Assembly: GCF_008704655.1 (NCBI RefSeq) | Contig: NZ_CP023688.1 | Coordinates: 7,446,501-7,510,500, forward strand | Source: Streptomyces rimosus | GTDB lineage: Bacteria; Actinomycetota; Actinomycetes; Streptomycetales; Streptomycetaceae | DNA: 64,000 nt | Direction: 5' to 3' | Shown: positions 1 to 64,000 of the stretch, in pieces | Numbering within the stretch: the stretch's first letter is position 1 | Layout of the letters: every line of letters starts with the position of its first letter | Position numbers and translations under genes: made by a program | The notes under the pieces: generated by a model | What the model was told of the DNA's origin: nothing | What the model saw: only the letters and a program-made list of their open reading frames with translations | The model's database searches: none

Positions 1-2298
1 GGCCGCCGCGAAGAAGCCCGGCCAGCTCCAGCGCGCGTCCAGGTCGGGCACCGCGGAGCCGGTGCGGTCGATGTGGTCCAGGAAGCCCAGGTGCTGCCAG
101 GCGGTGGCGAAGCGCGGTTCGGCCTCCAGGACGGCGGGCAGCGCGTGCAGGGCCACCACGGTCAGGACCAGGACGGCCGCCAGCAGGACGCGCCGCGGCC
201 GGGACAGCCACAGCGCCGACGCGAAGGCCAGCACCAGCAGGACGGCGCCCAGCAGCGTCGCCGCGGGCAGCACGCTGATCAGGCCGAGCCCGCCCATCCG
301 GTCCAGGTCGGCGTCGCCCATGCCGCGCAGCGGCAGCCAGAAGAGCGCGAGCGCGGCGACCAGCAGCGCCCAGATGCCGATGTCGGGGCGCCCGCCCAGC
401 CGGGCGGCCAGCCGCGGCCCGAAGGGGAGGGCTGCCGCGATCCGCGGTCCGAAGGGGACGGCTGCCGCGAGCCGGTCCTTGAGGGGGGCGGAGGGGGCAC
501 CGGCGGTGTCCGGGGCCGGGCCGGAGCGGTCCGGCGGGGAGCCGTCCGGCGGGGGCCCGTCCGTCCGGGGTTCCGCGACCCGCTCCGTCACCGGCTCGGC
601 CCGGAACACCTTCGCGGAGACCGGCGGCACCGTCTGCTCCGCGGCCCCGTCGCCGTCCCCCTGCGCCCAGGACGGCGCGGGCCGTACGTCCGGCCTGCGC
701 TCCATGTGGTCGAAGTCCACGTGCAGCCCGAGCGGCATCGTGTCCACGTCGCGCAGCGCCCGCTGCGCCCAGCCGGGCCGGTGCGGCACCGCGCCGTCCC
801 CGTCGCCCGCCGCCTCCCGCGCCCGGTCGGGCTCCGGCGGCAGGGCGGTGGCGCCGGGTGCCCGCGCGTCCCCGAGGTCGCCGTTGACGGCCAGGTCGGC
901 CAGGTCGCCGTCCGGCGCGAGTCCGTCGGCGGGCGCGCGCGTCAGCGGGGCGGCGGGGCGGCCCTTGAGGACGCGGTACAGCTTGACGGAGGCGATGGAG
1001 ACGATCACCGCCAGGCTGGAGATCTCCGCGACACCCGCGCCGGTCAGCCCCATCCGCGGCAGCAGCAGCACCGTCAGGCCCAGGACCAGGACGCACAGCA
1101 GGCCCTGCATGTAGGCCAGTCCGGACGTACGGCTCTGCGCCCGCAGCACCGCGAAGTAGACCTCCATCACCACGCGCAGCGCGGCGCCCACCGCGAACCA
1201 GCGCAGCAGCGGCGTGGCGGCGTCCGCGTACCCCTTGCCGAAGACGGCGAGGATGTACGGCGCGCAGACGAACAGGAAGAGACAGACCGGGATCATGATC
1301 CGGGCCATCCGGCGCAGCGCGGCCCGGGTGTTGTCGGCCAGCCGCGCCGGGTCGTGCGAGCCCTCGACGGTCAGCGAGGCGCCCATGTTGATCGCGAGCA
1401 GGTTGACCGTGCCGCCGATCGTGGTGGTGATGTAGAAGTACGCGTTGTCGGCCGAGCTGACCTGCGCGGCGACCAGCACCGGCACCAGGTAGACGACGGC
1501 CAGCGAGAACAGCGAGCCCGTGTAGTCCCCGGCCAGGAAGCGGCCCATCTCGCGCAGCGACGGCGGCCGGGCGCTGCGTTCGGTGGCCCGGATGTGCCGG
1601 GGCACCAGCCGCCGGAACACCAGCCAGCCCAGCGGCAGCACGGACACCGCGATGGCCGCGACCCACGAGACGAACACACCCGCCGTCGGGATCGCCGCGG
1701 CGAACGCCACCAGCAGTACGAGCTTGACCGTCGAGAAGACGAAGTTGCCGACCGGCACCCACATCGCGCTGCGCAGCCCGGTCAGCACCCCGTCCTGGAG
1801 GGTCAGCAGCGACCAGGCGACGACGGCGACGATAAAGCCGATCCCGTGGACGGGCCCGTGCAGGAAGCCGTACGACGGCCCCCAGAAGTCCAGGGTCAGC
1901 AGGAAGACCGTCGCGGCCAGCGCGACGATCACCGAACTGCCCAGGTAGGTACGGCGGACCAGCCGCCCCGTGGTGCGCCCCGCGATGGGGATGTAGCGGG
2001 CCAGCGCCCCGGTCAGCGTCAGCGAGGTCAGCCCCGCCAGCAGCTTCATCGCGGCGATGGCCGCCGAGCCCTGGCCGACCGCGGACTCCGTGTAGTACCG
2101 GGCCGCGACCAGCCAGAACCCCAGACCGAGCAGCCCGGAGATGCCGGTGTTCAGCATCAGCGCATAGGCGTTGCGGAACAGCGGGCTGCCCCCGCCGCCC
2201 TTCCCGCCGGCGCCCCGGCCGCCGAACAGGCGTCGCCGCCCGCCCCCGGCCGGGCTCCGGTCCGTACGCTCCTCGGTCCGGGTGGTCGTGTCAGACAC
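1..2298 (-). CDS. Wzx-like polysaccharide flippase fused to a second membrane domain (partial)
   Basis: Open frame of 766 codons running off the left edge of the window, so the C-terminus is missing. Residues about 35-430 are a multi-spanning polysaccharide flippase of the MATE/MurJ/Wzx type, beginning with LFRNAYALMLNTG and continuing through repeated hydrophobic helices. A charged, Pro/Ala/Asp-rich stretch of roughly 200 residues follows. A second block of hydrophobic helices then begins near residue 630, and the last visible residues contain DARWSWPGFFAA, which resembles membrane glycosyltransferase-like proteins of actinobacteria. The GTG start at 2298 overlaps the end of the deacetylase gene by 8 bases (GTGTCTGA), so the genes are probably translationally coupled. 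Inferred role: export of a lipid-linked glycan, perhaps with assembly in one polypeptide. The flippase call is firm; the role of the second domain is a guess. Confidence 0.75.
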   Translation of the reverse strand, partial: MSDTTTRTEERTDRSPAGGGRRRLFGGRGAGGKGGGGSPLFRNAYALMLNTGISGLLGLGFWLVAARYYTESAVGQGSAAIAAMKLLAGLTSLTLTGALARYIPIAGRTTGRLVRRTYLGSSVIVALAATVFLLTLDFWGPSYGFLHGPVHGIGFIVAVVAWSLLTLQDGVLTGLRSAMWVPVGNFVFSTVKLVLLVAFAAAIPTAGVFVSWVAAIAVSVLPLGWLVFRRLVPRHIRATERSARPPSLREMGRFLAGDYTGSLFSLAVVYLVPVLVAAQVSSADNAYFYITTTIGGTVNLLAINMGASLTVEGSHDPARLADNTRAALRRMARIMIPVCLFLFVCAPYILAVFGKGYADAATPLLRWFAVGAALRVVMEVYFAVLRAQSRTSGLAYMQGLLCVLVLGLTVLLLPRMGLTGAGVAEISSLAVIVSIASVKLYRVLKGRPAAPLTRAPADGLAPDGDLADLAVNGDLGDARAPGATALPPEPDRAREAAGDGDGAVPHRPGWAQRALRDVDTMPLGLHVDFDHMERRPDVRPAPSWAQGDGDGAAEQTVPPVSAKVFRAEPVTERVAEPRTDGPPPDGSPPDRSGPAPDTAGAPSAPLKDRLAAAVPFGPRIAAALPFGPRLAARLGGRPDIGIWALLVAALALFWLPLRGMGDADLDRMGGLGLISVLPAATLLGAVLLVLAFASALWLSRPRRVLLAAVLVLTVVALHALPAVLEAEPRFATAWQHLGFLDHIDRTGSAVPDLDARWSWPGFFAAA

Positions 2299-3103
2299 GG
2301 CTTCCGCGCACCTTCCCCACTGCCTCGACTGCCTGACGGGTCCTGCGGACCACGGCGTACCCCTTGGTGAGCGCCCGGTCCCGGGCGAAGAACCGCCCGA
2401 TGCCCCGGCCCGCCACCAGCCGTGCGAACTCCTGCGTACCGGTGCTGCGCCGCACCGTCAGCCGCGCCAGCGCGTACGGGCCCTGGCGCGGCGCGGCGAG
2501 CGCGTTGCCCACCGCCAGCGCCTGCCGGAAGCCCGCCCCGCGCACCGCCCGCCGCACCCGGCGGCTGGAATAGCCGTACGGGTAGGCGAACGACACCGGC
2601 GGCACGCCCAGTTCGTCGGCGACGATCTGCTTGCAGCGCGTGATCTCGAACCACAGGCGGTCGTCCGAGAGCTGGTCCAGCTGCGGGTGGGTGTGACTGT
2701 GCCCGCCGATCTCCACCCCGGCGACGGCCAGTTGGCGGGCCTGGTCCCAGTCGAGCATGGTGTCCAGACCGCCTCCGGTGTCGTACGGGCCGCGCAGCCA
2801 GCCCGTCGAGACGAAGAGGGTGGCCGCGAAGCCGTGCTTGGCCAGGGCGGGCAGGGCGTGCCGGTGCACGCCCTCGTAACCGTCGTCGAAGGTGATCAGC
2901 ACCGGACGTGCGGGCAGCGGCCCGCCGCGCCGCCAGGCCGCCGCCAGATCGGCGGTGGTCAGCGGCGTGAACCCGCTGTCGTCCAGTACCGCCATCTGCT
3001 CGGCGAACGCCTCCGGGGTCACGGACAGGTCCAGCGTGGCCCGCGCGGGCGCGTGCGCGACCGCGTGGTACATCAGGATCGGTACGACGCGCGGCTCGGT
3101 CAT
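2291..3103 (-). CDS. polysaccharide deacetylase (NodB homology domain), 270 aa
   Basis: Carbohydrate esterase family 4 protein. The N-terminal VPILMYHAV, the metal/catalytic motif ITFDDGYEG near residue 75, the histidine motif GGHSHTHPQLDQLS near 133-146 and FAYPYGYSSRR further on are the usual CE4 landmarks in order. Such enzymes remove N- or O-acetyl groups from cell-surface glycans using a divalent metal. No signal peptide is evident, so it may act at the cytoplasmic face or on lipid-linked intermediates. The ATG overlaps the stop of the upstream glycosyltransferase as ATGA, and its own end overlaps the flippase start, placing it inside a tight exopolysaccharide operon. The family call is secure; the actual glycan is unknown. 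Confidence 0.9.
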   Translation of the reverse strand: MTEPRVVPILMYHAVAHAPARATLDLSVTPEAFAEQMAVLDDSGFTPLTTADLAAAWRRGGPLPARPVLITFDDGYEGVHRHALPALAKHGFAATLFVSTGWLRGPYDTGGGLDTMLDWDQARQLAVAGVEIGGHSHTHPQLDQLSDDRLWFEITRCKQIVADELGVPPVSFAYPYGYSSRRVRRAVRGAGFRQALAVGNALAAPRQGPYALARLTVRRSTGTQEFARLVAGRGIGRFFARDRALTKGYAVVRRTRQAVEAVGKVRGSRV

Positions 3104-4239
3104 GCCACCGCCCCCTCACTCCCCGAGGACGAAGACTCGCCGCGGGCCGGGGGAGTTGCGGGGGCGGGCACCTTGGCCGGTTCGAGCGGGCCGGCCGGTT
3201 CCCGGCCCGTACCGCCCGTCCCGTCCGGCACGGGCACCACCACGAAGCCGCTGCCCACCGTCCGCCGGTCGCGGCGCGCCCGCAGGCTGCCGAGCGCGTA
3301 GCCGAACGCGGCCGACGACACGCCCGCCACGATCGCGCCCGCCCGCCCGGCGCCGCCCGGCCGCCGCAGCAGCGCGTCGCGCACGCCGCGCGCCACCCCG
3401 GCGGGCAGCACCCGGGTCGTGTAACGCCGCTCCGCCGACAGCCCGTCCCGCGTGCCCACGCTGCGCGTCACCAGCGCCTTGGACAGGCCCTCCGCGTACG
3501 TACGGGAGCGGAAGTACGCGAAGCGCTCGCGGTCCCCCGGCACCCGGTGGTGGATCACCGACCGGTCGTCGACCAGCAGCACCGCGTCCGGCACCGCGCG
3601 CGCCAGCCGGATGCACAGCTCCGTCTCCTCGCAGCCCAGCGGCCGCTTCCCGGCGTCCCGGCCGATGCCGGTGGCGAACCCGCCGGCGATCTCGAACGCC
3701 TCCCTGCGGAAGGAGGCGTTGCCGCCCAGGACATTGCGTACGCGGACCGTGTGCGGCCCGCCGGGGCCGTCGTCCCCGGGGAACAGCCCCCGGTACGCGC
3801 AGCCCACCACCCAGTCGAACTCCTCGGGGAACCAGGACGGCCGGCGCCCCGAGGCCCACACCGGCTCGGTCCGGCCGCCGACCGCCAGCACCCGCGGATC
3901 GGCGTAGCCCTCGGCGAAGTGCAGCAGCCAGTCGCGCTCGGCCACCGCGTCGTCGTCCAGGAAGGCGATCACCTCCCCGGTGGACTCCGCGATGCCGGTG
4001 TTGCGCCCGGCGGACAGGCCGCGCGGCCCGGCGTTGGCCAGGACGCGCACCGGGCCGCCGCGGCCGGGTGACGCGAAATGAGCGCTCAGGCGCTCCTGGA
4101 GCACCGGATTGTGGTCGACCACGAGCAGCGTCTCGTGAGCCGGCAGGGACTGGTCGTGCACCGAGGCCGCCGCGGCGAGAATGTCGCCCCAGCGGTCCTC
4201 GGTGTACGCGCAGATCACCACGGAGACGCGGACGCTCAA
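3100..4239 (-). CDS. family 2 glycosyltransferase, 379 aa
   Basis: GT-A fold glycosyltransferase. It starts SVRVSVVICAYTEDRW, has the nucleotide-sugar/metal motif AFLDDDAV near residue 95 and the acceptor-side motif GCEETELCIRLA near 205, in normal GT2 order. The start is TTG at 4239, which overlaps the TGA of the upstream glycosyltransferase (TTGA); a much longer open frame runs upstream but only as the shadow of that gene. The last ~90 residues are Arg/Pro/Gly/Ser-rich and probably disordered. It is the second gene of a four-gene overlapping operon. It likely transfers a sugar onto a lipid-linked precursor that is then trimmed by the deacetylase and exported by the flippase. Donor and acceptor cannot be read from sequence. 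Confidence 0.87.
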   Translation of the reverse strand: MSVRVSVVICAYTEDRWGDILAAAASVHDQSLPAHETLLVVDHNPVLQERLSAHFASPGRGGPVRVLANAGPRGLSAGRNTGIAESTGEVIAFLDDDAVAERDWLLHFAEGYADPRVLAVGGRTEPVWASGRRPSWFPEEFDWVVGCAYRGLFPGDDGPGGPHTVRVRNVLGGNASFRREAFEIAGGFATGIGRDAGKRPLGCEETELCIRLARAVPDAVLLVDDRSVIHHRVPGDRERFAYFRSRTYAEGLSKALVTRSVGTRDGLSAERRYTTRVLPAGVARGVRDALLRRPGGAGRAGAIVAGVSSAAFGYALGSLRARRDRRTVGSGFVVVPVPDGTGGTGREPAGPLEPAKVPAPATPPARGESSSSGSEGAVA

Positions 4240-5051
4240 GACGCCTCTCCCGTGATCACGGCCGGGCGGGCGGGGCGCTTGTGGCGGGTGCTGCGCTCGC
4301 GCAGTATCACCTTCAGCACCCGGAACCCGTCCCGCACGGCGCGCAGATTGCTCACGCCGTGGATGCGGTTGTACTCGTGGCTGGGGATCTCCTGGACCTT
4401 CAGACCGGCCTTGACCACGCGGATGTTCATCAGCGTCTCGACCTCGAACCCGTTGCAGTCCAGGGCGATCTGGTCCAGGCAGTGCCGCCAGAAGGCGTTG
4501 TAGCCGTAGCACAGATCCGTGTAACGGGCGCCGAACTTGGCGTTGACCACGGTGGTCAGCACCCGGTTGCCGAGCTTGCGCACCGGCGTCATGTCGTCGG
4601 TGCCGCCGCCGTTGGCGAACCGCGAGCCCTTGGCGAAGTCCGCGCCCCCCACCAGCGCGGAGACATAGCTGACGATCTCGGCGCCGTCCGCCGAGCCGTC
4701 CGCGTCGACCATCACGATGATGTCGCCCGTGCAGGCCGCGAACCCGCTGATCAGGGCATCCCCCTTGCCCTTGCCGCGCTGTTCGACGACCTTGACGTCC
4801 GGCCGCAGTTCGCGGGCCACCGCCACCGTGTCGTCGGTGGAATTCCCGTCCACCAGGACGACTTCGTGTATCCACTCCGGAAGTGTCTTGAAGACGTACG
4901 GCAGATTCTCCGCCTCGTTCATCGCGGGTATCACGACGCTGACCGGCGGAGCTATGGCCAGGTGCGAGGAAACGGGACGGTATTGCCCCTCGGCGCTCAC
5001 CGGCGTCAACGGCTTCTGATCCGTTTCCGCGGAGCGGAGGAATGAACTCAT
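4236..5051 (-). CDS. family 2 glycosyltransferase, dolichol/polyprenyl-phosphate sugar synthase type, 271 aa
   Basis: Shows the DPM1-like order PPVSVVIPAMNEAENLP, VLVDGNSTDDTVAVA, EQRGKGKGDALISG and VMVDADGSADGAE, followed by FAKGSRFANGGGTDDMT and the YGYNAFWRHCLD region. In this family the enzyme moves a hexose from a nucleotide sugar to polyprenyl phosphate at the inner membrane, or elongates a glycan. It lacks C-terminal membrane helices, as in soluble bacterial homologs. The ATG at 5051 is preceded by GAGAGGG. This is the promoter-proximal gene of the exopolysaccharide operon; a GC-rich hairpin (5076-5099) sits in its leader. The 3' end overlaps the next glycosyltransferase by four bases. 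Confidence 0.9.
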   Translation of the reverse strand: MSSFLRSAETDQKPLTPVSAEGQYRPVSSHLAIAPPVSVVIPAMNEAENLPYVFKTLPEWIHEVVLVDGNSTDDTVAVARELRPDVKVVEQRGKGKGDALISGFAACTGDIIVMVDADGSADGAEIVSYVSALVGGADFAKGSRFANGGGTDDMTPVRKLGNRVLTTVVNAKFGARYTDLCYGYNAFWRHCLDQIALDCNGFEVETLMNIRVVKAGLKVQEIPSHEYNRIHGVSNLRAVRDGFRVLKVILRERSTRHKRPARPAVITGEAS

Positions 5052-5075
5052 GAGTCTGTTTCCCTCTCGTCCGGT

Positions 5076-5099
5076 GGGCCGCCCACCCCCGGGCGGCCC
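5076..5099 (-). promoter_or_regulatory. GC-rich hairpin in the leader of the glycosyltransferase operon
   Basis: Perfect 9-bp inverted repeat GGGCCGCCC / GGGCGGCCC with a six-base loop, ending 25 bases before the ATG at 5051 and just upstream of the GAGAGGG ribosome site. It could be an attenuator, an mRNA-stabilising 5' stem, or a barrier to read-through. The position is seen; the function is inferred. Confidence 0.4.
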
Positions 5100-5354
5100 G
5101 GATGGGTATCCGGTTCGAAAGGGGGGTTCACACCCCGCTCAGGACGGCATGGATCTTTTCGCCGGGAGAACAGGGTGAGCTGGCATGCGTGTTTCCGGCC
5201 GCGCGGCTCGTGTTCCGATGATCGACGCGGTTGTCGTCATGTGAAGATCGGACACGGCACCCCCCTACCGCGCCCCGCCCCGGGCCCTGTCGCGGCGCTT
5301 GAGCCCTCCCCTTGAGCCGCCTTGCATGACGGGCCGGTGCGGGTGGTGTACGAC

Positions 5355-5386
5355 GGTATTGATGACTGGGACTCTATGGCAATACC
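5355..5386. repeat. inverted repeat GGTATTG / CAATACC
   Basis: Seven-base perfect arms 18 bases apart, about 50 bases past the end of the acyltransferase gene. It may be a weak terminator stem or a protein-binding site for the downstream operon. Confidence 0.3.
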
Positions 5387-5438
5387 TCGACCTCGCATCC
5401 CGTTTTGCGTCATTGGCGTATATGGAGCGGTGTCTTCC

Positions 5439-6533
5439 TCAACGTCCCGACCGGATTCGGCCCATCCGTTTGAGAAGTCGATCAGCCGGCTCGAACAATT
5501 CCGGCCGGGCCAGCACGGTGTTGCGCAATGCCCGTACCGGTGCCCGGTGTGCCCTATGGGCCAGGGCGACCGGATGACGCCGGGACACCCACCCCTCGGA
5601 CACCGAAAGTTCCCGGGTCTTCAGGGAGTTCTTGTATTCCTTTTCACCCCGCCCCAGATCGAGATAGGCCAGCCCGTCGGCCGCCGCCCCCTCGGCCATG
5701 CGCAGATGCAGCACCAGGCCGGGGGAGAACTTCGCGTACGCGGTGTCGTACGCGGGGAACCAGCAGCCGAGCACCCGCTCGGAGCGCAGGCCGAAGTGCG
5801 CGGCGATCGGCCGATCGCCCGCGTAGAGCACCGACAGCAGCCCGGCGAAGGTCGGCGTACGGGTGTGGAAGAGCTGGTCCACCAGCTGGAGGATCCACGC
5901 GTGCGCGAAGCGGTCGCTGCGGCCCGTGCGGCGGTACTGCGCCGACTTCCAGTCGATCAGCCGGCGCAGCGCGGCCGGGTCCCGCTCGTCGTGGACGTAG
6001 CGCACCGGACCCACGTCCCGGCCGAGCTTGCGCTCCTTGGCGAGCGTCGTGCGGGTGAACTTCGGCGCCTGGCCGCGCAGCCGCTCCAGATACGCCTCGT
6101 ATCCCTGGTCCACGTCGATGACGGGGGAGGGGTGGCTGCGCAGCGGCGCGGTCTCGAAGGGCTTCTGGCCCTCCACCAGGTGGTCGAACTCCAGCACCGA
6201 CAGGCCGCAGGCGTGCAGCAGCTCACGGGAGTCCCACTGGAAGCCGGGGCGGTGCACCAGCCCCTGGGCGTCCGAGACCCCCAGCCCGACCGCCCGCCCG
6301 ACGCCCAGCGGCGAGCGCTGGAACGGCAGGAAGGCGGCCGGTTCGCCGTCCTCCCGGATCACCGCGATCCGCACCCCGCGCCGGCAGCGGCCGACGGCGA
6401 GCGCGAACTCGGGTGCGAGAAAAGGATTCGCCAGCTGGGGTGTGCCCAGCAGGTGCGCCTGGGACTGCACGGTGCTCCACGCCGCCCGTTCGGCGCCGCT
6501 GAGCTCACCCGGGCGGTACACGCTGATGTCCAC
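5439..6533 (-). CDS. CelD/BcsL-like GNAT-fold acyltransferase, 364 aa
   Basis: Resembles the CelD-type acetyltransferases linked to exopolysaccharide production, related in fold to FemAB. Visible landmarks are an N-terminal half beginning DISVYRPGELSGAERAAW and a C-terminal GNAT-like half with RRLIDWKSAQYRRTG, GDRPIAAHFGLRSE and LDLGRGEKEYKNSLKTRE, the last typical of this family. I chose the GTG at 6533, one base after the TGA of the upstream gene; an in-frame GTG at 6560 would add nine residues but has no ribosome site. Likely role: acyl or aminoacyl decoration of the glycan made by the neighbouring operon. The family call is good; the substrate is unknown. Confidence 0.8.
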   Translation of the reverse strand: MDISVYRPGELSGAERAAWSTVQSQAHLLGTPQLANPFLAPEFALAVGRCRRGVRIAVIREDGEPAAFLPFQRSPLGVGRAVGLGVSDAQGLVHRPGFQWDSRELLHACGLSVLEFDHLVEGQKPFETAPLRSHPSPVIDVDQGYEAYLERLRGQAPKFTRTTLAKERKLGRDVGPVRYVHDERDPAALRRLIDWKSAQYRRTGRSDRFAHAWILQLVDQLFHTRTPTFAGLLSVLYAGDRPIAAHFGLRSERVLGCWFPAYDTAYAKFSPGLVLHLRMAEGAAADGLAYLDLGRGEKEYKNSLKTRELSVSEGWVSRRHPVALAHRAHRAPVRALRNTVLARPELFEPADRLLKRMGRIRSGR

Positions 6534-6534
6534 G

Positions 6535-7029
6535 TCAGTTCGTCCGACTTCCCCGTCCACGGGCGCCGGATCGCCGGCGCCGCACGCTGACCGCTAGGAA
6601 TACGCCGCCGCTGAGCACGGCGACGGCCACCACCCCGCCCCGTGCCGACCACAGGTGCAGGGCGAGCATCGCCTGCGCGACGAGCAGGTCCAGGGCGACC
6701 GCCCCGGCGCCCGCGACGACGGTCCGGCTGAGCGGGTCCAGCCGGCCCAGGGCGGCGGCGAGCGCCGCGGCCGGCGCCAGCACCAGGAAGAAGAGGGTGC
6801 ACGGGGCGCGCACGGGCGAGGCGATGTCGGCGAGCGCCAGGAAGGCGCCCACGCCGCCGACCGCCACCGCCGCACCGGCCAGTACGGGTGCCGAGTCCGC
6901 GCGCCACCGCCCGGCCGTGCCGGTCTCCGGGCCGTTCGGCCCGGCGTCCCCGGGACCGCCGGGCACCGGCCCGTCGCGGTCCGGTCTGCCGCCGTCCGGC
7001 GCGTTGCCGTTGATGGTCTTGGTCTGCAT
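6535..7029 (-). CDS. small multi-spanning membrane protein, 164 aa
   Basis: A disordered Gly/Pro/Asp-rich N-terminus of about 45 residues is followed by four hydrophobic segments (APVLAGAAVAVGGVGAFLAL, CTLFFLVLAPAAALAAALG, a TVVAGAGAVALDLLVAQAML stretch, and GGVVAVAVLSGGVFLAV) and a basic tail. ATG at 7029 is preceded by GGGGGG at good spacing, so the 14-residue longer version starting at 7071 is unlikely. The gene is followed after one base by the CelD-like acyltransferase, so the two are probably co-transcribed. No recognised family; the context suggests a part in glycan export or envelope biogenesis. Confidence 0.7.
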   Translation of the reverse strand: MQTKTINGNAPDGGRPDRDGPVPGGPGDAGPNGPETGTAGRWRADSAPVLAGAAVAVGGVGAFLALADIASPVRAPCTLFFLVLAPAAALAAALGRLDPLSRTVVAGAGAVALDLLVAQAMLALHLWSARGGVVAVAVLSGGVFLAVSVRRRRSGARGRGSRTN

Positions 7030-7476
7030 TGGCAGCTTTGCCCCCCATAAGCGCCTGATGCCGGGCTTCAATGTCGCGCAGCGGGCGCGGGCCCGTCAAG
7101 ACGGGAAGAAGGCGTGAACGGGCCATGTCCAGAGCGTTATTGAGGCGCGGAACCATTGGTTCACGGCGACGGGGTGGACGGCCCGAAAACGACCTTCGGG
7201 CGCTTGCCGGACGCTCCGGACGGCGCTGCGGCCATCACGGGCGCCGTGGTCACCGGCGAGGGTCGCTTTTCGCCCCGCGGGCCCTGGCTCGATCACTGCG
7301 GTCGGCAATCCGGGCCGGTGGCACGGCATCTGGTGGGCAGTCATGCCTTCATCACAACGATGTCACGACACCGCCATCCGGGTCATCCCTGATCGTGGGA
7401 ATGGGTGACAAGCCTTCCCGTGACGAAAGGGTCCTGCTACATCAGAAATGGCAGAGATCCTGCTCAGGGAGGTTCC
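7030..7476. other. divergent intergenic region before the SGNH hydrolase
   Basis: No supported gene on either strand. It should contain the promoters for the small membrane protein (minus) and the secreted hydrolase (plus). A short symmetric element GAACCA-T-TGGTTC lies at 7150-7162. I could not identify convincing -35/-10 pairs. Confidence 0.5.
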
Positions 7477-8283
7477 ATGAGACTGTCCCGACGCGCGGCC
7501 ACGGCGTCCGCGCTCCTCCTCACCCCGGCGCTCGCGCTCTTCGGCGCGAGCGCCGCCGTGTCCGCGCCGCGAATCCAGGCCACCGACTACGTGGCCCTCG
7601 GCGACTCCTACTCCTCGGGGGTCGGCGCGGGCAGCTACGACAGCAGCAGTGGCTCCTGTAAGCGCAGCACCAAGTCCTACCCGGCCCTGTGGGCCGCCTC
7701 GCACACCGGTACGCGGTTCAACTTCACCGCCTGTTCGGGCGCCCGCACAGGAGACGTGCTGGCCAAGCAGCTGACCCCGGTCAACTCCGGCACCGACCTG
7801 GTCAGCATCACCATCGGCGGCAACGACGCGGGCTTCGCCGACACCATGACCACCTGCAACCTCCAGGGCGAGAGCGCGTGCCTGGCGCGGATCGCCAAGG
7901 CGCGCGCCTACATCCAGCAGACGCTGCCCGCCCAGCTGGACCAGGTCTACGACGCCATCGACAGCCGGGCCCCCGCAGCCCAGGTCGTCGTCCTGGGCTA
8001 CCCGCGCTTCTACAAGCTGGGCGGCAGCTGCGCCGTCGGTCTCTCGGAGAAGTCCCGCGCGGCCATCAACGCCGCCGCCGACGACATCAACGCCGTCACC
8101 GCCAAGCGCGCCGCCGACCACGGCTTCGCCTTCGGGGACGTCAACACGACCTTCGCCGGGCACGAGCTGTGCTCCGGCGCCCCCTGGCTGCACAGCGTCA
8201 CCCTTCCCGTGGAGAACTCCTACCACCCCACGGCCAACGGACAGTCCAAGGGCTACCTGCCCGTCCTGAACTCCGCCACCTGA
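7477..8283 (+). CDS. secreted SGNH/GDSL-family lipase or esterase, 268 aa
   Basis: ATG at 7477 follows AGGGAGG. The first ~30 residues form a Sec signal peptide (MRLSRRAATASALLL...ASAAVSA). Block I is YVALGDSYSSG with Ser44 as the presumed nucleophile, block III is ISITIGGNDAGF-like (seen as TIGGNDAGF), and the catalytic His lies in YHPTANGQ near the C-terminus (His250). Several cysteines (CSGARTGD, TTCNLQGESACL, GGSCAVG, HELCSGAPW) fit the three disulfides of the Streptomyces scabies esterase / S. rimosus lipase type. Expected activity is hydrolysis of esters or lipids outside the cell. It converges with the kinase gene, with only eight bases between stops. Confidence 0.92.
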   Translation: MRLSRRAATASALLLTPALALFGASAAVSAPRIQATDYVALGDSYSSGVGAGSYDSSSGSCKRSTKSYPALWAASHTGTRFNFTACSGARTGDVLAKQLTPVNSGTDLVSITIGGNDAGFADTMTTCNLQGESACLARIAKARAYIQQTLPAQLDQVYDAIDSRAPAAQVVVLGYPRFYKLGGSCAVGLSEKSRAAINAAADDINAVTAKRAADHGFAFGDVNTTFAGHELCSGAPWLHSVTLPVENSYHPTANGQSKGYLPVLNSAT

Positions 8284-8291
8284 TCTCGCGG

Positions 8292-9836
8292 CTACTCCGC
8301 CCCTGACGAAGTCCCGCCCCCGGGCGGGGCTTCGCCGTAGGTGCGCGTACCGCCGTCGCCCGTCGCGCCGGTGGCCCCGCCGTACGTGCCGCCGCCCCCG
8401 GACGCGGTCGGTTCGGTCGTCGGGGCGGACGAGGTGGGCGCGGTGGTCGTGGGCCACGACGTCGTCGGATGATGGGTGGTCGAGCGGGGCGGAGTGGTCT
8501 GCGGGTACGTACGGTGGGGAGGCGTGCTGCCGGGGTACGTACGCCCGGGAGCCGTACCGCCCGGTGAGGCGGTCGCGGACGCCGAGCTGCCGGGCGACGT
8601 CCGCCCCGGCGTGCCGCCGCCCCCGCCGCCCGTACCGCCGCCTCCGCCGTCGCCGGTGCCGCCTCCGGAACCACCGCCGCCCGAGGTGCTGCCCGGCGTG
8701 GGCCCCGGGGAACCGTCGTCCGCCAGCAGCGCGTACGCCACGCCGCCCGCCGCCAGCACCGCGATCAGCGCGCCGGCCAGCAGCAGCCGGACCGACCGCC
8801 GGCGCTTCCGCTCGGCCTCGGTCGTGGTGTCCGCGGCCGGTATCCCCGCGGTCGTCTCCGGGCCCGGCATCGGCGTCGGGGGACCGTACGCCGCAAGGGC
8901 CTGGTCGGCGGCGGCCGTCGGTGCGTGGGCGGGCGGCGGCACCACCACCGTGGGCGTGGCACCGCCGCCCGCCGCGACCGCGTCCAGCATCCGCTGCACC
9001 TCGGCCCCGTCCAGCCGCTCCCGCGGGTCCTTGCGCAGCAGCCCTTCCAGTACGGGGGTGAGCGGGCCCGCGTGGCGGGGCGGCGGCAGCTGCTCGTCGA
9101 CCACCGCGCGCAGCGTGGACAGCGGTGTGTCCTGGCGGAACGGCGAACGGCCCTCCACGGCCGCGTACAGCGTCACGCCCAGCGACCACAGGTCCGACTC
9201 CGGGCCCGCCTGCTGCCCGAGCGCCCGTTCCGGTGCCAGGAACTCGGGCGAGCCGACCAGTTCGCCCGTCAGCGTCAGGGCGGAGGAGCCCGCCACCCGC
9301 GCGATGCCGAAGTCGGTCAGCACCACCCGGCCGTCGTTGCCCAGCAGGACGTTGCCCGGCTTCACGTCGCGGTGCAGCACGCCCGCGGTGTGCGCGACCC
9401 GCAGCGCGGCCAGCACCTGGGAGCCGATGCCCGCGGCCCTGGCCGGCGTCAGCGGCCCGTCCGCGGCCAGCACCTCGGCCAGCGACAGGCCGCGCACCAG
9501 TTCCATGACGATCCACGGGCGGCCGTCCTCGGTCACCACGTCGTAGACGGTCACCACGTTGCGGTGCGCGATACGGGCCGCCGCCCGGCCCTCCCGCTCC
9601 AGGCGCGCGTACAGCAGGCCCTGTTCACCCTCGGTCAGTTCGCGGGGCGCCCGGACCTCCTTGACGGCGACCTCGCGGGCCAGCAGCTCGTCCCGGGCCC
9701 GCCACACCACGCCCATCCCGCCCCGGCCCAGCTCGGCGCCCAGCCGGTAGCGCCCCGCCAGCAGCCGTCCGCCGTCTCCGCCCTCCGCGCCGTCCGGCAG
9801 ACCGCCGGTTCCGTCGCCGCCAGGATCCCCGCTCAT
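8292..9836 (-). CDS. membrane serine/threonine protein kinase, 514 aa
   Basis: Hanks-type kinase: glycine loop LGRGGMGVVW (residues 37-46), ATP lysine Lys59 in VAVKEV, catalytic loop HRDVKPGNVLL with Asp157, DFG at 175-177, and APE-like APERALG. A basic juxtamembrane stretch (ERKRRRSVR) leads into one membrane helix at about 350-371. The outer part is a low-complexity Gly/Ser/Thr/Pro tail of about 140 residues, without PASTA repeats. ATG at 9836 has GAGGAGGG upstream; the longer upstream frame is a shadow of the next gene. Likely an envelope or stress sensor kinase. The extracellular tail looks like a wall-spanning linker rather than a folded sensor. Confidence 0.9.
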   Translation of the reverse strand: MSGDPGGDGTGGLPDGAEGGDGGRLLAGRYRLGAELGRGGMGVVWRARDELLAREVAVKEVRAPRELTEGEQGLLYARLEREGRAAARIAHRNVVTVYDVVTEDGRPWIVMELVRGLSLAEVLAADGPLTPARAAGIGSQVLAALRVAHTAGVLHRDVKPGNVLLGNDGRVVLTDFGIARVAGSSALTLTGELVGSPEFLAPERALGQQAGPESDLWSLGVTLYAAVEGRSPFRQDTPLSTLRAVVDEQLPPPRHAGPLTPVLEGLLRKDPRERLDGAEVQRMLDAVAAGGGATPTVVVPPPAHAPTAAADQALAAYGPPTPMPGPETTAGIPAADTTTEAERKRRRSVRLLLAGALIAVLAAGGVAYALLADDGSPGPTPGSTSGGGGSGGGTGDGGGGGTGGGGGGTPGRTSPGSSASATASPGGTAPGRTYPGSTPPHRTYPQTTPPRSTTHHPTTSWPTTTAPTSSAPTTEPTASGGGGTYGGATGATGDGGTRTYGEAPPGGGTSSGAE

Positions 9837-9880
9837 GGACGAGCCCTCCTCGCAGTAGAGCGATGCGGTGGCAACGTACC

Positions 9881-11407
9881 TCAACCCAGCGTGGTTGCCG
9901 CCCCCTTGAGCAGCAATCCGCAGCCGAGCAGGAGGACGACGGCGGCAGTGCCGACGGGCGCCAGCCGGTGCGCGGCCGACAGTAACCGCGCACCCGCCCC
10001 GCGCCCCTTGACCAGTTGCTCCCCGAGCCGCAGGGTCAGCCGGACGGCGAGCAGTCCGGCCGCGGCCAGCGTCCCGGCCAGCCCCGCGCCGTACGCGACG
10101 ACCAGCAGGAACCCGAACCACGCCTGGCCGAGCGCGGCGGCGCCGACCAGCACCACCACCGCGGAGGGACTGGGCACCAGCCCGCCGGCGAACCCGAGCA
10201 GGACGATGCCGCGCAGGCCGGGGCGGGTCGGGTGGTGAGGGTGGTGGTCGTGACCATGTTCGTGGTCATGGTCGTGGTCATGGCCGTGCGGGTGACTGTG
10301 GCCATGGCTGTGCCCGTGCCCGTGCCCGTTCCGGCGCATCCGTAGCGCCCGCCGCAGCAGCACCGCTCCCGCCCCCGCCACCAGTGCCCCGCTGGCCACG
10401 CCGAGCCAGGCCACCACCGAGGGCGCGGCGGCCGACCCCGCCGCGATCAGCGCCCCCAGCGCGAAGACGCCCAGGGTGTGCGTCACAGTCACCGACAGGC
10501 CCAGGGCCAGTACGTCCCGCCGCGAACTCCGGCCGCCCGCCGCCGCTGCAGCGGCCATCATCGTCTTGCCGTGGCCCGGCGCGAGGGCGTGCAGCGCTCC
10601 GAGCAGCAGCGCGGTGGCGAGTGCGAGCGCCGCGAAGGCGGGGGTCAGGTGGTGCCGGGCGACGAGCCCGGTCAGGGCCTGCGTCCAGCGGTCCGCGCCG
10701 CGGGGCAGGACGGACCCGGCGGGCGGGCGTTCGGCAGCATCGGAGAGCGCGGGGCCGCCCGGTACGGCGCGAACGGCCGCCGAGCGCCGGGCGGGCGGTG
10801 AGGCCAGTACGTCCCTGGGGTAGGTGGTCAGGCGTCGGGACACCGATTTTGTGGGGGCGTCGGACGCGGTGAGCCGGGTGCGGTCGCCCCGGGCGGTGAT
10901 CTCCCGCCAGCCGGGCGCGCCGTCGCCCTCCGCCGCGCGGAAGCGGAGGGCGGCCCGCCCGTCCGACGGCAGGCGCGCGGTCATCCGGCACTCCAGGCGC
11001 AGGGTCGGCAGTCCGGCCTGGCCGGGCCGGGTGGCCGCGGTGGCGCTCGCTGACCGCAGCCGTTCCCGTCGCCCGTCCACGGTCAGCCCGCTGCCGCGCG
11101 CGGCGGTGGCGCACCGCTCCCGGGCCCAGGCCGCCAGCTCGGCCCGGTCCGTGGTCCCGTCCCCGTTCCGGTCGATACGGTCCTTCTGCTGCGCGGCCGG
11201 GATCTCGGCGAGGTCTTCGACGTGGTCGACGCGCAGTTCGCCGGGCCGGACGGTCAGGCCGTCGTACTGGCTGACGGTGAAGTTGCCGAGCGGGTGCGCG
11301 TGCGCGGCGCCCGCGGGCGCGAGCAGTAGTAGTACGGCGGTGAGTGCGGTGACCAGGAGGGCGACGGTTCGCCTCCGTATCGACAGGACTCCCTTGAAGG
11401 TGTTCAC
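9881..11407 (-). CDS. NicO-family nickel/cobalt-type metal transporter with His-rich loop, 508 aa
   Basis: Begins with a signal peptide-like helix ending AAHAHPLGNFTVSQYDG. An extracytoplasmic domain of ~280 residues follows with an EF-hand-like loop DRNGDGTTDRAEL, then six or more membrane helices. Helix LGALHALAPGHGKTMMAA carries the HxxxxGHGK-type metal motif of the RcnA/NiCoT-related NicO family, and a later cytoplasmic loop is packed with alternating His/Gly/Asp. GTG at 11407 overlaps the TGA of the TPR gene (GTGA). A TTA leucine codon at 9983-9985 lies 34 codons before the end and makes full translation depend on the bldA tRNA in Streptomyces. Metal and direction are not decided by sequence; Ni or Co efflux or uptake are the family options. 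Confidence 0.85.
   Translation of the reverse strand: MNTFKGVLSIRRRTVALLVTALTAVLLLLAPAGAAHAHPLGNFTVSQYDGLTVRPGELRVDHVEDLAEIPAAQQKDRIDRNGDGTTDRAELAAWARERCATAARGSGLTVDGRRERLRSASATAATRPGQAGLPTLRLECRMTARLPSDGRAALRFRAAEGDGAPGWREITARGDRTRLTASDAPTKSVSRRLTTYPRDVLASPPARRSAAVRAVPGGPALSDAAERPPAGSVLPRGADRWTQALTGLVARHHLTPAFAALALATALLLGALHALAPGHGKTMMAAAAAAGGRSSRRDVLALGLSVTVTHTLGVFALGALIAAGSAAAPSVVAWLGVASGALVAGAGAVLLRRALRMRRNGHGHGHSHGHSHPHGHDHDHDHEHGHDHHPHHPTRPGLRGIVLLGFAGGLVPSPSAVVVLVGAAALGQAWFGFLLVVAYGAGLAGTLAAAGLLAVRLTLRLGEQLVKGRGAGARLLSAAHRLAPVGTAAVVLLLGCGLLLKGAATTLG
9983..9985 (-). promoter_or_regulatory. in-frame TTA codon (bldA-dependent translation)
   Basis: The reverse complement reads CGG TTA CTG in frame with the NicO gene (Arg-Leu-Leu). 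TTA codons are rare in Streptomyces and need the developmentally regulated bldA tRNA. I checked the other taa/tta triplets I could find within well-supported genes and none was in frame. Confidence 0.8.
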
Positions 11408-12756
11408 CGTCCGGCCTCCAGCGCGCTGAGCGCCGACCGGGCCGCGGCTGCCCCCGTGGGCGAGAAGCCGCGGTCCAGGCGCAGGGCGGCGGACAGGTCG
11501 CGGCGGGCGTCGGCGGTCCGGCCCAGCGCGCGCTCGATCGTGCCGCGGTGGTAGAGGAATGCCGCGTCGCGGAAGCCGGGTGCGGCGGCGCGCTCGGCGT
11601 ACGGCAGGGCCTCCCGGTCCTGGCCGGTGTGGTGCAGGGTCCAGGCCAGGGCGTCGGCCGTGTGCACGGTCTGGCGGCGGGACCACTCGGCGCGGGCCGC
11701 GCGCAGGGCGGCGCGCCGGTCGCCGTGGTCGGTCTCGATCAGTGCGGTGTCCAGATCCACGGCCACGCCGTTCGCGCGCGCCAGGTCTGCCCAGGCCCCG
11801 GCCAGGGCGTATTGCCGCCGGGCGGCGGCCCGTTCGCCGCGCGCTTCGTAGACCTCGCCGAGCGCGGCCAGGGGCCCCGGCAGCGGGTAGCGGCGCACGA
11901 CCTCGCGCAGTTCACGGGCCGCCGTACCCAGTTCGCCGCGCGCGGCGTAAGCGCGCGCCCGGCCTTCCAGAGCCGGGAGGTGGCCTGGTGCGGCACGCAG
12001 CGCCAGCGCGTAGTACCGGAACGCGGTCGCGTACTGCCCGTGGCTGCGCGCCAGTTGGCCAAGCGCCGTGGCGACGTACGCGATGTCATCGGGCCGGGCG
12101 GCGGACTGCAGGGCGACCTCCAGCGCCTTGCGGGCACCGTCGGCGTCGCCGAGCAGTTCCCGTACGTACGCGAGCCGGGTGAAGGACGGAATGCCGGGGT
12201 GCACCGCGTCGGCGTGCCGCGCCGCCGCCAGCGCCTCGGCGTAGCGCCCGAGCTCCACCAGCGCGTCCACGCGGACCGCCAGCGCCCGTTCCCCGTACGG
12301 ATTGACCGCGAGCGCGGCATCCGCGTCCCGCAGCGCGGCCCGGAAGTCGTGCCGCGCCGCGGCGAGCGCGGCCCGCGCGGCGAGCCCGGCGTCGTTCTGG
12401 CGCGGGCGCAGCGCCAGCGAGCGGGCGACGGCGCGCCCGGCCTGCGGGTAGCGGGTCGGGTCGCCGGTCGTACGGGCCTGCTCGACGTAGGCGGCGCCGA
12501 GCCGCGCCCAGCCGAGCCAGTCCCCGGGCTGCGCGCGCAACCGGACCTGGAGGGCACTCACCGTGCCGGACAGGCCGGCCGCGGCGCCGCGGCCCACGGG
12601 GATGTCGGACGACGGTGGCGCGGGCACCGGGGCGCGCGCCCGGCCACCGTCTCCGCCCAGGGCGATCCCGCCGGCGGTGACCGCGCACGCGAGGAGCACG
12701 GTCACGACGGCGCCGGCGAGCTTGCCGCGTACGCTCCTGGGCAGTCGGAAGAACAT
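11404..12756 (-). CDS. TPR-repeat protein with N-terminal membrane anchor, 450 aa
   Basis: An N-terminal helix (KLAGAVVTVLLACAVTAGGIAL) acts as signal or anchor. About ten degenerate tetratricopeptide units follow, for example WLGWARLGAAYVEQAR, AALRDADAALAVNPYGERAL and FRYYALALRAAPGHLPAL. TPR arrays are protein-interaction scaffolds; here the scaffold would face the outside or be tethered to the membrane. The ATG at 12756 overlaps the stop of the DUF4331 gene (TGATG), and its end overlaps the NicO start. It is therefore the middle gene of a three-gene operon and probably bridges the DUF4331 protein and the transporter. The TPR call is firm; the role is inferred from context. Confidence 0.85.
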   Translation of the reverse strand: MFFRLPRSVRGKLAGAVVTVLLACAVTAGGIALGGDGGRARAPVPAPPSSDIPVGRGAAAGLSGTVSALQVRLRAQPGDWLGWARLGAAYVEQARTTGDPTRYPQAGRAVARSLALRPRQNDAGLAARAALAAARHDFRAALRDADAALAVNPYGERALAVRVDALVELGRYAEALAAARHADAVHPGIPSFTRLAYVRELLGDADGARKALEVALQSAARPDDIAYVATALGQLARSHGQYATAFRYYALALRAAPGHLPALEGRARAYAARGELGTAARELREVVRRYPLPGPLAALGEVYEARGERAAARRQYALAGAWADLARANGVAVDLDTALIETDHGDRRAALRAARAEWSRRQTVHTADALAWTLHHTGQDREALPYAERAAAPGFRDAAFLYHRGTIERALGRTADARRDLSAALRLDRGFSPTGAAAARSALSALEAGR

Positions 12757-14351
12757 CAACGGCCGGCCTTCGCACGGCGGTTGGACCGCAGCCAGAGCAG
12801 CCCGGTGCCGACCAGCACCAGCCCGAAGGCGCCCGCCGAGGCGGAGGCGATCAGCAGGGTGTCGCTGCCGTCACCGGTCGCGCTGTCCTGCGGACGCAGC
12901 CCGGTCCGCAGACCGGCCGATTGGTTCACCGCGCCCTGGCCGCTCCCGCCCGTGCTGTCGCCGCCGCCCTTCTTGGCGACCGGGCCCCGGGAGCCCGAGG
13001 CGGGCAGCGCCAGATACGGGAAGGTCTTGCCGAACGGCTGGTCGTTGGCGTCGACCGCGTCGCCCAGGTCGTTCTTCTGCCCGACCAGCTCGCCCTGCAC
13101 CACCTGGAGGGAGATGTCCACGACGTCGTCGGTGAGCCGCCGGCCGTTCGGGTAGCCCGCGTTGTCGCCGTCCAGGACGCCCAGGCGCTTGGGCTGCGCG
13201 GTGGGCGGGATGGCGGTGTTCAGCCGCAGCGCTTCCGCGGGGCGCACGTTCGGCGGCTGGTTGAGCTTGGCCACCCCGGTCAGGAACACCGCGATCAGGT
13301 CCTTGCGGGGCAGCGCCGGCGCCTTGATCCCGTAGATCTTCTCGATCAGCCGGGCCAGCTCGGGGTCGGTGACGTACTTGAGGAACTGCGCGTCGTTCCA
13401 CGGCGCGGACGCGTTGAAGCGGTCCTTGTCCTTGACCGGCACGACCAGCTCGTTGACCAGCGGGTTGCCCAGCCGCGACACCTGGGACCAGCCGCCGGAG
13501 GCGTTCTTGCGCTGGGTGGTGGACCAGACGCCGATCACCGGCTGCTGCGCCGACTGCCGCAGCTCCTTCGTCGGCACCTGGAGGGCCACCGACTGCACGT
13601 TGTAGCCCTTGAGGGTGTCCCGGCCGACCTCGGAGAGGTCGCCGCCGTACAGCAGGTCGAAGGCGCGCAGGTCCAGGAAGAACGGGTCGTCCGCCTGGCC
13701 CGCGAAGGTCGAGCCGCCGCCCGCGACCGGCCGTACCGCCTGGTCGCGCAGCTTCTGGTAGTCGGGCATCGACGCCTTGCCGACGTTGGACGGCGCGGCG
13801 GTCAGATCATCGGCGATCTTCGTGCTGGAGACCACCTTCTGGTCCTTCAGCCGCAGCAGGTCGATGTCGTACGTCTGGTAGTAGTTCAGGTCCTTGTCGT
13901 CGAGGGACGTGACCTGGCCGGTGTTGTAGAGGAACGTGTCGCCGCTGCGGTAGTTGTCCTTGAACGTCCACCGGTAGACCAGATCGCCCTGGCCGTCCCC
14001 GTCGCTGTCCACGTGCACGTCGTACTGGGCGTCGGTGGCGAACTTGTAGAAGTTCGGGCCGCCCGCCGGCTCGGCGAAGGGCCACCAGTTCACCGTCAGC
14101 GTCGTGGTGTCCGGCTTGTCGGGGCTCTGGAAGGCGTAGACGTCCGTGGTGTCGTACTCCGGCTGCCCGGAGATCTGCGGCGCCTCCCGGTGGCTGGACG
14201 CCTGCGCCGGGCGGGCCGCGAGCGGGCCCGCGGCCGCGCCGGCGACGCCCGCCGCGGCCAGCGAGCCGCACGCCAGCACGGCGACGGTCCGGCGGCTGCC
14301 CCTGCCCTTCCTGGTCTTCCGGTTCTCGGTGGGTTCGGTGCTGGCGGTCAT
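12756..14351 (-). CDS. DUF4331 secreted surface protein, 531 aa
   Basis: The family signature SSHREAPQISGQPEYDTTDVYAF-like region (SSHREAP, DTTDVYAFQSP) follows a signal peptide with a basic N-terminus (KTRKGRGSRR). The body contains Asp-rich DSDGDGQGD and the conserved WSTTQRK region. The C-terminus has a sorting-signal layout: DSATGDGSD, a hydrophobic helix of ~22 residues, then RSNRRAKAGR. This looks like a sortase or simple membrane anchor, although the motif is not a clean LAxTG. ATG at 14351 has GAAGGAC upstream. It heads the operon with the TPR and NicO genes and lies downstream of a SigK-type promoter. DUF4331 has no established biochemical function that I know of. Confidence 0.88.
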   Translation of the reverse strand: MTASTEPTENRKTRKGRGSRRTVAVLACGSLAAAGVAGAAAGPLAARPAQASSHREAPQISGQPEYDTTDVYAFQSPDKPDTTTLTVNWWPFAEPAGGPNFYKFATDAQYDVHVDSDGDGQGDLVYRWTFKDNYRSGDTFLYNTGQVTSLDDKDLNYYQTYDIDLLRLKDQKVVSSTKIADDLTAAPSNVGKASMPDYQKLRDQAVRPVAGGGSTFAGQADDPFFLDLRAFDLLYGGDLSEVGRDTLKGYNVQSVALQVPTKELRQSAQQPVIGVWSTTQRKNASGGWSQVSRLGNPLVNELVVPVKDKDRFNASAPWNDAQFLKYVTDPELARLIEKIYGIKAPALPRKDLIAVFLTGVAKLNQPPNVRPAEALRLNTAIPPTAQPKRLGVLDGDNAGYPNGRRLTDDVVDISLQVVQGELVGQKNDLGDAVDANDQPFGKTFPYLALPASGSRGPVAKKGGGDSTGGSGQGAVNQSAGLRTGLRPQDSATGDGSDTLLIASASAGAFGLVLVGTGLLWLRSNRRAKAGR

Positions 14352-14428
14352 CGCGTCGGTCCTTCTCGGGTGTGCCGGGCGGTGCCGGCCGGGTCGGCGG
14401 TGCGGAGGCCGCACCGTGCTGTGGCGGC

Positions 14429-14456
14429 TATTCGTGGCCCCGTTCCGTACGGATGG
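14429..14456 (-). promoter_or_regulatory. SigK/ECF19-type promoter of the DUF4331 operon
   Basis: On the minus strand CCATCC (14456-14451) and CGAATA (14434-14429) are separated by 16 bases, about 78 bases before the DUF4331 ATG. The M. tuberculosis SigK consensus is remembered as CCATCC with a CCGAAT -10 and 16-17 bp spacing, so the -35 is exact, the -10 is close, and the spacing may be one short depending on alignment. The adjacent divergent gene encodes an ECF factor of that type. Confidence 0.65.
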
Positions 14457-14568
14457 GTGCCGCGTCCGCGGAAACCGGGCGCCTGCCGGACCGGTCCGCC
14501 GCGCGTCTCGCCCCGAACCCACCACGGCGGGACAATGACCGGTCGTCACGGGAACGGGGTGAGGGCGC

Positions 14569-15135
14569 GTGAAGTCCGAAACGGCCGCCGGGCGCGGTGC
14601 CGAGGTGCTGCTGCCGCTGGTCGCGCGCGGCGACCACGGCGCCTTCGAGGAGCTGTACGACCTGGTGTCGGCGCCGGTCTTCGGCATGGCCCGGCGGGTG
14701 CTGCGGGACAGCGCGCAGGCCGAGGAGGTGACACAAGAGGTGCTGCTGGAGATCTGGCGGCGGGCCCACCGGTACGACCCCGGGCGCGGCAGCGGCCTGT
14801 CGTGGATCCTCACCCTCGCCCACCGCAGGGCGGTGGACCGGGTGCGCTCGGCGCGGGCCGCGAGCGAGCGCGAGGAGCGGGCCGCGCGCCGGTCCGTGGT
14901 GACCGCCTTCGACGAGGTGGCCGAGCAGGTCGAGGGGGCCTTCGAACGCGAGTGGGTGCGCCGGTGCCTGGAACGGCTCACCTCTCTGCAGCGCCAGTCG
15001 GTCACCCTCGCGTACTACGACGGCTACACCCACCGCGAGGTGGCCCGTCGGCTGGCCGTACCGCTCGGCACGGTCAAGTCCCGGCTGCGCGACGGGCTGG
15101 CCCGGCTGCGCGACTGCCTGGCGGCCGCCGGATGA
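14569..15135 (+). CDS. sigK: ECF RNA polymerase sigma factor, SigK-like, 188 aa
   Basis: Region 2 (GAFEELYDLVSAPVFGMARR, then SAQAEEVTQEVLLEIWRRA) and region 4 (LTSLQRQSVTLAYYDGYTH followed by HREVARRLAVPLGTVKSRL) are in normal ECF order. The YDGYTHREVA wording is typical of the SigK/ECF19 group. The GTG start at 14569 has GAGGG upstream. The gene overlaps the anti-sigma gene by ATGA, so the pair is made in balance. It faces the DUF4331-TPR-NicO operon, whose promoter carries a SigK-like site; the simplest reading is that the sigma factor drives that operon. I found no copy of the same promoter in front of the sigma gene itself, so autoregulation is not evident. Confidence 0.88.
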   Translation: MKSETAAGRGAEVLLPLVARGDHGAFEELYDLVSAPVFGMARRVLRDSAQAEEVTQEVLLEIWRRAHRYDPGRGSGLSWILTLAHRRAVDRVRSARAASEREERAARRSVVTAFDEVAEQVEGAFEREWVRRCLERLTSLQRQSVTLAYYDGYTHREVARRLAVPLGTVKSRLRDGLARLRDCLAAAG

Positions 15136-15974
15136 GCCGCCGCCCGCCGCCCGCGGCCCTCCGTGACGCGCTGCGCGCCGGACGGCGGGGCGCCCACACC
15201 CTGGCCGCCCCGTACGCCCTCGACGCCCTCGGCCCGCGCGAACGCTGCCGCTTCGAACGGCACTTGCGCCGCTGCCCGGACTGCGCGGCCCAGCTCCGCG
15301 TCCTGTCCGAGGACGCCACCTGGCTGGCCCGCGCCGCCGCCCGCCCCGCCCCCGCCGGTCTGCGCGCCCGCGTACTGACCGCCGCGCTGGCCACCCCGCA
15401 GGAGGCCGTGGTCCCGCGGCCCGCCGAGCCGGTGCCCGCACCCGGGGACCCGCGTCCCGCCCGCGCGCGGGGCCCGCGGCTGTCCGCCCGGTACGGCACC
15501 CGCCTCGCCGGGGCGGTCGCCGCATTGAGCCTGCTCGTCAGCGCCCTGCTCGCCTTCCAGCTGATCCGTACGGACAGTGAACTGGACCGGCAGCGCGCCG
15601 TGACGCGGTCCGTGAACGCGGTGCTGGCCGCGCCGGACGCGCTGGCCGTCTCCGGCCGTCCGATCGGCGGGCGGTCGCTGAGCGCGGTCGAATCGGCCGA
15701 GATGGACCAGGCCGTGGTGAACGCCGCCGGATTGCCCCTGCCGCCCGCCGGGCACGCGTACCAGTTGTGGCGCATGCGCGACGGGCTCCCGACGGCCCGC
15801 TCGGCCGGTGTGCTGTCGTACGACCCGCGGACCCGCACCGCGGGCCCCGCCGTCGTACGTGATCTTCGGCACGGCGGCAGCGGCCCCGCGGACCGGCTCG
15901 CGGTCACCCTGGAGCCGGCCGGCGGCTCCGTCAGGCCCACGACCTCGGTACTCATCCAACTCGCCCTCGGCTGA
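15132..15974 (+). CDS. RskA-type transmembrane anti-sigma factor, 280 aa
   Basis: The N-terminal cytoplasmic domain has a zinc-binding anti-sigma signature (RFERHLRRCPDCAAQL, an HxxxCxxC arrangement). One membrane helix follows (AGAVAALSLLVSALLAF near residue 135). The outer domain matches anti-sigma-K C-terminal domains (GHAYQLWRMRDGLPTARSAG and VTLEPAGGSVRPT). In the family, regulated proteolysis of the membrane protein frees the sigma factor. Its ATG overlaps the sigma stop (ATGA), the standard arrangement for ECF pairs. The signal is unknown; an envelope redox or metal cue would fit the divergent operon, but that is inference. Confidence 0.88.
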   Translation: MSRRPPPAALRDALRAGRRGAHTLAAPYALDALGPRERCRFERHLRRCPDCAAQLRVLSEDATWLARAAARPAPAGLRARVLTAALATPQEAVVPRPAEPVPAPGDPRPARARGPRLSARYGTRLAGAVAALSLLVSALLAFQLIRTDSELDRQRAVTRSVNAVLAAPDALAVSGRPIGGRSLSAVESAEMDQAVVNAAGLPLPPAGHAYQLWRMRDGLPTARSAGVLSYDPRTRTAGPAVVRDLRHGGSGPADRLAVTLEPAGGSVRPTTSVLIQLALG

Positions 15975-16108
15975 CAGTGATCCACAAGGTGCCGTCAACG
16001 TCGGTGCGCGGGAGGTGAATCCTGGTGACCGGGCCGCGCGCGTGCCACGGGAGAGAGATAGGGTTACCCTGCCCGGGGCCGGGTGCCCTCGTACGGGTGG
16101 GGAGTGTC

Positions 16109-16372
16109 ATGGAACAGATAACAATGCGCAGCAGGCCACGAGTGCCTGCGATCAGTTGCGGAAGCGGCGCGTCCAGCGCGCGGCTCGACCGTCATCTCGC
16201 GGTGCTGGGCGGACCCGCCGTCCCGCAGCGCGAGTCGGAGGGTGCGACGTCGTTGATGCAGGAGCTCACCGCTCGTGACCACGCGCGCACGAGGACGAGC
16301 CGCGGCGCCAGGGTGTCGCTGTTCGCCCCGCTGCGCAGGCTGCGCCGGTCGCTGTTCGGCAGTCACAGCTGA
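16109..16372 (+). CDS. small conserved-looking protein, 87 aa
   Basis: ATG at 16109 follows GGGGAG at good spacing. The product is basic, begins MEQITMRSRPRVPAISC and ends LRRLRRSLFGSHS. The middle contains SSARLDRHLAVLGGPAVP and a stretch with ATSLMQELTARDHARTRT. No signal peptide or membrane helix is seen. I believe similar small proteins occur in other Streptomyces, but cannot name a family or function. An in-frame longer version from 16025 lacks a ribosome site. It sits between the anti-sigma gene and a convergent CoA-transferase, so co-transcription with the sigma pair is possible though 134 bases separate them. Confidence 0.6.
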   Translation: MEQITMRSRPRVPAISCGSGASSARLDRHLAVLGGPAVPQRESEGATSLMQELTARDHARTRTSRGARVSLFAPLRRLRRSLFGSHS

Positions 16373-16396
16373 ACCACGGCCACCGGTCCCGGCCCC

Positions 16397-17626
16397 TCAG
16401 GCGATCACACCGTCCCGGCGCAGCGCTGCGATCCGCTCGCTCGTCAGACCCAGAGCGCTCAGCAGCGCGTCGGTGTGCTCGCCCAGGGCCGGGACATTCC
16501 CCAGCTCGGGCCCGGCGCTCCCGGGCAGCGTGATCGGCGGCAGCAGCGCGCGCAGCGGCCCCACCGGTGACCCCACCTCCCGCCAGCGGTCGCGCGCCGC
16601 GAACTGCGGATGCCCGGCCAGCTCCGTCACCCCGTTCAGCCGCGCACAGGCGATCCCCGCCTCCTCCAGCCGTCGTACGGCCTCCTCCACCGCCATCCCG
16701 GCCAGTGCCTCACCCACCACTCGGTCCGTCTTGTCCCGGTTGCCGGTACGCGCCACATTCGTCGCGAACGCCGGATCGTCGGCCAGTTCGGGCCGCCCCA
16801 GCACCTGCCGCGCCAGCCGCCCCCACTCCCGGTCGTTCTGCACGGACAGCAGCACCGGCTGCCCGTCCGCCGTCGGATAGGCGTTGTACGGCGCGATGAC
16901 GGCGTGCGCGACACCCGTGCGCGCTGGGGGCGTGCCTCCGTACATCCCGAAGTAGAGCGGGTGTCCCAGCCACTCGGCGAGCGCGTCCAGCATCGTGACC
17001 TCCACCGGGCCGCCGCGGCCCGTCGTGCCGCGGCGCAGCAGCGCGGCCAGCACACCGGAGAAGGCGTACATCGCCGCCGCGATGTCCGCCGCCGGTATCC
17101 CGGCCTTCGCGGGTGCCTCCGGCGTCCCGGTCAGCGAGACCAGCCCGGCCTCGCACTGGACGAGCATGTCGTAGGCCCGCTTGTGCGCGTACGGGCCGTC
17201 GGCGCCGTACCCGGAGATGTCCACGGCGACCAGGCGCGGGTGGCGGGCGCACAGCGACGCCGCGTCCAGCCCGAGCCGCGCGGCCGCGCCCTGCGCCAGG
17301 TTCTGCACGAATACGTCCGCTCCGGAGAGCAGTTGCTCCAGCAGTTCGCGCCCGCGCGGGTCCTTGAGGTCCAGCGCCAGGGACTCCTTGCCGCGGTTGG
17401 CCCACACGAAGTGCGAGGCCAGCCCGCGTACCGAGGTGTCGTAGGCACGGGCGAAGTCGCCGCCGTCCGGCCGCTCCACCTTGATCACCCGGGCGCCGAG
17501 GTCGGCGAGCTGCCGGGTGGCGAACGGCGCGGCCACGGCCTGCTCGACGCCCACGACGGTGATGCCCTCCAGGGGCGGCGGCTGGGGGGTGCGGTCCGGG
17601 GCGGTGTGATCCGTCGTGTGGTCCAT
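16397..17626 (-). CDS. family III CoA-transferase (CaiB/BaiF type), 409 aa
   Basis: Begins with PLEGITVVGVEQAVAAPF, then GARVIKVERPDGGDFAR and WANRGKESLALDLK, the expected first motifs of formyl-CoA/carnitine-CoA transferases. The catalytic aspartate is most likely Asp153 in KRAYDMLVQCEAGL, and LTGTPEAPAKAGIPAADIAA follows. Length is normal. These enzymes move CoA between carboxylic acids through an aspartyl-CoA thioester. ATG at 17626 is preceded by TAGGTG; the longer upstream frame is antisense to nothing useful and lacks a site. No acyl-CoA partner gene is adjacent, so the acid substrate is open. Confidence 0.87.
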   Translation of the reverse strand: MDHTTDHTAPDRTPQPPPLEGITVVGVEQAVAAPFATRQLADLGARVIKVERPDGGDFARAYDTSVRGLASHFVWANRGKESLALDLKDPRGRELLEQLLSGADVFVQNLAQGAAARLGLDAASLCARHPRLVAVDISGYGADGPYAHKRAYDMLVQCEAGLVSLTGTPEAPAKAGIPAADIAAAMYAFSGVLAALLRRGTTGRGGPVEVTMLDALAEWLGHPLYFGMYGGTPPARTGVAHAVIAPYNAYPTADGQPVLLSVQNDREWGRLARQVLGRPELADDPAFATNVARTGNRDKTDRVVGEALAGMAVEEAVRRLEEAGIACARLNGVTELAGHPQFAARDRWREVGSPVGPLRALLPPITLPGSAGPELGNVPALGEHTDALLSALGLTSERIAALRRDGVIA

Positions 17627-17699
17627 GGTCGGAGCACCTACCCGCCGCCGCCCGCCGGGCAACGCGCGGGCCCGCACGGCCGCGTCACAGCTGGGCCGG

Positions 17700-18971
17700 T
17701 CACAGCAGGGCGAACTGCCCCTCCGGGCCCTCTTCGTGGTGATCAAGGACGGAGGCGGGGCGGCGGGCCGCGGCGGGCGGCGGCAGCACGCCCGCCGCGC
17801 GCAGCTCGGACGCCTCGACGCGCGGCCCGTCCGCCGTACGCCGGTGCAACGCCTCCTGCGCCGGACGCACTTCGCCCACCAGCGACAGCACCGTGATCAA
17901 CTCCAGCAGTTCGGTGGTCCACTCCTGGGGCCAGGCGCTGGGCCGTACCGCCTCCAGTCCCTCCGGGTCGGCCGCCGGGGCGGCCCGGCGCTCGAACCAC
18001 GCCTCCAGTACGCGCACACCGCCCGCCTCGAACTCCCAGGCCGCCGGAGGCACGGGGGAGATCCGCCCGGGGCCGAGGAGAAGCGCCTCCTCGTCCGGCA
18101 GGTGGTCGATGCTGCCGGGCAGCCCGTGGGCGGGAAGCGGGGCGCGTACGTAGGGCCGCCGGCCGCCGGGCATCCGGGGGCGGTCGCCGGCGCGCGCCCC
18201 GTACGCCGTCCCTTCACCCCGTGCGCCCCTCGTCTGGAGCCACAGCAGCCGCTCGCCCAGCGCGACGCCGTCCTCCCACACCCCGGCGTCGGCGGTCAGC
18301 GGTACGACCGCGCCGGACGGCGTGGGGCGGGCGCTCGCCACCGTCCAGGCCAGCACCTCCGCGGCGCCGACCGGCCGGTCCAGGCGGCGGGCGAGCAGCT
18401 CCGTCAGCCCAGGGGCGAGGTTGGGTTCGCTGCCGCCGGGCCGCCGGTAGAGCGGGCGGATACGGCCGGGCCGCCCGGCGGGCGACCTGCCGTCCGGCAG
18501 CAGCGCGGACGCCACCAGCGCCGGACCCTCCGTCTGCGGCACGTGCCCCAGCTCCACCACGAACACCTGCCGCCCGTCCGCGACCCGCCACAGCTCGGGA
18601 CGGGCCGCGTCGATCAGCCGGTGGTCGGGCAGCAGCCACTGCTGGTCGTACGGGCCGTGCAGCACGCGCACCGGGTCGGGGCACGGGCCGCCGCCGTGCG
18701 CGAGGCGGCCGGTCGGCGTGGCCTGGCCGGGGAGCTGCGGCACGGCGGTGCGCAGCGTACGGGCGCGGCTGGGCCGGAACAGCCGCTCGCGCGCGTCGTC
18801 ACCGGCCTCGTGCAGCGCCGCCCAGCGGGCCCGCAGGGAGGCGGCGTCCGGGGCCATCACCCAGCCGCGGCCGAGCCGCAGCGGCGCCACCGACCAGGGC
18901 ATCAGGTCATCGAGCCGGGGCGCCGCCGCGAGCCTGCCGCCGCCGCTCCCCGTGGCCTGTGTCACCGTCAC
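17700..18971 (-). CDS. solitary type-ISP restriction/modification-like C-terminal domain protein, 423 aa
   Basis: The protein begins VTVTQATGSGGGRLAAAP and soon has APRLDDLMPWSVAPLRLGR, then FRPSRARTLRTAVPQLPG, HGPYDQQWLLPDHRLIDAA and RPGRIRPLYRRPGG. These match the widespread Streptomyces proteins annotated as type ISP restriction/modification enzymes. They correspond only to the C-terminal target-recognition part of LlaBIII-type enzymes. There is no helicase, nuclease or methyltransferase motif and no partner gene nearby, so a complete restriction system is not present here. GTG at 18971 has a strong GGGAGGG. The actual role of the solitary protein is unknown; it may be a domesticated DNA-binding module. 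Confidence 0.72.
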   Translation of the reverse strand: MTVTQATGSGGGRLAAAPRLDDLMPWSVAPLRLGRGWVMAPDAASLRARWAALHEAGDDARERLFRPSRARTLRTAVPQLPGQATPTGRLAHGGGPCPDPVRVLHGPYDQQWLLPDHRLIDAARPELWRVADGRQVFVVELGHVPQTEGPALVASALLPDGRSPAGRPGRIRPLYRRPGGSEPNLAPGLTELLARRLDRPVGAAEVLAWTVASARPTPSGAVVPLTADAGVWEDGVALGERLLWLQTRGARGEGTAYGARAGDRPRMPGGRRPYVRAPLPAHGLPGSIDHLPDEEALLLGPGRISPVPPAAWEFEAGGVRVLEAWFERRAAPAADPEGLEAVRPSAWPQEWTTELLELITVLSLVGEVRPAQEALHRRTADGPRVEASELRAAGVLPPPAAARRPASVLDHHEEGPEGQFALL

Positions 18972-19139
18972 GCGGTCGCCCTCCCTGGACCTTCGGTGCG
19001 CTCGGTTGCCTGGGGGCATCGTAACGGCGGCGGCCGGAGGGGGGCTTTTCCGAGTGATCACCGACGGGTACGGTCCTGGCCGTACGACCGTGCCGCCACC
19101 GCACGCCCATGCCGCCGCCGTCCGCCGGGAGGAAGCGCC

Positions 19140-20501
19140 ATGACCGCAACGCAGCTCGCCGGGGCGCGGACGGGGGCCCGGCTGGACCGGCTGCCGCCGT
19201 CGCGCTGGCATCGCCGCCTGACCCTGACCGTCGGCGTCGGCGCCTTCTTCGACCTCTACGAGATCTTCCTCGGCGGGGTGCTGGCCGCGGTGCTCGCCGA
19301 GCGGTGGCACCTGGACCACACCACCAAGTCGTGGGTGATCGCCGCCGGGTTCCTGGGCATGTTCGTGGGCGCGGGCGTCCTGTCGGTGCTCGCGGACCGG
19401 TTCGGACGGCGGCGGATGTTCCTGGTCAACCTGGGCGCGTACTCGCTGTGTTCGCTGCTGTGCGCCTTCGCGCCGAACGCCGAATGGCTGATCGCGCTGC
19501 GCTTCCTGGCCGGGCTCGGCCTCGGTGCCGAACTGATCCTCGTGGACACCTACCTCGCCGAGTTCCTGCCGCGCGCCGTACGCGGCCGGTACATCGCCTG
19601 GGCCTACACCTTCGGCTTCCTCGGCGTGCCCGTGGCCGCCTTCGTCGGCGCCCGCCTGGTCGCCACCCGCGAGCTGTTCGGCGTCGAGGGCTGGCGCTGG
19701 CTGCTGGTGGCGGGCGCGCTGGGGGCGGCGTTCATCCAGCTCATGCGCGCCCGGCTGCCCGAATCGCCACGCTGGCTGGCCGTGCACGGGCGGGAGGAGG
19801 AGGCGGCGAAGATCGTCACGGACATCGAGGAGCGCGTCGCGCGGGAGACCGGCGAGACGCTGCCGTCGGTCGCGGTGGCGGCGGAGGTGCCGCAGCGCCG
19901 CGTCCCGCTGGGCGAGATGTTCCGCGGCGACCACCGGCGCCGCACGCTCATGTGGTGGATCTTCCAGGTCCTGCAGACCGTCGGCTACTACGGGTTCGGG
20001 TCGCTGGCGCCGGTCGTGCTGACCGCCAAGGGTCACACCGTCACCGCGTCGCTGAGCTACGCGGCGCTCAGCTTCTGCGGCTATCCGCTCGGTTCGGCGC
20101 TGTCCGTACCGCTCATCGACCGCATCGAGCGCAAGACACTGATCATCGCCTCCGCGCTGGGCATGGCGGCGTGCGGCCTGGCCTTCGGCTTCGCCGGCGC
20201 GGGCTGGCTGATCGTGGGCGCCGGCTTCGCACTGACCGTGTGCAGCAACGTCTTCTCCAACGCCTTCCACGTCTACCAGACCGAGATCTTCCCGACCGGC
20301 CTGCGCAGCAGCGCCATCGGGATCGCCTACTCACTGTCCCGGCTCACCTCGGTGATACTGCCGTTCGTCGCGCTGACCGTGCTGGACGCCCTGGGACCGG
20401 GCGCGGTCTTCACCGGCTCGGCCGCGCTGATGGTGCTGCTGTGCCTGGACGTGGCGCTGCTGGGGCCGCGCAGTACGGGACGGAGCCTGGAGCGGATCTG
20501 A
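19140..20501 (+). CDS. MFS transporter, sugar/aromatic-acid-porter-like, 453 aa
   Basis: Twelve hydrophobic segments are visible. The family motif between helices 2 and 3 appears as ADRFGRRRMFL, a second copy as IDRIERKTLI, and PESPRWLAVHGREEEA lies in the central loop, as in sugar or aromatic-acid porters. The ATG at 19140 is preceded by GGGAGGAAG. It is divergent from the type-ISP-like gene with a 168-base shared promoter region and ends in a strong hairpin terminator (20517-20547). The substrate is not predictable from sequence; the FFDLYEIFLGGVLA start resembles proton-coupled organic-acid porters. Confidence 0.88.
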   Translation: MTATQLAGARTGARLDRLPPSRWHRRLTLTVGVGAFFDLYEIFLGGVLAAVLAERWHLDHTTKSWVIAAGFLGMFVGAGVLSVLADRFGRRRMFLVNLGAYSLCSLLCAFAPNAEWLIALRFLAGLGLGAELILVDTYLAEFLPRAVRGRYIAWAYTFGFLGVPVAAFVGARLVATRELFGVEGWRWLLVAGALGAAFIQLMRARLPESPRWLAVHGREEEAAKIVTDIEERVARETGETLPSVAVAAEVPQRRVPLGEMFRGDHRRRTLMWWIFQVLQTVGYYGFGSLAPVVLTAKGHTVTASLSYAALSFCGYPLGSALSVPLIDRIERKTLIIASALGMAACGLAFGFAGAGWLIVGAGFALTVCSNVFSNAFHVYQTEIFPTGLRSSAIGIAYSLSRLTSVILPFVALTVLDALGPGAVFTGSAALMVLLCLDVALLGPRSTGRSLERI

Positions 20502-20516
20502 GGGGGCGTCCTGAAG

Positions 20517-20547
20517 GCGGGCGGGACGGCGAACCGTCACCGCCCGC
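20517..20547. terminator. bidirectional hairpin terminator
   Basis: A 13-bp stem (GCGGGCGGGACGG paired with CCGTC-A-CCGCCCGC, one bulged A) with a CGAA tetraloop lies between the convergent MFS and poly-gamma-glutamate hydrolase genes. There is no U-tract, as is common in Streptomyces. Confidence 0.75.
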
Positions 20548-20552
20548 GGTGT

Positions 20553-21431
20553 TCAGAGAATGACCTGGTCGGCGCGGGACTCCAGGCGGATGATCGCCTT
20601 GCGGCACGCGCCGGCGAACGCCTTGAACTCCTCGGTGGTGCTGCCGGCGCGTCCGTCCAGCGTGTCCTTGCCGAAGAAGGACTCGCGCAGTTCGGTGCTG
20701 AGTTCCAGCTGACCGCCCTTGCCGAGCATGGTGCGGTTGCACGGGTTCTCGGGGTGGACGCCGGCCAGGTCCGGGAAGTCGTCACCGTCCACCGTCTTGA
20801 AGTGCTTGCCCAGCTCTTCGTGAAGCAGCTTCTTGAAAGCGGCGTTCAGGCCGCCGACCACGACCACCTTGGGGTCCTGGCCGCCGCGCACCCCGGCCTG
20901 TTCGGCGGTGCACCCGTGCAGGCTCAGGACGTTGAGGCTGGAGGCCGCCATGGAGAGCGCGACGTGGTCGTCGCAGTGCTTCGCGGTGACGTGCAGTTCG
21001 CGGTTGGAACCCAGGTTCATGCTGGGCAGCCGTAGTCCCTCGAACATCCAGTAGTCGTACACCGGCTCGCCCGGGAAGAGCGCCGCCAGGGTGTCGGGCC
21101 GGTAGCCCGCGATGCCCAGGCACAGCTCGGAGGTGCCCTTCTCGATGCCGCCGCCGTGCAGCGCCATGATCGTCGTGCGGTGGTACGGGTGTCTCTCTCC
21201 CCGCTCGTTGTCGAGCAGCTCATGCCGTCTGTACCGGCGCGAGAACTGGATGCCCTCCTGACCGGAGAGCTTCTTGTACAGATCTGTGTTGGAGTCGTAC
21301 ACGTCCCCCTCGGACGTGGCATGGGCCTTGGCAGCCCCCAGGCCCGTCACGAGGGGAGTGCTGCTGATGGCTGCCGCGCCGAGGGCGGCGGTGAGGACCG
21401 TACGCCGGTTGATGAGTGACATGCCGCACAT
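20553..21431 (-). CDS. exported poly-gamma-glutamate hydrolase family protein, 292 aa
   Basis: Zinc-peptidase-like motifs of the phage PghP/DUF867 family occur in order: IMALHGGGIEKGTSELC, HVTAKHCDDHVALSMA, VLSLHGC and NPCNRTMLGKGGQLELST. The N-terminus has a twin-arginine-type signal (INRRTVLTAALGAAA followed by a hydrophobic stretch ending in AKAHA), so the folded enzyme is probably exported by Tat. I chose the ATG at 21431 because AGG lies five bases upstream; the ATG at 21422 would remove three residues. Expected activity is cleavage of gamma-linked glutamyl polymers in the medium or wall. The gene stands alone after the GntR regulator. Confidence 0.85.
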   Translation of the reverse strand: MCGMSLINRRTVLTAALGAAAISSTPLVTGLGAAKAHATSEGDVYDSNTDLYKKLSGQEGIQFSRRYRRHELLDNERGERHPYHRTTIMALHGGGIEKGTSELCLGIAGYRPDTLAALFPGEPVYDYWMFEGLRLPSMNLGSNRELHVTAKHCDDHVALSMAASSLNVLSLHGCTAEQAGVRGGQDPKVVVVGGLNAAFKKLLHEELGKHFKTVDGDDFPDLAGVHPENPCNRTMLGKGGQLELSTELRESFFGKDTLDGRAGSTTEEFKAFAGACRKAIIRLESRADQVIL

Positions 21432-21491
21432 CTTGACCTGTCGCGCCGTCAGCGCGCGCACCGGGGCGGGACTTCGCGGGCCGGACCCGGC

Positions 21492-22241
21492 TCAGTGCGC
21501 GTCCAGCGTCACCGTGAAGGAGAAACGGTCCCCCCGGTAGTGGATGCGGGCCACGTCCACCACCCGTCCGTCCTGGTCGTAGGTGATGCCCGTGTAGTGC
21601 AGGATCGGGCTGAGCAGCGGCACCTGGAGCAGGCGGGCGGTCTCCGGGTCCGCCAGCCGCGCCTCGACCGTGTCGGTGATGCGGCTGATGGCCACGCCCA
21701 CCGCGTCCCGCAGCACCTTCGTCATCGGCCAGCGCTCCAGGTCCGCGAGGTCCACGCGCGCGGCGACGTCCGGGTGGAGGAAGTTGACCGCGTGGTTCGT
21801 CGGCTCGCCGGTCTTCTCGTCGCTGCGCAGCCTGCGGTACGTGGCGACCTCCGCCAGGCCGGGGAAGTACTCCGCCAGTTCGGCAGGCACGGCGGCCGTG
21901 CCGTGGCCGAGCAGTTCGGTGCTCATCCCGGACTGCTGGGCCACGATCGCGTCCACCGAACCGAGCAGCCGCACGGGCGACCCGCGCCGCGCGCTCGGCT
22001 CGATGAACGTCCCGCGCCTGCGGTGCCGCGTGATCAGCCCCTCCGTCTCCAGCTCCTTGAGCGCCTGGCGCATGGTCAGCACGCTCACGCCGTAGTGGGC
22101 GGCGAGCGCGTCCTCGGTCGGCAGGCGCAGCGGGGCGCCGGGGGAGCGGCCGAGTATGGACGCGCGCAGCGACTGCGAGACCTGGTACCACAGCGGCAGC
22201 TTGCGGTTCAGGTCCAGCGAGTCGGGGGCGAAGGTGGTCAA
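21492..22241 (-). CDS. GntR-family regulator with UTRA ligand domain (HutC type), 249 aa
   Basis: The winged-helix domain (LPLWYQVSQSLRASIL, LPTEDALAAHYGVSVLTMRQ, RRRGTFI) covers residues 14-80. A UTRA sensor domain (TNHAVNFLHPDVAARVDL...RFSFTVTLDAH) covers about 95-249. Start is TTG at 22241 with CGGAG upstream. It lies 78 bases downstream of hmgA on the same strand but separated by a hairpin terminator. UTRA domains bind small metabolites; an intermediate of aromatic amino-acid breakdown is a reasonable ligand. It is therefore the first candidate regulator for hmgA and the palindrome at 23674-23701, though this is inference from position. Confidence 0.87.
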   Translation of the reverse strand: MTTFAPDSLDLNRKLPLWYQVSQSLRASILGRSPGAPLRLPTEDALAAHYGVSVLTMRQALKELETEGLITRHRRRGTFIEPSARRGSPVRLLGSVDAIVAQQSGMSTELLGHGTAAVPAELAEYFPGLAEVATYRRLRSDEKTGEPTNHAVNFLHPDVAARVDLADLERWPMTKVLRDAVGVAISRITDTVEARLADPETARLLQVPLLSPILHYTGITYDQDGRVVDVARIHYRGDRFSFTVTLDAH

Positions 22242-22279
22242 CGTCGACTCCGTATCAGGGGCCGGGCGGTTTCCGGTCA

Positions 22280-22319
22280 GGGCCTGTGTCCGGCGGTATG
22301 GCGCCGGACACGCGGGCCC
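22280..22319 (-). terminator. hairpin terminator downstream of hmgA
   Basis: A perfect 10-bp stem GTGTCCGGCG / CGCCGGACAC with a six-base loop lies at 22286-22311. It is extended outward by GGGCC / GGCCC after small bulges, directly after the hmgA stop codon. It should limit read-through into the GntR gene. Confidence 0.7.
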
Positions 22320-23645
22320 TCAGGGACGGAAGTGGCGCTCAAGACCTTGCCATACCCGGTCGTAGCCGCTCTGCAGGTGGTCGGCGCCCGCGGCCTGCCC
22401 GGTGAGGGTGACCGGCCAGCGGGTCTCGAACATGAACGCCAGCCCGTCGTCGATCTTCTGCGGCTTCAGCTCGGCCGCGCTCGCCCGCTCGAAGGTCTCC
22501 CGGTCCGGGCCGTGCGCGGACATCATGTTGTGCAGCGAGCCGCCGCCCGGCACGAAGCCCTCCGCCTTGGCGTCGTAGGCGCCCTCGATCAGGCCCATGT
22601 ACTCGCTCATCACGTTCCGGTGGAAGTACGGCGGCCGGAAGGTGTCCTCGCCGACCAGCCAGCGCGGCGCGAAGACCACGAAGTCCACGCCCGCCAGGCC
22701 CGGGGTGTCGGACGGCGAGGTCAGCACGGTGAAGATCGACGGGTCCGGGTGGTCATAGCTGATCGAGCCGATGACGTTGAAGCGGCGCAGGTCGTAGACG
22801 TACGGGACGTGGTTGCCGTGCCATGCCACGACGTCCAGCGGCGAGTGGCCGTAGGTCGCCTTCCAGAGGTTGCCGCAGAACTTGTTGACGACCTCGTAGG
22901 GGCCCTCCTCGTCCTCGTACGCGGCGGTCGGCGCGAGGAAGTCCCGCGCGTTGGCCAGCCCGTTGGCGCCGATCGGGCCGAGGTCGGGGAGCTGGAACGG
23001 CTGCCCGTAGTTCTCGCAGACGTACCCGCGCGCGGTGGCGTCGAGCAGTTCGACGCGGAAGCGGACGCCGCGCGGGATCAGCGCGACATGCCCCGGCTCG
23101 GCGCGCAGCAGGCCCAGTTCGGTGCGGATCAGCAGGCCGCCGTGCTCGGGCACGATCAGCAGCTCGCCGTCCGCGTCGCTGAACACCCGCCGCTCCATGG
23201 AGGCGTTGGCGTGGTAGAGGTGGATGGCCATTCCGGTGCGCTGGGTGGCGTCGCCGTTGCCGCCGAGGGTCCACAGTCCGGCCAGGAAGTCGGTGGGGGC
23301 CCCGGGCTCGGGCAACGGGTTCCAGCGCAGCCGGTTGGGGTCGGGCGCCGTCTCGGTGAAGGGCGCGCCGCGGAGCGCGCCGTTGTCCGTCCGCTCGAAC
23401 GCCGGGTGCGCGGCGGACGGGCGGATGCGGTAGAGCCACGTACGGCGGTTGTGGGCGCGCGGCTCGGTGAAGGCCGAACCGCTCAGCTGCTCCGCGTACA
23501 GCCCCAGGGGCGCGCGCTGGGGGGAGTTGCGGCCGACCGGCAGGGCGCCGGTGACCGCCTCCGAGCTGTGCTCGTTGCCGAAACCCGAGGAGTACGCGAG
23601 CCCCTCGGCCGTCTTTCTCGCCCGTTCGCTGCCCGTGCCTGTCAT
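22320..23645 (-). CDS. hmgA: homogentisate 1,2-dioxygenase, 441 aa
   Basis: Full-length match to the family. It starts [17 protein letters not shown], continues [13 protein letters not shown], and has the iron-binding region [16 protein letters not shown] (His and Glu ligands) with a later [14 protein letters not shown] segment bringing the second histidine. The enzyme opens the ring of homogentisate to maleylacetoacetate with O2 and Fe(II), the key step of tyrosine and phenylalanine degradation. ATG at 23645 is preceded by GGGAG. The other genes of the pathway are not in the window. A 28-bp palindrome 29 bases upstream is the likely operator, and a hairpin follows the stop. The product call is very secure. 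Confidence 0.95.
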
Positions 23646-23673
23646 CGCGCGCTCCCGCCGATCGAGGAATCCA

Positions 23674-23701
23674 GCAATCCTATGGAGGACCTTAGGATTG
23701 C
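23674..23701. promoter_or_regulatory. palindromic operator upstream of hmgA
   Basis: Perfect arms GCAATCCTA and TAGGATTGC separated by ten bases, 29 bases upstream of the hmgA start. The A/T content of the arms stands out in this G+C-rich DNA. It is probably bound by a dimeric repressor; the GntR gene downstream of hmgA is the nearest candidate. Confidence 0.7.
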
Positions 23702-23901
23702 GGCCCCGGCCCGTCAACGGAGACTCTCGGCCACGTCCGGCGGGCGCGGGCCGGACGGGGGCCGGCCGCACACCGCCGCCGCTGCCTCGTGTTTTGCTCG
23801 TATTGCTCGCGCGTCAAGACCTTGTTAACGAAAGTTTCGGCCACCTACCGTCGCTTCACCGCCGTCCCGGGCGTGTTCAAGGGCGAACGTGAGGTACCCC
23901 C

Positions 23902-25404
23902 ATGCTGACAATCCTCGGATTCGTCATGATCGCCACCTTCCTGGTGCTGATCATGATGAAGAAGATGTCGCCGATGGCAGCGCTCATCCTGATTCCCGCG
24001 CTGTTCTGCGTCCTGGTGGGCAAGGGGGCGCACCTCGGCGCATACGTCCTCAAGGGCGTGGGCGACCTGGCGCCGACCGCCGCGATGCTCATGTTCGCCA
24101 TCATCTACTTCGGCGTGATGATCGACGTAGGGCTCTTCGACCCGGTCGTCCGGGGCATCCTGCGGTTCTGCAAGGCGGACCCGGTACGCATCGTGGTCGG
24201 CACCGCGCTGCTCGCCACGATCGTCTCGCTGGACGGCGACGGCTCCACCACCTTCATGATCACGGTGTCCGCGCTCTACCCGCTCTACCGCCGCCTGAAG
24301 ATGAGCCTGGTGGTCATGACGGGCGTCGCCGCCACCGCCAACGGCGTGATGAACACCGTCCCCTGGGGCGGCCCGACCGCCCGCGCCGCCACCGCCCTCA
24401 AGCTGGACGCCGGCGACATCTTCGTCCCCATGGTCCCGGCGCTGGCCACCGGCCTGGTCGCGGTCTTCCTGCTCGCGTACGTCCTCGGGCGCCGCGAGCG
24501 CAAGCGGCTGGGGCTGCTCACGCTGGACGGGGCCGGGACCGGGACCGCTACGGAGCGGGCGGTGCCCGAGCCGGCGGCGGGTGAGCCGGTGCTCGCCGGC
24601 GCGGGCGGGGGCTTCGGAGCCCGGGTGCGTACGAGTGTGTTCCGTACGGTGTCGATCCGTACGGGCAAGGGCCGCGGCGCGACGGCGGGCGGCGGGGGCG
24701 GTACGGCGCACGCCGGGACCGGAGCCACTGCCACTGCCACCGAGCCCGCCCCCGCCGACGACTTCCAGGGCCTGGACCCGCACCGGCCGACGCTGCGCCC
24801 CAGGCTCTACTGGTTCAACGCCGCGCTCACCGTCGCGCTGCTGGTCCTGCTCGTCCTCCAGACGCTGCCCATCCCGGTGCTCTTCCTCCTGGGCGCGGCC
24901 CTCGCGCTCACCGTCAACTTCCCGCACATGGCCGATCAGAAGGCCCGGATCGCCGCGCACGCCGAGAACGTCCTGAACGTCTCCGGCATGGTCTTCGCCG
25001 CCGCCGTCTTCACCGGCGTCCTGACCGGCACCGGCATGGTCGAGCACATGGCCCGCTGGCTGGTCGACGGCATCCCGGACGGGCTCGGTCCGCACATGGG
25101 TCTCGTCACCGGCGTCCTGAGCATCCCGCTCACGTACTTCATGTCCAACGACGGCTTCTACTTCGGCATCGTCCCGATCCTCGCCGAGGCGGGCGCCGCC
25201 CACGGCGTGGGCGCCCTGGAGATCGCCCGCGCCTCCCTCGTCGGCCAGGCGCTGCACATGTCCAGCCCGCTGGTCCCCGCCGTCTATGTGCTGGTCGGCA
25301 TGGCGAAGGTGGAGTTCGGCGACCACACCCGGTTCACCGTGAAGTGGGCGGCGCTGACCTCCCTGGTCGTGCTCGCGGCCGGCCTGCTGTACGGGATCAT
25401 CTGA
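23902..25404 (+). CDS. citM: CitMHS-family citrate/metal symporter, 500 aa
   Basis: Hydrophobic throughout with the family hallmarks MKKMSPMAALILIPAL near residue 20, TIVSLDGDGSTTFMITVSAL near 110, and TANGVMNTVPWGGPTARAA near 150. A second half has SGMVFAAAVFTGVLTGTGM and YFMSNDGFYFGIVPIL. Members take up citrate complexed with Mg or Ca together with protons. At 500 residues it is longer than the usual ~430-440 because of a Gly/Ala/Thr-rich hydrophilic insert at about residues 207-292 in the central loop. ATG at 23902 has GTGAGG upstream. It is divergent from hmgA, and the MFS gene starts four bases after its stop. The call is strong; the exact metal-citrate preference is unknown. Confidence 0.88.
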   Translation: MLTILGFVMIATFLVLIMMKKMSPMAALILIPALFCVLVGKGAHLGAYVLKGVGDLAPTAAMLMFAIIYFGVMIDVGLFDPVVRGILRFCKADPVRIVVGTALLATIVSLDGDGSTTFMITVSALYPLYRRLKMSLVVMTGVAATANGVMNTVPWGGPTARAATALKLDAGDIFVPMVPALATGLVAVFLLAYVLGRRERKRLGLLTLDGAGTGTATERAVPEPAAGEPVLAGAGGGFGARVRTSVFRTVSIRTGKGRGATAGGGGGTAHAGTGATATATEPAPADDFQGLDPHRPTLRPRLYWFNAALTVALLVLLVLQTLPIPVLFLLGAALALTVNFPHMADQKARIAAHAENVLNVSGMVFAAAVFTGVLTGTGMVEHMARWLVDGIPDGLGPHMGLVTGVLSIPLTYFMSNDGFYFGIVPILAEAGAAHGVGALEIARASLVGQALHMSSPLVPAVYVLVGMAKVEFGDHTRFTVKWAALTSLVVLAAGLLYGII

Positions 25405-25407
25405 GCG

Positions 25408-26700
25408 GTGGGCACCGTGACGCCCGGCCGGGGCTGGCTGCTGCGCCTGGTCCTGACCTTCGCCTGCGCCCAGTCGGCGGTGAGCATGGCCCGGCCCGCC
25501 GTCTCCTACCGGGCGCTGGCGCTGGGCGCCGACGAGCGGGCCATCGGCGTGATCACGGCGGTGTACGCGCTGCTGCCGCTGCTGGTGGCCGTACCGCTCG
25601 GCCGCCGTACCGACCACGGCCGCTGCGCGCCGCTGCTCGTCCTGGGCGTCGCCCTGATCACCGGCGGCTGCGCGCTGAGCGGCGTGGCGGGCTCGCTGCC
25701 CGCGATGGCCGCCTGGAGCGGGGTGATGGGCCTGGGCCACCTGTGCTTCGTCATCGGCGCCCAGTCCATCGTCGCGCGCCGCAGCGCCCCCGACGAACGC
25801 GACCGCAACTTCGGCCACTTCACCATCGGCGCCTCGCTCGGCCAGCTCGTCGGCCCGGCCGCCGCCGGGCTGGTGGTCTCCGGACACGACGGCGCGATGG
25901 GGCCCACCAGCGCCACCGCCCTCCTGGCCGCCGGTGGCCTCGCCGCCTTCTCCTACGCGTCCCTGTGGCGGCTGGAACACCGGCCGGAACCCCGTGCGGC
26001 GGCCCCCGGGGCCGCGCGGCCCGCCCAGGACCGTACGGCGGCGTCGCCCCGTGCCTCCGTATGGGCCATCCTGCGCACCCGCGGCGTCCCGGCCGGGATC
26101 TTCATGAGCCTGGCGGTGCTCTCCGCGACCGACATCCTCACCGCCTACCTCCCCGTCGTCGGCGAGGACCGGGGCATCGCGCCCACCACCGTCGGGGCGC
26201 TGCTCAGCCTGCGCGCGGCGGCCACCATCGCCTGCCGGCTGGTCATGACGCCGATGATCCGCCTCCTCGGCCGTACCGCCCTGATGGCGGGCAGCTGCGC
26301 GCTCGCCGGACTGCTCTGCGCCGGACTGGCGCTGCCCGTACCCGTCCCGGCGCTGGCGCTGATGCTCGCCGTCCTCGGCTTCTGCCTCGGCGTCGGCCAG
26401 CCCCTGTCCATGACCACGGTCGTCCAGGCCGCCCCGGAGGCCGCGCGCAGTACGGCGCTGGCGCTGCGCCTGACCGGCAACCGCCTCGGCCAGGTCGCGG
26501 CCCCCGCCACGGCGGGCCTGCTGGCCGGACTGGCCGGTACCGCCGCGCCGTTCGCGATGCTGGCCGTCCTGCTGCCGGCCTCGGCGGCGACGGCCGTCCG
26601 GCCGCAGGGGCGCGGGGTGGTGCGTACGAAAAGGGACGGCACCAGATGCGCGGCCGCCGACGGGCCACAGGTGGCACCGTCCCCCGCCGAACGCCCCTGA
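25408..26700 (+). CDS. MFS transporter (drug/metabolite efflux type), 430 aa
   Basis: Twelve-helix MFS with LGRRTDHGRCAPLLV in the loop 2-3 position and IVARRSAPDERDRNFGHFTI in the middle. A second half contains RGIAPTTVGALLSLRAAATI. GTG at 25408 lies three bases after the CitMHS stop with only weak upstream complementarity, so translation is probably coupled; GTG at 25417 is an alternative. The last ~35 residues are charged and probably cytoplasmic. Tight linkage to the citrate transporter suggests co-expression, possibly for exchange of a citrate-chelated compound, but no substrate is visible. Confidence 0.83.
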   Translation: MGTVTPGRGWLLRLVLTFACAQSAVSMARPAVSYRALALGADERAIGVITAVYALLPLLVAVPLGRRTDHGRCAPLLVLGVALITGGCALSGVAGSLPAMAAWSGVMGLGHLCFVIGAQSIVARRSAPDERDRNFGHFTIGASLGQLVGPAAAGLVVSGHDGAMGPTSATALLAAGGLAAFSYASLWRLEHRPEPRAAAPGAARPAQDRTAASPRASVWAILRTRGVPAGIFMSLAVLSATDILTAYLPVVGEDRGIAPTTVGALLSLRAAATIACRLVMTPMIRLLGRTALMAGSCALAGLLCAGLALPVPVPALALMLAVLGFCLGVGQPLSMTTVVQAAPEAARSTALALRLTGNRLGQVAAPATAGLLAGLAGTAAPFAMLAVLLPASAATAVRPQGRGVVRTKRDGTRCAAADGPQVAPSPAERP

Positions 26701-26767
26701 CCGGCCCCCGGCGGCGGAACCCGCGCTACCCGGTGAAAGCCGCGGTCCGCCGCACTACGGTGACCCC

Positions 26768-27538
26768 ATGGCGGACCCGTCGCTCGCCCGGTTCTTCGAC
26801 CAACTCGCCGCGACCTACGACCTGCTGTACCCGGACTGGCCGGCCGCGGTGGCCCAGCAGGGCCGCGCCCTCGACGCACACCTACGGGACGCGCTCGGCG
26901 ACCGGCCGCACCGCGTCCTCGACTGCGCCTGCGGCATCGGCACACAGGCGATCGGCCTCGCGGCGGCCGGGCACGCCGTCACCGGGACGGACCTGAGCCC
27001 GGTCGCGGTGGCCCGCGCCGTCGCCGAGGCCGCCGCCCGCGGCCTGTCCCTGCCGGCGGCCGCCGCCGACATGCGCCGGCTGCCCTTCCACGACGCCCGG
27101 TTCGACGCGGTGGTGTGCGCCGACAACTCCCTGGCCCACCTGACCACGCCCGACGACGTACGGACGGCCCTCGCCGCGATGCGGCGGGTGCTGCGGCCCG
27201 GCGGCCAGCTCCTGCTCGGCATGCGCGCGTACGAGGACGCCCGCCGCGAGCGCCGCGAGGTGCTGCCCGCCCGCGTCACCCGCCTGCCGGACGGCGGCCG
27301 GGCCGTCACGCTGCAACTGTGGGAGTGGCACGAGGACGGCGAGCACTACGACTTCGACCTGATCCAGCTGCTGCCGCGCGGCGACACCTGGGAGGTGCGC
27401 AGCCGGCGGACCACCTCGTGGGCCCTGACCCGGGACCAGGTCGGCGGCTTCGTCGAGGCCGCGGGGTTCGAACGCCTCGCGTGGCACGAACCGGCGGACA
27501 GCGGCTACTTCCAGCCGCTGCTGACGGCGCGGTGCTGA
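26768..27538 (+). CDS. class I SAM-dependent methyltransferase, 256 aa
   Basis: Motif I is LDCACGIGTQAIGLA near residues 51-65, the acidic residue GTDLSP follows as motif II, FDAVVCADNSLAHL as the post-II stretch, and LRPGGQLLLGMR as motif III. The N-terminus FFDQLAATYDLLYPDW resembles glycine/sarcosine N-methyltransferase-like and small-molecule methyltransferases. ATG at 26768. The C-terminal part is rich in Trp/His/Glu (LWEWHEDGEHYDFDL) and forms the acceptor cap. The substrate is not known. It lies 67 bases after the MFS gene on the same strand and may belong to that transcript. Confidence 0.85.
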   Translation: MADPSLARFFDQLAATYDLLYPDWPAAVAQQGRALDAHLRDALGDRPHRVLDCACGIGTQAIGLAAAGHAVTGTDLSPVAVARAVAEAAARGLSLPAAAADMRRLPFHDARFDAVVCADNSLAHLTTPDDVRTALAAMRRVLRPGGQLLLGMRAYEDARRERREVLPARVTRLPDGGRAVTLQLWEWHEDGEHYDFDLIQLLPRGDTWEVRSRRTTSWALTRDQVGGFVEAAGFERLAWHEPADSGYFQPLLTARC

Positions 27539-27675
27539 GCCGCGGACGCCCGCCCGGGAGTCCCCGAAGCGCACCCGAAGCACACCCGAAGCGATCCATA
27601 AGCGCTGCTCGGCAGGGTGGTGACACCAGACGGGCCCGGCAGCGGGCCGGCCCGCCGAACCGTTGGAGCGCATCC

Positions 27676-28587
27676 ATGGCAGCCACCCCCACCAACCCGT
27701 CCACCGACTCCGGCAAGACCCCCGTGACCGTGCTCGGCCTCGGCGCGATGGGCCGGGCGCTGGCCGGCGCCTTCCTCAAGGCCGGACACCCCACCACCGT
27801 ATGGAACCGCTCCGAGCACAAGGCCGACGAGCTGGTCGCCCGCGGCGCCGTACGGGCCGGGAGCGTCGCCGAGGCGGTGGCCGCCAGTCCGCTGATCGTC
27901 GTCTGCGTCGTGGACTACGAGGTCAGCCACCGCATCCTGGAGCCGGTCGGCGCCGACCTGGCCGGGCGGGTGCTGGTCAACCTCACCTCCGACACCCCGG
28001 TACGCTCCCGGCGCGCCGCCGAGTGGGCCGCCGGGCACGGCGTCGAGTACCTGGACGGGGCGATCATGGTGCCGACGCCGGTCATCGGCACACCGGAGGC
28101 GACGGTCCTCTACAGCGGCTCGCGGCGGGCCTTCGACACGTACGAGGAGACGCTGAAGGCGCTGGGCGGCAAGGCGCCCTTCCTCGGCACGGACCACGGC
28201 GTCGCGGCGGTCTACGACCTGGCGATGCTCAGCTTCTTCTACTCCGGCATGGCGGGCCTCGCGCACGCCTTCACGCTGGCCGGGGAGGAAGGCGTCCCGG
28301 CCACGGACCTGGCCCCGTTCCTGGACGTGATCACGGGCATCTTCCCGCCGATCGCGAAGGGCATGGCCGACGACCTCGTCGGCGGGCGGCTCGACGGCGC
28401 GGGGGAGGGCAACATCGTCATGGAGGCGGCGGGCATCGCGCACATCGTCGAGGCGTCCCGGGACCGCGGCGTCAACACCGATGTGCTCGACGCGCTCAAG
28501 GCGCTGATGGACCGCACGATCGCCGCCGGACACGGGGAGTCGGAGTTCGTACGGGTGACGGAGGCGATGCGGGGGGCGTACGCCTGA
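27676..28587 (+). CDS. NADPH-dependent imine reductase-like oxidoreductase (beta-hydroxyacid dehydrogenase superfamily), 303 aa
   Basis: The Rossmann motif is VTVLGLGAMGRALAGAF (residues 17-33) with WNRSEHKADEL, whose Arg45-Ser46 favours NADPH. A helical C-terminal domain follows. The residue at the family catalytic position is Asp181 in AAVYDLAMLSFFYSG, which places it with the Asp-type (R-selective in the literature) imine reductases; the lysine of true hydroxyacid dehydrogenases is absent there. ATG at 27676 has GGAGCG upstream. Such enzymes reduce cyclic imines, though physiological substrates are mostly unknown. It is a stand-alone gene with 137 bases of leader. Confidence 0.83.
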   Translation: MAATPTNPSTDSGKTPVTVLGLGAMGRALAGAFLKAGHPTTVWNRSEHKADELVARGAVRAGSVAEAVAASPLIVVCVVDYEVSHRILEPVGADLAGRVLVNLTSDTPVRSRRAAEWAAGHGVEYLDGAIMVPTPVIGTPEATVLYSGSRRAFDTYEETLKALGGKAPFLGTDHGVAAVYDLAMLSFFYSGMAGLAHAFTLAGEEGVPATDLAPFLDVITGIFPPIAKGMADDLVGGRLDGAGEGNIVMEAAGIAHIVEASRDRGVNTDVLDALKALMDRTIAAGHGESEFVRVTEAMRGAYA

Positions 28588-28668
28588 GGTGCCGCCGTAC
28601 GAGGTGCCCGACGTACGTCCGAGCCGCGCGGCGTACGCCTGAGGCGTCCGGCCGCCGGTCAGGGGACG

Positions 28669-29194
28669 GCGGTCACCGGGATGGGGGCGGAACCGGTGGT
28701 GCGGGTGAGGCGGATGTGCCAGCAGCCGGGGGGCGGGGAAGCGCAGGCCGCTTCCCCACTCGTCGCCGGGGCGCCGGTAGCTGGAAGCGCCGTGCGGTTC
28801 GAGCCACTCGGGGCGCCGGGTGCGGCCGTCCGGGCCGGTGAGGGTGAGGTGCAGCGGCCCCTTGCCGGTCACCCGCCAGACGATCTTGTGTACGTCGCGG
28901 GTCGTGAACGTCGCGGGCCCGCTCGTACGGGAAGCCTCGAAGACCAGCCCTCATACCAGCAGGCCGCCGGTGCCTTCGGCGCGGAGTTCGCCGTAGCTCC
29001 GGTAGGGGTGGAGGGACGCGGCCGGACGGCACCCGCCCGTGCCGCTCCCCGCCGCCCTTCCCCGCTTCCCCGCCGGAGTCGCACCCCGCCGTCACCAACA
29101 GGGCGAGTACGCAGGCGATCAGCGCTGCGCCCCGGGCGAGCGGCGTCGCGTACCGGGTGGCGGGGGCCCGTGCGAACCGGGGCCGGCACCTCAT
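28669..29194 (-). pseudogene. degenerate secreted lipoprotein gene with several frameshifts
   Basis: The start is intact: a basic N-terminus, hydrophobic [15 protein letters not shown] with a lipobox Cys, and Asp at +2. The conserved-looking rest is scattered over three frames. [15 protein letters not shown] lies in a second frame, YEGW only in a third, then [19 protein letters not shown] and [17 protein letters not shown] return to the second frame. The end, [12 protein letters not shown]...IPVTAVP and stop at 28669, appears only after removing one C from a run of six near 28733. At least three or four indels are needed to rebuild one protein of about 170 residues. It may be a decayed gene or an error-prone assembly stretch. 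Confidence 0.65.
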
Positions 29195-29304
29195 GCGCTC
29201 AGCGTCGCTCCGCGCTCGCGCCCGTCACAAGCCGGGTTCGCGCCGCGGTCCACAGGGGAGATCGCGGCGCGGCGCCGGGTGGCCGGGGAGGGGCTGGCGG
29301 CGGA

Positions 29305-29323
29305 AAACTACCACCGCTAGTTT
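29305..29323. promoter_or_regulatory. TetR-type operator AAACTA-N7-TAGTTT before the aldehyde dehydrogenase operon
   Basis: A perfect six-base palindrome with a seven-base spacer, 60 bases before the aldehyde dehydrogenase GTG. A nearly identical element, including the flanking GAAAACTA, lies at 37094-37112 next to a TetR gene. Confidence 0.7.
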
Positions 29324-29382
29324 GGGGCCGGCGAGTACCTTCGGGGCTCGTGGGACCTCAACCGGCGTGGGAGGGCGACGAC

Positions 29383-30801
29383 GTGAAGCAGCACGACGCT
29401 ATGTACATCGACGGGAGCTGGCGGCCCGCCGCCGGGACGGACACCATCGACGTCGTCAACCCGGCCGACGAGCGGGTCATCGCCACCGTCCCGGCCGGCA
29501 CCGCCGAGGACGTGGACGCGGCGGTACGGGCCGCCCGTGCCGCCCTGCCCGCCTGGTCCCGCACCGCGCCCGCCGAACGCGCCGCCCGGCTGACCGCGCT
29601 GCGCGACCAACTCGCCGGGCGCGCCGCGGAGATCGCCGAGACGATCACCGCCGAGCTGGGCGCGCCGCTGGCGTTCAGCAAGGCGGTACAGGCCGCCGTC
29701 CCGGTCGCGGTGTGCGGCTCGTACGCCGAACTGGCCGCCACCCACCCCTTCGAGGAGAAGATCGGCACCTCCACCGTCCTGCACGAACCGGTCGGCGTCG
29801 TCGGTGCCATCACCCCCTGGAACTACCCGCTCCACCAGATCGTCGCCAAGGTCGCCCCGGCACTGGCGGCGGGCTGCACGATCGTCCTCAAGCCTGCCGA
29901 GAACACCCCGCTGAGCGCCCAGCTCTTCGCCGAGTGCGTGGACGCGGCGGGCCTGCCGGCCGGTGTGTTCAACCTGGTCACCGGCCTCGGCCCGGTCGCG
30001 GGACAGGCGCTGGCCGAGCACCCGGACGTGGACCTGGTCTCCTTCACCGGCTCCACCGCCGTCGGCAAGAAGATCGGCGCCATCGCCGGTGCCGCCGTCA
30101 AGCGCTGCGCCCTCGAACTCGGCGGCAAGTCCGCCAACGTCGTACTGCCCAGCGCCGACCTGGCCAAGGCGGTGGGCGTCGGCATCGCCAACGTCATGGC
30201 CAACTCCGGCCAGACGTGCAGCGCCTGGACCCGCGTACTGGTGCCCGCCGACCGGTACGACGAGGCCGTGGAACTGGCCGCCGCCGCCATCGCCAAGTAC
30301 GTACCGGGCGACCCGCTGGACGGCGACAGCCGCCTGGGCCCGGTCGTCAGCGCCACCCAGCGCGACCGCGTCCGCGGCTACATCGAGCGCGGCATCGAGG
30401 AGGGTGCCCGGCTCGTCGCGGGCGGCCCGGAAGCCCCCGAGGGGCGCGCCCTGGGCTACTACGTCCGCCCGACGCTCTTCGCCGACGTCACCCCCGACAT
30501 GACCATCGCGCAGGAGGAGATCTTCGGCCCGGTCGTCGCGGTCCTGCCGTACGGGGACGAGGACGAGGCCGTACGGATCGCCAACGGCACGGTCTACGGC
30601 CTGGCGGGCGCCGTCTGGGCCGGCGACGAGGACGAGGCGGTCGCCTTCGCGCGGCGCCTGGACACCGGCCAGGTCGACATCAACGGCGGGCGCTTCAACC
30701 CGCTCGCCCCGTTCGGCGGCTACAAGCAGTCCGGCATCGGCCGGGAACTGGGCCCGCACGGCCTGAGCGAATACCTCCAGACCAAGTCGCTCCAGCTCTG
30801 A
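29383..30801 (+). CDS. NAD(P)-dependent aldehyde dehydrogenase, 472 aa
   Basis: A full-length [23 protein letters not shown] near 143-161, [13 protein letters not shown] near 219, the general base Glu245 in [12 protein letters not shown], and the catalytic nucleophile Cys279 in [11 protein letters not shown]. The C-terminal [13 protein letters not shown] and [13 protein letters not shown] are also present. It oxidises an aldehyde to the acid. GTG at 29383 is preceded by GGGAGGG; the long upstream frame is non-coding. A TetR-type palindrome lies 60 bases upstream. The alcohol dehydrogenase gene follows after 76 bases, and together they would convert an alcohol to an acid. Confidence 0.92.
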
Positions 30802-30877
30802 GCGCGGCCCCCGCGGCCGTACCGTACCGCCCTGTACCCCTACCCGTACCGCCCACAGACCAGGGAGCCACCACCGC

Positions 30878-31960
30878 ATGACTCGTGCCGCCGTACTGAC
30901 CGCCGTGGGCGCCCCCCTGGAGGTCGCCGAGATCGAACTGCCCGGACCCGGGCCGGGCCAGGTGCGCGTCCGGCTCGCGGCGGCCGGTGTCTGCCACTCC
31001 GACCTGTCGCTGTCCGACGGAACGCTGCGGCAGCCCGTGCCCGCCGTCCTCGGGCACGAGGGCGCGGGCACCGTCACCGCCGTCGGCGCGGGCGTGGACA
31101 CGCTCGCGCCGGGTGACCAGGTCGTCCTGAACTGGGCCCCGTCCTGCGGCGACTGCCACTTCTGCGGTCTGGGCGAGCCCTGGCTGTGCGCCAACTCCGG
31201 GGCGGCGGCGGCCACCCCGTACGCCAAGCTGGCCGCCGACGGTACCGACCTCCACCCGGGCCTGGGCACCGCCGTCTTCGCCGAGGAGACGGTCGTCCCC
31301 GCCCACGCCGCACTGCCGCTGCCGCCCGGCGTCCCGCTCACCGACGCGGCGCTGCTGGGCTGCGCCGTGCTGACCGGGTGGGGCGCCGTGCAGCACAGCG
31401 CGCGGGTACGGGCCGGGGAGTCGGTCGCGGTGTTCGGCGCGGGCGGCGTGGGCCTGGCCACCCTCCAGGCCGCACGGATCGCGGGCGCGGGCCCGATCGT
31501 GGCCGTGGACGTCTCCCCGGCGAAGGAGGAACTGGCCCGCGCGGCGGGCGCCACCGAATTCCTGCTCGCCTCCGACGACACCGCCAAGCGCATACGCGAA
31601 CTCACCGGCGGCCACGGCGCGGACGTGGCGATCGAGTGCGTAGGCCGCGCGGACACGATCCGTACGGCCTGGTCGTCCACCCGGCGCGGCGGCCGCACCA
31701 CGGTCGTCGGCATCGGCGGCCAGGACCAGCAGGTCACATTTTCCGCCCTGGAACTCTTCTACTTCGGCCGCACACTCTCCGGCTGCGTCTACGGCAACAG
31801 CAACCCCGCCACCGACCTGCCACACATCGCCGAACACGTACGCACCGGCGCCCTCGACCTGTCCGGCATGGTCACCGAGCACATCACCCTCGACGGCATC
31901 CCCGCCGCGTTCCAGGCGATGCGGGAGGGCAGGGGAGGGCGCGCGTTGATTGTCTTCTGA
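30878..31960 (+). CDS. zinc-dependent alcohol dehydrogenase (medium-chain, class III-like), 360 aa
   Basis: Catalytic zinc ligands are Cys39 in AAGVCHSDLS and His60-Glu61 in VLGHEGAG. The structural zinc site is Cys90, Cys93, Cys96 and Cys104 in CGDCHFCGLGEPWLC. The cofactor fold shows VFGAGGVGLATLQAA, followed by VAVDVS, which indicates NAD binding. ATG at 30878 has GGGAG ten bases upstream. It follows the aldehyde dehydrogenase and probably shares its TetR-controlled promoter. Sequence style is close to formaldehyde/aryl-alcohol dehydrogenases of actinobacteria. The natural alcohol is unknown, but pairing with the ALDH implies catabolism or detoxification of an alcohol/aldehyde pair. Confidence 0.9.
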   Translation: MTRAAVLTAVGAPLEVAEIELPGPGPGQVRVRLAAAGVCHSDLSLSDGTLRQPVPAVLGHEGAGTVTAVGAGVDTLAPGDQVVLNWAPSCGDCHFCGLGEPWLCANSGAAAATPYAKLAADGTDLHPGLGTAVFAEETVVPAHAALPLPPGVPLTDAALLGCAVLTGWGAVQHSARVRAGESVAVFGAGGVGLATLQAARIAGAGPIVAVDVSPAKEELARAAGATEFLLASDDTAKRIRELTGGHGADVAIECVGRADTIRTAWSSTRRGGRTTVVGIGGQDQQVTFSALELFYFGRTLSGCVYGNSNPATDLPHIAEHVRTGALDLSGMVTEHITLDGIPAAFQAMREGRGGRALIVF

Positions 31961-32046
31961 GCCGGGCGGGGCATCGCGCCCATGGTGGCGATGTTGCCTT
32001 GGCTGTCGCTGGCTGGGGTGCGGTGGTGGTGGCGGGGCTGATGGGG

Positions 32047-32769
32047 TCAGCCGAAGACGCTGCGGATGTCTTCCCCGGCGTTCGGGCCGCCCGTCGCCAC
32101 GGATACGTCGAGATCCGGCGAGGGCGCGTCCGTAGGCGGCGTGAACGAGATGCCCGCGGCGACTAGGGTGGCTATCTCCAGGAACTCCTCCTCGTACTCC
32201 AGGGCCTCGGTGGTCAGGGTGAGAGCCGCAGCCTCCGGAGCCCCGGGGAAAGCGATGTCGAAGGTGACGGAACGCACTTCCGTCGCGCCGTCCGCCGCGA
32301 CGCCGAAACAGGCGCCCGGCACCGGGACGACGCGGTCGCAGACCGTGACGGCCGCCGGGCCGCAGGGCAGGGGAACGATGGCCCGGTGCGGCGCGGAGGC
32401 CGCATCGTCCGTTCGCTGCGCCTTGAGGACCTGGCGGGGGTAGAGGTTGGGGTCTCCCGGAACGCGGTCCACCACAAAGATCTGGCAGAGCCCGGTCAGC
32501 AGGCCGTCGTCCTCCGTGCGCAGGGCGAAGGAGCTGAAGTGGACCAGCCCGTCCGCCACCATCCTGCCCAGTGCGCTCTCGAAGCTGAGCACACCGGCGA
32601 CCAACTGGTCCGTCGTCGCCGAGGGGTGGGCCGCAGAGAGCCGGTCGAAACTCTCCTCCATCCGGGGCTGCGGGTCGGCGGCCAGGTCGACCGGATGAAA
32701 GCCGTCGGGCAGCACGTACCACAGGGGAATCGGTTCGCCCGGGGCGGAAGCGGGGAGGTCGGGCCGCAT
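32047..32769 (-). CDS. protein of unknown function in the WXG cassette, 240 aa (possible chaperone or immunity protein)
   Basis: ATG at 32769 overlaps the stop of the large WXG protein gene (TGATG), so it is translated with it. The product is acidic with mixed alpha/beta features: it opens LPASAPGEPIPLWYVLPDGF and ends DVSVATGGPNAGEDIRSVFG. The middle includes GLVHFSSFALRTEDDG and GLCQIFVVDRVPG. No signal peptide or membrane helix. Its overall layout recalls PsbP/LpqN-like or ESX-associated accessory proteins, but I cannot assign a family. As last gene of the cassette it sits where secretion chaperones or immunity proteins are usually found. Confidence 0.65.
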   Translation of the reverse strand: MRPDLPASAPGEPIPLWYVLPDGFHPVDLAADPQPRMEESFDRLSAAHPSATTDQLVAGVLSFESALGRMVADGLVHFSSFALRTEDDGLLTGLCQIFVVDRVPGDPNLYPRQVLKAQRTDDAASAPHRAIVPLPCGPAAVTVCDRVVPVPGACFGVAADGATEVRSVTFDIAFPGAPEAAALTLTTEALEYEEEFLEIATLVAAGISFTPPTDAPSPDLDVSVATGGPNAGEDIRSVFG

Positions 32770-34076
32770 CACAGGGCCTTGGCGACGGAGAAGATCTTCT
32801 TGATCGGGTCGACCGCCATGCCCGCACCGACCAGCCCGTCGTTGTACTCGGTGCCCTTGGTGGCGGCGTCCGTGGTGGCGTCGCTGTGCGACCACCCCAT
32901 GTCGAGGGTCATGGCGGTGGGGACCGCGAGACCTCCGCTGACGACGGCCTGCGTGACATCGGCGGCCATGACTCCCGCGGCACTGGAGGAGCCGAGCTTC
33001 CCGGCCGCCCACTCCACGGGGCCGGCGATGACCCGGTTCGACGGGTCGACGGCTTTGGCGAAACCCGAGAAGTGCGAGCCGCCGGTGCGCACGGCCTGGG
33101 ACACGGCGGAAGCGCTCCGGGTCGCGGCGCCCGCACCGCGTGCCGCGGAGAAGGCGGACCTGCCGGACGTGATGGCGGCCTTCGCCCCACGGCAGGCCGG
33201 GCCGACACCGGGCACGGCACCGAGGAGGTCACCGCCGAGGGTGGCCCACTCGCCGAGGTTCTTCGAGGTGGGGGGCCACATGTCCTTGCCGCTCCTGATG
33301 TACTGGTTGGCGTGCACCGCCGCCGCGGCGAGGCTGAGCCCGATGGCGACCGGCGCCAGTACGGGTACGAAGATGGCGGCGATCCCGGCCACGGTTGCGG
33401 CGATGGTGAGCAGATCTCCGCCGTGTTCGTCCCACCAGTCCTTCAGACCGGACCAGAGACCGCCGTCGGGAGCGTGGTCACTGGCGCACTTACGGATCCG
33501 GTCGGCGTGTTCCTGGGCCGTCTCACCGTGCCGGCTCTCCAGGTTCTTGGCGTCGTCGATCAGATCCTGGAGTTTCGCGCGGGCGTTGTCCAGGGTGGTG
33601 GCCGCGCTGTTCACCTTCCCCTGCGCGGCGTCGAGGCGGTGCTGGGCGCTGCTGAGTTCGGCTTCCGTCTCGAAGTGCTGTCCGGCCAGACCGAGGTCGG
33701 GGCTCGCCAGTGCGGCCCGGTGTTCCTGCTCGGCCCGTTCGGCCTTCTTTCTGGCGTCCTTGGCGTCTTCCTCGTAGTTGCGGGCCTTCACTTTCATGTC
33801 GTGCAGGGAGTCGCTCCACTTCGCCAGCTCGCCACCCGCGTCCTTCAAGGAGGCGTGCGCCTTCTTCAGGTAGTCGGGGAGGTCGGCCACTTTTTCGGCG
33901 AAGGCCCTGGCCGCGTCGCCGCTCCAGTAGGAGCTCTCCTTGTCCAGGGAATCCAGGAGGTCGTGGGTGCTCTGCAGGGTTTCGGCGGCCCGTTTGAGGT
34001 TGTCGGCCAGGTTGGTCGCCAGATGCGGATGACCAGGGGTGGGATTCCAGCCGAGCCCGCTCCAGTCGTCACTCAT
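32769..34076 (-). CDS. large WXG/LXG-like putative type VII-secreted protein, 435 aa
   Basis: N-terminal helical hairpin with the WxG turn SSYWSGDAARAFAEK (Trp51). A long coiled coil follows at about 95-195, rich in Lys/Glu/Ala. A strongly hydrophobic segment at 221-256 (DLLTIAATVAGIAAIFVPVL onward) follows, then a Gly/Ser/Ala-rich C-terminal part of ~170 residues. This is the plan of actinobacterial putative T7SS-secreted proteins, in which the C-terminus is an effector. I recognise no nuclease, ADP-ribosyltransferase or lipase motif there. ATG overlaps the end of the small WXG gene (ATGA at 34073-34076). The hydrophobic segment could be a pore or a translocation helix. Confidence 0.75.
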   Translation of the reverse strand: MSDDWSGLGWNPTPGHPHLATNLADNLKRAAETLQSTHDLLDSLDKESSYWSGDAARAFAEKVADLPDYLKKAHASLKDAGGELAKWSDSLHDMKVKARNYEEDAKDARKKAERAEQEHRAALASPDLGLAGQHFETEAELSSAQHRLDAAQGKVNSAATTLDNARAKLQDLIDDAKNLESRHGETAQEHADRIRKCASDHAPDGGLWSGLKDWWDEHGGDLLTIAATVAGIAAIFVPVLAPVAIGLSLAAAAVHANQYIRSGKDMWPPTSKNLGEWATLGGDLLGAVPGVGPACRGAKAAITSGRSAFSAARGAGAATRSASAVSQAVRTGGSHFSGFAKAVDPSNRVIAGPVEWAAGKLGSSSAAGVMAADVTQAVVSGGLAVPTAMTLDMGWSHSDATTDAATKGTEYNDGLVGAGMAVDPIKKIFSVAKAL

Positions 34077-34372
34077 TTCTTTCCCCCTGCCTTCTTGAAG
34101 CCCTCCTGGATCCCGTCCTCGGTTTCCTCATAAGCCTTGATGATCGCCGGGAGTGCTTCATTCAGTGTTTTCAGGCGCTTCTTCGTCTCTTTCAGCCCGT
34201 GCTCCCAGTCGTCGTGGAAGTCCTCACAGGCTTTGTCGAGCGAGCGCTTGCCCAGGTTCTTCGGGCCGGTTTCCAGCATCCGGCGCAGCGCCTCTTCGAG
34301 TTGCTTCTCGCTGTCCTCAAGCTTCTTCTTGAGTCTGCGCAGTTCGGAAAGGCTTACAGTGAAGTCGGCCAT
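34073..34372 (-). CDS. WXG100-like small helical protein, 99 aa
   Basis: About 100 residues, nearly all predicted helix. Two helices flank FHDDWEHGLKETKK, where W-E-H-G is the WxG turn. It begins MADFTVSLSELRRLKKKLED and ends in a Lys-rich tail. It is the right length for an ESAT-6-like partner of the next gene's product, with which it overlaps by four bases. Lys/Glu content and coiled-coil character are higher than in classical WXG100 members. Probably a heterodimer partner needed for type VII secretion, though no EccC/EccD genes are in the window. Confidence 0.75.
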   Translation of the reverse strand: MADFTVSLSELRRLKKKLEDSEKQLEEALRRMLETGPKNLGKRSLDKACEDFHDDWEHGLKETKKRLKTLNEALPAIIKAYEETEDGIQEGFKKAGGKK

Positions 34373-34380
34373 GTCTCCCG

Positions 34381-35229
34381 CTATTCCTGTCCCGTGCCGG
34401 GCCTGTGGTCCGACTCGGCCTCACGCGCCAGAACCGCGTCCCGGTAGGCCGCGATGACCGGCTGGTGACGGGTCCGGCTCTCCCGCATCGCCTGCTTGCC
34501 GCGCCGGATCCAGTGGCCGCCGAGCAGCAGGCCGCCCGCCGCGACGATGTGCCCCAGCACGTATGCCGACCAGTCGCTTCCCGTCGTGAAGCCATGGGGC
34601 AGCGTGCCGTTGAGCCAGGCCGCACCCACGGCGACCGTGGTGAATGCGCCGGCCAAGAGGGCGAGAGCCGCCCCCATGACGAGCCGGTCCCTCTTGGCGC
34701 GCAGTTTGTGTACGCCGTCCTCCGCTGCCTTGAGGGTCGCTTCGTCCAGCGGGTCGAAGCCGTCACGCTCGCGCGACCACGCGGCTGTCCGGCGTGCCGC
34801 GGTGCTCTGCCGCAATTCATCCAGGCGGGGACCGCCCCGGACATCCGAGGATTCCGCGGAGCCCGGCCGGGTGCCCTCCCGGTGGAAGAGCCACAGTCCC
34901 TTGGTCCCGTGGGCCTGCCGGGCGAATCCCACCTCGTTCGCGACTCTTTCGGCCTCGGCGGTGGTGAGGGCGGGGAACCGCCCCGGGGTGACACGCACAT
35001 GTCCTCGCGCGTTCGGAGCCCCCGTACGCAGCTCCTTCTTCAGCTCCGCAACCTGTTCGGCCCGCGGCACTTTCGTACGCTGCCGTCGGGTGTCCCACGC
35101 GGCATACAGAGCGAGTACCGCGAACAAGCCGGTGACGAGCCAGACCCACCACGGGAATCCGAACCCGACGTCAGCGCCGGGCGGAGCCGCCAGCGGCAGG
35201 CGGCATGGGTGGCCACCGCAACTGACCAT
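34381..35229 (-). CDS. three-helix membrane protein heading the WXG cassette, 282 aa
   Basis: ATG at 35229 follows AGGGAG. Membrane helix 1 lies at about 26-45 (FPWWVWLVTGLFAVLALYAA). A cytoplasmic region of ~130 residues includes VTPGRFPALTTAEAERVANE and DELRQSTAARRTAAW. Two further helices follow (VMGAALALLAGAFTTVAVGA and GHIVAAGGLLLGGHWI), then a basic/acidic tail. No family recognised. It is eight bases upstream of the WXG100-like gene and therefore belongs to the same transcript. It could be a membrane receptor, a secretion accessory protein, or a second immunity factor. Confidence 0.7.
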   Translation of the reverse strand: MVSCGGHPCRLPLAAPPGADVGFGFPWWVWLVTGLFAVLALYAAWDTRRQRTKVPRAEQVAELKKELRTGAPNARGHVRVTPGRFPALTTAEAERVANEVGFARQAHGTKGLWLFHREGTRPGSAESSDVRGGPRLDELRQSTAARRTAAWSRERDGFDPLDEATLKAAEDGVHKLRAKRDRLVMGAALALLAGAFTTVAVGAAWLNGTLPHGFTTGSDWSAYVLGHIVAAGGLLLGGHWIRRGKQAMRESRTRHQPVIAAYRDAVLAREAESDHRPGTGQE

Positions 35230-35358
35230 GCGTTTCTCCCTGACCGACAAACAGAGCACTGTCCATTCGCCGACCAGACTTCCCGGCACACCGATGACGA
35301 AGTTACACGATGCGTCATGCGCACCGCTCAAGGGGCTCCATCGGCAGAGCGCATTGAG

Positions 35359-36336
35359 CTACTGCCGGAGCCGCGAAAACCCCGGCCCCGCCCCCAAAAA
35401 CACCAACGTCGTCAGCACGAACGGCCAGGTGAAGACATGCCCCCCGGACGGCGCCGTGAGGGCGGTGATCGCGGGAGTCAGGGCTGTTGCGGTCGCCGCG
35501 CCTGCCGTCGCGTATGCGGCGGTGCGGCGGCCCGTCGGGAGGAACACCCCGCACAGTGCCATGGCGACCAGTACCGCGTTGTAGCCCGCTGCGCCGGACG
35601 CGATTTGGGCTGTCGGGGCGCCCAGTGCCCATGCCGTGGCGGTGCCGGTCAGGCTGCCCAGGCAGGCCATTGTTCCGGCTGTGCGGCTCGCGGCGAAGAT
35701 TCCGGCGAGGAAGAGGGCGCCTACGTACCACTGCGGCATGAAGAAGATCTGGGCGATGTTGGCGAAGAGGGCGTGCCACAGGTCGGTGAAGGACAGGGCG
35801 GGGGGTGGTCCGCTGGTTCCGGGTAGTGCTGCCGGGGGTGTGCCCTGGTGCCAGACGCGCGCCAGGCCCGGTGCTGCGAGTGTCAGCGCGCTTGCCACCA
35901 GGCAGAAGGGGAGGGTGAGGGTGGGGAGTTGCCAGGTGCTCAGCGCGCGCCCGGCGGCGGTGGTGACGACCGTGACCACCGCGCTGCCCGCCACCGCGAT
36001 CAGCAGGGTGGAGACGTGGCCGGGGCCCAGGAAGACCGCCGAACCGACCGCCACCAGGCACGCGTTGAAGCCTTCCAGGCCCGCCGCGATCCGGTCGCGG
36101 TCCACGCCGAGCAGGTGCGCCGTGGCCGTGCCGGTCGCGGTGCCGAGGAGTCCGTACAGGCCGTACGCCCAGCCTGCCGCGCACAGCGCAACGGTGAAAA
36201 TTGCGCCGGTGACCGCGCTCGGCAGGAAATCGACCTGGGCCTGGCCGCGCAGGACGTGGACGGCGTGCCGCGTCCAGCGGTGCCGGGCGGCCCACGGAGC
36301 GCTCCGGTTCCGTAGTGCGGCGATCTGATCGAGCAC
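35359..36336 (-). CDS. urea transporter (UT family), 325 aa
   Basis: The protein is almost entirely hydrophobic helices in two related halves, as in UT channels. RGQAQVDFLPSAVTGAIFTV starts the first half, GLEGFNACLVAVGSAVFLG is the first pore-like segment, and QLPTLTLPFCLVA corresponds to the conserved L-P-x-x-T-x-P-F element. The second half repeats FFMPQWYVGALFLAGI and GAAGYNAVLVAMALCGVFL. These channels let urea pass down its gradient for use as nitrogen. GTG at 36336 has GGGGAGGAC at ideal spacing; the 346-residue version lacks this. No urease genes are present in the window. Confidence 0.87.
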   Translation of the reverse strand: MLDQIAALRNRSAPWAARHRWTRHAVHVLRGQAQVDFLPSAVTGAIFTVALCAAGWAYGLYGLLGTATGTATAHLLGVDRDRIAAGLEGFNACLVAVGSAVFLGPGHVSTLLIAVAGSAVVTVVTTAAGRALSTWQLPTLTLPFCLVASALTLAAPGLARVWHQGTPPAALPGTSGPPPALSFTDLWHALFANIAQIFFMPQWYVGALFLAGIFAASRTAGTMACLGSLTGTATAWALGAPTAQIASGAAGYNAVLVAMALCGVFLPTGRRTAAYATAGAATATALTPAITALTAPSGGHVFTWPFVLTTLVFLGAGPGFSRLRQ

Positions 36337-36420
36337 GTCGTCCTCCCCATCTCGCGGGCGGGGGCACGCCGGTCCGTGCGTGCACCGCGCCGGGACCACC
36401 CGGGCGGATGCACCTTACAG

Positions 36421-37065
36421 CTACTTCTGCGGCGGGGCCGGGTCCGGGTGCCGCAGCGCCAGCCCGTCGACCAGTGCCAGCAGGCCCGTCTCGAACGCCC
36501 CCTCGTCGACCCGCTGCTGGTGTTCCGCCAGCAGGTGCGCCTGGCCCAGATGCGGGTAGTCGGCCGGGTCGTACGCGCTCGGGTCGGCCACGAAGCCGCG
36601 TGCGAAGGAGCCCAGCGCGGAGCCCGCGACGAAGTAGCGGACCATGGCGCAGATACGGGTGGCCTGGGCGGGTGGCCAGCCGGCCCGCACCATGCCGCCG
36701 AAGGCCGCGTCGGCCATCTTCAGGCCGGCCGGTCGGCGGCCGGGGCCCTGGGCTAGGAAGGGCACGATGTTCGGGTGCGCGGCGAGGGCCGCGCGGTAGG
36801 AGCGGGCCCAGGCCAGCAGTCCGGTCCGCCAGTCGGCGCCCGCGCCGAGGGCCGACACGTCCACCTCGGAGATCACCGTGTCGGCGACCGCGTCCAGGAT
36901 CTCGTCCTTGGTCGTGAAGTGGTTGTACAGGGACGGCCCGCTGACGCCCAGCTCGGCGGCGAGGCGCCGGGTGGACAGTGCCGTCAGGCCCTCCGCGTCG
37001 ATGAGCGCGAGCGCGGTGGTGACGATGCGCTCCCGGCTCAGGAGGGGCTTGCGGGGTCGGGCCAT
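36421..37065 (-). CDS. TetR/AcrR-family regulator, 214 aa
   Basis: The N-terminal HTH is clear: IVTTALALIDAEGLTALSTR, RRLAAELGVSGPSLYNHF and TTKDEILDAV. The C-terminal domain (VRYFVAGSALGSFARGFVA) is of the TetR_C type. ATG at 37065; upstream ATGs at 37074 and 37221 are less likely. It is divergent from an acyl-CoA dehydrogenase gene. The AAACTA palindrome at 37094-37112 lies 29 bases before this start. The same element precedes the aldehyde/alcohol dehydrogenase operon, so I infer that this regulator controls both loci and itself. The ligand is unknown, perhaps an acyl-CoA or aldehyde. Confidence 0.88.
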   Translation of the reverse strand: MARPRKPLLSRERIVTTALALIDAEGLTALSTRRLAAELGVSGPSLYNHFTTKDEILDAVADTVISEVDVSALGAGADWRTGLLAWARSYRAALAAHPNIVPFLAQGPGRRPAGLKMADAAFGGMVRAGWPPAQATRICAMVRYFVAGSALGSFARGFVADPSAYDPADYPHLGQAHLLAEHQQRVDEGAFETGLLALVDGLALRHPDPAPPQK

Positions 37066-37093
37066 GCCGCACATAGTAGAGGCTGCCGCCCGA

Positions 37094-37112
37094 AAACTAG
37101 CAGTGATAGTTA
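37094..37112. promoter_or_regulatory. TetR-type operator AAACTA-N7-TAGTTA between tetR and acyl-CoA dehydrogenase
   Basis: Eleven of twelve palindrome positions match the site at 29305-29323, and the spacer length is the same. It sits between divergent starts at 37065 and 37172, the usual place for a TetR autorepression site. Confidence 0.72.
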
Positions 37113-37171
37113 ATGGGGCGGACGGCTGTCCCGGGCGGCCCGGCTGCCGTCCTCCGCCGCGAGGGGCCTTC

Positions 37172-38326
37172 ATGAACCTGGAGCTGAGCGAGGAGCAGGC
37201 TGCCGTCCGGCAGCTCGCCAAGGACTTCGTCGACCGCGAGATCGTGCCGCACGCCGCCGCCTGGGACCGCGCCGAGCGCGTCGACCGGGCCGTGGTGAAA
37301 AAGCTGGGCGAGCTGGGCTTCCTCGGCCTGACCGTTCCCGAGGAGTACGGCGGCTCCGGCGGTGACCACCTCGCCTACGCGCTGGTGACCGAGGAGCTGG
37401 GGCGCGGCGACTCCGCCGTGCGCGGCATCGTCTCCGTATCGCTGGGCCTGGTCGCCAAGACCGTCGCGGCCTGGGGCGACGAGGACCAGAAGCGGCGCTG
37501 GCTGCCCCCGCTCACCTCCGGAGAGGCCATCGGCTGCTTCGGTCTCACCGAGCCCGGCACCGGCTCGGACGCGGGCAGCCTGGCGACCCGCGCCGTACGG
37601 GACGGTGACGGCTCGTACGTCGTCAACGGCACCAAGATGTTCATCACCAACGGCACCTGGGCCGACGTGGTGCTGCTCTTCGCGCGCACCGGCGACGCGC
37701 CGGGGCCCAAGGGCGTCAGCGCCTTCCTCGTCCCCACGGACACGCCCGGCCTGGAGCGCCGCGAGATCCACGGCAAGCTGGGGCTGCGCGGCCAGGCCAC
37801 CGCCGAGCTGGTCTTCCAGGATGTACGGGTGCCTGCCGACGCGATGCTGGCCCCGGAGGGGAAGGGGTTCTCCGTCGCGATGTCGGCGCTGGCCAAGGGC
37901 CGGATGTCGGTCGCCGCGGGCTGTGTGGGCATCGCGCAGGCCGCCCTGGACGCCGCCGTCGGGTACGCCACCGAGCGCGAGCAGTTCGGCCGGACCATCG
38001 CCCACCACCAGCTCGTACAGGAACTGATCACCGACATCGCCGTGGACGTGGACGCCGCGCGCCTGCTGACCTGGCGGGTCGCCGACCTGATCGACCGCGG
38101 CGAGCCCTTCGCCACCGAGGCGTCCAAGGCGAAGCTGTTCGCCTCGGAGGCGGCGGTGCGCGCCGCGAACAACGCGCTCCAGGTCTTCGGCGGCTACGGC
38201 TACATCGACGAGTACCCGGTCGGCAAGCTGCTGCGGGACGCCCGGGTGATGACGCTGTACGAGGGCACCAGCCAGATACAGAAGCTGGTCATCGGGCGGG
38301 CGCTGACCGGGGTGTCGGCGTTCTGA
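37172..38326 (+). CDS. acyl-CoA dehydrogenase, 384 aa
   Basis: Typical short/medium-chain ACAD: starts LSEEQAAVRQLAKDFVDREI, FAD-binding CFGLTEPGTGSDAGSL near 122-137, FITNGTWAD near 159, and the catalytic-glutamate motif MTLYEGTSQIQKLVIGRAL near the end. It introduces the alpha-beta double bond of an acyl-CoA, passing electrons to ETF. ATG at 37172 is preceded by GCGAGGGG. It is divergent from the TetR gene and sits under the AAACTA operator. Chain length or branching preference is not predictable, although the context with MaoC and ALDH/ADH points to short or branched acids. Confidence 0.92.
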   Translation: MNLELSEEQAAVRQLAKDFVDREIVPHAAAWDRAERVDRAVVKKLGELGFLGLTVPEEYGGSGGDHLAYALVTEELGRGDSAVRGIVSVSLGLVAKTVAAWGDEDQKRRWLPPLTSGEAIGCFGLTEPGTGSDAGSLATRAVRDGDGSYVVNGTKMFITNGTWADVVLLFARTGDAPGPKGVSAFLVPTDTPGLERREIHGKLGLRGQATAELVFQDVRVPADAMLAPEGKGFSVAMSALAKGRMSVAAGCVGIAQAALDAAVGYATEREQFGRTIAHHQLVQELITDIAVDVDAARLLTWRVADLIDRGEPFATEASKAKLFASEAAVRAANNALQVFGGYGYIDEYPVGKLLRDARVMTLYEGTSQIQKLVIGRALTGVSAF

Positions 38327-38375
38327 GACGGCCGTGACCCGGCTTTCCGGAACGGCCGGGCCGCGCCACGTGGCC

Positions 38376-38391
38376 CTAAGCGCTTGCTCAC
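38376..38391. promoter_or_regulatory. KstR2-like half-degenerate operator before the second tetR gene
   Basis: Reading on the minus strand gives AGCAAGCGCTTAGG, which keeps the CAAG-N2-CTT core of the AnCAAGnnCTTGnT pattern described for KstR2. It is 65 bases upstream of the tetR ATG. A better copy lies at 39133-39148. Confidence 0.55.
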
Positions 38392-38455
38392 CGGCGCGGT
38401 AAGGTGTTCGGTCCGTCGCGGAGAGCCCGTGGCGGACCGAGGATCGGGGTGCGCG

Positions 38456-39085
38456 ATGGTCACGGAGGCGGAGCGGACGGACGGCTCGGGGGAGGACTGG
38501 GCCGATGTGTCCCCGGAGGCGGCCCGCCGCCTGGTCCGTGCCGCCGTCCAGGCGTTCGCCGAGCGCGGCTACCACGCCACCACCACCCGCGACATCGCGG
38601 GCCGTGCCGGCATGAGCCCCGCCGCGCTCTACATCCACTACAAGACCAAGGAAGAGCTGCTCTACCGGATCAGCGGCGTCGGCCACGAGAAGGCTCTGCG
38701 GATCATGGAGGAGGCGGCCGCCGCCGGGGGCGGCCCCACCGAACGGCTCGCCGCCGCCGTCCGCACCTTCGCGCGCTGGCACGCGCGGCACCACACCACC
38801 GCCCGGGTCATCCAGTACGAGCTCCAGGCGCTCAGCGAGGAGCACTACACCGAGATCGCCGACCTGCGGCGCCGTACCGACCGCTCGCTGCGCGGCATCC
38901 TCCAGGACGGCGCGGACGCGGGGGAGTTCACCGTCGGTGACGTGCCGGGCACCACCCTCGCCGTGCTGTCGCTGTGCGTGGACGTGGCCCGCTGGTTCTC
39001 CGCCGAGGGCGCCCGTACGCCCGAGGAGGTGGGCGACCTGTACGCCGACCTCGTCCTGCGCATGGTGGGCGCGGCCCGTCCATGA
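38456..39085 (+). CDS. TetR/AcrR-family regulator of acyl-CoA metabolism, 209 aa
   Basis: HTH: VQAFAERGYHATTTRDIAGR followed by GMSPAALYIHYKTKEELLY. The C-terminal domain contains LAVLSLCVDVARWFS, as in KstR2/FadR-like TetR proteins that sense acyl-CoAs. ATG at 38456 with GGGGTG upstream. Imperfect KstR2-like palindromes lie before this gene and before the MaoC hydratase gene downstream, so autoregulation plus control of the hydratase is likely. It may be co-directional with, but is probably transcribed independently of, the acyl-CoA dehydrogenase. Effector inferred, not seen. Confidence 0.88.
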   Translation: MVTEAERTDGSGEDWADVSPEAARRLVRAAVQAFAERGYHATTTRDIAGRAGMSPAALYIHYKTKEELLYRISGVGHEKALRIMEEAAAAGGGPTERLAAAVRTFARWHARHHTTARVIQYELQALSEEHYTEIADLRRRTDRSLRGILQDGADAGEFTVGDVPGTTLAVLSLCVDVARWFSAEGARTPEEVGDLYADLVLRMVGAARP

Positions 39086-39132
39086 GCGGGCCCAGGGCGG
39101 GCATTGACAGGTCCGGGGCCGCTGAGCATGCT

Positions 39133-39148
39133 GAGCAAGCGCTTGGTC
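39133..39148. promoter_or_regulatory. KstR2-like operator before the MaoC hydratase gene
   Basis: GAGCAAGCGCTTGGTC is symmetric at 7 of 8 positions, and its core AGCAAGCGCTTGGT fits the AnCAAGnnCTTGnT pattern completely. It lies 48 bases before the MaoC ATG, between it and the end of the tetR gene. Confidence 0.65.
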
Positions 39149-39195
39149 GATGACGTCACGGTCCGCGTCCGCGCGGCCTGAGGAGGCATACGGAC

Positions 39196-39657
39196 ATGGC
39201 ACAGCCCCGGGTGTTCGGCTCGCTCGACGAGCTGCGGAACGCGGTCGGCGAGGACCTCGGCACCAGCGACTGGCTGGAGATCGACCAGAAGCGGATCGAC
39301 CTGTTCGCGGACGCCACCGGTGATCACCAGTGGATCCACGTCGACCCGGAGCGGGCCGCGGCCGGTCCGTTCGGCGCCACGATCGCGCACGGCTACCTGA
39401 CGCTGGCGCTGCTGCCCGCGCTCGTACCGCAGCTGCTGCGCGTCGACAACGTCAAGATGGGCATCAACTACGGCGTCAACAAGGTCCGCTTCCCCGCTCC
39501 CGTCCCGGTCGGCTCCCGGCTGCGGGCCACCGCCCGGATCGCGGACGTGACCGAGGTGCCCGGCGGTGTGCAGCTCGCGACGGCGGTGACGGTCGAACGC
39601 GAGGGCGGCGACAAGCCGGTGTGCGTGGCCGAGACGCTCAGCCGCTTCCTCCTGTGA
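39196..39657 (+). CDS. MaoC-like (R)-specific enoyl-CoA hydratase/dehydratase, 153 aa
   Basis: Single hot-dog domain. The catalytic Asp-His pair lies in FADATGDHQWIHVD, followed by PFGATIAHGYLTLALLPALV, the substrate-binding and dimer segment. Length is normal for one-domain MaoC proteins. The reaction is reversible hydration of a trans-2-enoyl-CoA to the (R)-3-hydroxyacyl-CoA. ATG at 39196 is preceded by GAGGAGG. The neighbouring TetR and upstream acyl-CoA dehydrogenase make a short beta-oxidation-like set, with the KstR2-like site directly upstream. The substrate is open. Confidence 0.9.
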   Translation: MAQPRVFGSLDELRNAVGEDLGTSDWLEIDQKRIDLFADATGDHQWIHVDPERAAAGPFGATIAHGYLTLALLPALVPQLLRVDNVKMGINYGVNKVRFPAPVPVGSRLRATARIADVTEVPGGVQLATAVTVEREGGDKPVCVAETLSRFLL

Positions 39658-39731
39658 CGGGCGCCGTGCGCTGCCTCGTCCACGGCCCGTCCCCGCAGCC
39701 CACCGCGCGTGCCCACGGTTAGGGTTGTCCC

Positions 39732-40265
39732 GTGCCTCAGCTTCCTTTCAAGGTCCACGAGCTCACGGTCGGCCAGCTCTCCGCGCGGAGCGGCGCGGCG
39801 GTGTCCGCGCTGCACTTCTACGAGTCCAAGGGACTGATCAGCAGCACCCGTACGGCCGGCAACCAGCGCCGCTACACCCGCGACGCGCTGCGCCGGGTCG
39901 CCTTCGTGCGCGCCGCCCAGCGGGTCGGCATCCCGCTCGCGGTGATCCGCGACGCGCTCGCCGAGCTGCCCGACGAGCGCACCCCCAACCGGGAGGACTG
40001 GGCCCGGCTCTCCGAGGTCTGGCGCGGCGAGCTGGACGAGCGGATCAGCCAGCTCGTGGAGCTGCGCGACCGGCTGACCGACTGCATCGGCTGCGGCTGC
40101 CTCTCCCTTCAGAAGTGCGCGCTGTCCAACCCGTACGACGAACTCGGCGAGCAGGGGCCGGGCGCGCGGCGGCTGCGCGTGGACCGGGGCGGCGGACCGC
40201 CCCGGACGGCGGGCGCGACCGGCGCCGGTGCCACGACGCCGGACGAATGCAGCACGAACTGCTGA
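39732..40265 (+). CDS. soxR: redox-sensing transcriptional activator SoxR, 177 aa
   Basis: MerR-type HTH at the N-terminus ([20 protein letters not shown] with the YESKGLI wing and [10 protein letters not shown]). A dimer helix follows. The [2Fe-2S] cluster motif is [12 protein letters not shown] with Cys118, Cys121, Cys123 and Cys129 in the invariant CX2CXCX5C spacing. In Streptomyces SoxR responds to redox-cycling antibiotics such as actinorhodin. GTG at 39732. The C-terminal 45 residues are Gly/Ala-rich and end CSTNC, adding two cysteines outside the cluster. It converges on the amidase gene with a four-base gap. I did not find an obvious SoxR box in the window. Confidence 0.93.
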
Positions 40266-40269
40266 GGGC

Positions 40270-41712
40270 TCACCAGACCTCCGGCTTGCGGTGCGCCCAC
40301 GGCCGGGCCCGCTCCAGCTGCGCCGAGAGCGCGATCAGGGTCGCGTCCTCCCCGTACCGCCCGCCCAGCATGACGCCGATCGGCAGACCGGCCGCGTTCC
40401 AGTGCAGCGGCACGCTCACCGCGGGCTGGCCGGTGGCGTTGTAGAGCGGCGTGTACGGGGTGAAGGCACCGACCGCGGCGAACTCGGCCTGCGGGTCGGC
40501 GTCGTTGCGCAGCGCGCCCACACGCGGCGGCGGCGTCGCTACCGTCGGCGTCAGCACCACGTCGAACCCGCCCTCGCGCGGCATCACCCCGTCAGCGATC
40601 AGCTGCCCCAGCATGCGGAACGCGTACAGCGCGCGGGCGTACTCGACCCCGGGGATCTCCGCGCCGCGCCCGCGCAGATAGCGGGTCAGCGGCAGCAGCT
40701 CCGCCTCGCGCTCCGGCGGCACCGGGCGGTTGGCGGCGATCACCGACCAGACCCGGGTGAAGGCCAGGCGGTAGCTGTCGTCGGTGGGCAGGGACAGTCC
40801 GTCCACGTCGTGCCCGAGGTCCGCGAGGAGCGCGGCCGTCTCCGTGACGGCGGCCCGGCAGTCCGGGTGCACCTCGACGCCGGGGAACGGCACGTCGATC
40901 AGGAAGCCGACGCGCAGCCGTCCCGGGTCGCGCCGGGCGTGGGCCGCGTACGTCTCGCCGGGCGGCAGCGCGGGCGCCGCGTACGGGTCGCCTGGCATCG
41001 GGCCGGCCATCGCGTCCAGCAGCGTGGCGGCGTCCGCGACCGTACGGGCGAGCGGGCCCGCCGTGGCCAGGCCGGAGACGTCGTGCTGCAGCGGGCCGGG
41101 GCTGATCAGACCGCGGCTCGGTTTGATGCCGTACAGGCCGCAGAGCGAGGCGGGGATACGGATCGAGCCGCCGCCGTCGCTGCCGTGCGCCACGGGGGCC
41201 AGCCCGCCGGCCACCGCCGCGGCGGCCCCGCCGCTCGAACCGCCCGCCGTCCGCTCCAGGTCCCAGGGGGTGCGGGCGGGCGGCGCGAGGAGGTTCTCCG
41301 TGTAGCAGGGCAGGCCGAATTCCGGGGTGTTGGTCTTGCCGAGCAGGATCGCGCCCGCCCGGCGCAGCTTGGTGGCGACATGGTCGTCCCGCTCCGGCAC
41401 ATAGTCGGCGAACGCCCGCGAGCCCATCGTGCAGCGCACCCCGGCGACCTGCGTCAGGTCCTTGACCGGCACCGGAACCCCGTGCAGCGGCGGCAGTTCC
41501 CGCCCCTCGCGCCGTGCCACGGCGGCCTCGTCCTCCGCGGCGGCCGCTTGTTTGCGGGCGACGTCGGGGGTCCGGGTGAGGTATGCGCCGAGTGTGCTGT
41601 CCAGGTCCTCGGCGCGGGCGAGGTAGTGCTCGGTGATCTCGACGGGGGACAGTTCGCCGGTCCGTACCCCGGCGGCCTGCTCCAGAGCGGTCAGATCGTG
41701 CAGTTCGGCCAT
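40270..41712 (-). CDS. amidase-signature family amidohydrolase, 480 aa
   Basis: The Ser-cisSer-Lys triad is visible: Lys in GVPVPVKDLTQVAG, the GGSSGGAAAAVAGGLAP amidase signature, and the nucleophile serine in HGSDGGGSIRIPAS. The C-terminal PLYNATGQPAVSVPLHWN is also characteristic. These enzymes hydrolyse amides of small acids, or act as part of glutamine-dependent transamidases; here there is no partner and the length suggests a free amidase. ATG at 41712 follows AAGGCGGA. It lies downstream of the MFS/small-subunit pair on the same strand and could be co-transcribed with it. Confidence 0.9.
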   Translation of the reverse strand: MAELHDLTALEQAAGVRTGELSPVEITEHYLARAEDLDSTLGAYLTRTPDVARKQAAAAEDEAAVARREGRELPPLHGVPVPVKDLTQVAGVRCTMGSRAFADYVPERDDHVATKLRRAGAILLGKTNTPEFGLPCYTENLLAPPARTPWDLERTAGGSSGGAAAAVAGGLAPVAHGSDGGGSIRIPASLCGLYGIKPSRGLISPGPLQHDVSGLATAGPLARTVADAATLLDAMAGPMPGDPYAAPALPPGETYAAHARRDPGRLRVGFLIDVPFPGVEVHPDCRAAVTETAALLADLGHDVDGLSLPTDDSYRLAFTRVWSVIAANRPVPPEREAELLPLTRYLRGRGAEIPGVEYARALYAFRMLGQLIADGVMPREGGFDVVLTPTVATPPPRVGALRNDADPQAEFAAVGAFTPYTPLYNATGQPAVSVPLHWNAAGLPIGVMLGGRYGEDATLIALSAQLERARPWAHRKPEVW

Positions 41713-41774
41713 GCGGGTCCGCCTTCGTGCGCTGTGGGGTCCGGTCCGGGCGGGCCGGGACCGGCGGTGCTGTG

Positions 41775-41888
41775 TCAGCCCGTGAAGAGTTGTCTCAGTT
41801 TCAGGGCCAGTTCGTAAAGGCCGTACCCGAACGGGAGGCCGACCCACAGCCAGGCCACGACGAGCAGGGCGGTGCGGCGCGCGGTCAC
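41775..41888 (-). CDS. MFS transporter small subunit, 37 aa
   Basis: A very short gene starting with GTG at 41888, overlapping the stop of the MFS gene as GTGA. The product is one hydrophobic helix with a basic start (TARRTALLVVAWLWVGLPFG, ending KLRQLFTG). Such one-helix partners are found directly after OFA-family MFS genes in many actinobacteria. The helix probably packs against the transporter and may be required for its activity or stability. The reading frame is short, but overlap and sequence are convincing. Confidence 0.75.
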   Translation of the reverse strand: MTARRTALLVVAWLWVGLPFGYGLYELALKLRQLFTG

Positions 41889-43291
41889 GAGGCGGCTCCC
41901 TTCGGGGCGCTGGGGGCGGCGGTCCGTACCCCGTACGGCGGTGGCTCGTGGTGCCGCGGGTGGACGGGCCGCACCAGCTCGTTCGCGGCGAACCCGACGA
42001 CGAGCAGACCGATCATGACGAAGAAGGAAGTCGTGTACAGCTCGGGGCCGGTGTGCCCGGCGGACCTGCGGGCGTCGGCGATGGCGTTGACGATCAGCGG
42101 CCCGAGGACGCCCGCGGTGGACCACGCGGTGAGCAGCCGGCCGTGGATCGCGCCCACCTGGTACGTGCCGAACAGGTCCGTCAAGTAGGCGGGCACGGTG
42201 GCGAACCCGCCCCCGTAGAACGAGAGCAGTACCGCGGCGCACCCGATGAACAGCGGCTTGGACGCGTCGCCCGCCAGCGCGATCAGCAGATACATCAGCG
42301 CGCCGGCGCCCAGGTAGAGGCGGTAGACGTTCTTCCGCCCGGCCAGGTCGGAGGTGGCCGACCAGACGATCCGGCCGAGCATGTTGGCCAGCGACAGCAG
42401 GCCGACGAAGCCCGCCGCGGCCGACGCGCTCACCGGCGCGGCACTGTGCGCGAAGAAGTCGGCCACCATCGGCGCCGCCTTCTCCAGGATGCCGATACCC
42501 GCCGTGACGTTCGTGCACAGCACCACCCACAGACACCAGAACTGCGGGGTGCGCAGGGCGTTACGGGCGGAGACCTGCGCGGTGACCGGGGCGCGGGGCG
42601 CGGCCGTACGGCGTGGGGCGGAGCCGCCCGCGCCGGGGGTTTGCGCATCAGGGGCCTCCTCCTCGGTGGGCGGCACCCGTACGAGCAGCACCCCGAGCGT
42701 CATGAAGACCGCGTACGCCAGCCCCATCACCAGGAACGTCCGGGCGATCCCGGCCGGATTGGTGCCCAGTACGCCCAGCAGCCAGGCCGACCAGGGCGAG
42801 GCGATCAGGGCGCCGCCGCCGAAGCCCATGATGGCGATGCCGGTGGCCGTGCCGGGGCGGTCCGGGAACCACTTGATGAGCGTGGACACGGGGGAGATGT
42901 AGCCGATGCCCAGGCCGACGCCGCCGATCACCCCGTATCCGAGGACGACGAGCCAGTACTGCCGGGTGGCCGCGCCGAGCGCCGCCACCAGGAAGCCCGA
43001 GGAGAAGCAGACCGCCGAGACGGCCATCGCCCAGCGGGGGCCGTTGCGCTCGACGAGGGTGCCGCCGAACGCGGCGGACAGCCCCAGCATGACGATGGCC
43101 AGCTGGAAGGGGAGCGCGGACGCCGTCCCGGACAGGCCCAGCGCGGATTCCAGGGGTGGTTTGAACACGCTCCACGCGTACGCCTGCCCGATGGCGAGGT
43201 GGATCGACAGCGCCGCGGGCGGCACGAGCCAACGGCTCCAGCCCGGCGGCGCGACGACGGTACGGGGACGGGAACGGCCGGACGTACGCAT
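41885..43291 (-). CDS. OFA-family MFS transporter (oxalate/formate antiporter-like), 468 aa
   Basis: Twelve helices with the OFA features PAALSIHLAIGQAYAWSVFK at the N-terminus, GVGLGIGYISPVSTLIKWFP in helix 4 and the loop after it, and TATGIAIMGFGGGALI. The long hydrophilic loop between halves spans about residues 222-260. Family members exchange small carboxylates such as oxalate/formate. I prefer the ATG at 43291; GTG at 43318 overlaps its own possible ribosome site. Its stop overlaps the small-subunit gene. No oxalyl-CoA decarboxylase gene is nearby, so the carboxylate is uncertain. Confidence 0.87.
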   Translation of the reverse strand: MRTSGRSRPRTVVAPPGWSRWLVPPAALSIHLAIGQAYAWSVFKPPLESALGLSGTASALPFQLAIVMLGLSAAFGGTLVERNGPRWAMAVSAVCFSSGFLVAALGAATRQYWLVVLGYGVIGGVGLGIGYISPVSTLIKWFPDRPGTATGIAIMGFGGGALIASPWSAWLLGVLGTNPAGIARTFLVMGLAYAVFMTLGVLLVRVPPTEEEAPDAQTPGAGGSAPRRTAAPRAPVTAQVSARNALRTPQFWCLWVVLCTNVTAGIGILEKAAPMVADFFAHSAAPVSASAAAGFVGLLSLANMLGRIVWSATSDLAGRKNVYRLYLGAGALMYLLIALAGDASKPLFIGCAAVLLSFYGGGFATVPAYLTDLFGTYQVGAIHGRLLTAWSTAGVLGPLIVNAIADARRSAGHTGPELYTTSFFVMIGLLVVGFAANELVRPVHPRHHEPPPYGVRTAAPSAPKGAAS

Positions 43292-43385
43292 GAGGCGGAA
43301 CGTACAGCGTTCACCCACCTCCGGGAAGTACGCCCACGCCGCGCCCGCGTCCGCGAACCCGCCGGCACCGCGCCCCGGCCGCCCC

Positions 43386-44003
43386 TCAGGCCGCCACGGA
43401 CAGCCGCCGCTCGCGGGACGACTGCCGCGCCTGCGCCAGCGTCTCCCTGGTCAGCACCGACAGCGGCGCCACGATCCCGCACTTCTGGCACACCGGTCCC
43501 GCCATCGGAAAGCGTTCGAGATCCGTGCGCCAGACGAACCACCGCGTGTCGCAGACCGGGCAGTCCGCCCGCGGCGTACCCGCCTCCATCGCCCGGATCA
43601 TGCTGCGCAGCACCGCGGGCAGCGGCGCCGCGGGATGCCGGTGGGGCGCTTCGCACGGCACGATGTCACAGCCGCCCCACGTACGCCGGTGCCAGTCGTC
43701 GAGCGCACTGGGCTGCCGGATGCCGTCGTGCTTCTCGCGGCGCCTGCGGGCCGCGAACTCCTGCTCGTACCCGAGCCAGACGGCGCGGGCCTCCTCCAGT
43801 TCCTCCAGCGCGGCCACCAGCCGCGCCGGGTCGGGTTCGCGGTCCTCGGTCGCGATGCCCGCCCTGGTGCACAGATGGTGCCAGGTCGCCCGGTGCCCGT
43901 ACGGGGCGAAGCGTTCGAGGCACTTGCGCAGGGCCGTACGCCGCTGGGTGGCGACGAGACGGGGGTTGCGCACCTGTTCTGCGAGAGCTCTGAAACCGGC
44001 CAA
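43386..44003 (-). CDS. zinc-ribbon protein of unknown function, 205 aa
   Basis: Start is TTG at 44003 with GGAGGTGGG seven bases upstream; a longer frame has no start signal. The N-terminal half is basic and helical (RALAEQVRNPRLVATQRRTA, AALEELEEARAVWLGYEQEF). The C-terminal part has two CxxC knuckles, DCPVCDTRWFVWR and VCQKCGIVAPL, which would bind one zinc. No membrane helix or catalytic motif is seen. The layout suggests a nucleic-acid or protein-binding factor. It sits alone between the MFS gene and a 353-base gap, and I cannot assign a process. Confidence 0.65.
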   Translation of the reverse strand: MAGFRALAEQVRNPRLVATQRRTALRKCLERFAPYGHRATWHHLCTRAGIATEDREPDPARLVAALEELEEARAVWLGYEQEFAARRRREKHDGIRQPSALDDWHRRTWGGCDIVPCEAPHRHPAAPLPAVLRSMIRAMEAGTPRADCPVCDTRWFVWRTDLERFPMAGPVCQKCGIVAPLSVLTRETLAQARQSSRERRLSVAA

Positions 44004-44356
44004 TTCATCCCACCTCCGTGGGGAGGACCCGACTGGACAGAGAATGGACGTAGCGGACCGCCCACCGGATCCATCGAACTGTCTTGCGGGTGTGTGGTGG
44101 CGGCACTCGCGCCGCACCGGTCGCGCCCCTCGCTCCCGGTGTCCCCCGCGGCGCCCGGCGCGCCTCGTGTGCATCATCCACCGTACATCTGTGGGGATTT
44201 GAGAAAGTTAAGGTTGCCCACCTTCCGACTGCGGCGCGGTTTCGGCGCCCTCGCCGCAAGGGGCGCCGGTGACTCCTGGTACCCACACGCGGGGCGATCG
44301 ATCCATGAGACGGGCCACTTGACGCTTTCCCGACCCGTACGAGGGTCCGCGCCGCT
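44004..44356. other. intergenic region upstream of the zinc-ribbon gene
   Basis: No convincing gene. It should hold the minus-strand promoter of the zinc-ribbon gene. A short A/T-rich stretch near 44195-44215 (GATTTGAGAAAGTTAAGG) stands out. A 7-base inverted repeat (44339-44368) overlaps the stop of the hydrolase gene and may act as its terminator. Confidence 0.45.
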
Positions 44357-45673
44357 CTATTCCCTCGTGACCCGCCCGGCCCCCAGCACCACCCGCGCCA
44401 GCTCCCCGTGGCAGATGTCACTGTGCGCGCCGGCGGGCGGCGGACCGTCGCGGACCACGGACGACGCGTCGATGTTCACGCAGCCCGCACCCGGGACCGC
44501 GGCGCCCAGCCGCACGCTCCGGGTGCCGTCCACCGCCTGGATGCCGTCATGGCCGATCGCGCCCCAGCGGTCGAACAGACCCAGGAAGCTCGCCGAGTCG
44601 CCGGAGAGCTTGGAGGCCAGCGGGTAGAGCATGCCCAGCGCCGAGTCGTGCCCCGAGAAGCAGGCCACCATCGGGCCGTCCACCCGCTGCTGCACCCCTT
44701 GCAGTGCCCCGCCGTGGTCCGGGTCGTGCGGCAGCCGGGCGGCGAAGGCGTAGTGCGAGAAGGCGGCCTGGAGCAGGGTCACGGACTTCACCGCGGTGTC
44801 GCCGGCGGGCATGCCGCGCAGCGCGTACGACACCAGCCGGGCACCGAAGCTGTGCCCGATCAGGTGGATGCGCACGCCCGGCGCGCTCTCGACCAGCGCG
44901 CCGAGCACCGGGCCCAGCCCCAGCTGGCCCACCACGCCCGACCGCCGCTTCATCCCGTAATAACTCGACTGCCGCAAAAACTCCTTCGCCCCGTTCCACA
45001 GCCGCTTCAGACCGTCCCCGAACAGCTCCTGATGCCCGCACTTCTCCAGCGCCGCCGTGAAGATCTCGCACACCCCGAGCGGGTCGTCGGTGAGCATCGC
45101 GGGCATGCCGGCGCCCAGGTCCTCGGCCAGCCGTTCCGCCGGGCTGTTCGCGCGTACGGACACCAGGTCGCGGACGAGACGCGCGTACTCGTCGAAGGCG
45201 GACCGGGCCTCGGGCCGCCCGGCGAGCAGCTCCTGCACGCGCCGCAGCGTCAGCTCCCGGCCGGGGAAGCACCGCGCCAGAGCGCGCAGCGTCGCGTCCT
45301 CCAGCAGCGGCGGACCGGCCGGCACGGTGGGCAGACCGGCCGGTGCCGGAGGGAAGTCCGGGATCGGCTCGTCCGCGAACCGCATCGCCGGCCAGATCAC
45401 CCCGGCGTACCCGAGGCGCACCCCGGCCCCCGCCATCGCCGGGAACGGCGCGAAGAACCGCCCGTACAGACTCGTGGCCATCGACCGGTCGTTGTTCCAG
45501 CCGTGCGCGAAGACCAGCAGGTCGGTGACGCGCTCCCGCGCCGCCCCGGCCACCAGCCGGTCCCGCTGCCCGGCGTCCGGGTCGCCGTCGGCGTCGAACG
45601 TCAGCTCCCAGTACGGCTGTACGCCGATGTCCCCGGCCGCCGCTGCGCCGGAACTGCCCGCGGTACCCGTCAT
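44357..45673 (-). CDS. alpha/beta-hydrolase-fold protein, 438 aa
   Basis: The nucleophile elbow is HLIGHSFGARLVSYALRG with Ser in GHSFG, and VTDLLVFAHGWNNDRSM near residue 50 gives the oxyanion-side HGW motif. A possible acid/base pair is later (IGHDGIQAVD). No signal peptide, so it probably acts in the cytoplasm or at the membrane. ATG at 45673 follows AGGGGGG. Proteins of this kind in Streptomyces are sometimes annotated as Ser/Thr kinases by mistake; no kinase motif is present. The substrate is unknown; size and loop insertions suggest an ester or lipid hydrolase. Confidence 0.78.
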   Translation of the reverse strand: MTGTAGSSGAAAAGDIGVQPYWELTFDADGDPDAGQRDRLVAGAARERVTDLLVFAHGWNNDRSMATSLYGRFFAPFPAMAGAGVRLGYAGVIWPAMRFADEPIPDFPPAPAGLPTVPAGPPLLEDATLRALARCFPGRELTLRRVQELLAGRPEARSAFDEYARLVRDLVSVRANSPAERLAEDLGAGMPAMLTDDPLGVCEIFTAALEKCGHQELFGDGLKRLWNGAKEFLRQSSYYGMKRRSGVVGQLGLGPVLGALVESAPGVRIHLIGHSFGARLVSYALRGMPAGDTAVKSVTLLQAAFSHYAFAARLPHDPDHGGALQGVQQRVDGPMVACFSGHDSALGMLYPLASKLSGDSASFLGLFDRWGAIGHDGIQAVDGTRSVRLGAAVPGAGCVNIDASSVVRDGPPPAGAHSDICHGELARVVLGAGRVTRE

Positions 45674-45842
45674 GACGCCCCCCTGAGCGGCGCGCCGGGC
45701 CACGCTGTCGGGCCGGACTTCCGGGCCGCGCCGCGTTGTGCAGCGCATCGTCCTGCGGAAGGGGGAATCCGGCCATACGTCAGGTGGGGGCGATCCGGGG
45801 GCGGGGCCGGAACCCGGTAGCAGCCCCGGCCCAGCGGCTTCT

Positions 45843-47219
45843 TCAGCCCGCCAACTCCCTCTCCCGCGTCTCCGGCAGTGCAAGTACGCACAGCAGCGAC
45901 ACGACCGCCATCGCCGTCACATACCATCCCACGGAGCCCGACCCGAAGGCCGCCTGCAACCGGGTCGCCACCAGCGGCGACACCGCGCCGCCCAGTACCC
46001 CGCCCAGGTTGTACGCCAGCGAGGCGCCCGAATACCGCACGGTGGTGCCGAACAGCTCCGGCAGATAGGCGCCCATCGGCCCGTACACCACCCCCATGCA
46101 GAACAACGCGCCCCCGATCGCCACCGCGATCAGCACCGGCTGTCCGGTGTCCAGCAGCGGAAAGAGGACGAGCCCCCAGACGACCGCGGCCGCCGTCCCG
46201 GCCAGCACCAGCTTGCGCCGCCCCGCGCCGTCCGAGCGGGTGGCGGCGAGCCAGGTGCCGGCGGCCAGGAAGAGGCAGGCGATCAGTGAGAGGGCGAGCA
46301 TGGTGTTGCGGGAGACGCCGAGCGTGCCGGTCGCGTACGCCAGGCAGTACGTGGTCGCCGTGTAGAAGAGCCCGTACGCGATGATCATCCCGCCCGCGCC
46401 GAGCAGCAGTTCACGCGGATGCCGGCGCAGCACATCCAGCGCGGGCACCTTGCTCGCCTCCCGCGCGTCCATCACCTTCGCGAACACCGGCGTCTCGCTG
46501 ATCTTCAGCCGTACGAACAGCCCCACCGCCACCAGCAGGAACGACAACAGGAACGGCACCCGCCACCCCCACGACCGGAACGCGCCGTCGTCCAGCACCG
46601 CCGACAGCAGCCAGAACACGCCCGTCGCCGCGAAGAACCCCACCGACGGCCCCAGTTGCGGAAACGCCGCATACAGCCCGCGCCGCTTCTTCGGCGCGTG
46701 CTCCACCGCCAGCAGCGCGGCCCCGCCCCACTCGCCGCCCAGCCCGATCCCTTGCAGGAACCGCAGCACGATCAGCAACAGCGGCGCCCATATCCCCAGC
46801 GTCCCGTACCCCGGCAACAATCCCACCAGGGCGGTCGACAACCCCATCAGCAACAACGAGGCCACCAACACGGACTTCCGCCCCACGCGGTCCCCGAAAT
46901 GCCCGAACACCACCGACCCGAGCGGCCGCGCCGCGAACGCCACCGCGTAGGTGGAGAACGACGCGAGGGTGGCGTTGACCGGATCGAGGGTCGGAAAGAA
47001 CGCCTGGTTGAGGACGAGGGCGGCGGCCGTCCCGTAGATATAGAAGTCGTAGAACTCGATCGCCGTCCCGATGAACGAGGCCACGGCCACACGGCGGAGG
47101 CGTTCGGGGGCGGCGGGCGCGGCGGTGTCCTCGCCCGCGGGCGTATGCGTCACGCCCGGGACCCCGTCCGCCGGAACGGCTGCTGATGTCGCGTCACTGT
47201 GCACGAGCCGCACTGTCAC
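45843..47219 (-). CDS. metabolite:H+ symporter (MHS) MFS transporter, 458 aa
   Basis: Starts with RRVAVASFIGTAIEFYDFYI, the classical N-terminal helix of shikimate/proline/alpha-ketoglutarate permeases, followed by GHFGDRVGRKSVLVASLLLM and RFLQGIGLGGEWGGAALLAV. Twelve helices, typical length. Members import organic acids, betaines or proline with protons. GTG at 47219 has no strong ribosome site; the N-terminal 35 residues are polar. It stands alone, with the hydrolase gene downstream on the same strand after 169 bases. Confidence 0.88.
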   Translation of the reverse strand: MTVRLVHSDATSAAVPADGVPGVTHTPAGEDTAAPAAPERLRRVAVASFIGTAIEFYDFYIYGTAAALVLNQAFFPTLDPVNATLASFSTYAVAFAARPLGSVVFGHFGDRVGRKSVLVASLLLMGLSTALVGLLPGYGTLGIWAPLLLIVLRFLQGIGLGGEWGGAALLAVEHAPKKRRGLYAAFPQLGPSVGFFAATGVFWLLSAVLDDGAFRSWGWRVPFLLSFLLVAVGLFVRLKISETPVFAKVMDAREASKVPALDVLRRHPRELLLGAGGMIIAYGLFYTATTYCLAYATGTLGVSRNTMLALSLIACLFLAAGTWLAATRSDGAGRRKLVLAGTAAAVVWGLVLFPLLDTGQPVLIAVAIGGALFCMGVVYGPMGAYLPELFGTTVRYSGASLAYNLGGVLGGAVSPLVATRLQAAFGSGSVGWYVTAMAVVSLLCVLALPETRERELAG

Positions 47220-47330
47220 GCGGGACTGTTGGGGCAGTCAATAGGTGGGATGTGGTGTCTTGGGTGGTGAGACGGGGGAGGTGGTGGTGATCGGGACGGC
47301 AGGGGCCGTCGTTCGCCGATTTCCGGCCTG

Positions 47331-47969
47331 ATGATGATCGCGGCTCGGGTGGCCATCGCGGCCTTGGTGGTGGTCATCGTGCTGATGCTGGCCGGCGTGG
47401 TCTACATCAGCCTGTTCGTCGGGTGGACGCCGGGAAGGGCGGAGCCGGGCGATGTCGTCGGTGCCTGGACAGGGCCGCACGGCGCGCAGGTGACGTTGCG
47501 CAAGGACGGGTCGGCGACCGCGTCGAAGGTGCCGAGCAACCCCGGGGACCACAACCCGGAAGACACCTTCGGCGGCGAGGGCACGTGGAAGCTGGGGAGG
47601 GCGACGAACTCCCTCGCGGAACAGGACATTCAGGTCGAGGTCGGTACCGGGCCGGGAAAGATCATGACCTTCGAGCTGGTGGTCGACGGCGACGGGGCGC
47701 GGGACGGCCTCCACATACCGGTGTCCGGCCAGGTGGCGGCTGCCGGGGCGGGCCATGGCGGTGCGAGGGCCGTCGGCCAGGTGGTCGGTGACGCCGAGGA
47801 GGGCCGCCTCCCGTTACCAGTGTCGCCGGCACCCCCTCCCGCTATCAGTAGCGCAGATACTCCCTCCGCATCCGCCGGAAGCCCGCCAAGTCCTCCTGCC
47901 AGGCCCCGGCTACCTCATCCACTCCGGCGCCCGCGTCGATCATCGTGCGGACGCGTGGGGTGCCGGTGA
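47331..47969 (+). CDS. small membrane-anchored protein with unreliable C-terminus, 212 aa
   Basis: An N-terminal helix (AARVAIAALVVVIVLMLAGV) anchors a domain with GDVVGAWTGPHGAQVTLRKD, TFGGEGTWKLGR and IMTFELVVDGDGARDGLHIP. This resembles small secreted Streptomyces proteins that end soon after a similar GLYIP segment. After about residue 135 the sequence turns into Gly/Ala then Pro/Arg-rich residues, includes an in-frame TTA at 47814, and the last 125 bases overlap the end of the convergent NamZ gene. The real protein probably ended near 47745-47760 before a frameshift or loss of its stop. Confidence 0.5.
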   Translation: MMIAARVAIAALVVVIVLMLAGVVYISLFVGWTPGRAEPGDVVGAWTGPHGAQVTLRKDGSATASKVPSNPGDHNPEDTFGGEGTWKLGRATNSLAEQDIQVEVGTGPGKIMTFELVVDGDGARDGLHIPVSGQVAAAGAGHGGARAVGQVVGDAEEGRLPLPVSPAPPPAISSADTPSASAGSPPSPPARPRLPHPLRRPRRSSCGRVGCR

Positions 47970-49233
47970 GTTTGTCGATCCAGTGGTCCGGGCGCCAGGC
48001 GAAGTCGGGCCAGGTGCGTTTCGCGGTGATCAGGAGGGCGATGCCGGTGCGGACCGGGTCGAAGGCCCGGCGGTCGTGGACGTGGAGCTGGACGCCGCCG
48101 ATGGTCTTGCCCTGGAACTTGGAGAAGGTGGGGGCGAAGTGCGCCTCGCGGAAGTGGACGCCGGGGAGGCCGAGGTCCGTGGCGAGGGCGGTGATCGCGG
48201 CGGCCCAGCGGCGGTCGATGCCGTCCGCGCCGAGCAGTTCGAAGGGGCGGGTGGTGCCGCGGCCCTCGGAGAGGTTGGTGCCCTCGAAGAGGCAGGTGCC
48301 CGCGTAGACCAGGGCGGTGTCCGGGGTGGGCATGTTGGGGCTGGGTGGGACCCAGGGGAGGCCGGTCGCGTCGAAGAAGTCCGACCGCCGCCAGCCCTTC
48401 ATCGGGACGGTCTCCAGCTCGGCCGGCCGGCCCGCCACGCGTGGCACGAACTCGGCGTTGAAGAGGACGGCGAGTTCGGCCACGGTCATGGCGTGGGCCA
48501 GGGCGATCGGTTCACGGCCCACGCCCGAGGCTTGGGCACGGTCCAGTACGGGGCCGGTGGCGGCGCGGCCCGTCACCGGGTTGGGGCGGTCCAGGACGAC
48601 GAAGTGTTTGCCCGCGAGGACGGACGCGACCATGCAGTCGTACAGCGTCCAGATGTAGGTGTAGAAGCGCGCGCCGACGTCCTGGATGTCGAAGACGACG
48701 GTGTCCACGCCGGACCGGGTGAAGATGTCCGCCAGCGCCCGGCCGCTCTTGCCGTACGTGTCGTGGACGGGCAGGCCGGTGGCCGGGTCCTCGTAGCTGC
48801 CCTCGGAGCCGCCCGCCTGCGCGGTGCCCCGGAAGCCGTGCTCGGGGCCGAAGACGGCGGCCAGGTCCACCCGTTTGTCGGCGTGCATCACGTCCACGAT
48901 GTGGCGTACGTCCGGGGTGACGCCGGTGGGGTTGGTGACGATGCCGATCCGGCGGCCGGAGAGGAGGGCGTAGCCGTCGGCGGCGAGGCGGTCGAAGCCG
49001 GCGCGGACCCGGGGGCGGGCTCCCTGTGCGGAGGCTTCTGCCGCTCCGGTCCCGGCTGCATCGGTGCCAGACGTATCGGTGCCGGTCGCTTCGCCGCCTC
49101 CCGTCGCGGACCGGCCGGCGCCCGTGCCTCCGTACGCCGCAGCCGCCTCGCCCGTCATCGCCGTCGCACCCATCGCACCCGCCGCGCTCGTGACCGCCGT
49201 AGCGGCCAGCAGTTTCCGTCTGGACACGGTCAT
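47845..49233 (-). CDS. namZ: DUF1343 exo-beta-N-acetylmuramidase (NamZ-like), 462 aa
   Basis: After a Tat-type signal (VSRRKLLAATAVTSAAGAMG) and a Gly/Ala/Thr-rich linker, the NamZ domain starts RAGFDRLAADGYALLSGRRI and continues IGIVTNPTGVTPDVRH, AVFGPEHGFRGTAQAG, DTVVFDIQDVGARFYTYIW and VLDRPNPVTGR. The last region has WVPPSPNMPTPDTALVYAGT and EGTNLSEGRGTTRPFELLGA. NamZ releases MurNAc from the non-reducing end of peptidoglycan fragments. ATG at 49233 with GGAGGTGG. Here it would be exported folded and take part in wall turnover or scavenging. The N-terminal linker of ~40 residues is unusual in length. Confidence 0.88.
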   Translation of the reverse strand: MTVSRRKLLAATAVTSAAGAMGATAMTGEAAAAYGGTGAGRSATGGGEATGTDTSGTDAAGTGAAEASAQGARPRVRAGFDRLAADGYALLSGRRIGIVTNPTGVTPDVRHIVDVMHADKRVDLAAVFGPEHGFRGTAQAGGSEGSYEDPATGLPVHDTYGKSGRALADIFTRSGVDTVVFDIQDVGARFYTYIWTLYDCMVASVLAGKHFVVLDRPNPVTGRAATGPVLDRAQASGVGREPIALAHAMTVAELAVLFNAEFVPRVAGRPAELETVPMKGWRRSDFFDATGLPWVPPSPNMPTPDTALVYAGTCLFEGTNLSEGRGTTRPFELLGADGIDRRWAAAITALATDLGLPGVHFREAHFAPTFSKFQGKTIGGVQLHVHDRRAFDPVRTGIALLITAKRTWPDFAWRPDHWIDKLTGTPRVRTMIDAGAGVDEVAGAWQEDLAGFRRMRREYLRY

Positions 49234-49370
49234 GCGTCCACCTCCGCCGTCAGGCCAGTGTCGTGCGCACGCTAACGCCCGGCGGCCTCCGGGGGAACGC
49301 GCCGGACGGCGTGCCGCGTGCCGTCGCCGCGTCCGGCGCACGGGCGGGTCCGCGCCCTTCCGCTTCGCCA

Positions 49371-49388
49371 TACCGACTGGTTAGTCTG
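49371..49388. promoter_or_regulatory. TetR-type operator before the SDR / acyl-CoA synthetase / TetR operon
   Basis: The left arm CGCCATACCGACT (49366-49378, allowing for the TTCG before it) is identical to the reverse complement of the left flank of the site at 56161-56178. The right arm (GGTTAGTCT) is degenerate. It lies 53 bases before the SDR start. Confidence 0.6.
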
Positions 49389-49441
49389 CCTGGCAGTCGT
49401 GTCAGGGGCGACCGATCAGGGGCGACCGAGGGAGACCGCAG

Positions 49442-50263
49442 GTGGAAGCCGTACGGGACAGGACAGTCGTGGTGACCGGGGCGGGCGGCGGCATCGGCGC
49501 CGCGCTCGCCCGCCGCTTCGCCGCCGGAGGGGCGCGGGTGGCGGTCAACGACCTGGACGCGGCCAAGGCCGAGGCCACCGCGCGCGAGATCGGCGCCGTC
49601 GCGGTTCCCGGTGACGCCTCCACCGTCGTACCGGCGGCCCGCGAGGCGCTCGGCGGCACCGTCGACATCTTCTGTGCCAACGCCGGGGTCGGCACCGGCG
49701 GCGGCCCCGAGGCGCCGGACGACGCCTGGGAGCTGGCCTGGGACGTCAACGTGATGGCGCACGTACGGGCGGCCCGCGCGCTGCTGCCCGAGTGGCTGGA
49801 GCGCGGCGCGGGCCGGTTCGTGTCCACCGTGTCCGCGGCGGGCCTGCTGACCATGGTGGGCGCGGCCCCGTACAGCGTCACCAAGCACGGCGCGTACGCC
49901 TTCGCCGAGTGGCTGTCGCTGACATACCGGCACCGCGGGATAGCCGTGCACGCGATCTGCCCGCAGGGGGTGCGCACCGACATGCTCGCGGCCACCGGCG
50001 CGGCCGGGGAGCTGGTGCTGACCCCGACGGCGATCGAGCCCGCCGCCGTCGCCGACGCGCTCTTCGCGGCGATGGCGGAGGAGCGGTTCCTGGTGCTGCC
50101 GCACCCGGAGGTCGGGGAGTACTACACCGCGCGGGCGGGCGATACCGAACGGTGGCTGGGCGGCATGAACCGCCTCCAGCGGAAGCTGGAAGGCGCCGGG
50201 CGGCCGGAGGCCGTCGTGGAGCCCGCGGCCGGTGCCGCCGCGGCCGAGGAGGCGGCCCGATGA
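49442..50263 (+). CDS. short-chain dehydrogenase/reductase, 273 aa
   Basis: NAD(P)-binding TGAGGGIGAALARRFA at residues 12-27, NAG motif FCANAGVGTGG, catalytic serine in STVSAAGLL and YxxxK in APYSVTKHGAYAF. GTG at 49442. The C-terminal 25 residues are Ala/Glu-rich and disordered. It is the first gene of an operon with an acyl-CoA synthetase (ATGA overlap) and a TetR regulator. Likely role: oxidation or reduction of a hydroxyacyl or steroid-like CoA-linked intermediate. An operator of the ATACCGACT type lies just upstream. Confidence 0.88.
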   Translation: MEAVRDRTVVVTGAGGGIGAALARRFAAGGARVAVNDLDAAKAEATAREIGAVAVPGDASTVVPAAREALGGTVDIFCANAGVGTGGGPEAPDDAWELAWDVNVMAHVRAARALLPEWLERGAGRFVSTVSAAGLLTMVGAAPYSVTKHGAYAFAEWLSLTYRHRGIAVHAICPQGVRTDMLAATGAAGELVLTPTAIEPAAVADALFAAMAEERFLVLPHPEVGEYYTARAGDTERWLGGMNRLQRKLEGAGRPEAVVEPAAGAAAAEEAAR

Positions 50264-51915
50264 CCTCCTACCAGGACAAGCCCTGGCTGGCCCAGCTCAC
50301 CGACGCCCAGCGCGCCCCCGTGCACCCGCACCCCTCCGCCCTGCACGCCTTCCAGGACGCGGCCCGCCGGGCCCCGGACCGCACCGCCCTCGCCTACTTC
50401 GACGGCCGGCTGTCGTACGCCGAGGCCGACGCGCTCAGCGACGGTGTGGCCGGGCACCTGGTGGCGCGCGGTTTCCGGCCCGGCGACCGTGCCGCGGTCA
50501 TGCTCCAGAACACGCCGCACTTCGCCCTCGCGCTGCTCGGCGTCTGGAAGGCGGGCGGCATCGTCGTCCCCGTCAACCCGATGTACAAGTCCGCCGAGAT
50601 GACGCACATCCTCACCGACGCCGAGGTCACCGCCGTCGTCTGCGCGGACCACACCTGGAACGCGTTCCTGCGGACGACGGCCGCCGCGGCGCCCTCCGTA
50701 CGGATCGCGCTGACCGCCTGCGAGCGGGACCTCCAGACCCGCGACGACGCGCGGGTGCTGCGCGGCGAGCGGCTCGGGCCGTGCGAGGGCGCGGACGATC
50801 TGCTGGCGGCGGCCCGCGCGTACGAGGGACGGCCGCCCGGCGTGGCCTGGCCGGACGCCGCGGACACCGCCCTCATCAGCTACACCTCCGGCACCAGCGG
50901 CACCCCCAAGGGCGCCATCAACACCCACGGCAACATCGCCTACAACGCCGAGCGGCAGCGCACCGGCCTCGGTCTGCCCGACGGCGCCACGTACTTCGCG
51001 CTGGCCCCGCTCTTCCACATCACCGGCATGGTGTGCGAACTGGCCGCCTGCTTCACCAACGCCGGCACCCTCGCGCTGGCCTACCGCTTCGAGCCGGGCG
51101 TCGTCCTCGACGCGTTCCTGGAGCACCGGCCCGCCTACACCGTCGGCCCGTCCACCGCCTATATGGCGCTGATGGCCCAGCCCCATGTCACCCGGGACCA
51201 CTTCGCGTCCTTCTCCTCCCTCTCCTCGGGCGGGGCGCCGCTGCCGCCCGCGCTGGTCGAGAAGTTCCGCGCGGACTTCGGCCCGTACCTGCACAACGGC
51301 TACGGGCTGACCGAGTGCACCGCCCCCTGCGCCAGCGTCCCGCCCGGCCGGGAGGCGCCCGTCGACCCGGCCTCCGGCACCCTCGCCGTCGGCGTGCCGG
51401 GCCCGGACACGGTCATCCGGATCATCGACGACCAGGGCCGGGACGTGCCGTTCGGGGAACAGGGCGAGATCGCGGTGCGCGGCCCGCAGGTGGTGCCCGG
51501 CTACTGGCGCCGCCCGGACGCCACCGCCGAAGCCCTGCCGGACGGCGAACTGCGCACCGGCGACATCGGCTTCATGGACCTGGGCGGCTGGCTGTACGTC
51601 GTCGACCGCAAGAAGGACATGATCAACGCGTCCGGCTTCAAGGTGTGGCCGCGGGAGGTCGAGGACGTGCTCTACGGCCACCCCGCGGTGCGCGAGGCGG
51701 CCGTGGTCGGCGTGCCGGACGCGTACCGGGGCGAGTCGGTCAAGGCGTATGTGAGCCTGCGGCCCGGGCTGCACGCGGAGCCGGCCGAGCTGGCCGGGTA
51801 CTGCAAGGAGCGGCTGGCCGCGTACAAGTACCCGCGCCAGGTGGAGATCCTGCCCGAGCTGCCGAAGACGACCAGTGGCAAGATCCTCAGGCGGGAACTG
51901 CGCGGGCGCGGCTGA
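50260..51915 (+). CDS. acyl-CoA synthetase (AMP-forming), 551 aa
   Basis: ANL superfamily: P-loop-like YTSGTSGTPKGAINTHGNIA, GYGLTECTAP, ELRTGDIGFMDLGG, and the C-terminal lysine in KTTSGKILRREL. The substrate is activated as acyl-AMP and passed to CoA. The overlap with the SDR (ATGA) and the TetR 63 bases downstream show one transcription unit. The paired divergent operon at 53.8-56.1 kb (acyl-CoA dehydrogenase and phosphotransferase) carries the same operator type, so the acid activated here is probably degraded by that operon. Medium/long-chain or cyclic acid; not decided. Confidence 0.9.
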   Translation: MTSYQDKPWLAQLTDAQRAPVHPHPSALHAFQDAARRAPDRTALAYFDGRLSYAEADALSDGVAGHLVARGFRPGDRAAVMLQNTPHFALALLGVWKAGGIVVPVNPMYKSAEMTHILTDAEVTAVVCADHTWNAFLRTTAAAAPSVRIALTACERDLQTRDDARVLRGERLGPCEGADDLLAAARAYEGRPPGVAWPDAADTALISYTSGTSGTPKGAINTHGNIAYNAERQRTGLGLPDGATYFALAPLFHITGMVCELAACFTNAGTLALAYRFEPGVVLDAFLEHRPAYTVGPSTAYMALMAQPHVTRDHFASFSSLSSGGAPLPPALVEKFRADFGPYLHNGYGLTECTAPCASVPPGREAPVDPASGTLAVGVPGPDTVIRIIDDQGRDVPFGEQGEIAVRGPQVVPGYWRRPDATAEALPDGELRTGDIGFMDLGGWLYVVDRKKDMINASGFKVWPREVEDVLYGHPAVREAAVVGVPDAYRGESVKAYVSLRPGLHAEPAELAGYCKERLAAYKYPRQVEILPELPKTTSGKILRRELRGRG

Positions 51916-51978
51916 CCGCGCCCGCGGGGGCACCACGCAACGATACGAAGCACGACGCACGAGGGACAGGTGAGGGCG

Positions 51979-52611
51979 ATGGCCGGGACGACGGACGGCG
52001 GGAGTACCGGGAGTACCGGGAGCACCGGAGGCACCGGGAGCACCAAGCCCGTGGCCCAGCGGCTGCTGGCCACCGCCACCCGGCTCTTCGCCGAGCGGGG
52101 CTACGACCGCACCTCCGTCCAGGAGATCGTCGAGGCCGCCGGGGTCACGAAGGGCGCCCTGTACCACTACTTCGGCTCCAAGGACGACCTGCTGCACGAG
52201 GTGTACGGCCGGGTGCTGCGGCTCCAGCAGGAGCGCCTGGACCACTTCGCGGACGCCGACGCGCCGGTGGAGCGGCGGCTGCGGGACGCCGCGGCGGACG
52301 TCGTGGTCACCACCATCGAGAACCTCGACGACACGAAGATCTTCTTCCGCTCGATGCACCACCTCTCACCCGAGAAGGACAAGCAGGTACGGGCCGAACG
52401 GCGGCGCTACCACGAGCGCTTCCGCGCGCTGGTCGAAGAGGGCCAGCGCACCGGGGTGTTCAGCAGCGCCACCCCCGCCGACCTGGTAGTGGACTACCAC
52501 TTCGGTTCGGTGCACCACCTCGGCACCTGGTACCGCGAAAACGGCCCGCTCACCCCCCAGCAGGTCGCCGACCACCTCGCCGATCTACTGCTGCGGGCGT
52601 TGCGGCCGTGA
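51979..52611 (+). CDS. TetR/AcrR-family regulator of the acyl-CoA operons, 210 aa
   Basis: HTH: LLATATRLFAERGYDRTSVQ then EIVEAAGVTKGALYHYFGSK. The C-terminal domain (DLVVDYHFGSVHHLGTWY) is of the acyl-CoA-responsive kind. I chose ATG 51979; GTG at 51970 is possible. The N-terminus carries five near-identical 9-base repeats giving GSTGSTGSTGGTGST, a flexible leader before the HTH. It is the third gene of the SDR/acyl-CoA synthetase operon, and the same operator type occurs before this operon and before the divergent phosphotransferase gene. It is therefore the likely local repressor of both, but this is unproven. Confidence 0.87.
   Translation: MAGTTDGGSTGSTGSTGGTGSTKPVAQRLLATATRLFAERGYDRTSVQEIVEAAGVTKGALYHYFGSKDDLLHEVYGRVLRLQQERLDHFADADAPVERRLRDAAADVVVTTIENLDDTKIFFRSMHHLSPEKDKQVRAERRRYHERFRALVEEGQRTGVFSSATPADLVVDYHFGSVHHLGTWYRENGPLTPQQVADHLADLLLRALRP
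52000..52044 (+). repeat. five tandem 9-bp repeats inside the tetR start region
   Basis: Units of the form GGGAGyACC (unit 4 is GGAGGCACC) encode Gly-Ser-Thr. The repeat is in frame, so copy-number change would alter only linker length. Confidence 0.85.
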
Positions 52612-52872
52612 GAGCCCCGGACGCAGGGCTCAGTTCTCGCAGGACCTGCACCACTGGTTGAACTCCTCCCCGCCGGCCGCCTCATCCGCGTCGAGCCGGT
52701 CGGGAGCGCCTGCCGAATCGACTCCCGGGCGGCGTACACCACTGGGCAGCCGCCCGTGGGCGGCGGTTTCGTGCCGGTCGACGTCATGCGGCGTGCGGCA
52801 ACCCTGGAGCGACGTTGGGGGAGGCCGACGGTGGTAGCCGGGGTAGGGGCCGCCGTCGGCGGCGCCGACCCC

Positions 52873-53763
52873 TCACTCCCCACCCACCCTCTTCTCGAAC
52901 CAATGATGCGCATACGGCTCGTCGTTGAAGGCCGGGACCTCTTCGAAGCCGTACGAGCGGTACAGGTCGATCGCGCCGCTGAGGGCCTTGTTGGTGTCCA
53001 GGCGCAGTGCGTAGCGGCCGTACCGTACGGCCCGTGTCTCCAGCTCGCTCAGCAGGCGGCGGCCGAGGCCGAGGCGTCGTGCGTCGGGGGACACCCACAT
53101 GCGTTTGACCTCGGCGGGGGCGTTGGGCGGGAGTTTCAGGCCGGCGCAGCCCACGGGGGTGCCGTGTAGCCGGGCGACCAGGAACAGGCCGTGCGGGGGG
53201 CGGAGTTCGCCCGCGTCGGGCAGCAGGCTCCGGGCGGGGTCGAAACCGGTCTCGAAGCTTTGCTGCATCTCGGTGAAGTAGGACTTCAGGCAGTGCTGCG
53301 CGTCGGGGTGGGCCGGGTCGACGACGTCCAGGGTGACCGTGGCGGCGGTCAGCAGCCGGTCGACCTCGGCCATGGCGGCGACCAGCCGCGCGCGCTGGCC
53401 GGCGTTGAGCGGTTCCAGCAGGGAGCCGGCCAGTTCGTCGCTGCGGTCGTCCAGCGCGGCGTGCTCCGCGCGGCCCGCTTCGGTGAGCCGTACGGTGCGC
53501 ACCCGCCGGTCCTCGGGCTGCGGTTCGACCGTGACCAGGCCGTCGGCCTCCAGGGCACGCAGCAGGCGGCTGACGTACCCGGAGTCGAGCCCGAGGCGCT
53601 CGCGGAGTCGCCGTACGTCCTGGCCCCGTTCGCCGATCTCCCAGAGCAGCCGGGCCTCGCCGATGGGCCGGTCGCGGCCGAGGTAGTGGTCGTGGAGCAC
53701 GCCCACGCGTGCGGTGACGGTGCGGTTGAAGCGCCGCACCTGGTCGATCTGTGCCGCATCCAT
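52873..53763 (-). CDS. MarR-type regulator fused to a GNAT acetyltransferase, 296 aa
   Basis: Residues 1-140 are a winged-helix MarR domain (EARLLWEIGERGQDVRRLRE, GLDSGYVSRLLRALEADGLV, EDRRVRTVRLTEAGRA). Residues 145-296 form a GNAT domain (LFLVARLHGTPVGCAGLKLP, VKRMWVSPDARRLGLGRRLL, YGRYALRLDTNKALSGAIDL). This bifunctional architecture is well known in actinobacteria. A perfect palindrome (53762-53785) overlaps the ATG, so the protein almost certainly represses itself. The acetylated substrate is probably a small metabolite that also acts as effector. It is convergent with the TetR operon and starts just beyond the ACAD end. Confidence 0.9.
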   Translation of the reverse strand: MDAAQIDQVRRFNRTVTARVGVLHDHYLGRDRPIGEARLLWEIGERGQDVRRLRERLGLDSGYVSRLLRALEADGLVTVEPQPEDRRVRTVRLTEAGRAEHAALDDRSDELAGSLLEPLNAGQRARLVAAMAEVDRLLTAATVTLDVVDPAHPDAQHCLKSYFTEMQQSFETGFDPARSLLPDAGELRPPHGLFLVARLHGTPVGCAGLKLPPNAPAEVKRMWVSPDARRLGLGRRLLSELETRAVRYGRYALRLDTNKALSGAIDLYRSYGFEEVPAFNDEPYAHHWFEKRVGGE

Positions 53764-53785
53764 TCTCTGACCTTAGTCAGAGAAT
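53762..53785. promoter_or_regulatory. autoregulatory palindrome overlapping the marR-GNAT start codon
   Basis: ATTCTCTGAC - CTTA - GTCAGAGAAT is a perfect 10+4+10 inverted repeat beginning inside the ATG at 53763-53761. Binding there would block both transcription start and ribosome access. Confidence 0.8.
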
Positions 53786-53802
53786 AGGGGGCGGGTCCAG
53801 TG

Positions 53803-55017
53803 TCACAGGTAAGCCTTCAGCTCCCGCCGCGCCAGCGACCGCTGGTGCACCTCGTCCGGCCCGTCCGCGAGCCGCAGCGTGCGGGCCGCCGCCCACAGCT
53901 CCGCCAGCGGGAAGTCCTGGCTCACCCCGCCCGCGCCGTACAGCTGCACGGCCCGGTCGAGGATGTCCACGACCGTGCGCGGTGTGGCGATCTTGATGGC
54001 CTGGATCTCCGTGTGCGCGCCCTTGTTGCCGATGGTGTCCATCAGCCACGCGGTCTTCAGCACCAGCAGCCGCAGCTGCTCCACGGCCACCCGCGCGTCG
54101 GCGATCCACTGCTGGACGACCCCCTGGCGCGCCAGCGGCTTGCCGAAGGCCGTACGGGACACGGCGCGGCGGCACATCAGCTCGATGGCGCGCTCGGCCA
54201 TCCCGATCAGCCGCATGCAGTGGTGGATACGGCCGGGGCCGAGCCGGGCCTGCGCGATGCCGAAGCCGCCGCCCTCCTCGCCGATCAGGTTCGCCGCGGG
54301 CACCCGTACGTCGTGGAAGACGACCTCGGCATGGCCGCCGTGGTAGTGGTCCTCGTAGCCGTACACCTGCATGGCGCGCCGGACTTCGAGGCCCGGGGTA
54401 TCGCGCGGGACCAGCACCATCGACTGCTGGCGGCGTACGTCCGCACCGTCCGGGTCGGTCTTGCCCATCACGATGAAGATCCGGCACAGCGGGTTCATCG
54501 CGCCGGAGATGTACCACTTGCGGCCGTTGATGACGTACTCGTCGCCATCCCGCTCGATACGGGTCTCGATGTTGGTGGCGTCCGAGGAGGCCACGTCCGG
54601 CTCGGTCATAGCGAACGCCGACCGGATCTCGCCCGCCAGCAGGGGCCGCAGCCACTGCTGCTTCTGCGCCTCCGAACCGAACTGCGCCAGCACCTCCATG
54701 TTCCCGGTGTCCGGCGCCGCGCAGTTCAGCGCGGTGGGCGCGAGTTGGGGACTGCGGCCGGTGATCTCGGCGAGCGGCGCGTACTGGAGGTTGGTCAGGC
54801 CCGCCCCGTACTCCTCGTCCGGCAGGAACAGGTTCCACAGGCCCCGCCTGCGCGCCTCCGCCTTCAGGTCCTCCACGATCTGCGGGGTGTCCCACGGCGA
54901 GGCGAGCGCCGCCCGCTGCTCGTCGGCGACGGCCTCGGCCGGGTAGACATGCTCGTCCATGAAGGACAGCAGGTTCTTCCGCAGCTCTTCGGTACGGGCG
55001 TCGAATGCGAAGTCCAT
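53803..55017 (-). CDS. acyl-CoA dehydrogenase, ACAD10/11-like, 404 aa
   Basis: The start MDFAFDARTEELRKNLLSF and the central AFAMTEPDVASSDATNIETR resemble the ACAD10/11 branch. FVMGK..DP-like (FIVMGKTDPDGADVRRQ) and VYGYEDHYHGGHAEVVFHDV are typical, with RIHHCMRLIGMAERAIELMC near 270. In vertebrate ACAD10/11 a phosphotransferase is fused and used to convert 4-hydroxyacids; here the partner is a separate gene nine bases upstream. The pair probably phosphorylates and dehydrogenates a hydroxylated or alpha-modified acyl-CoA. The call is good; the substrate is inferred by analogy. Confidence 0.88.
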   Translation of the reverse strand: MDFAFDARTEELRKNLLSFMDEHVYPAEAVADEQRAALASPWDTPQIVEDLKAEARRRGLWNLFLPDEEYGAGLTNLQYAPLAEITGRSPQLAPTALNCAAPDTGNMEVLAQFGSEAQKQQWLRPLLAGEIRSAFAMTEPDVASSDATNIETRIERDGDEYVINGRKWYISGAMNPLCRIFIVMGKTDPDGADVRRQQSMVLVPRDTPGLEVRRAMQVYGYEDHYHGGHAEVVFHDVRVPAANLIGEEGGGFGIAQARLGPGRIHHCMRLIGMAERAIELMCRRAVSRTAFGKPLARQGVVQQWIADARVAVEQLRLLVLKTAWLMDTIGNKGAHTEIQAIKIATPRTVVDILDRAVQLYGAGGVSQDFPLAELWAAARTLRLADGPDEVHQRSLARRELKAYL

Positions 55018-55026
55018 CGGCGTGCC

Positions 55027-56100
55027 TCAGCCTTCCTCGGCGGTCGTCGTCAGGGTGTCGAGCGTGGCCCGGCCGCGGTCGATGAAGACCGGCACCAGCT
55101 CGCCGATCCGGTCGAAGCCCGCGCCGACGGTCTGCCCGAGTGTGTAGCGGTAGTGGATGCCCTCCAGGATCACCGCGAGTTTGAAGTACGCGAACGCCGT
55201 GTACCAGGCGATGCCGGACACGTCCCGGCCGGACCCGGCCGCGTACCGCTCGATCAGCTCGGCCGGCTCCGGATGGCCGGGCGCGCCGCGCGTGGTGGCG
55301 ATCGGGGAGCCGGGCACGTCCTCCTGCTCGCTGTACATCACCAGCAGGCCGAGATCGGTCAGCGGATCGCCAAGGGTGGACATCTCCCAGTCCAGTACCG
55401 CCGTGATCCGGTCGTCCGCGCCCACCAGGACGTTGTCGAGCCGGTAGTCGCCGTGCACGACGGTGGGCGCGGGGGAGGCGGGCAGCGAGCCGGCCAGCGC
55501 CTCGTGCAGCGCGTCGATGCCCGGCAGGTCGCGGCTGCGCGACGCCGCCAGCTGCTTGCCCCAGCGGCGCAGCTGCCGCTCCAGGAAGCCGTCCGGCCGC
55601 CCGAAGTCGTCGAGGCCGACCGCCGCCGGGTCCACGGCGTGCAGTGCGACCAGCGTGTCCACGAGGGAGAGCACCACGCCGCGGGTCCGCTCGGGCCCGA
55701 GCTCGGCGAGCTGCCCGGCCGTACGGTACGGCGTGCCCGCCACCAGCTCCATCACGTAGAACGGCGCCCCGAGGACCGCCTCGTCCTCGCACAGCAGCAG
55801 CGTCCCCGGCACCGGCACCGCCGTCGGGTGCAGCGCGCTGATCACCCGGAACTCGCGCCGCATGTCGTGTGCGGTGGCCAGCACATGGCCGAGCGGCGGG
55901 CGGCGGACCACCCACTGGCCGGTGCCGTCGGTGATCCGGTAGGTGAGGTTGGACCGGCCGCCCTCGATCAGCTCGGCCTTCAGGGGGCCCCGCACCGTGC
56001 CGGGTCGCTCCCGGTCCAGGTGGTCCCGCAGCCGCTCCAGATCGAGCCCCGGTGGACCCGGCCGCGCCGGGGACCGCGGGGGAGGGGTGCCGTCGCTCAT
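55027..56100 (-). CDS. APH-fold phosphotransferase (ACAD10/11 N-terminal type), 357 aa
   Basis: Aminoglycoside-phosphotransferase fold: LIEGGRSNLTYRI near 45-57, the Brenner motif VVHGDYRLDNVLVG near 214-227 and the metal-binding DWEMSTLGDPLTDLGLLV. These proteins are kinases of acyl-linked hydroxyl groups rather than antibiotic-resistance enzymes when they sit beside an acyl-CoA dehydrogenase, as this one does (nine-base gap). ATG at 56100. An 18-bp near-palindrome at 56161-56178, shared with the SDR/synthetase operon, lies upstream. A small hairpin at 56131-56150 is in the leader. Confidence 0.88.
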   Translation of the reverse strand: MSDGTPPPRSPARPGPPGLDLERLRDHLDRERPGTVRGPLKAELIEGGRSNLTYRITDGTGQWVVRRPPLGHVLATAHDMRREFRVISALHPTAVPVPGTLLLCEDEAVLGAPFYVMELVAGTPYRTAGQLAELGPERTRGVVLSLVDTLVALHAVDPAAVGLDDFGRPDGFLERQLRRWGKQLAASRSRDLPGIDALHEALAGSLPASPAPTVVHGDYRLDNVLVGADDRITAVLDWEMSTLGDPLTDLGLLVMYSEQEDVPGSPIATTRGAPGHPEPAELIERYAAGSGRDVSGIAWYTAFAYFKLAVILEGIHYRYTLGQTVGAGFDRIGELVPVFIDRGRATLDTLTTTAEEG

Positions 56101-56160
56101 CGTGCTCCTCCGTACGGAAAGAGGCGGTCGGCCCGGTCGGGCAACCGGGCCGCTACGATC

Positions 56161-56178
56161 ATGCCGACTAGTCGGTAT
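56161..56178. promoter_or_regulatory. TetR-type operator before the phosphotransferase/ACAD operon
   Basis: ATGCCGACTAGTCGGTAT is an 18-bp palindrome with one mismatch pair, 61 bases before the phosphotransferase ATG. It is the best copy of the element also seen at 49371-49388. Confidence 0.72.
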
Positions 56179-56236
56179 GGCGTCCAGAGGGTGAGTGTGG
56201 GGTGTGGGTCACCCGGCGCGAAAGGGCCGGCCGGCC

Positions 56237-56665
56237 TCAGATCAGGATCGCCGCGCCGAGCACCGCCAGCGCGCAGGTGCAGGACACCAGGGCCAGTGCC
56301 GTACGGGCGGACAGGACCGGCGGCCGGCCGGCGTACATCGCCCGCATCCGTACGTGTGCCGCCGCCACGAAAGCGATCCACACCAGCAGGACCAGCGCGA
56401 CCGCCACGATCACCACCGGACCCGGGTCGCGGTGCTGCACCACCTGGCGGCCCGCCAGTATCGCGACCGCCGTGCAGGACAGGGTGGTCCGGCGCCAAGC
56501 GAGCCGGGTGCGCTCCGGTTGCAGGCCCGGGTCCCGGTCGGGGCACGGCCGGCCATGACGCGGCTGGTCGCGTCTCAGCTGGTCACGACCCGGCTGGTCA
56601 GGGCGCGTTTGGTCGCGACGCGGCTCGTCCTGGCGCGCCTGGTTCCGACGCGGCGAACCGGCCAT
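56237..56665 (-). CDS. DUF202 membrane protein, 142 aa
   Basis: A polar N-terminus with repeated Arg-Asp-Gln/Pro residues leads into LQPERTRLAWRRTTLSCTAV, the DUF202 signature. Three hydrophobic helices follow (VAILAGRQVV, VVIVAVALVLLVWIAF, TALALVSCTCALAVLGA). Paired with the next-upstream DUF202 gene after three bases, so the two probably form one membrane complex. The N-terminal 45 residues are low-complexity and unusual for the family. Function unknown. Confidence 0.8.
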   Translation of the reverse strand: MAGSPRRNQARQDEPRRDQTRPDQPGRDQLRRDQPRHGRPCPDRDPGLQPERTRLAWRRTTLSCTAVAILAGRQVVQHRDPGPVVIVAVALVLLVWIAFVAAAHVRMRAMYAGRPPVLSARTALALVSCTCALAVLGAAILI

Positions 56666-56668
56666 CGG

Positions 56669-57079
56669 TCAGCGCGTCCAGCCGATGGCGACCAGGACCA
56701 CCATCGCCGCCGCCAGCAGACCAACGGCGACCGCCAGCACCGCCGGGAAGCGGGAAGCGGGCAGGTCCTCGCCGCGCCGCATCGCCCGCTCGCAGCGCAC
56801 CCAGTGGTTGACCGCCCGCACCGCGCACAGCGCGCCGCCCACCAGCAGGACGACGGTGCACGTCGTCCGCAGCACATCGTGCAGCCGGGGCAGGAACTGA
56901 TCCACCGCGAACCCGCCGCCCACCAGCGCCAGCCCGGTCCGCAGCCAGGCCAGGAAGGTGCGTTCGTTGGCGAGCGAGAAGCGGTAGTCGGGGGTCGTGC
57001 CCTCCTCGCGGACGCGCGCGGGCGTGAACCACAGCCGGACGCCCGCGCCGATCGACCGCAGTCTGTCGGTGAGGATCAT
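56669..57079 (-). CDS. YidH-like DUF202 membrane protein, 136 aa
   Basis: The YidH signature DYRFSLANERTFLAWLRTGL (residues 31-50) is followed by ALVGGGFAVDQFL, VVLLVGGALCAVRAVNHWVR and a final helix LAVAVGLLAAAMVVLVAIGW. ATG at 57079; longer frame upstream is spurious. Three bases separate it from the second DUF202 gene. YidH/YidG-type pairs occur widely in bacteria without a defined role. Confidence 0.85.
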   Translation of the reverse strand: MILTDRLRSIGAGVRLWFTPARVREEGTTPDYRFSLANERTFLAWLRTGLALVGGGFAVDQFLPRLHDVLRTTCTVVLLVGGALCAVRAVNHWVRCERAMRRGEDLPASRFPAVLAVAVGLLAAAMVVLVAIGWTR

Positions 57080-57188
57080 GGCCAGAACCCTACGCGGTGC
57101 GGTCCGTCCGCCGCCCCTTCCGTGCCGTTCGACCGTGCGCTTCCCGCCGTGCCGTCCGGCGGGCCGCCCGTACCGTACGGCCCGTCGG

Positions 57189-57722
57189 CTACCCGTCCCG
57201 CTCCGCCCGCCACTCCAGCAGCCGTTCGTAGGCGGCCATGCCGTCCGGCGTCCATTCCCACTGCGGGATGCGCTGTGCCAGCTCGGCGTCGGTGAGGAAG
57301 GTGTGCCAGGCAACCTCCGACTCCTGCGGCTGTACGGGCAGCGTGCAGCGCACCTCGTAGACCGCAGACCACCAGGTGTGCTCCGGCGTCTCGTACAGGA
57401 ACTTGAACAGCGGGACCGGCTGCGGCAGGCCGCTGACGCCCAGCTCCTCCTCCGCCTCGCGCAGCGCCGTCCCGTCGTACGTCTCGCCCGCGCCGACCAC
57501 GCCGCCGACGAACATGTCGTAGTGCGAGGGGAAGACCAGCTTCTGCGGGGTGCGCCGGTGCACGAAGATCCGGTCCTCGGCGTCCCGGGCGAGGATGAAC
57601 GTGCAGCGGGTGCGCAGCCGGTGGGCGTAGGCGTCGCCGCGCCGGGCCTGCCCCACGACCTCGTCGCTCTCGTTGACGATGTCGACGATCTCGTCCGCGT
57701 TCAGTGCTTGCTGTGGGTCCAT
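57189..57722 (-). CDS. NUDIX hydrolase, YfcD-like, 177 aa
   Basis: The Nudix box is GGVVGAGETYDGTALREAEE followed by ELGV, satisfying Gx5Ex7REuxEExGu. The N-terminal DEIVDIVNESDEVVGQARRG and HYDMFVGG place it with YfcD/IDI-like members. The start ATG at 57722 sits inside a perfect 16-bp palindrome (57714-57729). These enzymes hydrolyse nucleoside or isoprenoid diphosphates; the substrate is unknown. Its neighbours give no clue. Confidence 0.87.
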   Translation of the reverse strand: MDPQQALNADEIVDIVNESDEVVGQARRGDAYAHRLRTRCTFILARDAEDRIFVHRRTPQKLVFPSHYDMFVGGVVGAGETYDGTALREAEEELGVSGLPQPVPLFKFLYETPEHTWWSAVYEVRCTLPVQPQESEVAWHTFLTDAELAQRIPQWEWTPDGMAAYERLLEWRAERDG

Positions 57723-57729
57723 GGACCCA
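57714..57729. promoter_or_regulatory. perfect palindrome spanning the NUDIX start codon
   Basis: TGGGTCCATGGACCCA reads identically on both strands and contains the ATG. It may be a repressor site or an RNA stem hiding the start. Confidence 0.45.
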
Positions 57730-57795
57730 TGCAACCAGCCCGGACGGACCGCGGCGCGGCGGGCCCGGCGGCGCGTCACCGCCGCGTGCCGCGCG

Positions 57796-59269
<1,474 letters not shown>

Positions 59270-59279
59270 GCGGGCACTC

Positions 59280-59294
59280 TAATGCTGGGCATTA
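59280..59294. promoter_or_regulatory. palindrome TAATGC-N3-GCATTA upstream of tetR
   Basis: Perfect six-base arms with a three-base centre, ten bases before the tetR ATG. It is A/T-rich against the local background. Confidence 0.65.
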
Positions 59295-59331
59295 TCAGCC
59301 GTCGAGGCCGCCCGCGGCGGCTTCCCTCGCC

Positions 59332-60207
59332 TCACCAGCGCACGGCCGTGAAGTCCACCGGGCGCGGACGCAGTTCCCGCGTGCGCTCGGCCAGCCGCCG
59401 TACGCGCTCGGCCATGTCGGCGGCGGGCAGGTGCATGCGGTCGCCGTGGCCGGGCAGCAGCCACTCGAAGCGCAGCCCGACGGCGGTACGGGCCAGGGAG
59501 GCGGCCAGTTCCTCGATGGAGTACCAGGTGACGCTGTCCGCCACCTCGATGTCGCCGGTCGTGCGCGACCAGTAGAAGCTGTCCCCGCTGAAGCAGTACC
59601 GCTCGTCGGCGACATAGAGGACGCTGCCCCGGGTGTGGCCGGGCAGCGGATGGGCGTACACACCCTCGGCGATCTCCGCGCTCTCCGTGCCGCGCAGTAC
59701 GCGGTCGGCGTCCGGCGCGGCGTCCAGGTCGCCCTCGTGGATCCACAGCCGGGCCCCGAACCGGTCGGCGTACCGGCGGCCGTGCGCCGCATGGTCCCGG
59801 TGGGTGAGCAGGACATCGGTGACCGGCCCCAGCGCCTCGTACCGGGCGGCCAGCGGTTCGCTCCAGCGCGGTGTGTCCACCATCAGCTGCGTGCCGCCGG
59901 GGCGCCGCAGGAGGTAGGAGGTGGCCCCGGCGGTGTGCTGCGAGTTGTGCCCGCACAGCAGCACGTCGGTGTCGCCCAGGCGCATCGGGAACGGATCGAG
60001 CTCCGGGGCCGGCCGGCGGGCCGGGTGCCGGATGGAGCGGGTGGGGCAGGCGAACGCGGCGGCGTGCAGCAGTCGTTCCTCCGCCGCGTCACGCGGCTGC
60101 CGGACGATCTCGGAGCGTCCGCCGACCTCGGCGATCAGCGCCGGGGCGAGCTGCCGGGCGACATCGCAGTTGGTGCAGCGGTCGTCGACGTACCAGGCGT
60201 CGGTCAT
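59332..60207 (-). CDS. ferredoxin-like domain fused to a metallo-beta-lactamase-fold hydrolase, 291 aa
   Basis: Residues 1-65 carry a ferredoxin-like segment with CTNCDVARQLAP and AAFACPTRSIR. Residues 75-291 are an MBL fold: VLLCGHNSQHTAGATSYLL, metal motif LLTHRDHAAHGRRYADRF, HPLPGHTRGSVLYV, FSGDSFYW and LLPGHGDRMH. ATG at 60207 is preceded by TGAGG; the in-frame ATG at 60219 is less likely. Possible roles are an iron-sulfur-coupled hydrolase or a redox sensor. Whether a full cluster forms is doubtful because only three cysteines are evident in the N-terminal part. Confidence 0.82.
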   Translation of the reverse strand: MTDAWYVDDRCTNCDVARQLAPALIAEVGGRSEIVRQPRDAAEERLLHAAAFACPTRSIRHPARRPAPELDPFPMRLGDTDVLLCGHNSQHTAGATSYLLRRPGGTQLMVDTPRWSEPLAARYEALGPVTDVLLTHRDHAAHGRRYADRFGARLWIHEGDLDAAPDADRVLRGTESAEIAEGVYAHPLPGHTRGSVLYVADERYCFSGDSFYWSRTTGDIEVADSVTWYSIEELAASLARTAVGLRFEWLLPGHGDRMHLPAADMAERVRRLAERTRELRPRPVDFTAVRW

Positions 60208-60418
60208 GGCATGCCTCATTCCTCGGAAGGCCGTAGGGGGTTCCCGCGGGGGCCGTACGGGGTTCGTGAGAAGAGGAAAACGCGCCGGGCTGTCGAAGTG
60301 GAAGGGGTGCCGGGTCTTGTTTCTGCTGGTCAAGGCGTATCTCTCGGTACGGCGTGTGCCTGTCGCGAGCATGACAAGTGCCCCCCCGTGCGGACCATCC
60401 GTACTCACCCGCAGCCCC

Positions 60419-61309
60419 TCACCCCACCCGTACCACCGGCACCCGCTCCGGCCGCCCGGCCACCCCCGCCGGCATCGCCGGATGGCCGCCGATCAGGACG
60501 ATGCCCATCACGACCGCCGCCAGCCCGGCCGCCTCCCACGTGAGCGCGCCGCCGGTCACGTTCAGCCGGTCGCCCAGGAAGCCCACCCCGCAGGCGATGC
60601 CCGCCAGCGGCTGGGCCGCCGTCAGGGCGGGCAGCGACATGCGCAGCGGCGCCGTCTCGAAGGCGCTCTGGACCAGTACGAGCGCGAGGACGCCCAGCGC
60701 CAGCACCGCGTACGGCTCCCAGCCGGTGAGCAGCGCCGCCCAGCCGCCGCGCCCGAACCGCTCGCCGCTGATCCGGGTCAGGGCGTCCTGGAGGCCGTAC
60801 AGCAGCCCGGCCGCTACGCCCAGCAGCGCCGCCTCTCGGCTCATCCGCGCCCGCCTGGCGCAGGCCGCCAGCAGCAGCGCGAGGCCGAGGACCGCGCCCA
60901 TGAGCAGCCAGTGCCGCAGCGGACCGGCCGGGCTCCGGCCGCCGTGCGGCTCGCCGGCCACGATGAACGCCGTCACGCCACCCGCCAGCAGCCACAGACC
61001 GCCCCAGCCCCGGCGGCCCAGCCGCTGCCGGGTGAGGCGCCGGGACAGGGCCATCGCGAACAGCAGGTTCGTGGCCAGCAGCGGTTCGACGAGGGTGACC
61101 TCGCCCATGCCCAGCGCCGCGGCGCCCAGCGCCATGCCGGCCACCATGAAGCCGATGCCGGCCAGCCAGCGCGGCATCCGGGCGAGGTCGAGCAGCAGCC
61201 GCAGGGAGAGGAAGTCCTGCATCGGGGCCCGCTGGGCCGCGCCCTGCTGGAGGACGAATCCGGACCCCAGGCAGCAGGCCGCGCTCACGGCCAGCAGGAA
61301 CACCGTCAC
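60419..61309 (-). CDS. EamA/DMT-superfamily transporter, 296 aa
   Basis: Ten hydrophobic segments in two EamA-like halves. The first begins FLLAVSAACCLGSGFVLQQG and has GEVTLVEPLLATNLLFAMAL. The second has REAALLGVAAGLLYGLQDAL and PALTAAQPLAGIACGVGFLG. I chose the GTG at 61309 because GAGG lies eight bases upstream; GTG at 61318 overlaps that site. Such proteins export or import metabolites such as amino acids or nucleosides. It is divergent from the FAD dehydrogenase gene with a 220-base intergenic region. Confidence 0.82.
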   Translation of the reverse strand: MTVFLLAVSAACCLGSGFVLQQGAAQRAPMQDFLSLRLLLDLARMPRWLAGIGFMVAGMALGAAALGMGEVTLVEPLLATNLLFAMALSRRLTRQRLGRRGWGGLWLLAGGVTAFIVAGEPHGGRSPAGPLRHWLLMGAVLGLALLLAACARRARMSREAALLGVAAGLLYGLQDALTRISGERFGRGGWAALLTGWEPYAVLALGVLALVLVQSAFETAPLRMSLPALTAAQPLAGIACGVGFLGDRLNVTGGALTWEAAGLAAVVMGIVLIGGHPAMPAGVAGRPERVPVVRVG

Positions 61310-61529
61310 GTCACGCACCTCAAGTCGACTGGGAAGGCGGGGACTTGGCCGAGGATAGCGAGCCGTACGGCGGCCCGCCGCCCGCCCGGGGGCACCGGGC
61401 ACGCTCGGGTACCCGTCCGGGCGACACCCGAACACGCGGTTGACGCGCCGTACGGACGCGCTGAGGATCGGTAGCCACGACGGCCGCCGGGTCCTCCGGT
61501 GCCGCGGCGAGGAGAAGAGACGGGCAGAC

Positions 61530-63194
61530 ATGACCAGTGGCGCCTACGACGCTGATGTGATCGTGATCGGAGCGGGGCTGGCGGGTCTCGCGGCCACCGC
61601 GGAGCTCGCCGAGGCCGGCCGCAAGGTGATCCTCCTGGAGCAGGAGCCCGCGAGCGGTCTCGGCGGCCAGGCGCACTGGTCCTTCGGCGGCCTCTTCCTC
61701 GTCGACTCGCCCGAGCAGCGCCGGCTGCGCATCCGCGACAGCCACGAGCTGGCCTGGCAGGACTGGCTCGGCTCGGCCGGCTTCGACCGCCCCGAGGACC
61801 ACTGGCCGCGCAAGTGGGCCGAGGCGTACGTGGACTTCGCGGCGGGGGAGAAGCGCGCCTGGCTGCACCGGCAGGGCGTACGGCTCTTCCCGGTGGTCGG
61901 CTGGGCCGAGCGCGGTGGCTACGAGGCGACCGGCCACGGCAACTCCGTACCCCGCTTCCACATCACCTGGGGCACCGGCCCCGGCCTGGTCGAGCCGTTC
62001 GCGCGGCGGGTGCGGGCCGGAGTGGCGCGCGGCCTGGTGGAGCTGCGCTTCCGGCACCGCGTGACCGGCCTGGCGCGCAGCGCGGGCGCCGTGGACACCG
62101 TCACCGGCGACGTCCTGGAGCCGTCGGACGCCGAGCGCGGCACGCCCAGCGGCCGGGAGGTCGCCGGCGCCTTCGAGCTGCGCGCCCAGGCGGTGATCGT
62201 CACCTCCGGCGGTATCGGCGGCAACCACGACCTGGTGCGCGCCAACTGGCCCGAGCGGCTGGGCCGGCCGCCGGAGCGGATGCTGTCCGGGGTGCCCGCC
62301 CATGTGGACGGCCGGATGCTGGGCATCACGGAGGCGGCCGGCGGCCGGATCATCAACCGGGACCGTATGTGGCACTACACCGAGGGCATCGACAACTGGG
62401 ACCCGATCTGGCCCCGGCACGGCATCCGCATCCTGTCCGGGCCGTCCCCGCTGTGGCTGGACGCGCACGGCAAGCGGCTGCCGGTGCCGCTCTTCCCCGG
62501 CTTCGACACCCTGGGCACCCTCGAACACATCATGCGCACCGGCCACGACCACACCTGGTTCGTGCTCACCCGGAAGATCATCGAGAAGGAGTTCACCCTC
62601 TCCGGGTCCGAGCAGAACCCGGACCTGACCGGGCGCAGCGTCCGGGACGTGCTCGGGCGGGCGCTGCCCGGCGCCCCCGGCCCGGTCCAGGCGTTCATGG
62701 ACCGGGGCGCGGACTTCATCGTCGAGCGCTCGCTCGGCGATCTCGTACGCCGGATGAACCAGCTGACCAAGGAGCCGCTGCTCGACGAGGCCGCGCTGCG
62801 CCGCGAGATCGTCGCCAGGGACCGCGAGATCGCCAACTCCTTCACCAAGGACCTCCAGGTCACCGCCATGCGAGGCGCCCGCAAGTACCTGGGCGACCGG
62901 CTGATCCGCACCGCGCCCCCGCACCGGCTGCTGGACCCCAAGGCCGGTCCGCTGATCGCCGTACGGCTGAGCATCCTGACCCGCAAGACGCTCGGCGGCC
63001 TGGAGACGGACCTGTCCTCGCGGGTGCTGACCGAGAGCGGCGAGGCCCTGCCCGGCGTGTACGCGGCCGGGGAGGCGGCGGGCTTCGGCGGCGGGGGCGT
63101 GCACGGCTACCGGTCGCTGGAGGGCACCTTCCTGGGCGGCTGCATCTTCTCGGGCCGTACGGCGGGGCGGGCGGCGGCCAAGGCGGTGGGGTGA
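61530..63194 (+). CDS. FAD-binding dehydrogenase of the fumarate reductase/KstD-like family, 554 aa
   Basis: The dinucleotide motif is VIVIGAGLAGLAATAELAEA (residues 10-29) with Glu at the end of beta-2 (LLEQEPASGLGGQAHWSFGG). The C-terminal FAD segment is VYAAGEAAGFGGGGVHGYRS followed by LEGTFLGGCIFSGRTAG. This is the group often annotated FAD-binding dehydrogenase and related to 3-ketosteroid-1-dehydrogenase. ATG at 61530. It probably reduces or desaturates an unknown ring compound. No operon partner; the next gene starts after 274 bases. Confidence 0.87.
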   Translation: MTSGAYDADVIVIGAGLAGLAATAELAEAGRKVILLEQEPASGLGGQAHWSFGGLFLVDSPEQRRLRIRDSHELAWQDWLGSAGFDRPEDHWPRKWAEAYVDFAAGEKRAWLHRQGVRLFPVVGWAERGGYEATGHGNSVPRFHITWGTGPGLVEPFARRVRAGVARGLVELRFRHRVTGLARSAGAVDTVTGDVLEPSDAERGTPSGREVAGAFELRAQAVIVTSGGIGGNHDLVRANWPERLGRPPERMLSGVPAHVDGRMLGITEAAGGRIINRDRMWHYTEGIDNWDPIWPRHGIRILSGPSPLWLDAHGKRLPVPLFPGFDTLGTLEHIMRTGHDHTWFVLTRKIIEKEFTLSGSEQNPDLTGRSVRDVLGRALPGAPGPVQAFMDRGADFIVERSLGDLVRRMNQLTKEPLLDEAALRREIVARDREIANSFTKDLQVTAMRGARKYLGDRLIRTAPPHRLLDPKAGPLIAVRLSILTRKTLGGLETDLSSRVLTESGEALPGVYAAGEAAGFGGGGVHGYRSLEGTFLGGCIFSGRTAGRAAAKAVG

Positions 63195-63378
63195 GCGCGG
63201 CGGGCTGAGCGCGGGGGCCGAGCCGGGGCGGGGATTACCGGTGGGTCACGTTCCGGTGTGCCGCTGCCCGTACCGCGCCTATTGACAAGTGTGTTGACGG
63301 GCAAGGCAGTTGGCTTTCCGGCCATTCTTCGAACGGCCTTGACGCGAAGCTGTGCCTGCCGCTTTGCTGTGCGTGACC

Positions 63379-63404
63379 AATCGGTGCCGATCAGTCCACC
63401 GATT
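63379..63404. promoter_or_regulatory. palindrome AATCGGTG-N10-CACCGATT before the last gene
   Basis: Perfect eight-base arms, ten-base spacer, 65 bases before the GTG at 63469. The half-site spacing fits two adjacent major grooves, as for a dimeric regulator. Confidence 0.5.
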
Positions 63405-63468
63405 CTGCACACTCGCGTCCGGAAGCGGCGCGTCCGGAGGTGAAGCGCGTCGTGGAGTGTTCCTGCCA

Positions 63469-64000
63469 GTGACCCCTCCGCCACCCCCGCCCCTGGGCCG
63501 CTCCCGCCGCAAGGACGCGCTGCTCCTCGACCCGGCCCTGGACGACACCGAACTCTCCGCCTCCGTCGACGCCTTGGCGCACGGCCGCTGGGTCCGGGTG
63601 CGGACGCTGCTCGCCGACACCGGCACGGACTGGGACCTGCGCGGCCACCGGCTGGTGGTGCTCGCCGAGGGCCCGGCCAGCGCCGCCTGGGCCGGCGACT
63701 GGCGGCTCGCCGAACCCGACAGCGCCGACGCCGCGACCCTGCTGGCCTGCGCCCTCGTCTTCCAGGCCGTGCGCGGCAAGAGCAGCGGGGACGCGGCGCG
63801 CGAAGCCTGCCGCCTCGCCGCCGCCATGGCGCCCCACGACCCCACGCCCTGGCTGGGCATGCTCATCCTCGCCCGCCGCACCGGCACCCCCGACGAACGC
63901 GAGCACGCCTTCGACCAGGTACGTGCCCGGCACCCGGACCACCACCACGCCCACCACCTGATGGCCGCCTGCCTGGCCGAGCAGCAGCAGGGCGGCGCCG
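63469..64000 (+). CDS. protein of unknown function, truncated by the window (177 codons seen)
   Basis: Starts GTG at 63469; GTG at 63457 is also in frame. The N-terminus is Pro-rich, then LGRSRRKDALLLDPALDDTE and DALAHGRWVRVRTLLADTGT. The rest resembles helical repeat units (AMAPHDPTPWLGMLILARRT, ARHPDHHHAHHLMAACLAEQ), perhaps TPR-like. The 3' end lies outside the window. No function can be assigned. Confidence 0.6.
   Translation, partial: MTPPPPPPLGRSRRKDALLLDPALDDTELSASVDALAHGRWVRVRTLLADTGTDWDLRGHRLVVLAEGPASAAWAGDWRLAEPDSADAATLLACALVFQAVRGKSSGDAAREACRLAAAMAPHDPTPWLGMLILARRTGTPDEREHAFDQVRARHPDHHHAHHLMAACLAEQQQGGA

Follow-up and report, generated by a model that had tools for sequence, protein, structure and literature searches.

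A SigK-type promoter element lies between two divergent gene sets in the window, which is the whole 64,000-nucleotide stretch of Streptomyces rimosus DNA that was analysed. Judged by comparison with related genomes, this element is very probably the promoter of a DUF4331-TPR-NicO operon and would be read by the SigK-family ECF sigma factor that is encoded on the facing side. The element and the genes of the locus are as follows.

14429..14456, minus strand: candidate SigK-type promoter element, CCATCCGTACGGAACGGGGCCACGAATA (CCATCC-N16-CGAATA), with the -35 box CCATCC at 14456-14451, a spacer of exactly 16 and the -10 box CGAATA at 14434-14429
12756..14351, minus strand: DUF4331 gene, 531 aa (Pfam PF14224, 530 bits)
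11404..12759, minus strand: TPR-repeat gene, starting at TTG 12759 or ATG 12756
9881..11407, minus strand: NicO-family transporter gene with a His-rich loop (Pfam PF03824, 29.7 bits, cut-off 27.7)
8292..9836, minus strand: Ser/Thr protein kinase gene (Pfam Pkinase, 162.9 bits), 44 bp after the NicO gene
14569..15135, plus strand: ECF sigma gene of the SigK family (NCBIfam NF007228), with Cys133 and Cys183
15132..15974, plus strand: RskA-type anti-sigma gene, with RskA_N, RskA_C (78.5 bits) and a zf-HC2 domain carrying HLRRCPDC

As originally predicted, CCATCC-N16-CGAATA precedes the DUF4331 gene, ending 77 bp before its ATG (14351), and the spacer, for which an error of one base had been allowed, is exactly the 16 bases given. 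The SigK promoter consensus is of the type CCATCC-N16/17-CGAATA, and recognition by the window sigma is predicted from it. In dinucleotide shuffles of the window, 0.02 elements are expected per window, and 2 of 100 shuffles held one. In all 9.36 Mb of the genome, a search for the exact pattern with spacers of 15-18 gives 2 matches versus 2 for the reversed control, and a degenerate form has 9 versus 4. As the exact pattern does not exceed its control, the string is weak evidence by itself; the case is carried by its position and by its conservation before DUF4331 in relatives.

This conservation was followed in 151 DUF4331 loci, consisting of 141 full-scoring and 3 low-scoring matches from 295 genomes of the genus and 7 from further genomes. 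The low-scoring loci are 3 of the 9 matches below 500 bits among those listed, from which all sampling was done, and some genomes may be present in more than one set, L003 and L092 being nearly identical. A divergent sigma gene adjoins DUF4331 in 123 loci, and the other 28 (non-adjacent loci) have no sigma gene beside it. Two patterns were used: a strict form, C[CA]ATCC-N16-CGAAT, set after 37 loci had been seen (30 of them sigma-adjacent, all 30 strict), and a loose form, C[CA]A[TAG]CC-N16/17-CG[AT]A[TC], set after all loci had been seen. Alignment of the promoter region across Streptomyces had been proposed as a way to refute the element, and both boxes proved to be conserved, with the strict form before DUF4331 in 94 and the loose form in 119 of the 123 sigma-adjacent loci. 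Of the 93 sigma-adjacent loci added once the strict pattern had been set, 64 carry it, and the later loci without it mostly show CAATCC-N17-CGTAT. In part of the genus (e.g. L148, L177 and L210), the -10 box has changed from CGAAT to CGTAT and the spacer is 17 long. Loci from beyond the species group of the window mostly have CAATCC instead of CCATCC as the -35 box, and their last -10 base is variable.

Shuffles of the same regions gave 0 strict and 11 loose matches in 2460, the reversed pattern gave 0 in 123, and first-order resamples gave 3 strict and 32 loose matches in 6150. Random windows of the same loci, some of which hold true elements, gave 37 strict and 56 loose matches in 2460. The opposite strand of the same regions matched in 34 (strict) and 37 (loose) of 123 cases, which led to the search for elements facing the sigma gene. 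The 28 non-adjacent DUF4331 loci hold 8 strict and 17 loose elements, so that the element is more frequent in sigma-adjacent loci (Fisher 3e-6 for the strict and 1e-6 for the loose form, uncorrected for phylogeny); related genomes in all these counts are not independent. About nine non-adjacent DUF4331-TPR-NicO loci, including L167, L174, L189, L193, L196, L206, L217 and L222, have in common an upstream block of an entirely different kind, conserved around GCACGTACTGGACGTACAAGC, which may be the site of another regulator.

In a scan that did not start from the motif, 64 dereplicated relatives were searched, with at most two mismatches, for all hexamer pairs 16 apart in the window's intergenic region. 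The most recurrent was the CCATCC/CGAATA pair (45/64), versus 2 for the median pair and 37 for the best unrelated pair. With three other species as reference, a sigma-facing pair, TACGGA/GCGGGT, ranked first (54-55 of 66-67). In 40 loci with unlike spacers, where the box letters are fixed by selection of the loci and hence uninformative, the letters flanking the boxes are conserved as well: C at -1 (38/40), A at -2 (35/40), C at +19 (37/40) and C at +29 (39/40). The element can be aligned across the window's clade. The same clade also conserves two further blocks in the stretch from the element to the sigma gene (14460-14560), including GGACCGGTCC and TGACGACCGGTCATT.

The facing genes were predicted to encode a SigK-like ECF sigma factor and an RskA-type anti-sigma factor, and both identities are borne out by the domain models. 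The window sigma scores 275.7 bits against NCBIfam NF007228 'SigK' (cut-off 226), its ECF19 assignment being one of kinship, through the SigK model rather than an ECF19 model, and its neighbour matches RskA_C at 78.5 bits. The anti-sigma start overlaps the sigma stop by four bases (ATGA). The best solved relative of the sigma is M. tuberculosis SigK (4nqw), with both cysteines aligned. The window sigma has Cys133 and Cys183, and so does the sigma of each of the 123 sigma-adjacent loci (124 rows including the query); both also occur in 73/73 SigKs without DUF4331 and in 6/6 sigmas from genomes lacking DUF4331. Both cysteines are described as needed for the activity of M. tuberculosis SigK (PMC7509140). 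In a tree of 106 rows, the DUF4331-linked sigmas and the six from DUF4331-less genomes form one clade (100/99, with the bootstrap not settled) that sits beside other Streptomycetaceae SigKs. The 115-codon ORF after rskA (window 16025-16372) is matched by neither Pfam nor NCBIfam; one like it lies near the L234 sigma gene.

The gene order behind the element is constant where it can be tested. In sigma-adjacent loci, TPR follows DUF4331 in 96/96 and NicO follows in 85/85 testable cases, which, together with the strict element in 94/123 loci, supports the predicted link from the sigma factor to DUF4331-TPR-NicO. In the window, the DUF4331 stop TGA (12758-12756) overlaps the TPR ATG at 12756, and the NicO start GTG (11407) overlaps the TPR stop (GTGA). 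The kinase gene occurs in the same place and on the same strand in 83/85 testable sigma-adjacent loci, versus 2/20 non-adjacent loci, and is possibly a fourth operon member.

Regarding the products, the DUF4331 protein has a signal-like N-terminal stretch and a C-terminal helix (505-527), which is a putative membrane anchor. Its structure model (pLDDT 73.8, pTM 0.73) gave no specific match in a structure comparison, and a literature search returned no function for DUF4331 and no text match to the family name. The Pfam NicO match covers residues 264-388 only, and the NCBIfam RcnA-like model gives the NicO protein 90 bits, under its cut-off of 195. The roles that had been proposed for the three proteins, 'surface', 'scaffold' and 'metal transporter', are putative and drawn from family membership and sequence features. 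The apparent export of the DUF4331 and TPR proteins and the His-rich loop of NicO suggest that the output is an envelope response involving metal traffic.

These features can be combined into a working model. By analogy with M. tuberculosis, RskA at the membrane would hold the sigma factor until an outside signal releases or re-sets it, and the two conserved cysteines may add redox control of the sigma factor. The holoenzyme would then transcribe the genes for the membrane-bound DUF4331 protein, the exported TPR protein and the NicO-type transporter, which would be made by coupled translation. In relatives, the freed sigma factor would also transcribe its own gene and a zf-HC2 gene.

Self-activation is likely in many relatives, since the strict element also faces the sigma gene in 51 of the 123 sigma-adjacent loci; the window gives no sign of it. 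In 72/123 of these loci, the sigma gene is also faced by another conserved block, ACCCGCGTTTTC...GATCCGTAAC, some 30 bp upstream of the SigK-type element on that side. Neither this block nor a sigma-facing element was found in the window's clade. In addition, four solo DUF4331 paralogues (L133, L137, L159 and L172), with no sigma, TPR or NicO gene in about 12 kb, carry the element, which points to action at a distance.

The zf-HC2 gene was reached through the pattern RACCAATCC-N16-CGAATV, which has matches in 161/295 genomes of the genus; its reversed control yielded none among the matches listed. The window genome has no match to this pattern, its own element reading CCATCC. Among 20 stretches chosen from the site list, 17 lead to a zf-HC2 protein of 216-224 residues. 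In a test without site selection, the zf-HC2 gene was sought in 30 genomes with an adjacent sigma and was found at E 1e-60 or better in 28. In those 28, the loose element (28/28) and mostly also the strict one (24/28) lies about 130-143 bp before the gene. At all 52 loci (L318-L333, L337, L339-L345 and L369-L396), the zf-HC2 gene is preceded on the same strand by a second ECF sigma gene and by an ORF of 171 residues. This second sigma scores 240.6 bits against NCBIfam PRK09645 (cut-off 202), which is presumably the SigL subfamily. The zf-HC2 protein resembles anti-sigma factors at 44.5 bits, under the NCBIfam cut-off of 100, and its domain and place suggest that it is the anti-sigma of the second ECF sigma.

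Six genomes (L232-L237) keep the sigma and anti-sigma genes and have no DUF4331 match. Five of these have the kinase gene immediately across from the sigma gene and no longer carry the element at that place, the pattern that a loss of DUF4331-TPR-NicO would leave. The element is found before zf-HC2 in these six genomes, with CGAACA in five and CGAAGG (outside the loose form) in one, and its presence there would explain why the sigma factor has been kept. Weaker zf-HC2 homologues from genomes without this sigma branch carry the element in 0/9 cases (9 of 23 weaker matches inspected). A counter-example is G130, a 780-contig assembly that has the zf-HC2 gene with the element and no SigK match at 1e-40. 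The only zf-HC2 homologue of the window genome (46%), directly behind its own ECF sigma, has no element.

The original prediction of one regulated unit is supported by the gene order but is too narrow for the relatives, where sigma-facing copies of the element occur, as do copies before the solo paralogues and the unlinked anti-sigma-like gene. A broader proposal, which in our estimate may equally well be right or wrong, is a two-arm switch in which this SigK sub-lineage would turn on the DUF4331-TPR-NicO envelope/metal operon beside it and, in most relatives, simultaneously the gene for the presumed anti-sigma of the second, unlinked ECF sigma. One envelope response would thereby silence another; the window species shows only the first arm.

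Other explanations of the element have also been considered. It could be a real SigK-type promoter that is read by an unlinked, fasciclin-type SigK paralogue, alone or with the facing sigma. Near-identical elements are indeed present in SigK loci without DUF4331, so that the identity of the SigK that reads the element cannot be told from its sequence. Of 21 full-scoring DUF4331 loci that are neither sigma-adjacent nor solo, 13 also have the loose element, in six cases of the GACCAATCC type, and in those 13 any SigK found is elsewhere in the genome. This reading is nevertheless unlikely: the window's genome has no SigK-like gene besides the facing sigma (391.5 bits, versus 70.5 for the next ECF), and the element is commoner in sigma-adjacent than in non-adjacent loci.

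Control by a housekeeping or other sigma factor, or by a repressor, with a partly fortuitous likeness in the window, would fit the exact-string count, which does not exceed its control, and the nine or so loci with a different upstream block. We consider it quite improbable, given that the fixed spacing is conserved across relatives despite a variable spacer sequence and that the element recurs at unlinked genes. Least probable is conservation of the block for a reason other than promoter function, such as a regulator's operator or an RNA structure. The window copy does hold a 10-bp palindrome (TCCGTACGGA) in the -35/spacer region, and there are two more conserved blocks on the side of the sigma gene, but the palindrome is not kept in the spacers of relatives, and two boxes at a fixed distance, in the correct orientation and before several different genes, fit an ECF promoter. 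Recognition by the facing SigK-family sigma is the preferred reading.

The SigK-RskA module and its promoter are already known. The window system resembles the M. tuberculosis one (ECF19; mpt83-sigK-rskA) in sigma family, in its adjacent RskA-type anti-sigma and in Cys 133/183, and the promoter type is alike by consensus. It differs in its targets, which here would be DUF4331-TPR-NicO, the mpt83-type fasciclin gene not being part of the window cassette. Also, the window anti-sigma has the zinc-ligand motif HLRRCPDC, whereas M. tuberculosis RskA is reported not to rely on such a motif (PMC7406223). With the AS19-1 anti-sigma group (class I anti-sigma domain), it shares 10 of 12 positions by eye in helix 1 (HTLAGAYALDAL versus HTLAAPYALDAL in the window), and it differs in that its target sigma belongs to the DUF4331-linked branch. 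The Streptomyces SigK/fasciclin/molybdo-oxidoreductase loci have near-identical elements (e.g. L022, L042 and L027), both cysteines (73/73) and an RskA partner, but occupy a separate branch of the sigma tree and have other neighbours.

Outputs other than the mycobacterial MPT70/83 proteins had been expected. This holds for the DUF4331 operon, as a fasciclin was matched in only 1/151 DUF4331 stretches (up to 12.5 kb) and in none of the window genes scanned with Pfam, but not for Streptomyces as a whole, as its separate SigK loci without DUF4331 include a fasciclin in 21/73. We read these patterns as a SigK sub-lineage that may have exchanged fasciclins for DUF4331-TPR-NicO as its targets and, in most relatives, may also have acquired the presumed inhibitor of a second sigma as a target. 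A literature search found no link of SigK-RskA to DUF4331-TPR-NicO or to such a presumed anti-sigma. One study reports that SigK sites are conserved among Actinobacteria and that the signal of the mycobacterial module is still unknown (PMC7509140). With a SigK-RskA module that appears to serve other outputs outside mycobacteria, this signal could be sought in genera that are harmless and used in the laboratory. The DUF4331 family gains a candidate regulator, fixed partner genes and a testable promoter, and the unlinked site before the anti-sigma-like gene, if true, would connect two ECF sigmas directly at the level of transcription, the one restraining the other.

Stretches from distant Actinomycetota (L278-L317) contain an ECF sigma gene in 11/40 cases, at differing positions, and the nine tested are all without the SigK cysteines. 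In the same stretches, TPR lies downstream of DUF4331 in 29/40 and NicO in 19/40.
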